IMG/VR virus record: IMGVR_UViG_3300049595_005441
Location: 1 to 32,943 of that record
Reading direction: 5' to 3' (one strand)
Origin: a virus
DNA length: 32,943 nt
The notes under the pieces were generated by a model. The model saw only the letters and a program-made list of their open reading frames with translations. It was not told where the DNA came from and ran no database searches. Below, piece after piece: positions 1-32,943 of the stretch; the first letter of the stretch is position 1, and each line of letters starts with the position of its first letter. The position numbers were made by a program, and so were the translations under genes.

Positions 1-1200
1 TGTTCCTGATGGATTGATAAAAGCAGGGTCTTCGATCAAATCGTAGTATGTAATGTTGCTGTTTTGAACTTCTTTTAAAGCTCCAGAACTTATAAAATTC
101 ATCCCTATGATATTTCCAACATTGGAGCCACCAAACCATCTTCTATGCCACATAATTGTTGGCATCTTTATGGTTAAAAATTCATCTAAATCATGGTCAA
201 TATGGAATTTTTCACCATAATCATTTGAAATATTTAGATTTGTAAAATGGATAATTCCAATACCTTTTACATAATCATCATACACACTTAAAAGTCTATC
301 TTCACAATCTGTGGGAGCTTCTATAACTTCGGGGCAATCTATATTATAGCCTAAATATTCTTTCTGCCCAATATAATCCATTGAGCCGTAATATTTGTAC
401 CATTCATAAGCTGATTGAGTTCCAGCCATAGTTTCATTCCAAACATTATTCATGTTGAGAACATTAACATCTTCTTTAGAAAGATCACAGTTACTTATGA
501 ATTCTAAGGTTTCATTATTCCAATAAGGTATAGTTGAGCCACTTCCATAAAATTCTGTAATAGATTCACCTCCAGGGAAAATATAGAAGTTCACAGGTAC
601 ATTTGTTAAAAATGAAAAATAAGGCAAATATCTATCTACGGTAATAATTGTTGACAATGGAGTTTTTTCAATTTTATACCAAAGGTAAAGTACAGCTGCT
701 TCAGTTTCTGAATAAGATAAATCACCTGTAGTAGGTTTAGCTATTTTAAATAGAATATAATCACCATCATTAAAATCAACTGTTCCTATGTCAATAGTTG
801 CTGTTCCATTGAATTGAGAAAGATTTACTTTTCCATAGGTTTTTATGTAGTTTGATGAAGTTATTAATTCATCTGTAGTGCCAGAGAAAAATCCTCTTTC
901 GATAGCTTTGTTTTTAACACAGCATTCAATAACTTGTCTTTCTGCAGGTTCAATTGGTATAAGAATACTACAATCAACTTTCTCAATAAAAGTTTTTGTG
1001 TTCGGTTGAAAATCTTTAGGTTTCAAAATATTTAATGTTCCCAATTCAGTAGGAACTAAATCAATATTTTTGTAATCTACTTCTGAATCTCCTAAAGACC
1101 AATAACTCCAAGTTAAAGCTCCTTTTGCAAGCTTTTGTCTTCCTTTGGCTGTTAGCTTCGTTAGGATTAATGGGTTTTTTTTCTCGATTATGTATGACAT
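1..1200 (-). CDS. Tail/baseplate structural protein, C-terminus cut by window edge
   Basis: I translated this frame by hand: it is open for all 400 codons from an ATG at 1200 down to base 1, so the C-terminus lies outside the window. The stop of the upstream 1076-aa gene lies one base away (TAA at 1204-1202), so the two are co-transcribed. The N-terminus reads MSYIIEKKNPLILTKLTAKG, followed by RQKLAKGALTWSYWSLGDSE. This 'T..GR..LA.G.L..W.LGDSE..Y' pattern is one I associate with the attachment domain of phage tail-fibre and baseplate proteins. The rest is rich in aromatic residues and beta-prone, with no enzyme motif that I recognise. Its position at the end of the baseplate/fibre operon suggests another fibre or baseplate component. 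The exact role is unknown. Confidence 0.75.
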   Translation of the reverse strand, partial: MSYIIEKKNPLILTKLTAKGRQKLAKGALTWSYWSLGDSEVDYKNIDLVPTELGTLNILKPKDFQPNTKTFIEKVDCSILIPIEPAERQVIECCVKNKAIERGFFSGTTDELITSSNYIKTYGKVNLSQFNGTATIDIGTVDFNDGDYILFKIAKPTTGDLSYSETEAAVLYLWYKIEKTPLSTIITVDRYLPYFSFLTNVPVNFYIFPGGESITEFYGSGSTIPYWNNETLEFISNCDLSKEDVNVLNMNNVWNETMAGTQSAYEWYKYYGSMDYIGQKEYLGYNIDCPEVIEAPTDCEDRLLSVYDDYVKGIGIIHFTNLNISNDYGEKFHIDHDLDEFLTIKMPTIMWHRRWFGGSNVGNIIGMNFISSGALKEVQNSNITYYDLIEDPAFINPSGT

Positions 1201-1201
1201 G

Positions 1202-4200
1202 TTAGCAAATAAAGTTTATTGTTTCTTGGTCGTTAGATTCTAATGGTACATTTAAAAAACCTGTGTATTCAAAGGTGCAACCATTAGTTAATGTTATAAC
1301 AGCTGTATATGTAAATATTGTATCCTGTGAAGGATCTGGGCTATAATTTACAGCAATCTGTATATTATTTCCAGTTAAAGATGTTCTATTGATTGATGAA
1401 CCTGTTGTTATATTACCAGGAACAGCGTTTATTGTATAATTGATTGAACTAAGTTCTGAAGCTAATATACCACCTATAGTATAATCTAATCTAAATTGTG
1501 CATTATTTCCAGAGAATAATACATTGACAATTCTAGTTCTTAACGTTAAATCTTCAGCATAAGAACTGCAATTATCACATGAAACTGTTAATGGGTATAA
1601 ATCAGAAATACAACCATTTGCATCCATTGCATAGATATATAAATATCTTCCATCAAGAACTGTTTGACCATTTGTTACAAAAGTGTTTGATATCGCATCA
1701 TAGAATGTATATGGTGCAACGCCACCTGATGCAGAAACAGATAATGTAGCAGTTCCAACTGTTTGACTACATCCATTTGTATCACATTCTGCACTTAATG
1801 AAACATTTATATCTGTAGTACTACAATCATTAGTTGGGCAATTTATCACTAATATAGCCTCAGCAGGTGAACATAGTGTTGAATCTGTAGCTGTAACTAT
1901 AATAACATCTCCATGTTCAAATGTATTCTTAGCATCTGGATCAAATGGTACTCCATTCACGGTTCCTGTGACATTATACGGAGCTAATCCTCCACCTACA
2001 GTGTAATCTATGGTTGCAAATCCAGTATTATTTCCAAGTTCAGTATCACAATCTTGAGTTAAAATTAGAGTTGTAATTATAGGTCCGCAATCAGGTGGGC
2101 AATTAATATATATATCTTTTTTGGTATTACATCCGTTAGCATCAGTAACTACTACTGATACTGTTTGTCCATGTTCAACTGTATCACCATCGTTTGCTCC
2201 TGTTATTGTATATGGAGCTTCGCCACCTGAAACATTTACTGATAAACTTGCATAACCTGTATTTAAAGTTTCACCTAATTCTACATAAGTTCCGCAAGTG
2301 TAATCTAATTCTATATTTATATTAGCATTTGTACAAATATCGTTTGGATTTCCAGTTATACAAAGGTAATCATCAAAACCAAAATAATTTTCAATAGTTG
2401 TATCGCCACTTGCATTAGTACTGAATTGAACTAATTTTCCAGAAAAATTTCCATCTCCACTGCCACCTGAGTATCCAAAAGTTCCACCTGAATAAATTGA
2501 AGTACATTCAACATTTCCAAAATTAAAATTCAAGTATTCATCGATGCTTGAAAATGGTTCATTAAGACATTTATCTGATAAGGTATTACATGCAATCGTT
2601 ACACCTGATGGTGGAGCTATATCTGTATCACTTGAACCTCCTAATGTATATTTTTTATACACATGTTTTGGTTTGTGGAATACGTTATTTTTCAAAATAT
2701 GTTTTGCTTCATTCCAAATGGAAGTTGCAGGTATCAATTGTTTTACCGCACTATACCAATAATCACCAGTCCTATTAAGAATTTCCAATCCATAAGGATA
2801 ATCCAAAGCTTTCGAAGGGGCGCAATCAAGTCCATCCAAATATTGCTCATAAATGCTTTGGAGATATGGGTATTGTCTTATGTATTGTCTGCCTATAACA
2901 TTAATGGATTCAAATTGAATTCTATTCATTGTTAATTCGGTATATCTTTCATCAATATCTCTGAAAAACCTACTATAATAGCTATAATATTCTAATACAT
3001 CTGATTCAATATATTTAACAGGATTAATTACTAATTCTAATTCTTTTGTATTAAAAATTAATCTCGAATCAAAATCTCGATAAAAAGTATCTTGACCTTG
3101 ATAATCGTAAAGTCTATTTAAAGCTTCTTCAGTGTAAACCCAAGATTTTTTATTATCAACAATTTTATCAAATTCAAAACCATATCTACTTGGAATTATT
3201 ACACATCTTTCTTGATTAATAGTACAAAGTTTTGAGAGTTTTAAATTATCAATGTATGTGCATAAACCAAAATCAAAATTTTGGAAATTTAGATTAAATC
3301 TAACAAAAGTTTGTATTAAATCTGAATTTAAAATAAAAGTGTATCTTTTCCAAGATTTTTTAAACCTTTGTTCAACTACTGATTCAATAGGGCAGTCTAT
3401 TTCTAATTCTGTAGAAATCAAATTATTTATGAAAGCGCAATCTTCTGCATCACCATAAATTCCAATTCCATAAGGAATAATGTCTTTATCAAAAGTAAAT
3501 AAATTTTCATTCTGTATTAAAAGATAAGAGGTCTCACCTGTATACTGAACAGTACCACCTGTATATTCAATAATTCTATTTTCTTCATTTGTTAAAACGT
3601 GTGCCTGAGCGTTTATTTTTAGTTCTGAAAGCACTTCTAAGATTGTTCTTGTATCATTACTCAAATAATCTATAAGTTTGCCACATTCGATTTCTGCCAT
3701 TAAATCAAACTCGATCAGATATTGGCAATTGGGTTCAACTACAAAAGTTTCTCCAGAGCTATATCCAAAATCCATTTTTATATTTATATCACCACATTCG
3801 CAAGAACCATCATCAATAACAGCAGTTGAATCATAGTTTATTGACAAGGCATTTGTACATCCAGATTTGAAAATACAAGTTCCATTATTAAATGTAGCTA
3901 AAGGGTTATAATTTAATGCTAAAGGATTTGTACAACCGAATACAGGCTTTAATGTACCACAGCTACCATCATCCACATTTGCATTTGGATTATATTCATA
4001 ATATAATGGATTAGTACACCCTGAAATAACTTCATATCCTTGAACTAACTCATTACAAAACGAGATATATTCAAAAGGATTTGGTGTTAATAATACATGG
4101 GTACACTTCTTTTCATAAAAACAATCACCAACTCTAATTTTAACCAATATATCTACAACGATATTATTAGGTTCATTAGAAGGATAATAAAAGTTGAAGC

Positions 4201-4432
4201 TTAAAGTTTCTCCAGTTGAAGTAAGTGGTTGTATTTCAGTGATAGGTTCATCATCTAAATCAACAACAGGTAATTCTCTTATTTGACTTACAATAACCTC
4301 ACCTGATATAAAATCTCCATAAGTATTCAATACTTCAATATATACCTGCCCATCTAACAGTCCATTTGTTGTATCTGGAGTGCTATCATAGTTTACTGTT
4401 TGTACTATTCTTAAATTACTTAGGCAAGACAT
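1202..4432 (-). CDS. Large adhesin-like tail protein with GCT and SprB-like repeats
   Basis: 1076 aa, probably a secreted-face tail fibre or baseplate decoration protein. Residues 138-211 hold three 21-residue copies of a motif starting GCTNP and ending DDGSC or NNGTC, with a central NYNP. This repeat is common in Bacteroidetes surface proteins. A beta-rich middle (about 212-690) may contain a carbohydrate-binding-type jelly roll, judging by the F..L.F.NF......IDNL pattern near its first part. Residues 700-954 are three Ig-like modules with 'GGxAPYxxxG...NGC...INCP' signatures like SprB repeats. A fourth, divergent cap module ends the protein (955-1076). The cysteines recur at fixed places in each module, suggesting disulfides or metal sites. 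The start overlaps the stop of the 890-aa gene by one base (TAATG). Role in host binding is inferred. Confidence 0.8.
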   Translation of the reverse strand: MSCLSNLRIVQTVNYDSTPDTTNGLLDGQVYIEVLNTYGDFISGEVIVSQIRELPVVDLDDEPITEIQPLTSTGETLSFNFYYPSNEPNNIVVDILVKIRVGDCFYEKKCTHVLLTPNPFEYISFCNELVQGYEVISGCTNPLYYEYNPNANVDDGSCGTLKPVFGCTNPLALNYNPLATFNNGTCIFKSGCTNALSINYDSTAVIDDGSCECGDINIKMDFGYSSGETFVVEPNCQYLIEFDLMAEIECGKLIDYLSNDTRTILEVLSELKINAQAHVLTNEENRIIEYTGGTVQYTGETSYLLIQNENLFTFDKDIIPYGIGIYGDAEDCAFINNLISTELEIDCPIESVVEQRFKKSWKRYTFILNSDLIQTFVRFNLNFQNFDFGLCTYIDNLKLSKLCTINQERCVIIPSRYGFEFDKIVDNKKSWVYTEEALNRLYDYQGQDTFYRDFDSRLIFNTKELELVINPVKYIESDVLEYYSYYSRFFRDIDERYTELTMNRIQFESINVIGRQYIRQYPYLQSIYEQYLDGLDCAPSKALDYPYGLEILNRTGDYWYSAVKQLIPATSIWNEAKHILKNNVFHKPKHVYKKYTLGGSSDTDIAPPSGVTIACNTLSDKCLNEPFSSIDEYLNFNFGNVECTSIYSGGTFGYSGGSGDGNFSGKLVQFSTNASGDTTIENYFGFDDYLCITGNPNDICTNANINIELDYTCGTYVELGETLNTGYASLSVNVSGGEAPYTITGANDGDTVEHGQTVSVVVTDANGCNTKKDIYINCPPDCGPIITTLILTQDCDTELGNNTGFATIDYTVGGGLAPYNVTGTVNGVPFDPDAKNTFEHGDVIIVTATDSTLCSPAEAILVINCPTNDCSTTDINVSLSAECDTNGCSQTVGTATLSVSASGGVAPYTFYDAISNTFVTNGQTVLDGRYLYIYAMDANGCISDLYPLTVSCDNCSSYAEDLTLRTRIVNVLFSGNNAQFRLDYTIGGILASELSSINYTINAVPGNITTGSSINRTSLTGNNIQIAVNYSPDPSQDTIFTYTAVITLTNGCTFEYTGFLNVPLESNDQETINFIC
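1571..2335 (-). repeat. Three SprB-like Ig modules in the 1076-aa protein
   Basis: Residues 700-781, 782-869 and 870-954 are tandem modules of 82-88 aa. Each begins with Cys, has a second Cys about 12-14 residues in, a GG-x-APY turn, a third Cys in a (NG)C or LC position and a final V/I-x-C(P). They resemble SprB repeats of gliding-motility adhesins. The first is closely similar to a module in the neighbouring 890-aa protein. Confidence 0.75.
3800..4021 (-). repeat. Three GCTxPxAxNYNPxAxxDDGSC protein repeats
   Basis: Residues 138-158, 166-186 and 191-211 of the 1076-aa protein are three 21-residue units. Each starts GCTN, has Y(N/D) in the middle, and ends with D/N-D/N-G-S/T-C. The two cysteines in each unit and the Asp/Asn-rich end suggest a disulfide- or calcium-stabilised unit. 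The same motif is familiar from exported Bacteroidetes proteins. Confidence 0.85.
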
Positions 4433-7104
4433 TATGGTAAAGGGGATACTAAATATGTGTCATCGTCATAATCTCCAAGTTGTCTTGGATTTACTGCAAG
4501 ATTAAATTGTCGTTCATACTCACATCCATCTAAAAATGTAGCATGTACTGTAATAATTAAAGGAATTGATGTAGGGATACTTGAAAAAGCACTACATAAT
4601 AATGAAAAATCTAAATCTATAGTTTTTACACCTGTTAAAGAATTAAATGTTTGACTTTGGAATCCCCCTATAAATGTATTTGTAGGATCGCCATCTACTT
4701 CGACTTCTAATATTACTTCATCAATAATATATCCAAATGGAACAGGATCTAAATCGTATACAACGTTCACTTTACCTGTACATTCTTCTAAATTAACACT
4801 TGTAGTTTCTAATGAAGCTGTAATTGATATATCTTCAAGACATGGATTTACTTCAGGTTCTGGGCAATTAATATAGATATCTTTAGTCAAAGTACATCCT
4901 ATTTCATTCGTAACAGTTACGGACACAGTGTTATCATGATTAACTAAATCCCCATCGTTAACAGCTGTAATATTTGTACCTACAAAACTTAATGATATTG
5001 TTGCAGTTCCATCGTTTCTTAAATATTCATCAAGATTACATTCATATGACAAATCAATATCTAAATCATTATCAAGACAAGGATCTGGGCAATCAATATA
5101 AATTTCATAAACATCTGAAGAACACCCATTTGAATCCACAGCATAAATACTATATGTTTCACCTGTAGGGACAATTTGACCATCAGTGGCACCAAAAATT
5201 TCATATGGAGGTGTACCACCATAAACATCTATATTTAATTCGGCTGTATCACCTGTTGGTGAACATTGATACCATAAATCTAAAATAATATTTGTACAAC
5301 CTGTAAATACATAAGGTTCTACACATATTTTAACTACATTATCTGAAATTGGGAGTGGGCAACCACAATCATCCAAAAATATTTCTGGTAATGGATCTGT
5401 AATAGTCTCACCTGAAACCTGAAAACAATCTCCAGAAAAAAGATTTTCATTTACTACTGAATAAGATAATGTAGAACCTGTTCCATCAAAATTCTGTTCA
5501 AATAAAACTTTATAGTTATTTATTTCTTCATTATAGGTTACAGTAGTACCTGTAAATCCATTTGGAAATAAATTAAAATATTTGTAAAAATAAGAATAAC
5601 CTCTATCTAATTCTCCATATCTTTGAAAATAATCTTGATCATTATCTCTGATAAATACTGGATATCCGTTTTCATCAATAGGTAATGTTGTAATATCAAA
5701 ATCTGCATCAGGACTTAGTAATGAATAATAGAATTTAAGTTTTTCAACATCAACAGGTTTTTTTGCTCTTATGACATATTCATTAAAATCAACAATACTT
5801 CTTGGAATTCCAAAGAAATTTAAAATAAATTCTACTGCATTTCGAGTTCCCTTTGATTTGAAAACCCATGAAGAATTTAAACCTAAAAGTTTAAGTAAGT
5901 TGTTTGGAATTGGAGGGTTAGCGTCTAAATCCCATCCAAGAGTTTTTATATATTCGGGTAATAATGCTTCTGGAACAGAATCATAACCTGAATATGTAAC
6001 AGAATTTAAGTATCTAACACCTTCGGTATAAAGATTAAGTTTATCAAATTCTCTTCCGTAAACAATTAACAATCTATTAATTTCACCGTATGTGGGATAT
6101 GCGGAATTTACATCTTCCAATGTTACACTTTGAACTGAATCTGGAACAAATTTTCTCATTAGAATATTTCCTTCCTTTTCATCAAAATTCTTAGCGTATT
6201 CTAAAAGCTCACTTAAATAGATTTCATAATTTCTACCTGAAATATCCAGATTATAATTATCAATCTTAGGAAATTTTAATGATAAAACATATTCTAATAT
6301 CAATCCACTATCAACTTCTCTTTTTGCATTAAAAAGGGCTTCATAATCTAAATCTCTATTCAAAAGATGTTCTTCAAATTCGTCTAAAGATTCATAAAAT
6401 TTTACAATTTCTGATTCGATAGGTTTTATATAAAATTCTTTAGAACTGTTACCCTGGTCTAAAGGCTCTCCATGAATTTTTATTTTAACTATATCGTTAC
6501 TACTTCTTTCTGAAGGTGTAAATTCCAAAATTGGATAGGCTATACCATCAATTATAACTTCATACTTGTTGAAGTTCTTAGTAAGGTTTCTTAAAATAGC
6601 AATTCTTTCATCACTAAAATTAAATTCTAGTTTATTTTGATAATAAATTCCAAATGGATTAGAGAAATAGCTTGTATTTGCTGAAAATGTTGTAATATCA
6701 TCAACAAAACTGTAACCTGCATTAAGTATATTTAACCCACTGTTACCTAATAAAGTTGTTTTAGAATGTATTGCAGCAGGATATTTTAAGATAATATTTT
6801 CTATAGAAACCCTAACTAATTCTAATAAAGAACCATATTTTGCAAAGTATTTTGCATTCCTTTTATCTATTGAAAGATTTAAAGATCTATTAGGATTAAA
6901 TAATGAATTTTTCAAAGGAATTTCACCTACAGTTTCTAAAGTGGTAAAATCTGAAAACTTCGGAGGAAAATAAGATCTTCCTGTTGAAGGTGATAAGTTT
7001 GTAGTAATGTCCACACCGCCAACCGTATAAATAACGGTAGACGTTTCATTTAATGTTAAATCATTTGTTTTGTGTGGGATTGTCCCTACATACTTTTCAG
7101 CCAT
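4432..7104 (-). CDS. gpI-like baseplate wedge protein with C-terminal SprB-like modules
   Basis: 890 aa. The N-terminal two thirds looks like a baseplate protein. Around residues 380-440 it has the layout of the P2 gpI tail-protein family: a short 'LPEYIKTLGWDLD' segment, then a Trp, then KSKGTRNAVEFILNFFGI (416-433), matching the family's hallmark 'KGT..AI...L...G'. gpI and T4 gp7 are wedge partners of gpJ/gp6, and a gp6-like gene lies upstream in the same cluster. Residues 603-675 and 676-754 are two Ig-like modules with conserved cysteines ('GGTPPYEIFG', 'KDIYINCPEP'), followed by a cap domain (755-890) that resembles the end of the 1076-aa protein. Fusion of a wedge domain to adhesin-type repeats is unusual. 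The start shares one base with the stop of the 300-aa gene. The gpI link is by motif only. Confidence 0.7.
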   Translation of the reverse strand: MAEKYVGTIPHKTNDLTLNETSTVIYTVGGVDITTNLSPSTGRSYFPPKFSDFTTLETVGEIPLKNSLFNPNRSLNLSIDKRNAKYFAKYGSLLELVRVSIENIILKYPAAIHSKTTLLGNSGLNILNAGYSFVDDITTFSANTSYFSNPFGIYYQNKLEFNFSDERIAILRNLTKNFNKYEVIIDGIAYPILEFTPSERSSNDIVKIKIHGEPLDQGNSSKEFYIKPIESEIVKFYESLDEFEEHLLNRDLDYEALFNAKREVDSGLILEYVLSLKFPKIDNYNLDISGRNYEIYLSELLEYAKNFDEKEGNILMRKFVPDSVQSVTLEDVNSAYPTYGEINRLLIVYGREFDKLNLYTEGVRYLNSVTYSGYDSVPEALLPEYIKTLGWDLDANPPIPNNLLKLLGLNSSWVFKSKGTRNAVEFILNFFGIPRSIVDFNEYVIRAKKPVDVEKLKFYYSLLSPDADFDITTLPIDENGYPVFIRDNDQDYFQRYGELDRGYSYFYKYFNLFPNGFTGTTVTYNEEINNYKVLFEQNFDGTGSTLSYSVVNENLFSGDCFQVSGETITDPLPEIFLDDCGCPLPISDNVVKICVEPYVFTGCTNIILDLWYQCSPTGDTAELNIDVYGGTPPYEIFGATDGQIVPTGETYSIYAVDSNGCSSDVYEIYIDCPDPCLDNDLDIDLSYECNLDEYLRNDGTATISLSFVGTNITAVNDGDLVNHDNTVSVTVTNEIGCTLTKDIYINCPEPEVNPCLEDISITASLETTSVNLEECTGKVNVVYDLDPVPFGYIIDEVILEVEVDGDPTNTFIGGFQSQTFNSLTGVKTIDLDFSLLCSAFSSIPTSIPLIITVHATFLDGCEYERQFNLAVNPRQLGDYDDDTYLVSPLP
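4843..5298 (-). repeat. Two SprB-like Ig modules in the 890-aa protein
   Basis: Residues 603-675 and 676-754 are two Cys-bounded modules. The second shares the NDGD...H..TVSV.VT...GC...KDIYINCP framework with the first module of the neighbouring 1076-aa protein, so the module was duplicated between adjacent genes. Confidence 0.7.
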
Positions 7105-8006
7105 TATATGTTAGAAATTGTATTAAAATCTTTTGAAAAATCTATATTATCTTTTTCTTGTTTTACTTCGTAAAGTTTTTCTTCAGTTACATCATCTTTA
7201 ATCACATATTCTGTAAACTGCTTATAAATTTCGTTATCATCGTTATAATAAGTTCTAACTCCATCAGCAACAGATTTAGATTGATTACCATACAATCCAA
7301 TCGCCAAAGTATCAAAATCATGTTCAACTAATTCAATTTCTAAATGAACAGGATCAAAAAATGTTGGTATAATGAATACCTCTTGATTTGGCAATCCTAT
7401 GAATGGAACAGCATTCGGTTTTACAGAAGGCGCAGAAGATGGTGTTACAGTGCAAAACACTAAAGAACTATTGTCATTCAATCTATATTTTACTCCTTTT
7501 TGAGTGGTATTATTAAGATTTTCACTAACAGGTTCAACTTTATTGTTTGAAGTTATTATTCTAAACAAATTTTGCACTTTTTTCTCATCAGTTGTAGGAT
7601 TGGTTGCAATGTATTCAATTCTATATCCAATAAGACCCCCATTTTCAAACTTTGACACATCTTCTGAACTCACAGTTGTTAAATCAAACAAAACACCTCT
7701 GATATCAGGTTTTGATGAAAGAACACCGCAATCGAGAATTCTGGTTCTTATTCTTTTAGGTCTAATATAAATATTATAGATCCCTTTTTTATTGAAAATT
7801 GCTGTAGGTAAAGTTAAATTATATAGTCCTCCTAATATTGTTCCTGCATCATTAGGGTCATCAATTTTCTGAATAATCTGATTAGGATTCAATGTTAAAA
7901 CTTCAGTAGTATTTATAGTTCTATCTTGACTGTAAGTGTAAAAAATTTCACAATCACGAACTTTAAAGTCTGCACTTCTTTTGATACCAAAAACGCCTGT
8001 TGCCAT
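7104..8006 (-). CDS. Hypothetical baseplate/tail structural protein, 300 aa
   Basis: I do not recognise the family. The protein is 300 aa, without signal peptide or membrane segment. It is beta-rich in the first 250 residues and ends in a charged, probably helical tail (about 260-295, VTEEKLYEVKQEKDNIDF). The ATG at 8006 is preceded by the leader motif ATATTTAT 18 nt upstream and an A-rich stretch instead of a Shine-Dalgarno site. This makes it the first gene of a sub-operon that continues through the 890-aa, 1076-aa and edge genes by 0-1 base junctions. That grouping suggests it is assembled together with the fibre-like proteins, perhaps as their adaptor. This is inference from position only. 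Confidence 0.65.
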   Translation of the reverse strand: MATGVFGIKRSADFKVRDCEIFYTYSQDRTINTTEVLTLNPNQIIQKIDDPNDAGTILGGLYNLTLPTAIFNKKGIYNIYIRPKRIRTRILDCGVLSSKPDIRGVLFDLTTVSSEDVSKFENGGLIGYRIEYIATNPTTDEKKVQNLFRIITSNNKVEPVSENLNNTTQKGVKYRLNDNSSLVFCTVTPSSAPSVKPNAVPFIGLPNQEVFIIPTFFDPVHLEIELVEHDFDTLAIGLYGNQSKSVADGVRTYYNDDNEIYKQFTEYVIKDDVTEEKLYEVKQEKDNIDFSKDFNTISNI

Positions 8007-8024
8007 TATCTTTTTTTATTTAAT

Positions 8025-8032
8025 ATAAATAT
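8025..8032 (-). promoter_or_regulatory. Leader motif ATATTTAT before the 300-aa gene
   Basis: Minus strand reads CAATATTTATATTAAAT, 18 nt before the ATG at 8006, in a 44-base gap between genes. It is the same octamer found before other genes of this phage. Promoter role inferred. Confidence 0.5.
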
Positions 8033-8050
8033 TGTTTTATAAAATTTAAA

Positions 8051-8896
8051 TTACTTATCTACCACATTAAAAAAATTTTGTCCATATTTTACCATTTGAC
8101 CAACTGAATCTATTTCTGAAAGTTTTAAGTGTCGTTCACTTACATTAACAGTTCCTCTATCGACAACAACATCATTGTCTATAGTTGGCTCAAATACTAT
8201 GTTTAAAAATTTTTCTTCATGAATCAATGCTTGTAATACCGTATTATAATTACGAATGCCTTTTGTATAATATTTGAAAGTTGTTAAATCTATAGCTCTA
8301 TATTCACCTGTTAAAGGGTTTTGAACAATTCTTGGTGTTAAAAAAGTTTCATAAATAATACCTGTATTTGGAACGTATTGACCCAAATTCAAAGCTCCAC
8401 CTATAACATACACCACACTTGAATCTTTGAATTCTAATACACCTGTGAACTCTGAAGAAGGTGTATCTGAAACATTTAAATTTACAATAAATGGATTGTT
8501 TTCATTGTAAGATGCTACAACTTCCACTTGAGATTCAGTGAATCCTGTGACTAAATATTCATCAAAAGTATAATAATTTTCAATATTCAATCCTGAAATT
8601 CTTGTGAAATAATCTGGCTCTGAATTTATAATCTCATCAGAAGGTATAAATTCTTCATTTGTAAAAATTCCAATGTTATCAAAAGTCTGCTCAAAATGCA
8701 CTAAAATATTGATAAAACTTTTATCAATTTTGTTATATTTTTCATTTTCATTTATATAGTCTTCAGCGTTAATAGGAATTTCGGGAATAGGGCAACCGTT
8801 TTGATCAAGCAGTTTTTTACTTATACCTGGTCTAACGATTGGATAAGCCTTATTTAAAAAGTCCTCTAAGCAAATTCTTTTTTTTATTGTAATCAT
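8051..8896 (-). CDS. Hypothetical structural protein, 281 aa
   Basis: Not recognised. 281 aa, soluble, mixed alpha/beta, with no membrane segment. The N-terminus is basic (MITIKKRICLEDFLNKAY) and the C-terminal quarter contains a helical part around 'RNYNTVLQALIHEEKFLNIVF'. The start overlaps the end of the 259-aa gene by four bases (ATGA), so translational coupling is likely. The gene is followed by a 44-base gap holding a leader motif for the next gene. Its place inside the baseplate operon makes a structural role likely, but the sequence itself shows no specific function. Confidence 0.65.
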   Translation of the reverse strand: MITIKKRICLEDFLNKAYPIVRPGISKKLLDQNGCPIPEIPINAEDYINENEKYNKIDKSFINILVHFEQTFDNIGIFTNEEFIPSDEIINSEPDYFTRISGLNIENYYTFDEYLVTGFTESQVEVVASYNENNPFIVNLNVSDTPSSEFTGVLEFKDSSVVYVIGGALNLGQYVPNTGIIYETFLTPRIVQNPLTGEYRAIDLTTFKYYTKGIRNYNTVLQALIHEEKFLNIVFEPTIDNDVVVDRGTVNVSERHLKLSEIDSVGQMVKYGQNFFNVVDK

Positions 8897-9672
8897 AATA
8901 AATCTGGAATGTAAAAATCTATGTATAAGTCAGAACCTACTTGCGATATAGTTCTATTGTTCATATCGATTTGGTATTGGCTAATTCCATTTATGCTTGA
9001 TAAAGTATATTTCACATAATTATATGCGTTAAATTGATTTATAGGTAGACTTGGAGAATCATAAGCTATCAAAGGAGTAATAATACCATCTAAAGCATTA
9101 TGATATGAAGCTGTCATATAAAAACTGATAGGGTATTGAGTGTTTGGTGGGTTATTAAGCCAGTACAAATAAAATCCTTCAGAAACCCCAATTTTTACCT
9201 TTATAGGGTCTACAATTCTATAGGTTATAGGCATTGTAGCTATTGGTAACGGATATTTCGTTATTGGGTCTCTTTGGTCTGGGTTTATCTGATTATAAAT
9301 TATAGATTGAAATGCCAGCCTTCTATTGGAAGGATCAGGTGAATCATAAAAATTTAATTTGATGAATGAATTTTTAAATGAATTTCTTAAGAAAAATACA
9401 TCATCATAAGAATGACCAAAATCATCATAGTGAAGAGGTGTTGATCCAGATTGTTTTAATCTTATAATTAATTGAGTTATACCATTCCAAGGTAAAAATC
9501 GTTTTTTTTCATAGTCTTCAATGGGATTCAATCCTTCTATAACAGCATCAGGAATAAATTCATTTTGAACAACTTCATCATTATCCATAGGAATAAAAAA
9601 ATTGTTCATAGGAATTTTTATATAATTCCCTACTTCACCCAAAGTGTTTATATTCAACGTTATCTTTTCCAT
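8893..9672 (-). CDS. Hypothetical structural protein, 259 aa
   Basis: Not recognised. 259 aa, beta-rich with many Pro/Tyr/Asn residues (for example PLPIATMPITYRIVDPIKVK), as is common for virion proteins. It has no membrane segment or enzyme motif. The ATG at 9672 shares one base with the stop of the 541-aa gene (TAATG). Its own stop TGA overlaps the start of the 281-aa gene (ATGA). It therefore belongs to the co-translated string 541-259-281 aa in the baseplate cluster. A role in the wedge or in fibre attachment is inferred from context only. Confidence 0.65.
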   Translation of the reverse strand: MEKITLNINTLGEVGNYIKIPMNNFFIPMDNDEVVQNEFIPDAVIEGLNPIEDYEKKRFLPWNGITQLIIRLKQSGSTPLHYDDFGHSYDDVFFLRNSFKNSFIKLNFYDSPDPSNRRLAFQSIIYNQINPDQRDPITKYPLPIATMPITYRIVDPIKVKIGVSEGFYLYWLNNPPNTQYPISFYMTASYHNALDGIITPLIAYDSPSLPINQFNAYNYVKYTLSSINGISQYQIDMNNRTISQVGSDLYIDFYIPDLL

Positions 9673-11297
9673 TATTCGCAGAAGTTATTTGAAGGTGTTG
9701 TTTGTTCGAATTGCTGAATGGTTTCAACATCACAAATTCCTTCGACCAGTGTTACATTTGGTGAGTTATAAATATCACATGGATCTTGACGTTGAATCGC
9801 TAAAATTATGTTATTATAAATATAGTGACATCCATTCAAAAATGGAATATTGTCAGTGTTACTAAAATCATTGGGCAACACATCTCTCCAAATTTTTCTC
9901 CCATCTCCGAGATCGCTTGCGTAGTCTGGAATATCATCGCTTTCATTTGTACTAACTTCAACATAGTCTGAAAATTTTCTTATTTGTTGTTTATAATGTG
10001 GTTTATAATAATATCCTTCTAAAAAATTGTAACTCTCTCGATTTGTGGTATTAAATCTATGATATGCTACCTCTAAAACATTTTCAGTTTGACTAACTGG
10101 ATTATATTCAATTATATCTCCAAAGAAACTAATAGTATTTGAATATAAATTATTTTCAATTGAATCGTTATTAGTTACGGAATTTATTGTATTAATATCA
10201 TATTCAGAATTTGTAATAACTGTTTTTAAACCGCTTTCTAATGAAGTCCAAAATGGTTGATTGTTATAAATATCCTGTTTTTTAACAACAGTAACATAAA
10301 TTTCTGTTAAAGGTCTGCCTAAATAATCTCTATATAAGTTTGTATCATATTCTTTATTAAAAATATATGAATATATTGGATCTCTATATATATTTGTAGC
10401 AAATGCCGTATTATAGAGTTCTAATTCCGATTGTTTAGATATTTTTTCAAACCATCTTCCGTGATATTCTGATTCATATCCTTCAACTCTTCTTTTGAAA
10501 GATGTTCTTGTATTCGAAAAAAGCCCTGCAGTAATACCGCTAGGAATCACATAGTCTATTATAAAAGTGTTAGATAAATAAGTCCCATCTCCAAATCCTA
10601 ACTCATAAATACTGAATATTCCTTCATAACCTGTATTAGTTGCTGGAAGGATTGGGTTACTTCTAATGGAAATTTCATCCCCTATATTTAATCCATGATT
10701 TATCGAGCAAATTAATGCTGTCATTTGTCTATTATCAATTGTTACGGTAGTTCCAGAATAAACTGCAATTCCATCTTGAATATCAACTTGATTAAATGTT
10801 AATGAAATTAAATCAGTATATTTTGGATATGTTAACCAAACATTCCAATTCGTATCACCTAAAGCATTCAATGGATAAAATCTATCTGGAACTGGTTCTA
10901 AAAAACTTTTTTGGCATACACTTTCACCTGAAGCAAGATAGTAAAACCATCCATTTTTTTCTTTTAAAATTTCATTTTGAGTAAAAACGTATTCATCAGT
11001 TGATTCTGGATCTCCGCTATCATAATCCATAAGACCTAATATGGTTTCATATGAATTGGCACCATTCCAATTGAAAAGAACATTTGAAGCAACAGTGTTT
11101 ATATTCCCAAGAAATCTATAACAATTAGAAGTATCTCTTTCATTCATAAATATTGCAGAAATGTCTACCTCTTCTTCCAAGGGTTCTATTGGAATAAGAT
11201 TATGTGAATTTATAAAATCTTGTTTAAGAGTAATATTGGTATTATTCTGTTCCTTAGATTTAAATTCATTTAAAACAACTCTTTCATTTCTATCCAT
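9672..11297 (-). CDS. Hypothetical baseplate/tail structural protein, 541 aa
   Basis: Not recognised as a named family. 541 aa, without a signal peptide or membrane segment. The first 45 residues are polar and probably an extended or helical arm. The rest is beta-rich with a repeated Tyr/Asn/Asp bias, including SRS-like 'GYESEYHGRWFEKISKQSEL' and 'DYLGRPLTEIYVTVVKK' segments that look like a compact core domain. The start lies two bases after the stop of the 1160-aa gene and its stop overlaps the 259-aa gene. Size and position fit a baseplate wedge or periphery component, but I cannot equate it with a specific T4 protein. Confidence 0.65.
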   Translation of the reverse strand: MDRNERVVLNEFKSKEQNNTNITLKQDFINSHNLIPIEPLEEEVDISAIFMNERDTSNCYRFLGNINTVASNVLFNWNGANSYETILGLMDYDSGDPESTDEYVFTQNEILKEKNGWFYYLASGESVCQKSFLEPVPDRFYPLNALGDTNWNVWLTYPKYTDLISLTFNQVDIQDGIAVYSGTTVTIDNRQMTALICSINHGLNIGDEISIRSNPILPATNTGYEGIFSIYELGFGDGTYLSNTFIIDYVIPSGITAGLFSNTRTSFKRRVEGYESEYHGRWFEKISKQSELELYNTAFATNIYRDPIYSYIFNKEYDTNLYRDYLGRPLTEIYVTVVKKQDIYNNQPFWTSLESGLKTVITNSEYDINTINSVTNNDSIENNLYSNTISFFGDIIEYNPVSQTENVLEVAYHRFNTTNRESYNFLEGYYYKPHYKQQIRKFSDYVEVSTNESDDIPDYASDLGDGRKIWRDVLPNDFSNTDNIPFLNGCHYIYNNIILAIQRQDPCDIYNSPNVTLVEGICDVETIQQFEQTTPSNNFCE

Positions 11298-11299
11298 AG

Positions 11300-14200
11300 T
11301 TAATCAATACATCTATCAAAATAAAATTTTCTTAGTTTATCTAAAGAAGTCTGTCCTTGTCTTATGCCAAAATACGTGTAATATGGGTGCATTCTTCTTG
11401 CAGGACCTTCAAGAGCAGGACCTGGGCAAGAATTTTGATCGTTGTCATCAAATCCAGCACATGTATCAATTGTAAATTCTAAGACTTCTCCAGAGTCTGG
11501 GGAAATGGCAGATTCTTCTAGATAAGAATCTGTTATAAGATTTGTAGGATGAGTACTTGAAGAATATACTCCAACAGTATTATAATACTTAAAATTTTCA
11601 CACAATTTTCTTCTGAGAATTATATCATCTCTATCAAAAATTATAACGTTACTATTCCCATCATAATCAGGTATCGCAGATTCTGTTCCAATTATTGTAT
11701 ATATTTCACCATCATCACCTACAAGTAATGGAGAATTTGCACTGTCAGCCGTTGCAAATGCAATTTCTACACCTGTTTGAGACATCAATTGTATACCATT
11801 TCTATTTATAGGGCATGCTGTAAAGCAATCTAAGAAATCTACTATAGTTCCAGTTCCATCATCTTTTTGATATGAAGTCGCTTCTAGCCTGTCTACTAAA
11901 TATGGTTCTCCATCTAAATCACACGATACCATGCTTCCGAGTTCAATAATATTTGTGGCAAATAATAATAGATATTTTCTGCATACATCTAAACTATTTG
12001 ATGTAGGATCTGCAATATTCATTTCTACATCATATCTTGCAGAATAGTATAAATTATCTTCATATTCAACTATAAGTCCATGATTAGGTGTTGTAAGAGG
12101 GGGATTTGTTACATATTCAACGAAATGATTTCCATATGAACAGTCTCCTGGTGAAGAAGGCGTACCGTTAAAAATTCTTTCTTCTGCAATAATTGCAGTA
12201 TAACATCTGTTTTTTCTACGTGGATAATCAGGGTCATTTACAGGTGGTACTGATTCGCCATAATCTCTACAATTGAAATCACAAAATTTTTCAAAAGACT
12301 TACCTTTCTTTTTAAATTTAACTTTATAATCAAATAAAAATGAATATAATGAACCAATGACCCAATCATTGTAGAAATTATATTTTACTATCCCTGATTC
12401 CTCAGCAATATTTTCATTAACACATCTAATCCAACCAAGTATATTATCAAATGGTACGCCATTACATTCAAATCTATATAAAGTGAGTGGACATTCTTGA
12501 CATTCATTTATACAATCTTGAGCAAGATTAACATTAGTACAATCAACGGAATATGATCCACCTGATGAATAGTTAATACTTTGCATGGTATTAAAGGCTG
12601 TTACGTGAAAAGCAAAACTCTTATTTGTACCAATGACCCCTGGAAGTATATTAAAATTTTCAGCAGTAGGACTTGCTAAATCATAATAAGTATATCCAAC
12701 TCCACCTTCGCCTACGGCAATAGTTATTGAATCTATAATACCTCCAGAAATAACTAAATCGAATTCTAAACCATTTCCACTTCCTGTGCCATAAGTATAA
12801 CTTGATGGTTCTACTAAATTATTGTAAGTTCCATTTGTTGAACTTGTATCTTGACTTATAATAATTATATTTCCTACAGTAAGTGTAAAACTATATCCTG
12901 ATGAACCTACGCCTAAAGCACCGTTAGGAATTGTGATACTATAAAATGGTGCTAATACAAGATTTCCTTGATTTAATATTTTAATTGAGGATATATTACC
13001 TGAACCATCAATTATAATTTCAAATGAATCTGATCCTACAATACTCACAGGTGAAAATGTGGTTGATGGAGTAGCTCCTGTTCCTTGTACTATAGAAATA
13101 GGATCTATGTATGATGGATACAATATTATTGATTCTTTTAATGCATATGTAGTAGCACCTTCATTTCCACCGTCATAACATATTGCACAATCTACACAAG
13201 TGTTACAATTTGAAGCAACCCATCCATCTGGAATGAAATCATCTCCTTCTCTTAAAAAGTTTTCAGTGTCATAACATCCTCTGCACCTGCAAGCACCTTG
13301 TCTACCTCTACTAAAAGGGTGCATTACAAAGCAAATAAACCTTATTACTAATTGGAAAATTATAATTTCAAGTATGAAGTTTATAATTTCCAAAATTAAC
13401 CCTAATAAATTTATTATTAAACAAAAAGCTCCAAAGAAAAATGTTGGTGCAATTGATACTCTATTAAAGGGAAAGGGTGAAGTATTTTCGCATTCTCCTA
13501 CATCTTTTATTCCTGTATATAGTTTTGTATTTGCAGTATCGTCATTTCTTTGATATCTTGGTATGTAGTTTGTTACTGTATATACCTTTTTCCAACGCAT
13601 TTCAAAAAACTCGAAATCAGGAGTATCATCTCCGAATTCAAATCTATTATACATGTTTGGAACTAAGTAACTTGCAGTTCTATTTTTAAGACTACCACTA
13701 TGCTCTTCTAAACCTATTCTGAATCTAACTGAAGCTTTTGTCGCAATTCCAACACCTGGATCTTCTGAAGGAACTAAATTACCAAATTCGTCAGTAACAG
13801 CTTTTTCTAAATTCATTGGAACCGTAAACGCCCAATTTCCGTTTTCATCTATATTTTTTGCTTCGCCTTCAATTATTTCAGTTTCATTAGAATTTGGTAA
13901 AACCCTTCTCAACATTTCGATTCTACCAACACCTGTCGATAAATCACAATTTCTACCAACACCCTTTCTTACACCACATTTTTTTCTAACTGAGGATTTC
14001 TTTGAATCCGAAAATATTGAACCAAAAAATACTGCATTTGGAACAATTTCCAAGTCTAAATTAAAATCAACTCTATTTATACCAACTTCACCTTCCTCCA
14101 AATCTCCCCAAAATGGAATCACATTTAATGCATAATCTTTTGATTGAACTTGAACTAATGACCCTAGATTAACGCCATCTTTATAGATAGTTCTGGATTC

Positions 14201-14782
14201 AAATAAATTTGGATTGTAACCTTGTTCTATTAAATCATATGGTTTTAATGATAGAAAATCCATATCACTTATGTCTACATCCATGTGCATATTTTGTGTT
14301 CCAATAGGAACCCCAAATATCATGTAATCACCTGCTGAATTGGTAGTTGTAGTGAATTTATAATATTTCTCATATATTTCAAGCCAAACATCGTTATCAA
14401 GAACTTTTCTTTTACTTGGAAATGTTCCTATAGGTGTATGACATTCACCTTGCTTATCATCGGGTAGAAGATTGTATCTTACACCATCAGCATTTGTATC
14501 TTTTAATTTTTTGTATGGGTATATATCCTTTATAATTTCGTTAGGTTCGTTATCATCTATTGGAATAAACACAGAAACCTTTGCATTTGGAACTCCAAAC
14601 CCACCATTGGCAATAACTCTTCCCACTATTGCACCATAATTTGATGCAAATTTACGGTATACTTCTGCTTGAGTTAATTTTAAAGACAGAATTTCTAAAA
14701 AATCAAATGATTGATCAATTTTTATCTTTACATATTTATCGCCATCATTAGGCTTCGTCCGAATCCTGATATTTCTTTGCAT
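11300..14782 (-). CDS. Very large baseplate/tail protein with hydrophobic hairpin and Cys cluster
   Basis: 1160 aa. Residues about 50-180 look like a carboxypeptidase-regulatory-type (CNA-B-like) beta sandwich: 'GRVIANGGFGVPNAKVSVFI' early on and 'TNSAGDYMIFGVPIG' at 148-161. Residues 445-489 are a long, almost uninterrupted hydrophobic stretch, enough for two membrane helices. It is followed at once by clustered cysteines, C498xC500xxC503 and C526xxC529xxC532xxC535, which could bind metal. Residues about 560-740 are Gly/Ser/Ile-rich beta repeats ending in 'GG-x-GY-x-Y-x-D', as seen in many tail-fibre proteins. The start lies inside the end of the 89-aa gene (35-base overlap). The gene follows the gp6-like gene, where T4 has gp7, but I see no clear gp7 similarity. 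Function is inferred from place and size. Confidence 0.75.
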   Translation of the reverse strand: MQRNIRIRTKPNDGDKYVKIKIDQSFDFLEILSLKLTQAEVYRKFASNYGAIVGRVIANGGFGVPNAKVSVFIPIDDNEPNEIIKDIYPYKKLKDTNADGVRYNLLPDDKQGECHTPIGTFPSKRKVLDNDVWLEIYEKYYKFTTTTNSAGDYMIFGVPIGTQNMHMDVDISDMDFLSLKPYDLIEQGYNPNLFESRTIYKDGVNLGSLVQVQSKDYALNVIPFWGDLEEGEVGINRVDFNLDLEIVPNAVFFGSIFSDSKKSSVRKKCGVRKGVGRNCDLSTGVGRIEMLRRVLPNSNETEIIEGEAKNIDENGNWAFTVPMNLEKAVTDEFGNLVPSEDPGVGIATKASVRFRIGLEEHSGSLKNRTASYLVPNMYNRFEFGDDTPDFEFFEMRWKKVYTVTNYIPRYQRNDDTANTKLYTGIKDVGECENTSPFPFNRVSIAPTFFFGAFCLIINLLGLILEIINFILEIIIFQLVIRFICFVMHPFSRGRQGACRCRGCYDTENFLREGDDFIPDGWVASNCNTCVDCAICYDGGNEGATTYALKESIILYPSYIDPISIVQGTGATPSTTFSPVSIVGSDSFEIIIDGSGNISSIKILNQGNLVLAPFYSITIPNGALGVGSSGYSFTLTVGNIIIISQDTSSTNGTYNNLVEPSSYTYGTGSGNGLEFDLVISGGIIDSITIAVGEGGVGYTYYDLASPTAENFNILPGVIGTNKSFAFHVTAFNTMQSINYSSGGSYSVDCTNVNLAQDCINECQECPLTLYRFECNGVPFDNILGWIRCVNENIAEESGIVKYNFYNDWVIGSLYSFLFDYKVKFKKKGKSFEKFCDFNCRDYGESVPPVNDPDYPRRKNRCYTAIIAEERIFNGTPSSPGDCSYGNHFVEYVTNPPLTTPNHGLIVEYEDNLYYSARYDVEMNIADPTSNSLDVCRKYLLLFATNIIELGSMVSCDLDGEPYLVDRLEATSYQKDDGTGTIVDFLDCFTACPINRNGIQLMSQTGVEIAFATADSANSPLLVGDDGEIYTIIGTESAIPDYDGNSNVIIFDRDDIILRRKLCENFKYYNTVGVYSSSTHPTNLITDSYLEESAISPDSGEVLEFTIDTCAGFDDNDQNSCPGPALEGPARRMHPYYTYFGIRQGQTSLDKLRKFYFDRCID

Positions 14783-15017
14783 TTAAAACTTTTTTATTAA
14801 TATTTTTACCAAAAACTGCAATAAAAAACACATAAATAGCAGCTAAATTGATGATAGGTGTCAAAGCAATAGTTAATAATATTAAAAAATAAAATAATCT
14901 ACCTAACTTTCCGCTAAAAAGTGCTTCTTTGGGTAATTCATGTTTAATTTCAAAATTTTCAATTCGTTTTTGAGTTTGATTTAATTTTTTGTCAGTAGTT
15001 TTATTGCAACATCCCAT
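14748..15017 (-). CDS. Small two-helix membrane protein, 89 aa
   Basis: I place the start at the ATG at 15017 (MGCCNKTTDKK). A longer reading from TTG at 15077 exists, but it would begin inside the U-tract of the terminator that ends the gp6 gene and would read through the leader motif. The 89-aa protein has a Cys-Cys pair at residues 3-4, a charged stretch, and then about 34 hydrophobic residues (LFYFLILLTIALTPIINLAA and on) with a central Pro. These could form a membrane hairpin. The tail is basic and polar. It overlaps the 1160-aa gene, which itself has a hydrophobic hairpin, so the two may act together at a membrane. A holin- or chaperone-like role is possible, but nothing in the sequence decides it. 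Confidence 0.6.
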   Translation of the reverse strand: MGCCNKTTDKKLNQTQKRIENFEIKHELPKEALFSGKLGRLFYFLILLTIALTPIINLAAIYVFFIAVFGKNINKKVLNAKKYQDSDEA

Positions 15018-15022
15018 TTTGA

Positions 15023-15030
15023 ATAAATAT
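15023..15030 (-). promoter_or_regulatory. Leader motif ATATTTAT before the 89-aa gene
   Basis: Minus strand reads TCAATATTTATTCAAAATG, so the motif ends 5 nt before the chosen ATG. It lies about 50 bases downstream of the gp6 terminator, as expected for a new transcription start. Confidence 0.45.
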
Positions 15031-15070
15031 TGATTTTTATTTTTTTCTTTAATATAATGTTTTTCATAAG

Positions 15071-15102
15071 AAAACAAAAAACCTCCTTTTGAAAGGAGGT
15101 TA
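15071..15102 (-). terminator. Rho-independent terminator after gp6-like gene
   Basis: A 10-bp perfect stem (AACCTCCTTT paired with AAAGGAGGTT, 15080-15089 with 15092-15101) is followed on the minus strand by TTTTGTTTT. It lies 8 bases past the gp6-like stop codon and separates it from the 89-aa/1160-aa operon. Confidence 0.85.
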
Positions 15103-15109
15103 AATTTTC

Positions 15110-16933
15110 TTATGCGGAGAATCTTACTCTTATATCTTTTTCAGGATATTTTATTTCGAAAATTTCATCATATTGTGAAAAAATCGCATTCTGCCCAAGA
15201 AGATTAATTTCTCCAGTAGCAGCATCTGATAATGGTTGACCTGTTCGATTCAATGAATAAATGCCTTGACCTACTTTATTGTAAATTCTAAAACTGATAA
15301 CATTTAATACACCCCCAATATTATTTACAATTTCGATGAGTTGTGACAAGTAAATGTCTTGCCCCATTATCAGTTTTTGTTCTTGTATATATTTGTTGGT
15401 AGCATTTATCACTTCAGAAGCTATCTCGTTTCTATTGAAATTCGGATCTGCAAATAAATCAAATTCAAATGCGATATTAAGAATTTTTCCATCTTTAACA
15501 GAAACATAGTCATTTGGAAGTTTGTATTTTTCCAAATAAGTTGAAATGTTTTCTTTCATAGTACTTGTTGAGCTATTAGTCAATTTTCCATTCGCATCAA
15601 TACCTAATATTGAAATTTCTACTTTATTATTAACTTTCGCAACGGCAGCCTTATAAGGCACACCAAATTTTCCACCCATTTGATAAATTCTACTATAATA
15701 ATCTTTTAAAGTTACACATCTGTTTTGTGCTGCAAAATTATATCTTATAATATTTCTCATTTCTTCAATAGAAGGCTGGTCTGAACCTCCAAAAGCAGGT
15801 AAAGGGTTATTTACCTTCAAAGAATTTTTCACCCTTTGGTTATAAGTTGGATTTTGTCCTGGTACAAAGATATTGTAAATGCCTAAACTTGTCAAAGTGT
15901 TAATACCTATATTACTTGAGGCACCTCCACCTACACGATATTTTAAAAATAATGTAGAATTTGCTTTTGGAATATCTCCTAGTGAGTTATCTAACACATA
16001 ATTCTGAATTTGTTCTAAAAATATATCTGAATTTGTAAGATATTGACTTGATGCAGATGTATCTTGAACCCCATTTCCAAATCTCACTGTTACATATCCT
16101 CTATCAGAAAATTCATACATAAACCTTCTTGAGATATATTCCCATTTTCCAACTAAAACTCCTGGTTTGTCTGAAGAAAGTAATGGTTGCTCAATAAAAA
16201 TTTTGCTTTCAGCTAAAGATTCTACCGAATACCAAAGATTATTTGGGTTTACTTGCTCTGATAAAGTTGGGTTCCTTTGATAATCTGTGCCATCTAAAGA
16301 AATTACTGAATCAACTGATAAAATATCATTATCTGGCAAATCAATCTCTAAAAATGGAACTGAGTCTGCAGAACTGATAACTCTTTTATAAAACTTGGTT
16401 TCACCTGCGACTACCAATTCACGTTTTTTCAAAGTATATGATGAAATGTCTCCAGTGTTATCTACATTTGGGATTATAATTCTATTAGGAGTTCCGTTTG
16501 CTGAAAATGGTGATGAAAAGTCTATATCGTTCAAAGATTCAAATTTTTGACCACCACCAATTACTTGTGCCCCTCTCGATAAAAATGGTGCATATGTTAA
16601 ATCAAATGAATCTCCATTAACAGGGATTTCAACAGAAAAATCACAAATAGTAATAGAAGGTCTTTTAAAAGGAATCTTTAATCCATAAGTTCTTGCTAAA
16701 GACATCAATGACCTTTTTTCTTGAGCATGTTCAAGCAAATTCTCTTGAGCTACCCTATCAATATTAAAAGAAAGCATATCCGCAACTGCAGCATTCAATT
16801 CGATAAGTAACATACCAATTGAAGCATCATCAAACTCAGTATAGGTAGTTGGAAAATGTTTTCTGGTAAAATTTATAAGCTCACTTCTTATACCATTAAA
16901 ATCTCTTGTATAATAATTTATCTTCTTTTGCAT
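15110..16933 (-). CDS. Baseplate wedge protein, T4 gp6 / P2 gpJ-like
   Basis: 607 aa, close to T4 gp6 (660 aa). In T4 a gp6 dimer with gp7 forms the core of each baseplate wedge and closes the ring around the hub. Features visible here: the N-terminal 'YYTRDFNGIRSELINFTRKHFP...DDASIGMLLIELNAAVADML' region (about 7-55), a classic opening of the Baseplate_J/gp6 family; a central beta domain; and 'RVGGGASSNIGINTL' followed by a 'GGSDQPSIEEMRNIIRYNFAAQNRCVT' region (about 380-410) typical of baseplate J proteins. The ATG at 16933 is preceded by the leader motif at 12 nt, and a terminator lies after the stop, so this appears to be a single-gene transcription unit. No Shine-Dalgarno site is present. 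Confidence 0.9.
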   Translation of the reverse strand: MQKKINYYTRDFNGIRSELINFTRKHFPTTYTEFDDASIGMLLIELNAAVADMLSFNIDRVAQENLLEHAQEKRSLMSLARTYGLKIPFKRPSITICDFSVEIPVNGDSFDLTYAPFLSRGAQVIGGGQKFESLNDIDFSSPFSANGTPNRIIIPNVDNTGDISSYTLKKRELVVAGETKFYKRVISSADSVPFLEIDLPDNDILSVDSVISLDGTDYQRNPTLSEQVNPNNLWYSVESLAESKIFIEQPLLSSDKPGVLVGKWEYISRRFMYEFSDRGYVTVRFGNGVQDTSASSQYLTNSDIFLEQIQNYVLDNSLGDIPKANSTLFLKYRVGGGASSNIGINTLTSLGIYNIFVPGQNPTYNQRVKNSLKVNNPLPAFGGSDQPSIEEMRNIIRYNFAAQNRCVTLKDYYSRIYQMGGKFGVPYKAAVAKVNNKVEISILGIDANGKLTNSSTSTMKENISTYLEKYKLPNDYVSVKDGKILNIAFEFDLFADPNFNRNEIASEVINATNKYIQEQKLIMGQDIYLSQLIEIVNNIGGVLNVISFRIYNKVGQGIYSLNRTGQPLSDAATGEINLLGQNAIFSQYDEIFEIKYPEKDIRVRFSA

Positions 16934-16945
16934 AAAACTTTATTT

Positions 16946-16953
16946 ATAAATAT
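16946..16953 (-). promoter_or_regulatory. Leader motif ATATTTAT before gp6-like gene
   Basis: Minus strand reads AAATATTTATAAATAAAG, 12 nt before the ATG at 16933. The overlapping TATAAATA happens to match the T4 late promoter as well, which is the only such full match I found among the leaders. Confidence 0.55.
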
Positions 16954-17021
16954 TTTTGTTCATATTTAATTTAAGCTATTATCTCTAAAAGATAAACTTT
17001 TTATTATAATAAGCGAATAAC

Positions 17022-17054
17022 AAAAAAAAAACCCCCAATAACATGGAGGTTTTT
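17022..17054 (-). terminator. Rho-independent terminator after the 172-aa gene
   Basis: On the minus strand the stem pairs AAAACCTCCA with TGGGGGTTTT (one G-U wobble) around the loop TGTTAT, followed by a run of ten U. It lies 18 bases past the stop of the 172-aa gene and upstream of the gp6 promoter motif. Confidence 0.85.
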
Positions 17055-17071
17055 AAGTATTTTTTTGTTAT

Positions 17072-17590
17072 TTAATATCCTGCAGTAAAAGATCTTGTGT
17101 TAATTTTATTAGGGTCTTGAAGATTATTTCCTAAAGATTTGATAAAATTTATTGCACTTCTTCTGTCTTTTACTTTTGCACTTTTACCACGATACGTTAG
17201 ATTTAATTCAGATTCTCCTGAATTACTTAGTTGAACTTGTTCTACACCAATAGAACCAGTCCCTTCTATTCCTTGATTTTTATCATTGTATTTGAATCTT
17301 TTATTAAAATAACGATTTCCAGTACCGCCATCATAAAAATTATTTTCTGTATTACCATATGGTCTAATTTCTAATTCAAACATATCGTCAATTACAAGTA
17401 CAATTTTTTCTTTTTCACTTTCGGTGCCATACTTGTCACTATGACTTAAAACCCTGCTTGATAATCCAGGATATTTTCCTTTAACATCCGTTGATATTTT
17501 TTCCCAAGTTGATTTTTCTAATTCGTTTAATGTATTTTCTTTAATAATTTTTTTTACAAGATGTTTTAGTTCACTCAGTTTAATTTTCAT
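17072..17590 (-). CDS. Hypothetical 172-aa protein with CTS-like N-terminal leader
   Basis: Family not recognised. The first 18 residues (MKIKLSELKHLVKKIIKE) form a basic amphipathic helix. It resembles leaders that recur on otherwise unrelated phage proteins and the capsid-targeting sequences of T4 internal proteins. I-K-E at 16-18 would fit a T4-type prohead-protease site (I/L-x-E). The rest is a polar alpha/beta domain with two beta segments (IVLVIDDMFELEIRPYG and GESELNLTYRG) and a C-terminal helix. The gene is monocistronic, with a leader motif 29 nt before the ATG and a strong terminator after the stop. It is divergent from the Nudix gene. A packaged internal head protein is my favoured but unproven reading. 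Confidence 0.65.
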   Translation of the reverse strand: MKIKLSELKHLVKKIIKENTLNELEKSTWEKISTDVKGKYPGLSSRVLSHSDKYGTESEKEKIVLVIDDMFELEIRPYGNTENNFYDGGTGNRYFNKRFKYNDKNQGIEGTGSIGVEQVQLSNSGESELNLTYRGKSAKVKDRRSAINFIKSLGNNLQDPNKINTRSFTAGY

Positions 17591-17619
17591 AATTTAAAAG
17601 TTTTATTTTGTATTTTTAA

Positions 17620-17627
17620 ATAAATAT
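17620..17627 (-). promoter_or_regulatory. Leader motif ATATTTAT before the 172-aa gene
   Basis: Minus strand reads AAGATATTTATTTAAAAATA, 29 nt before the ATG at 17590, in the 90-base divergent region shared with the Nudix gene. Confidence 0.45.
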
Positions 17628-17651
17628 CTTACAACAAATAAAAATTAAAAT

Positions 17652-17659
17652 GTATTTAT
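17652..17659 (+). promoter_or_regulatory. Leader motif GTATTTAT before the Nudix gene
   Basis: Plus strand reads AATGTATTTATAAAAAAG, 21 nt before the ATG at 17681. With the opposing motif at 17620-17627 this gives a divergent promoter pair in 90 bases. Confidence 0.45.
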
Positions 17660-17680
17660 AAAAAAGTTAAAACTATTTTA

Positions 17681-18145
17681 ATGAATCAAAAGCTTATAAA
17701 TCCTCTTATGAAAACATCTTGCGGCTTCGTTATTTATTGTGAAGGTTCTAATGAAATTCTTCTTGGTAGAGAAACGAATTCGAATCATTTCTGGTCTATT
17801 CCTAAAGGTGGAAAGGAAGATGGTGAAAATTCATTAGAAGCTGCTTTAAGGGAGCTTTATGAAGAATCTAATATTTCAAAAGAATTTATAAAGTCTTGTA
17901 ATGTTTTTGAACTCAAACCTCAAATGTATGGTTCAAAAAGAAAAAGGCTTGTACCCTTCCTTGCAATATGCAAGACAAAGCCTGATGATTTGAAATGTAA
18001 TTCATATTTCACAGATTCCTCTGGGAAATCATTGCCAGAATTCTCAAAACTTCAATGGTTCGACTTCGATGCTGTTTTGAATGGAGAAGTCAAAGTTCAT
18101 GGAACCCAAATGAAATGTTTTTTTGAAGCTAAAGAAAAAATTTGA
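17681..18145 (+). CDS. Nudix hydrolase
   Basis: 154 aa, the usual size for a single-domain Nudix pyrophosphohydrolase. Such enzymes cleave nucleoside diphosphates linked to another group (NTPs, dinucleoside polyphosphates, capped RNA) with Mg2+. The Nudix box is clear at about residues 43-65: G-G-K-E-D-G-E, seven residues, then R-E-L-Y-E-E-S-N-I. It keeps all the acidic metal ligands (RELYEE). The usual Gly near the end of the box is Asn here, which is tolerated in some members. 'FWSIPKGG' just before the box also fits. It is divergently transcribed from the 172-aa gene and upstream of the primase-helicase. The substrate cannot be told from sequence. Start at ATG 17681; a second Met at residue 10 is possible. 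Confidence 0.9.
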   Translation: MNQKLINPLMKTSCGFVIYCEGSNEILLGRETNSNHFWSIPKGGKEDGENSLEAALRELYEESNISKEFIKSCNVFELKPQMYGSKRKRLVPFLAICKTKPDDLKCNSYFTDSSGKSLPEFSKLQWFDFDAVLNGEVKVHGTQMKCFFEAKEKI

Positions 18146-18232
18146 ACTTTTTTTAATTTCTGATGGTTAAAACATTTGAGAAACTTTATCTGTTAAAGTC
18201 CTGCTAATTTTATTTTTGTTGGCTCTCGCTCT

Positions 18233-18240
18233 CTATTTAT
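18233..18240 (+). promoter_or_regulatory. Leader motif CTATTTAT before the primase-helicase gene
   Basis: Located 20 nt before the ATG at 18261 in a 115-base gap. The bases after it (TTTTTACAAATCAAAC) closely match the leader of nrdB. Confidence 0.5.
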
Positions 18241-18260
18241 TTTTACAAATCAAACATATA

Positions 18261-21200
18261 ATGGAAAAGATTTCCGTATTTCAATGCCTCGACAAAAGTT
18301 CTAAGCCTATAAATGAATTCACTATAGATGAAGCTTTAGGATTTATAAAAGACCACCCAAAGAAAGATATAATTCTCGAATGTAAAAATGATCCAGTCAA
18401 TGGTGGAAAGAAAAATCTTAATTTGATTTATAATGATAGAGTTTGGAATCGTTCTGCATCCAAATTAGACTATGTTAAAAGAAATTTCTATAACCATGTG
18501 AAGCAACAAGAATCTTATGTTGTTACATGGAATTGCTTTGTAGAAGAAAAACGTACCAAAGATAAAATACAAGCACCATCGGGTTATATCTATTTTGATA
18601 TTGATGATTTCACTAAAATATCCGAAGTCAAAAATTTTACATCTTCAGAACAAGCAAAGGCTCACATAAAAAATTTGCTTTCTTCAGAAAATCTAAAATT
18701 TGTAAAGGCTGCTTGGGATTCTTTTTCTGGAGAAGGTTTAGGGTTTCTTGTGAAGGTAGAAGGGCTTTCTTTGGAAAATTTTAGCACAACTTGGAAAGCT
18801 ATATCAAATCTTTTCAGCGGTTGGAATATTAATATTGACCCTCAAACTAAAGATATTACAAGATGTAATGTTCTTCCTTACGATCCAAATATTTTTGTGA
18901 GAGAAGAATCGGGAATTATTCCATTTGATGCTGTTCAACCTAAAGAAAATGTTTATACTCCTATTGTAACAGATGGACTTCCTTTAGAATTAGCTTCAGA
19001 TGTTTTGGCATATCAGTTACATTCACTTTATCATAAGCCTGGCTCTTGGAGTAATAATCATATTTCATACAAGTTCTTTTTCGATTACTTTGTATTTTGT
19101 AATCAAATGGGTATTGATTTGAATGAAAGCTTAAACTATTTGATTTTAAATCAAGAAAAATATCCAAAGATTTTTAAACATAGAAGCGTTGAAGAAGTAA
19201 GATATGGGATTCTCAACAACATTGAAAAATATTATGGGCATCAATTTGGTATCAGAGCAGTAAAAAATGAAGAAGGGCATGAAATATATGGTTTATATAA
19301 AAAATATGATGGGGATGTAAAATTAAAGTTAGATTACATCTGGTTCAATATTAAAGAAAAAAATGGAGATGATAATAAGAAAATCTATAGGATGGCGATT
19401 CTTGCAAAAGAAGCAGGTATTACCAAAAAACCTGTAATAGATTATCTTGAATCCGTACTAAATTTTAATGATAATTTATATCCTACTATTGACAAAATAT
19501 ATGGCAATTCAGACTATTTGTTCGGATGTGTAAAAGTTTTATCTGAAGAAGGTAAATCAAAGAAACTTGAATCTTATAAAAACTGGGCTGTAACTAATGG
19601 ATATAGAGTAGTTATAAAAGATAAATTCGAAGGAAAGCTTGAAAAAACTCTTGAGAATATATTAGAAACAGCTGCCAATATCTATCATACTATTTCCTAT
19701 GATAATGTATTTTCATACATTGGATATTATTTCAAGCAAACGAAAGGACACGCAATAATCAAAGAAACAGCTTATACATTTCTAAATGAAATTATAGAAT
19801 ATTCTTTTGAAGATTTTATTAAAATTGATAATAATATCACTTATTCAGAGAAAAAACATTTTATCAGCAATCTGATCCCTATTATAAAATTTTTAGCTGA
19901 TGAATGTTATACCCAAGATTCTTGGAAGTTTGGTGTAAGAATATTTAGAAATATCACTCCAAAGGAAATTCGTTCAAGATATAAAATTACAAAAGAATAT
20001 TTTTTGAAACCTGGGCAATACATCAATGAAATTAATATTCCTGATGAAGATAACCAAATTATATGGGGTAACACAGGTCAAGGTAAGACAACTTGGATTT
20101 GTGAACACATAAAAGGTAAAAGGCTGATTCTGGTTCCAATTATACCTTTACTTTTGAGTATAGACAATTCCTATAATGCATCAGTTTATTATAGGGATAA
20201 AAAGAATGTACAAGAAGGGGATGAACTTATCGTATGTACTTACAGCAGTTTTCCAAATCTTTTGAAACAAATGAAAAATTGGGAAAATGTTAAGATTTCG
20301 GATTATGCTTTATATGTTGATGAGGAACATAATAATGCAGTGAGTTCAAGCCCTGAATTCCGAGGATATGAATTGAATTATATTGTAGACAACATGCATC
20401 TTTTCAGAAAAAGAATGTTTTTAACTGGTACAAAAATACCTGTTCTTCATCCAGCATTCAAAGATTTCGAAATTATAAGGGTTAATTGGGAAAAAACACC
20501 AATCAAATATTGTACTCCTGTAAGATATAACAATATTTTATTTGCTATTGAAAAAAATCTTAGTAGAAGTGGTAAAAATCTGATTTATCTTCAGAATAAA
20601 AAGGAAGAAGGTAAAATGGGTGAGTTGATTGATTATTTGGTGATGAAAGGTTGGAAGAAGGATCGTATTGTATGTATTAATGCTGATGAAAAAAATAGTG
20701 AGGATTTTACTATGCTCACAACAAAGGAATTAATCAGAGATAATGTTGATATTGTCATTTGTACTTCAGTTATTGTAGAGGGTGTTAATATCTATAATAA
20801 TGATTTTAAATCGGTTCATTTTATGACAGCCGAAAGTGCTACAAATATGGAGCAAATGGTAAATCGATTGAGAAACATTTTCACGAAAAGTGTTGAGAAT
20901 AACTCGATGATTTATGTTTACAAGCCATTGGATTCAGAAGATATGTCTGAAACTGACCATATTGATATTGTTAATCTTCAAGAGAACTATATTAAAAATG
21001 CCAATATTGGAAAAGAACTTTTCAATAAGGCATATGTAACAGGTGATAGTGTAAGTTATAAATCTGCTATAAAAGTATTCAATCAACAATTATTTGGTAA
21101 AAGTAAACTTTATAGAGTTAGGGATGGAGTTTGGGAAATTGACTATTTGAGTATAGCCAATATGGCTTATATTGAAGAAAAACGCTATGCCAACAAGAAT

Positions 21201-22307
21201 TTTGAATTTATGAAGGTATTGCTCCATGAATATAATTGGCAGTTTAAAGAAGAAATGTTTGTTCTTGAGGAAATACATCCAGAGGAACAGTCAAATCTTA
21301 AGACATTGAAATCTGAAAGGAAAGAAATGCTTGTTCAAGATGTATTGAAAATCCTTGAAGAGATAAAAATTGAAGGAGAGGTTGAATGTTGCAATAAAGT
21401 AGAAGATGATGTTGTATTTAACCTTGAATCACTTCCAAGGGCTCAATATCAAGTAAAACTAAGGACAAAAATAAAATATTTATGTAACTCGTTATCTTTT
21501 GAAGATTCATGTGAACTTGTTGAAAAATGGATTAAAGAACATAATATGAGTGATAGAATTTGGAGTAAGATTGTTAGACAAATTAATGTTCAAATAACTA
21601 AAAAAATTAATGCTTTTAGTAAGGCTGTAGACAATTCATCAGAAACTGCCAAACATCTTATAAAATTCTATAAGAAAAATCGTGAGAAAGAAAAAGCCAC
21701 AGGCTCCTTTGTACTTTATACCATTTCAGATATTAACAAAATATTAAATGACATCTTTAGAAAGCTAAATATTTCTTCAGAAAGTGAACATCGCACTTTA
21801 GAAATTATCAAATCATATTTTGATGTTGAAGAAAGGCTTGAAAATGCAGGGTTGTTTTATGCCATACGAGGTATAAAAGTTGTTAATGAAGTCGCAACTT
21901 TCACTTGGAAATTTGAAGAATGGGCTAATAAAAAGTTTGAAGAGAACGCTGTTATCTCAAATACAGAAATTACTAGAAAAATAAATGAATTAAGAAGTAA
22001 GCTTCCAATTCTTGGAATGTATAAACTCGAATCTAGGAATGCTATAAAATTAGTCCATGACTATTTTGATTTCCAAAGAATTGGGGTTAAAAAGATTAAG
22101 AGCGGAAATGAGTATTTGTATAAATTTGCTTCTATGTATCCTAAAGAAATTGAAGGATATGAAATCCAGCCTTTAAGAAAAATTGACATATCTAATAAGC
22201 ATTATGAAGATATGACTGAAGAAGAGTTTATCCAATGTCAACTTAAAGATTCATCAGAAGATTTAAACTATTATATGAATATGACCAAAGAATTTGAACC
22301 GTTCTAA
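18261..22307 (+). CDS. BT4734-like primase fused to SF2 (DEEH) helicase
   Basis: 1348 aa from the ATG at 18261. A longer reading from TTG at 18216 would add a spurious hydrophobic leader and pass through the leader motif, so I reject it. Residues 1-215 resemble the BT4734/VirE N-terminal domain, a primase-polymerase (AEP-type) module: catalytic-type 'YFDIDDF' at 111-117, 'SFSGEGLGFLV' near 155-164 and 'DITRCN' near 198. A linker follows. The second half is a superfamily 2 helicase: Walker A GNTGQGKT (603-610), DEEH box (687-690), motif III LTGTK (721-725), motif V 'VIVEGVNI', and motif VI Q865MVNRLRN. The layout recalls herpes-type origin-binding helicases. It probably primes and/or opens DNA at the phage origin. 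A separate DnaB helicase is also encoded. C-terminal 400 residues unknown. Confidence 0.8.
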   Translation: MEKISVFQCLDKSSKPINEFTIDEALGFIKDHPKKDIILECKNDPVNGGKKNLNLIYNDRVWNRSASKLDYVKRNFYNHVKQQESYVVTWNCFVEEKRTKDKIQAPSGYIYFDIDDFTKISEVKNFTSSEQAKAHIKNLLSSENLKFVKAAWDSFSGEGLGFLVKVEGLSLENFSTTWKAISNLFSGWNINIDPQTKDITRCNVLPYDPNIFVREESGIIPFDAVQPKENVYTPIVTDGLPLELASDVLAYQLHSLYHKPGSWSNNHISYKFFFDYFVFCNQMGIDLNESLNYLILNQEKYPKIFKHRSVEEVRYGILNNIEKYYGHQFGIRAVKNEEGHEIYGLYKKYDGDVKLKLDYIWFNIKEKNGDDNKKIYRMAILAKEAGITKKPVIDYLESVLNFNDNLYPTIDKIYGNSDYLFGCVKVLSEEGKSKKLESYKNWAVTNGYRVVIKDKFEGKLEKTLENILETAANIYHTISYDNVFSYIGYYFKQTKGHAIIKETAYTFLNEIIEYSFEDFIKIDNNITYSEKKHFISNLIPIIKFLADECYTQDSWKFGVRIFRNITPKEIRSRYKITKEYFLKPGQYINEINIPDEDNQIIWGNTGQGKTTWICEHIKGKRLILVPIIPLLLSIDNSYNASVYYRDKKNVQEGDELIVCTYSSFPNLLKQMKNWENVKISDYALYVDEEHNNAVSSSPEFRGYELNYIVDNMHLFRKRMFLTGTKIPVLHPAFKDFEIIRVNWEKTPIKYCTPVRYNNILFAIEKNLSRSGKNLIYLQNKKEEGKMGELIDYLVMKGWKKDRIVCINADEKNSEDFTMLTTKELIRDNVDIVICTSVIVEGVNIYNNDFKSVHFMTAESATNMEQMVNRLRNIFTKSVENNSMIYVYKPLDSEDMSETDHIDIVNLQENYIKNANIGKELFNKAYVTGDSVSYKSAIKVFNQQLFGKSKLYRVRDGVWEIDYLSIANMAYIEEKRYANKNFEFMKVLLHEYNWQFKEEMFVLEEIHPEEQSNLKTLKSERKEMLVQDVLKILEEIKIEGEVECCNKVEDDVVFNLESLPRAQYQVKLRTKIKYLCNSLSFEDSCELVEKWIKEHNMSDRIWSKIVRQINVQITKKINAFSKAVDNSSETAKHLIKFYKKNREKEKATGSFVLYTISDINKILNDIFRKLNISSESEHRTLEIIKSYFDVEERLENAGLFYAIRGIKVVNEVATFTWKFEEWANKKFEENAVISNTEITRKINELRSKLPILGMYKLESRNAIKLVHDYFDFQRIGVKKIKSGNEYLYKFASMYPKEIEGYEIQPLRKIDISNKHYEDMTEEEFIQCQLKDSSEDLNYYMNMTKEFEPF

Positions 22308-22333
22308 GCTATTTATATGAAATAGCATTTTTT
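22308..22333 (+). terminator. Hairpin after primase-helicase, overlapping a leader motif
   Basis: GCTATTT (22308-22314) pairs with AAATAGC (22320-22326) around ATATG, followed by ATTTTTT. It begins right after the stop codon. The stem includes the leader motif CTATTTAT (22309-22316), 15 nt before the TTG start of the phosphatase gene, so it may be a weak terminator, a promoter, or both. Confidence 0.4.
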
Positions 22334-23030
22334 GAAGAAGAAAGCAAAGCGGTTTAAGACTTATGTTATAGGTGATATACATGGTGCTTATTTACCTTTG
22401 GAAGATTTGTTAACCAAAGGAAATGTTAATAAAAAAGATGATAAAATAATATTCATCGGTGACTTAGCTGATGGACTACCTGATTTTGACAAATGTTTAG
22501 AACTGCTGTTGTCTTTTGAAAACTTTATACCTATCATAGGAAATCACGATTTTTTTCTTATGGAGTTTCTGAAATATGGAACAATAAATGAAGAATGGAT
22601 TCCTTCAGGAGGAGCAAGCACTATTGAGAAATTAAATAATCCTGACATAATTTCCAATCTAAAGAGATATTTTTCAAAAGCTGACTACTATCATGTACAT
22701 GATAACAAAATCTTCTTACATGGAGGATTTAACCCTAAGAGAGCTATAGATTCCCAAAGAAGAAGAAAGTTTGCTTTGAATAGAAAACTTTACTCCCTTG
22801 CAAAGACTTATCATCAACAAAAAAGAAAAATTCCTGTATCGTTTAAAGACACAGGAATAATTATCGATGAAATTTTTATCGGTCATTCCACAACAAGAAA
22901 TTTTAAACCTGATTTTGTATCAAACCTTATCAATGTTGATACAGGTATAAAATGTGGTGGTAAATTGACTATGATGGATGTTAATACAAAACAATATATC
23001 CAAAGTAAAAATACTAATTATTACTATTAA
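22332..23030 (+). CDS. PPP-type metallophosphatase (Ser/Thr phosphatase-like)
   Basis: 232 aa. The calcineurin-like metal-binding motifs appear in order: GDIHG (about 14-18), GDLADG (43-48), GNHD (70-73), 'FLHGGF' (about 132-137) and GHS (about 182-184). This order and the 'GNHD...W...GG..T' spacing fit the family of lambda-phosphatase/PrpA-like enzymes, which remove phosphate from protein Ser/Thr/Tyr residues or from nucleotides using two metal ions. Gly replaces the Arg of the classical GDxxDRG motif, as I have seen in this bacterial/phage subfamily. The only in-frame start is TTG at 22332, because an in-frame TAG lies three codons upstream. It follows the primase-helicase by 24 bases. The gene ends tail-to-tail with the 409-aa gene, with 52 AT-rich bases between them and no clear terminator. 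Confidence 0.85.
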   Translation: MKKKAKRFKTYVIGDIHGAYLPLEDLLTKGNVNKKDDKIIFIGDLADGLPDFDKCLELLLSFENFIPIIGNHDFFLMEFLKYGTINEEWIPSGGASTIEKLNNPDIISNLKRYFSKADYYHVHDNKIFLHGGFNPKRAIDSQRRRKFALNRKLYSLAKTYHQQKRKIPVSFKDTGIIIDEIFIGHSTTRNFKPDFVSNLINVDTGIKCGGKLTMMDVNTKQYIQSKNTNYYY

Positions 23031-23082
23031 AAAATTTTTTTAGAATAAATTTATGCACCAAAAGTTTTTATTTTATTTATTT

Positions 23083-24312
23083 TTATATATATACTTCAAC
23101 ATCTTCAACATACATTTGAATATCCTCATCTTCAGAGTATTTTTCTTTTACAAGGCTTATATATTCTTTGAGCTTAAAGTCTTTTAACGTATTTAAAGAC
23201 ACACTGTCAAATTTATAAATGTTGTTATAAAGAATTTTTAAAATACCTATTGTAAATTCATATTCTTCAATTTTAATAAAAGGTATTCCACTCATAAAAA
23301 TCGCAATAATAGTATAAGAATCTTCAATATTAGCAAATTTTATTTTGTTTAGATTAAATAATCTTTTTATATATTTTGGATATATATTATATTCAATATG
23401 ATTATATTGTCTTTCTGTGATTTTATTAGATTCTTCACTATATTTAAAATATTCTAAAGGAACGAATTCGCTCAAAAGATTAAAAATTAAATTAATTTTA
23501 TCTAAAGAAAACTCTCTTATATCTTTAATCAAGATATGTTTATCTTCCAAAAATTTTACTATAGTATTGATTTGAGCTTCAGATTCAACTTCAAATTCTA
23601 ATTTATATTTATTAGGTTGATCTGATTCACCTGAAATAGTCTTTTCTAAATCATAAACAACTGAGCCATGTAATGTATTGTCAAATCCAGGAATATTGTT
23701 CACATTAACCCCATTATATCCATTATACTCCATAAATCTAGTAGAAAGTGATCCATAGTGTTCTAAGGTTCCTATTCGGTATTTTTGCCTTATAGAATTA
23801 AAAAGGTTAACAAACTCTTTTAATGATGGAGCTTTTAAATCAAGAAATTTAAGATTATACCCTATTTCAACAATTAACCTTTTAGTATCTGGATCTGAAA
23901 GATTTATATTATGTGAATCGTGAATGCTTGCAAGACTATTTATTTTTTTTAAGGTATTGAATAATAATTCTGCGTGATTTCTATTTCGAGGTTTATACAA
24001 ATGATATAAATCTAAATCAATCATATAAATTGAATTTGAAATATTAATTACAGGGTTATTTTGAGAAGGCGTATCTGCAGTTTGTTTGATTTTTTCATAT
24101 ATTTCTGGATTTTCAGTTTTGAATGTACTGAAATACGTTCCAGATCCAAAATGACCTGTATGCCTATTTTGCATTTGAACTATGCTGTCACTGTAATACT
24201 TTCTACTAACATCGAGACCTGTTAGATTTTTTCTATCTAAATGTACTGATAAGCTATCTTTATATGCTTCAATAATATTAGTGATTTGAGATTCAGTGAT
24301 TAAAACTTTCAT
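23083..24312 (-). CDS. Putative ADP-ribosyltransferase-like protein with CTS-like leader
   Basis: 409 aa. The N-terminus MKVLITESQITNIIEAY is a short helical leader. I-I-E at 13-15 followed by Ala fits the T4-type prohead-protease site, and T4 Alt (an injected ADP-ribosyltransferase) carries a leader of this kind. Residues about 24-62 contain 'SVHLD' and 'HTGHFGSGTYFS' (51-62), which resembles the H...G-x-G-x-YF(S/T) core of ART/PARP folds. Later 'RFMEYNGYNGVNVNNI' and 'DNTLHGSVVYDL' (about 182-212) look like the GYDGV...SVVY strands near the end of such folds. I cannot point to the catalytic Glu. Residues 240-409 are Leu/Ile/Lys-rich and helical, with no known domain. The ATG shares one base with the stop of gp25. 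The enzymatic assignment is tentative. Confidence 0.4.
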   Translation of the reverse strand: MKVLITESQITNIIEAYKDSLSVHLDRKNLTGLDVSRKYYSDSIVQMQNRHTGHFGSGTYFSTFKTENPEIYEKIKQTADTPSQNNPVINISNSIYMIDLDLYHLYKPRNRNHAELLFNTLKKINSLASIHDSHNINLSDPDTKRLIVEIGYNLKFLDLKAPSLKEFVNLFNSIRQKYRIGTLEHYGSLSTRFMEYNGYNGVNVNNIPGFDNTLHGSVVYDLEKTISGESDQPNKYKLEFEVESEAQINTIVKFLEDKHILIKDIREFSLDKINLIFNLLSEFVPLEYFKYSEESNKITERQYNHIEYNIYPKYIKRLFNLNKIKFANIEDSYTIIAIFMSGIPFIKIEEYEFTIGILKILYNNIYKFDSVSLNTLKDFKLKEYISLVKEKYSEDEDIQMYVEDVEVYI

Positions 24313-24695
24313 TAGAATAAAATAGCAAGTTCATCTGTTTGCTTAATGACTCCATCAGAAATTGAATATCGTATTTGAATACCTACTAATTTTTGAGATT
24401 CGCTAACATCCGTTTGAATACTTTCAATTTTCAATGAAGGTATATATCTTGTAACATTAGCAGTAATTTCATCTCGTATGGCATTATACGTTTGCTCATC
24501 CATAGGTTGAAATAGGAATTGTTCAATATTAATTCCAAAATTTGAGTTAAAAAGTCTTTGACCCTTTTGTGTTGTTATCAAAAGAGCTAATTTACTTTTT
24601 ATTTCTTCTTTATCGTTTTGATTTAATCTTAAGAATTTACCTGTTAAATCTTCCTGATATGGAAAGGTAATTCCAAGATTATTTTGGTTCGCCAT
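24312..24695 (-). CDS. Baseplate wedge protein, T4 gp25 / GpW-gp25 family
   Basis: 127 aa, matching T4 gp25 (132 aa). These are lysozyme-like-fold proteins that sit at the inner baseplate and seed the sheath. The opening 'LGITFPYQEDLTGKFLRLNQ' and the following 'EEIKSKLALLITTQKGQRLFNSNFGINIEQFLF' segment (about 30-62) carry the family's 'I...L..LLxTxxGeR...p.FG..l...lF' signature. After it comes 'Y..I..EI...V..YIPSLKIESI' (about 70-95). Unusually, it lies away from the gp6-like gene, with the Nudix/primase/phosphatase block on the other strand between them. A degenerate leader motif (ATATTTTTAT) lies just before the start. It is probably co-transcribed with the 64-aa gene upstream and the 409-aa gene downstream. 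Confidence 0.9.
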   Translation of the reverse strand: MANQNNLGITFPYQEDLTGKFLRLNQNDKEEIKSKLALLITTQKGQRLFNSNFGINIEQFLFQPMDEQTYNAIRDEITANVTRYIPSLKIESIQTDVSESQKLVGIQIRYSISDGVIKQTDELAILF

Positions 24696-24716
24696 ATATA
24701 AAAATATTTAAATTGA

Positions 24717-24788
24717 TTAAGGTAGTTGCCAAGAACTTCCAGAAGCAGTTTGCCAGCAACTTCCTGATGGTGTTTCCCAACAATTACC
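24717..24788 (-). repeat. 24-nt tandem repeat, about 2.8 copies
   Basis: Read on the minus strand the units begin GGTAATTGTTGGGAAACACC, GGAAGTTGCTGGCAAACTGC and GGAAGTTCTTGGCAACTACC, each 24 nt apart. They encode the 8-residue repeats of the 64-aa protein. Confidence 0.8.
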
Positions 24789-24911
24789 ACCTTTTAGGAT
24801 GTTGACAATTGTTTGTGATTCAATATCGTTTTGTCTTGGAAGTAAATTTCTTACGTCTTTTCTTCTACAAGCTTGGTTAGCAGGACAGCTTCTAATGTTA
24901 TAAAATGCCAT
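24717..24911 (-). CDS. Small repeat protein, 64 aa
   Basis: Not recognised. The first 42 residues are polar and end in Gly-Gly. The C-terminal 22 residues are nearly three copies of an 8-residue unit, NCWETPSG / SCWQTASG / SSWQLP, with Trp fixed and Cys going to Ser in the last copy. There are two more cysteines near the N-terminus (C9, C15). It lies first in an operon with gp25 and the 409-aa protein, after a terminator and a leader motif 15 nt before the ATG. Its place by gp25 suggests a small virion or baseplate part. The Gly-Gly/Cys layout also recalls peptide-toxin precursors, but no maturation genes are near. Confidence 0.65.
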   Translation of the reverse strand: MAFYNIRSCPANQACRRKDVRNLLPRQNDIESQTIVNILKGGNCWETPSGSCWQTASGSSWQLP

Positions 24912-24926
24912 AGTTAGTATTTTAAT

Positions 24927-24934
24927 ATAAATAT
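24927..24934 (-). promoter_or_regulatory. Leader motif ATATTTAT before the 64-aa/gp25 operon
   Basis: Minus strand reads TTGATATTTATATTAAAA, 15 nt before the ATG at 24911, directly after the nrdA terminator. Confidence 0.55.
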
Positions 24935-24935
24935 C

Positions 24936-24962
24936 AAAGGGAGATTAAAAATCTCCCTTTTT
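24936..24962 (-). terminator. Terminator after nrdA
   Basis: Ten-bp perfect stem AAAGGGAGAT/ATCTCCCTTT (24936-24945 with 24951-24960) with a five-base loop, 11 bases after the nrdA stop codon. The U-run is short on the minus strand and longer on the plus strand. Confidence 0.75.
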
Positions 24963-24973
24963 TATTAAAAATT

Positions 24974-27289
24974 TTATGCTGAACATCCAAAACATTCAAA
25001 AGGTGAATTTTCAGGTTTCTTTGGAGTGTCTTCATTTTCAGTTTTAACGTCAATTGCCAATTGTTTTCTTGACATTGTGATTGCATCTGTTCTAAGATAA
25101 TATTGCCCAGTCTTCAATCCGAGCCTCCATCCATGAAAATGAGAAGAAGTTAGTTTGCCTACTGTTGGATTCTTCATAAAGATATTCAAGCTTTGAGATT
25201 GATCGATAAAAGGCGCACGTTCTGCAGACATATTTATAAGTTCCTTTTGAGAAATTTCGTAAACAGTCTTGTATTTTTCTCTGATTTCTTTAGGAATTAC
25301 ATTTATATCCTGGATAGAACCATCATTTTTTATAATTTCTGTTTTGATGTATTCATTCCAAAGACTTAATTCTTCCAAATCTTGTATCAAATATTTGTTA
25401 ATAACGATATGCTCCCCACCAATAACTTTTCTGATATACATGTTACTGAAAAATGGCTCAATTGCTTCAGTGCTGCCAATAATTGATGCACTTGATGCTG
25501 TTGGCATAGTCGAAGTTAAAGTTGAATTCATGACACCGTATTTTACGATATCTTCTTTCAAAGAATCCCAATCCCAAAGACCAGATAATTCTGTTACATT
25601 CCACATGTCATATTGTAAAATTCCTTTAGAAAATGGAGAATCTTTAAAAAACTTATAAGTTTCATCTTTTTCTTTTGCTAAATCACATGAAGATTTCAAT
25701 GAAGCATAATAAATTGTTTCAAATATATCTTTATTCAATTTTTTAGCTTCTTCAGAAGTAAATGGAAATCCCATCAATGCAAAAGTATCTGCAAGACCTT
25801 GAACACCTATTGCTAAAGCTCTTTGTTCAGTTGCACCCTTTCTGGCTTCTTCAGTTGAAAAATCGTTTACATCAATCAAAACGTTTAAAGATTTTACAAC
25901 TTCATATGCAGCATCATATAATCCTTTGAAATCGTAAACTTTATTGTTGACAAATTTCTGTAATACTAATGAAGAAAGAACGCATTGTGCTGTAGTTTCA
26001 GCATCGCTATATAAGTTAATCTCTGCGCATAAATTTGAAGATTTGATAGTACCAATGTTTTGCTGATTACTTTTATGGTTAACATGGTCTTTGTATGTCA
26101 TATAAGGTACACCTGTCTCAATCTGAGCCTCAAGAATTTTCTTCCAAAGACTTTGAGCTTTAATTTTGTTACCAATACCTAATGCAACTGCTTTATTGTA
26201 CTCTGCTTCATATTCTTCACCATAGATTTCCCAAAGAGGTTTTATTCCATTCTTAAGAAGATCATTTGGGCAGAACAAATACCAATCTCCATCTGATTCT
26301 ACAGCTCTCATAAAATTATCAGGTATCCAAAGTGCAGCAAACATATCTCTTGCTCTAAGTTCATCAGCACCCTCCTTTCTAATTTCTATAAGGTCTGCTA
26401 CATCTTTATGCCAAGGTTCTAAATAAACAGCTGCAGCACCTGGTCTTTTACCTTTTTGATTCCAAAATCTTAAGGATTCGTTAACAACTTTCATATACTT
26501 CAAAAGACCACCTGCTTTTCCTCCACCTTTACCAACATAAGATTCTTTACTTCTTATATTATGTAATGCAAGACCTATTCCTTCAGCTCTTGAAGAAGAT
26601 ATTGAAATATTCGCAAGAGTTTTTAACAAATCTGGCGTATTATCTCCTTTGTTCATCGTCAAATTGCAAGAAATCATGCTTTGATCATTTGTCCCAGCAT
26701 TAATCGAGATTGGGGTTGCAGGAGAAATTTTATGTGTTGAAACTAACTCGTAATATTTAAGTGCATCTTCAATTGTTTCTGTAACAGTCAAAGCAACTCT
26801 CATGTACATATGTTGTGGTCTTTCGACAATCTCATCTCTTTCCTTAAGAAGGTAAATTTCTTTCAAACGAGAGCATGCAAAATAGTCAAACATATAATCA
26901 CGACTATAATCAATAGCTTTTTGTATAACTTCAAAATTTTCCTTTACTTTGTTATATAAGGTTTCATTAACAATTCCATTGTTTTTTAACCTCTTTATAA
27001 GCTTAAAATAATTTTCTTCAGTTTCCTTATGAAGTCTTGATATAAAGATGTTTGCAGCCAATTTTGAATAGTCTGGATGCTTATGTGACAAAGAATCTGA
27101 AGTGATAGCAATTAAATCATCAATTTGATTTGTACTGATACCATCTCCAATTCCTTGAGTAACCTTAATAAATAATTCATCAGGATTTACTTTCAATCCT
27201 TCAGATTGTTTTTTTATCCTTGTCAATATTTTAGATGGATTAAACTCCATTGTACTTCCGTTCCTTTTAACGATTTCCATTTTGTTCAT
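24974..27289 (-). CDS. nrdA: Ribonucleotide reductase class Ia, large (alpha) subunit
   Basis: 771 aa. It reduces ribonucleoside diphosphates to deoxy forms together with NrdB. Residues about 4-95 form an ATP-cone, the allosteric activity site. The active-site set is complete: C208 (SCNL), N419-L-C421-A-E423 (thiyl radical Cys, Asn and Glu) and C436. The Tyr pair for radical transfer sits in 'GQYYLRTDAI', and the C-terminal redox pair in ECFGCSA. The spacing of 15 between C421 and C436, and the 'LGLKTGQYYLRT' block, match the eukaryotic-like branch rather than the E. coli NrdA branch, where the spacing is 23. It follows nrdB by 23 bases in the same operon, and a terminator comes after it. I see no Shine-Dalgarno site. 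Start at 27289; Met4 is an alternative. Confidence 0.97.
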   Translation of the reverse strand: MNKMEIVKRNGSTMEFNPSKILTRIKKQSEGLKVNPDELFIKVTQGIGDGISTNQIDDLIAITSDSLSHKHPDYSKLAANIFISRLHKETEENYFKLIKRLKNNGIVNETLYNKVKENFEVIQKAIDYSRDYMFDYFACSRLKEIYLLKERDEIVERPQHMYMRVALTVTETIEDALKYYELVSTHKISPATPISINAGTNDQSMISCNLTMNKGDNTPDLLKTLANISISSSRAEGIGLALHNIRSKESYVGKGGGKAGGLLKYMKVVNESLRFWNQKGKRPGAAAVYLEPWHKDVADLIEIRKEGADELRARDMFAALWIPDNFMRAVESDGDWYLFCPNDLLKNGIKPLWEIYGEEYEAEYNKAVALGIGNKIKAQSLWKKILEAQIETGVPYMTYKDHVNHKSNQQNIGTIKSSNLCAEINLYSDAETTAQCVLSSLVLQKFVNNKVYDFKGLYDAAYEVVKSLNVLIDVNDFSTEEARKGATEQRALAIGVQGLADTFALMGFPFTSEEAKKLNKDIFETIYYASLKSSCDLAKEKDETYKFFKDSPFSKGILQYDMWNVTELSGLWDWDSLKEDIVKYGVMNSTLTSTMPTASSASIIGSTEAIEPFFSNMYIRKVIGGEHIVINKYLIQDLEELSLWNEYIKTEIIKNDGSIQDINVIPKEIREKYKTVYEISQKELINMSAERAPFIDQSQSLNIFMKNPTVGKLTSSHFHGWRLGLKTGQYYLRTDAITMSRKQLAIDVKTENEDTPKKPENSPFECFGCSA

Positions 27290-27312
27290 AAATTTCTTTG
27301 GTTTATTTGTTA

Positions 27313-28263
27313 TTAAAATTCTTCATCAAATGAGATTGAGCCTGATAAATCTGCTTTTTTGTATTCAGTAGGTCTTCCTTCAAAAAAGTTTTGTTTGGCT
27401 TTCATTGCAATCTGCATCATGAAGTCAAATGGTTGTCTTACATTGAAAACAGGTTTACATCTAAATTGAATCAAGAGTTGATCTGTTACAAATTGGATAT
27501 ATTGTGTCATAAGGTTTTGATTCATCCCTATGAGTGAAACTGGAAGTGCATCAGTTATAAATTCTTTTTCAATTTCATACGCTGAAAGAATGATTTCTTT
27601 TATTCTTTCTTCTGAAACTTTATATTCTACATGGTTATTGTAAAGATGAATTGCAAAATCGGTGTGTAACGCTTCATCTTTGCTGATATATGAATTCGCT
27701 TGGCAAAGTCCTGGCATAAGACCTCTTGATTTTAACCAAAAGATTGAGCAGAATGAACCAGAGAAAAATATACCTTCAACTGCAGCAAATGCAATCAATC
27801 TTTCAGCAAAAGAATCTGAATCAATCCATTTGAGTGCCCATTCAGCTTTCTTTTTTACAATAGGTAATTTTTCGATTGCTTTAAAACATTCATCTCTTTC
27901 ATCGATATCTTTTACATATGTATCAATTAACAATGAGTACATCAAATTATGAATATTTTCCATTGCTATTTGAAATCCATAAAAGAAACTTGCTTCTGGA
28001 TATTGAACTTCATTTATAAAGTTGTGTGCAATATTGTGATTTACTATACCATCACTTGCAGCAAAGAATGATATTACATTTTTGACAAAAAACTTCTCAT
28101 TGTCATTCAGTTTTTCCCAATCATCAAGGTCTTTTGACAAATCTACAGATTCAGCAATCCAAAAAGCAGCTTGTGCTGTTTTATAAAAATCCCATATGTC
28201 AGGATGTTTTATTGGATAAATTACATAACGATCTTTGTTCTCGATTAAAATTTTCTCTTTCAT
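27313..28263 (-). CDS. nrdB: Ribonucleotide reductase class Ia, small (beta) subunit
   Basis: 316 aa, a ferritin-like di-iron protein that makes the tyrosyl radical used by NrdA. All metal ligands are present: D71, E102, H105, E163, E197 and H200, with E. coli-like spacings (E..H 3, E163 to E197 34). The radical Tyr is Y109, seven residues after E102 as in E. coli E115/Y122. The first part of the family pattern 'SKDEALH' is at 194-200. The C-terminus SFDEEF is an acidic/aromatic tail of the type that docks NrdB onto NrdA. A CTATTTAT leader motif lies 18 nt before the ATG. nrdB is the first gene of the nrdB-nrdA operon. Confidence 0.97.
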   Translation of the reverse strand: MKEKILIENKDRYVIYPIKHPDIWDFYKTAQAAFWIAESVDLSKDLDDWEKLNDNEKFFVKNVISFFAASDGIVNHNIAHNFINEVQYPEASFFYGFQIAMENIHNLMYSLLIDTYVKDIDERDECFKAIEKLPIVKKKAEWALKWIDSDSFAERLIAFAAVEGIFFSGSFCSIFWLKSRGLMPGLCQANSYISKDEALHTDFAIHLYNNHVEYKVSEERIKEIILSAYEIEKEFITDALPVSLIGMNQNLMTQYIQFVTDQLLIQFRCKPVFNVRQPFDFMMQIAMKAKQNFFEGRPTEYKKADLSGSISFDEEF

Positions 28264-28281
28264 GTTTTTGATTTTGTTTAA

Positions 28282-28289
28282 ATAAATAG
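28282..28289 (-). promoter_or_regulatory. Leader motif CTATTTAT before nrdB
   Basis: 18 nt before the ATG at 28263 in the 68-base gap after dnaB. The following bases (TTAAACAAAATCAAAAAC) nearly repeat the leader of the primase-helicase gene. A palindromic TTAAAAAATTTTTTAA in the same gap may be a weak terminator for dnaB. Confidence 0.55.
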
Positions 28290-28331
28290 AAGCTCAATCT
28301 GAATAGTAAATTAAAAAATTTTTTAAAAAAA

Positions 28332-30815
28332 TTAATACTCATCAGTAGCCCCAACTAAAATATCGTTCACTACTTTATCTGTGAGAAATTCCTCTTTCTC
28401 CATTTCAATAATTAAATTTGCATTATCAAAGATGCAATCCTGATATATGATACCTGATCTGCCAAAACGACTTTTCAGAATAGAAAATGTTGCTTTACAC
28501 ATTGATTGTTGTTCCAATGTTCTTGCAAGAGAAGCTACAAAGTGTGCTACCTTATACTTTCCAAAGTCACCTCCCATTTGTTCACCAGTAAGTAATTTTG
28601 TATTTAAAGAAGCTTTGGTTCCTTGGGTAAATACCCAACAAGCAAAATTAAGTTGGTCTTTTCCACATAATTTTTCAAGATCTCTTGCTATTTCTGATTG
28701 CCCTTCCCATCCAGAACTATAACTTTTTTTTGGTTTAATACAATCTAAGTAGTCAATAATTACCAAATCAAATTTAATCTTTTTGTATTCACCTGTATCT
28801 GGAAAATATACTCCTTGTTCTTGTGCTCTGATATAAAGATTTTTTATATCTTCAACAGTAGTTTCAGTGGAATCCATTGAATGTAATACCAGACTTCCAC
28901 CTTTTTCACTTATTTTTCTGAGCTTATCATCTGTTTCTTTAATTACAACTTTACGATTCTTTTTATTTGAAGAAAAATTAATGGGTTTACCAATAAGCTT
29001 TGCAACATGCTTCATTTTGATTTGTTCTTCAGTATCTTCAAAAAATATCTGAAGAACATTATAACCATCTTTTGCAGCATTGTTACTTACATATGTAGAA
29101 AATGTAGTATTATGTGTTAAAATAAAATCATCTGTAACATATAACTGATCTTCATTGGAAACTTTAATACAAATACATTCATCAATTCCCTCTAAAGAAA
29201 TATCTTTTATACTTTTATTATTTTTATAATGATTTCTTGGAATATATCTTGATTGCTTTCTTATTAAATGTGAAATCAATTTTATATCATCATTAAATGA
29301 CACATTTATATGATAAGAAATTCTTCCTTTCTTTTTTTCACCTTTATAAGTATAATATTTTTGTTTTTCTATAATTTGACCAGAATATCCTCCAACTGAT
29401 AAAACAAGAAATCTAAAATCTTCAGCTAATTTTTTAGATGTAGATGCAAATGTAATATTACCTCTTTTACCGATATACCCATCTGTATCAATTAAACCTC
29501 TAATTAGTTCTAATCTATCTTCAAATGAAGCAAACAAATATTTTTTAGGAATAAATTTTTCATAAGACCTTTTTCCGAGAAGTCCTTCTACTTCTACTAA
29601 GTTTTTTAATCTATTTACTTTATATTTAATTTTATCTTTGATTCTATAATCATATACACTGTATTTTACCAATTCATATTCTTCACCAAGAATTTCAATA
29701 ACTTTATCTAATAATTGTTGATCACCATTTGATATAGCAAAGTTACCACTTAATGAACCATCTCCAATTAAAACTCCTAATAAATATGGATGAATATCCA
29801 AATTATCAGTACTATTAAAATCTGCAAAAGGAATTCTTGGAATCCTATAATTTGCCTCGCCATTACCTCTTTTATAATTTCTCATTATTGTTTCAAGAGA
29901 ATAAGTTCGATATGTCTCTGTTTTATTATCAATATCATCTTTAGTTTTTACATTCCACAAATGATCTTTACAACAATATGTATATGTATTATCTGTAAAA
30001 GATATTTTATAATATTCTTTTTTTCCTTGAGGATATACCCCTAATACTTTTTGGGGTTTACCATCTGATCCTAAAATTTCATCTCCAATTTTTATTTCTG
30101 AAAATGTTTTATATCCATTAGGAGTATAAATCTTGCAAAAATGAGGTTGAGCTTTCCCTGCACCTGATGGAGCAATAAACAATGCAAATTCTCCATAAGC
30201 TAATCCACCATTCATATCAGAATCCAAAGCAGATATCTTTGTAGGAATGGGATGTCTTTCTCCTTCTTCCAAATGTCGATAATCCCCAGGAACAAAAGCC
30301 TCCAAAGGATTTTCATCTACATCAGAAATTATATTTCTCTGAAGAAGTGTTGGTATTTCATTAAATTTTTCATATTTTCCTTGGATAACTAATGCTTTAA
30401 TTTCATCCAAACAAGAAAATACGTTCTTAGAATTTATAAAGTTTACAAGATTATCTTTTACCCATTTAGGCTCTTCAATATGAGATTTTTGAATATCCCT
30501 CAAATATTCAATAAAAAGCTCTCTATCGTATTCATTTTGGGCATTAGCTAAAATCCTTTCTTTGATTGTATCGTAGAAAGGAATCTTATTGTTTACTTTA
30601 TAATGATTCTTTATTGACACAACAAGCCTTTGTGCCAATGAATTCGTAAAATGCTCCGAAGAAAGTTTATTTATTATCTTGCGACCAAAAGAATCATCCC
30701 TTACAACCCCATTGCCCTTAACTTCTTTAGATCCTATAATTAAGTTCAAAACTTTTAATTCATATTCTTCACCAAAAAAACCTAATCCTATATTTTTATC
30801 TTCAAAATGTTTCAT
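28332..30815 (-). CDS. dnaB: DnaB/T4 gp41-like replicative helicase with class 3 intein
   Basis: The 827-aa precursor holds a 479-aa helicase and a 348-aa intein (residues 222-569). The helicase is RecA-type: Walker A SGAGK221 continues with T570-T571 after splicing. E593 (FFEDT) is the likely catalytic Glu, Walker B is VIIDYLD (D688), and Q731 (FTQGTKAS) fits motif H3. The N-terminal 170 residues are helical, as in DnaB and T4 gp41. It unwinds DNA ahead of the fork and usually recruits a primase. Its partner could be the BT4734-like primase of the window, which is inference. Splicing must happen before the P-loop can bind ATP, so the protein should be inactive until then. The start is ATG 30815, with leader motif CTATTTAT 18 nt upstream. 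A strong terminator of the previous operon lies about 60 bases further upstream. Confidence 0.93.
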   Translation of the reverse strand: MKHFEDKNIGLGFFGEEYELKVLNLIIGSKEVKGNGVVRDDSFGRKIINKLSSEHFTNSLAQRLVVSIKNHYKVNNKIPFYDTIKERILANAQNEYDRELFIEYLRDIQKSHIEEPKWVKDNLVNFINSKNVFSCLDEIKALVIQGKYEKFNEIPTLLQRNIISDVDENPLEAFVPGDYRHLEEGERHPIPTKISALDSDMNGGLAYGEFALFIAPSGAGKAQPHFCKIYTPNGYKTFSEIKIGDEILGSDGKPQKVLGVYPQGKKEYYKISFTDNTYTYCCKDHLWNVKTKDDIDNKTETYRTYSLETIMRNYKRGNGEANYRIPRIPFADFNSTDNLDIHPYLLGVLIGDGSLSGNFAISNGDQQLLDKVIEILGEEYELVKYSVYDYRIKDKIKYKVNRLKNLVEVEGLLGKRSYEKFIPKKYLFASFEDRLELIRGLIDTDGYIGKRGNITFASTSKKLAEDFRFLVLSVGGYSGQIIEKQKYYTYKGEKKKGRISYHINVSFNDDIKLISHLIRKQSRYIPRNHYKNNKSIKDISLEGIDECICIKVSNEDQLYVTDDFILTHNTTFSTYVSNNAAKDGYNVLQIFFEDTEEQIKMKHVAKLIGKPINFSSNKKNRKVVIKETDDKLRKISEKGGSLVLHSMDSTETTVEDIKNLYIRAQEQGVYFPDTGEYKKIKFDLVIIDYLDCIKPKKSYSSGWEGQSEIARDLEKLCGKDQLNFACWVFTQGTKASLNTKLLTGEQMGGDFGKYKVAHFVASLARTLEQQSMCKATFSILKSRFGRSGIIYQDCIFDNANLIIEMEKEEFLTDKVVNDILVGATDEY
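29109..30152 (-). other. Class 3 intein with LAGLIDADG homing endonuclease
   Basis: 348 residues, starting with Ala (A222; no Cys/Ser/Thr) and ending in THN569, followed by T570. The class 3 triplet is present: Trp in block B (KDHLW287, with H285), Cys at F:4 (C549 in CICIKV) and Thr at +1. In class 3 inteins that Cys starts splicing in place of the missing first residue. The middle part has two LAGLIDADG blocks, LLGVLIGDGS (acid D352) and LIRGLIDTDGYI (acid D445), so the homing endonuclease looks intact. The insertion lies between K and T of the GAGK-TT P-loop, the most conserved codons of the host gene. Confidence 0.9.
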
Positions 30816-30833
30816 AGTTTTACCTGTATTAAG

Positions 30834-30841
30834 ATAAATAG
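30834..30841 (-). promoter_or_regulatory. Leader motif CTATTTAT before dnaB
   Basis: Minus strand reads TTATCTATTTATCTTAAT, 18 nt before the ATG at 30815 and after the terminator at 30877-30905. Confidence 0.55.
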
Positions 30842-30876
30842 ATAATGGTTTAACATTTTAAGACAGAAAAACGTTC

Positions 30877-30905
30877 AAAAAAAAACCCCTTCTTTTTAGA
30901 AGGGG
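30877..30905 (-). terminator. Strong rho-independent terminator after the 363-aa gene
   Basis: Perfect 8-bp stem CCCCTTCT/AGAAGGGG with a four-base loop, then nine U on the minus strand. It lies 11 bases past the stop of the 363-aa gene and ends the nuclease operon. Confidence 0.9.
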
Positions 30906-30915
30906 ACAAATATTT

Positions 30916-32007
30916 TTAAATCATTATCGATTCTTCGATTATCTCTTTTTCTGAACTGTTGACAGTGTAATTATTATTTTTACTTCTTTGGTATAAAAAC
31001 CTATTTTCGTATGAATCCATGTTTATATATTCTTTAATTAAAGTTCGGATTCCTTTGAAGTATGTATTTTCAACCTTAATGAGTTCAGATTCGACTTTTC
31101 TGATATCTTTCTCGATTGAAGCTGTTTTGATGTTATCCCCCATCTTTTCAACCTCTTGATGAGCATTTCTCATAACCTGGAGCTTCAATCTTAAATTCAT
31201 AGCTCTTTCAGAAAATGATGAGAACTCAGAAATATCATGGTATTCAATAGAACTTCTCATGTCTTCATTAGGAGAATTAAAACTAGTATTGAAATCTTTC
31301 CAAATAACTCCGATTGGTGGTACAAAGGTGGTTCCGTTGTAAGAAAAGTCATCCGCACTTATTGAATACCTAAAAATTTCTCTTTCGTAGTAATTACTCT
31401 GAAGTGTTTTTTCAAGACTTTTGAGTATATCTAATTCTTCCTTTGTAATCTTTCCGTATTGAGCTTTTTCTCTAAGTACATCGATTTTGTTATTCAGATC
31501 CTTCAAATCGTTAAACATCCCATTATCTCTTCTTACTAGAGAACGTCTGTCAATAATTACGAATGTGTACTTATTATTTTTTTGTTTGAACCAATTGTCA
31601 ACATTTTGTCTATAACCAACCAATTCTTGTGTCGCACTATTTTCAGTCTTAATAGTTTTATTGGCATCAGATATTGACATCATATCTCCAAGCAACAATG
31701 TTCTTTCAGACTTATTAAGGTTGTAAAGATACTGTTCAGTACCATTTCTTAAAATTAGTCTAAAAATTTCTGAAATAGCTTCTCCCAATTCTATAGCTTC
31801 CCATGAATTTTCAAAAGTATTAGTGTAATTAACATGATTCATTACAGAATCATCTCCTTTCAAATGGATTTTTTTGTCTAATAATTTTGATAAATTGAAT
31901 TCCTCTGGAAATGGAGCATCAAAATCTCTTTCTGAAGAAGTTACTATTTCATCATTGTAAAGTAATCTAAATGTGAACCTGTTAGGTTTCCTTGTGTAAT
32001 CACGCAT
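30916..32007 (-). CDS. Hypothetical protein, 363 aa, in replication operon
   Basis: Not recognised. 363 aa, soluble and rich in Asn, Lys and Glu. The N-terminal half is mixed alpha/beta. Two charged helical stretches look like coiled coils: residues about 165-205 (DLKDLNNKIDVLREKAQYGK and on) and about 275-325 (NLRLKLQVMRNAHQEVEK and on). There is no nucleotide-binding or nuclease motif. It overlaps the FEN nuclease gene upstream by 8 bases and ends just before a strong terminator, upstream of dnaB, so it is translated with the nuclease. A replication or recombination accessory role is inferred from the neighbours only. A helicase loader or SSB-like factor are options I could not support from sequence. 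Confidence 0.6.
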   Translation of the reverse strand: MRDYTRKPNRFTFRLLYNDEIVTSSERDFDAPFPEEFNLSKLLDKKIHLKGDDSVMNHVNYTNTFENSWEAIELGEAISEIFRLILRNGTEQYLYNLNKSERTLLLGDMMSISDANKTIKTENSATQELVGYRQNVDNWFKQKNNKYTFVIIDRRSLVRRDNGMFNDLKDLNNKIDVLREKAQYGKITKEELDILKSLEKTLQSNYYEREIFRYSISADDFSYNGTTFVPPIGVIWKDFNTSFNSPNEDMRSSIEYHDISEFSSFSERAMNLRLKLQVMRNAHQEVEKMGDNIKTASIEKDIRKVESELIKVENTYFKGIRTLIKEYINMDSYENRFLYQRSKNNNYTVNSSEKEIIEESIMI

Positions 32008-32943
32008 TTTTAAAAGTTTTTTTAAAGGGTTTAAAGAAATAATTAATTGATTTATATTTATTGACTATAGCATCATGTATTCCAGTTTTTTTCATTTTTG
32101 AAATCATTTCAGCTGCATCTTTAGCTTCAATTTTTTCATCAGAAAAATAATTTAAGTTCTTTAGATTTAATATACATTCATCTGTAATAAACTCAAGATT
32201 TGCCAAGTCAACAATCCTTTTATTTATTTCAAGAATATTATTTCCTTGTACTCCATCTGTAATACCATTTAAAATATTCTGGTATGAATTATACATCGAT
32301 TGATATTTTAAACCTTTTTGTTTCAAATCTTCCTTTAATAAAGAAAATTTTTCTTTGTCATTGGAGATAACATCAGCATTTTTAACAAAGTTCAAACAAA
32401 TATGTTTAATTTCTTCTAAATTTAAAACTTTTTCTTTTAAAACTGGAAATAAATTGAATAATGTTGTTTCTTTTATACCCTTTACATTTTTTATTTCATC
32501 AGATTCATCGCCACAAATTGTTTTAATCGTGGCAATATTCTCATAAGGAAACTCATAAAACTTTTTGAAATTTTTATGATCTATTATTAGATGAACTCTA
32601 TCTTTATCTTTTTCATATCTTTCAACCTCCCTGGTCTTATTTTTGAATTTTTTATTCAGATAATAAACATCTACATCTTTTGAAATTAATTGAAGCAAAT
32701 CAAAATCTCCAGTGACAATTGTTATTTTTTCATTTGAAGATTTATTTCTTACATAATAAGCAATAACATCATCAGCTTCTACAACTTTATCTTCATAAAC
32801 TAAGCAGAAATGTTTCAGATAGGATTTCAACTCTTCCTTTTGAGATTTATATTTCTGATTCTTCTCAGTTTCCTCTGCATTCAATTTTCTTTCTTCTCGC
32901 TTAAGTTTATACGCAGAATAGATATTTCTTCTTAAGGAGCCAC
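32000..32943 (-). CDS. 5'-3' exonuclease, T4 RNase H/FEN family, N-terminus cut by window edge
   Basis: The reading frame is open to the right edge. Before a possible TTG at 32884 it continues as GSLRRNIYSAYKLKREERKL, so the true start lies beyond the window. Family motifs present: V-E-A-D-D-V-I-A, then I-V-T-G-D-F-D-L-L-Q, with the paired Asp metal ligands; then ICGDESDEIKNVKGIKETT, the helix-hairpin-helix (H3TH) that grips duplex DNA. The missing N-terminus should hold the first catalytic Asp. Such enzymes remove RNA primers and 5' flaps from lagging-strand fragments, which suits an operon next to dnaB. The 'YSAYKLKREE' piece fits the basic helical arch of the T4 enzyme. The gene overlaps the 363-aa gene by 8 bases. 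Confidence 0.85.
   Translation of the reverse strand, partial: GSLRRNIYSAYKLKREERKLNAEETEKNQKYKSQKEELKSYLKHFCLVYEDKVVEADDVIAYYVRNKSSNEKITIVTGDFDLLQLISKDVDVYYLNKKFKNKTREVERYEKDKDRVHLIIDHKNFKKFYEFPYENIATIKTICGDESDEIKNVKGIKETTLFNLFPVLKEKVLNLEEIKHICLNFVKNADVISNDKEKFSLLKEDLKQKGLKYQSMYNSYQNILNGITDGVQGNNILEINKRIVDLANLEFITDECILNLKNLNYFSDEKIEAKDAAEMISKMKKTGIHDAIVNKYKSINYFFKPFKKTFKNA

Follow-up and report, generated by a model that had tools for sequence, protein, structure and literature searches.

A baseplate-cluster protein with a membrane-type helix, and its small partner gene, in uncultured contractile-tailed giant phages

The locus and its baseplate genes

The window (the whole stretch of DNA that was analysed) is a 32.9-kb virus record, itself a fragment. 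Wedge genes of the T4 type are found in it, a gp6/J-like gene having the gene of another wedge subunit, presumably of the gp25 type, nearby (Table 1). Genes for ribonucleotide reductase and a DnaB-like helicase are also located nearby. An intein-like block, matching LAGLIDADG_3 and Hint, splits the helicase gene (28332-30815, minus strand; 827 aa). The opposite strand (18216-22307, plus) encodes a protein of 1363 aa whose N-terminal domain is BT4734-like and which also matches a helicase weakly. The gp6-type gene is immediately followed by a small gene and a large gene encoding a protein of 1160 aa, and this is a fixed place for the large gene in many relatives.

Table 1. Features of the baseplate gene cluster, in the direction of the minus strand
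Feature	Position	Strand	Basis or remark
Baseplate wedge subunit	24312..24695	(-)	PHROG 261 E 5.7e-20; PHROG 43
gp6/J-like baseplate wedge protein, encoded immediately upstream of the pair	15110..16933	(-)	PHROG 219 E 1.2e-18; PHROG 6; Baseplate_J E 6e-4
Small partner gene, 89 aa, ATG at 15017 (MGCCNK...)	14748..15017	(-)	35-nt overlap with start of large gene
Membrane segment of small partner, residues about 41-69	14811..14897	(-)	KD19 2.33; positions hand-counted from translation
1160-aa baseplate-cluster protein	11300..14782	(-)	ORF
N-terminal beta domain, residues 33-247, carboxypeptidase-regulatory/CnaB/transthyretin-like arrangement	14042..14686	(-)	Fold comparison
Long hydrophobic helix, residues 448-487	13322..13441	(-)	Hydropathy, alignment, AlphaFold2
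Cys-rich domain, first part, C498-C535	13178..13291	(-)	
Low-confidence insert (low pLDDT), residues about 543-744, splitting the Cys-rich domain in this protein's subfamily	12551..13156	(-)	
Cys-rich domain, second part, C748-C787	12422..12541	(-)	
FYNDW motif, residues 803-807, family anchor 3' of the hydrophobic module	12362..12376	(-)	

The 1160-aa protein has no family in Pfam, PHROG or NCBIfam, and searches of PDB sequences with family profiles of 5 and 70 rows found nothing apart from one unrelated match (E 1.1). No sequence match to gp7, gp8, gp10, gp11 or gp53 was obtained in PHROG, Pfam or PDB; the absence of these proteins from the fold lists is uninformative. The AlphaFold2 model of the full-length protein (mean pLDDT 69, pTM 0.69) consists mainly of beta structure plus one long helix, and thus differs from a tape measure, which is very long and mainly a helical coiled coil. 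The best VIA-align comparison of the N-terminal beta domain (Z 7.6, rmsd 2.1, 81 aligned) is within the range of common arrangements. Pfam CarboxypepD_reg reaches E 0.27 against the protein, and the scores of relatives are also below the cut-off. The long helix and a Cys-rich domain are an insertion between conserved beta-rich parts.

No SprB match over the Pfam cut-off is present in the 1160-aa protein itself, while SprB repeats pass this cut-off in the relatives L006, L075 and L129 (relatives are numbered here by locus), where they make up a fibre-like C-end. Such repeats are typical of Bacteroidota surface proteins and would hint at hosts in that group; a C-end of this sequence type suggests exposure on the particle.

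The hydrophobic helix and the cysteine-rich domain

A first-pass annotation of this DNA had placed a membrane-type hairpin and a cysteine cluster at positions 13178-13450, which map exactly onto residues 535 down to 445. Residues 445-489 are indeed extremely hydrophobic: the best 45-residue window (442-486) has a mean Kyte-Doolittle value of 2.18, while the best windows in 1000 shuffles of the protein average 1.00, with a maximum of 1.90. Chance composition was ruled out by these shuffles. The wording "almost wholly hydrophobic" is fair, since residues 448-487 hold just six polar residues (N458, E465, N468, E472, Q477 and R481). Two of the 20 ORFs of the window have a KD19 above 2.0, namely the large one (2.48) and the one directly upstream of it (2.33).

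Membrane character was judged from hydropathy, conservation and the predicted fold. In AlphaFold2 models, a single uninterrupted helix takes the place of a hairpin both in the 1160-aa protein (448-487, with helix blocks at pLDDT about 82-90) and in the relative L129, where a compact Cys-rich domain (pLDDT about 90-98) comes after a 57-residue helix (pLDDT 94-98). The two-helix hairpin was dropped as the default reading because each model has one helix; as these models are of single chains, built without partner or lipid, a hairpin could still form in a membrane. A length of 40-57 residues exceeds one bilayer crossing, which is a point against membrane insertion. A fold search with the helix and the Cys domain gave nothing significant, which is no proof of a new fold.

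The position of the helix within the family is fixed. It lies between FYNDW and a conserved P-x-N motif immediately 5' of it (P438 in 70/70 and N440 in 68/70 aligned relatives), and within it C454 is found in 63 and N468 in 66 of the 70. The hydropathy of columns 449-484 has a helical periodicity of 97.5 degrees (permutation P 0.0018 for helical angles, 0.05 for all angles), with a stripe of polar or small residues near 458, 461, 465, 468, 472/473, 476, 481 and 484, the other faces being hydrophobic. Judged by sequence, a single polar stripe on an otherwise hydrophobic surface is the opposite of what a soluble coiled coil would have. Run lengths were surveyed in 245 of the 278 loci with a large gene (those with at least 400 nt upstream, at least 500 aa and a profile score of at least 500), which 3-mer similarity reduced to 119 distinct loci; 114 of these have a hydrophobic run of at least 20 aa at the helix site, the longest runs being about 20 to 75 aa. 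The membrane-type segment in a protein of the baseplate gene cluster is thus conserved family-wide at one place, while the hairpin and, as set out below, the metal latch of the original proposal are not supported.

The seven cysteines after the hydrophobic stretch are present as described (498, 500, 503, 526, 529, 532 and 535), and such clustering, with at least seven of the protein's 31 cysteines inside a 38-aa window, arose in 31 of 5000 shuffles. The family profile matches the protein in two blocks, 391-496 and 742-873; therefore, residues about 497-741 include an insert of some 200 aa. Six further cysteines at 748-787 probably belong, from their sequence context, to the same Cys-rich domain.

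A search for the CxCxxC and CxxCxxCxxC layout across relatives found it to be limited to a subfamily, with parts of it recurring elsewhere. Common cysteine columns are C535 (41/70), C787 (67/70), C834 (68/70) and C954 (66/70). A strict conserved metal motif was considered and rejected, as C500 and C526 occur in just 6 and 7 of the 70 aligned relatives. The number of cysteines from the helix to FYNDW is even in 41 of 52 relatives, and two columns, each with cysteine in 51 of the 52, covary perfectly, rows being counted irrespective of kinship in both cases. A second group of four other columns covaries in part of the family. Mostly even numbers and a perfectly covarying pair suit disulfides at least as well as the proposed "metal site as latch", so a metal site is no better supported than disulfides; the sequence pattern would fit disulfides or paired ligands.

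The small partner gene and the distribution of the family

The upstream neighbour, which was absent from the first-pass annotation, encodes an N-terminal Cys pair and one membrane segment. It has weak library matches (PHROGs E 0.067, NCBIfam E 0.0065). In relatives, the N-ends read MGCNCK, MGCSTC and similar, and among 98 distinct versions the median length is 114 aa, the last 35 residues being net acidic in 66. The partner gene overlaps or abuts the large gene in most relatives. A terminator-like inverted repeat with a T run (15070-15101, minus strand) is located between the gp6-type gene and the partner gene; because it lies 5' of the pair, the two genes may form their own transcription unit.

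Single-sequence searches yielded four loci of the large protein, and a small profile five viral loci and two genome-contig loci. With a 7-row profile, at least 544 of 600 stretches were confirmed as relatives, on uncultured phage contigs numbering in the hundreds, and 80 were kept; a distant family member used as query added 78 further loci, all of its own clade. A tail-sheath family is encoded in 12 of the 18 records carrying relatives, including all seven over 270 kb. The family is large and widespread, and belongs to uncultured, contractile-tailed giant phages.

Among deposited phages the picture is different: tblastn with five different family members against 50,697 phage records found no relative, one query matching one record through C-terminal repeats only. 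In BFVD, by fold and sequence, there is one full-length relative, from Myoviridae sp. ctPuP5 (A0A8S5LA66; E 1e-60, 26% identity), which is annotated merely as an uncharacterized protein. This phage is, we take it, of metagenomic origin. At 28-29% identity, the gp6-type gene has matches in Flavobacterium phage immuto, Microcystis phage Mel-JY01 and one huge phage that is uncultured. These three were rejected as carriers, as the family profile finds nothing in the matched regions and the similarly placed large genes lack a strong hydrophobic segment. The contig carrying one family member (L007), 83.8 kb long, is listed with a Prochlorococcus single-cell genome, which could reflect an infected cell, a co-sorted virus or a mis-filed contig.

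The association between helix and partner was followed on a tree of the N-terminal region with 109 distinct loci, selected in a comparable way with 560 aa as the minimum length. Seventeen of these form the L087 clade, which has no partner; the other 92 comprise 88 with the helix and four without. Outside the L087 clade, the partner is found in 86 of the 88 distinct helix-bearing loci, the exceptions being L026 (helix of 21 aa) and L038 (34 aa). An intact partner is found in none of the four helix-less loci, whose longest runs are at most 14 aa: L008, L079 and L109 have no partner, and the version in L063, of 66 aa, is degenerate and its segment weak (profile E 0.012). These four loci sit at three separate places on the tree. 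Loci with a weak helix (L059, L065, L067 and L070) retain the partner. Treekit's sign test of this partial co-loss, run on independent pairs, does not reach significance (median p 0.25) because such pairs are too few; the opposite direction was never seen. The simplest account of these sequence patterns would be that the helix and the small membrane protein act together.

Some assignments in these counts need explanation. The hydropathy threshold of the tree survey had L026, L059, L065, L067, L070 and L071 as helix-poor; all six were counted as helix-bearing because runs of 19-25 aa are present. L071, whose large gene is divided between two ORFs, was for that reason first scored as lacking the partner, and was counted as partner-present on a profile match (E 2.9e-8). 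L182 was set by hand to partner-present, the gene being 913 nt upstream.

In the L087 clade (L073-L088 and L202-L279), the helix site holds more than 100 largely hydrophobic residues in several runs, followed by a short Cys motif, and the baseplate-cluster protein reaches up to 1900 aa. A hidden partner was sought here and rejected: in 92 clade loci, the small-gene profile gives none below E 0.8. Between the gp6-type and large genes, L074, L087 and L214 encode a further protein of 308 aa that has a membrane segment; L252, L255 and L271 do not.

Possible roles at infection or in assembly

Hydrophobic segments that may enter membranes are known from tail proteins. In phi29, a hydrophobic stretch of gp9, the L-loops, is described as exiting the tail knob once the genome is released and forming a helix barrel, largely hydrophobic, that serves to penetrate the membrane (PMC6542822). 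What is alike is the hydrophobic stretch inside a tail protein, known from sequence in the 1160-aa protein; however, gp9 is the knob protein of a short-tailed phage, whereas most records with relatives of the 1160-aa protein encode a sheath. A sequence relation between the family profile and gp9 is not detectable. To our knowledge, gp9 has neither a Cys-rich domain nor a small membrane partner.

In T5, the tape measure form pb2* has 46 hydrophobic residues for which two transmembrane helices are proposed (PMC10038345). That protein belongs to a long flexible tail, while here the segment is an insert with one predicted helix in a beta-rich protein. In T5 and phi29 there are genuine precedents for the insertion of hydrophobic tail-protein segments into host membranes. 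A third tape measure, that of TP901-1, has two hydrophobic regions with three predicted spans each, and its authors favour recruitment of a chaperone over membrane insertion (PMC5099701). Chaperone recruitment to hydrophobic regions of a tail protein would parallel shielding by the small partner; unlike the present protein, TP901-1 offers a tape measure, for which the cited part describes no Cys-rich domain.

By analogy, the two genes are best read as encoding a two-protein baseplate element for membrane insertion, comparable to the segments of phi29 gp9 and T5 pb2 and unrelated to them in sequence. Our tentative preference is for a tail or baseplate component with a membrane-type helix, a Cys-rich domain and, usually, a small partner, in which the helix enters an envelope membrane at infection. 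We infer that it is a part of the virion inserting at infection, which is the most likely reading because the gene is part of a baseplate cluster and SprB repeats form the C-end of relatives. The small partner would shield or hold the helix during baseplate building. Upon host contact, the helices of several copies might be released and enter the envelope membrane, where they could anchor the tail or line a path for DNA; the Cys-rich domain would fix the base of the helix through disulfides or metal.

How the DNA of contractile-tailed phages passes the inner membrane is not settled. It is tempting to speculate that the pair is an entry device, in which the partner holds the helix and several copies insert on contraction to form a protein-lined passage, the L087 clade achieving the same with one chain and several runs. 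Such a conduit is doubtful. If true, it would provide a step that classical models of contractile tails assign to the rigid spike and tube alone.

Alternatively, helix and small membrane protein might tether the growing baseplate to the inner membrane of the host and have no role in DNA entry. The partner gene adjoins and often overlaps the large gene, so that both would be made together in the infected cell, and the co-loss fits equally well. However, L008, L079 and L109, which lack both, have otherwise intact baseplate genes, so anchoring is not general, and we know of no phage baseplate that is assembled on a membrane. We regard a tether of this kind as unlikely.

It is also rather improbable that the helices of several copies, together with that of the partner, form a buried bundle in the baseplate hub and never meet lipid. 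The model of L129 does predict one long, continuous, high-confidence helix beside a compact Cys-rich domain; eight alignment columns within the helix are missing in some relatives, as in a coiled-coil rod, and the polar stripe could serve as the bundle interface. Against this, the helix surface is mostly hydrophobic, too much so to be buried by a single bundle face; several hydrophobic runs lie at the site in the L087 clade; and the partner resembles a membrane protein. A protein that acts in a membrane of the infected cell, is no virion part and lies in the baseplate cluster by chance would agree with the lack of a sequence match to any known virion protein, but is very improbable given the fixed place after the gp6-type and small genes in many relatives, the beta-rich N-terminal domain and the fibre-like SprB C-end of relatives.

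Among the papers listed by literature searches on baseplates and transmembrane segments in giant phages, or on SprB and baseplates, none has a title or opening abstract describing such a protein; those listed for the phi29 gp9 loops were unrelated. As far as searched, the location in a baseplate cluster of contractile giant phages, the partner, and a clade with several hydrophobic runs are undescribed. A gene pair that Pfam, PHROGs and NCBIfam do not recognise in the 32.9-kb stretch, and that recurs on many uncultured phage contigs, can be named. Helix and partner hint at how these phages may bring DNA through the cell envelope, and a role in membrane insertion is directly testable because this widespread helix and linked partner family has natural relatives that lost both. 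Tape-measure-sized ORFs are found in two related records, and one of these, of 2289 aa, has a hydrophobic stretch of its own (KD19 2.37); therefore, the membrane job might be done elsewhere.
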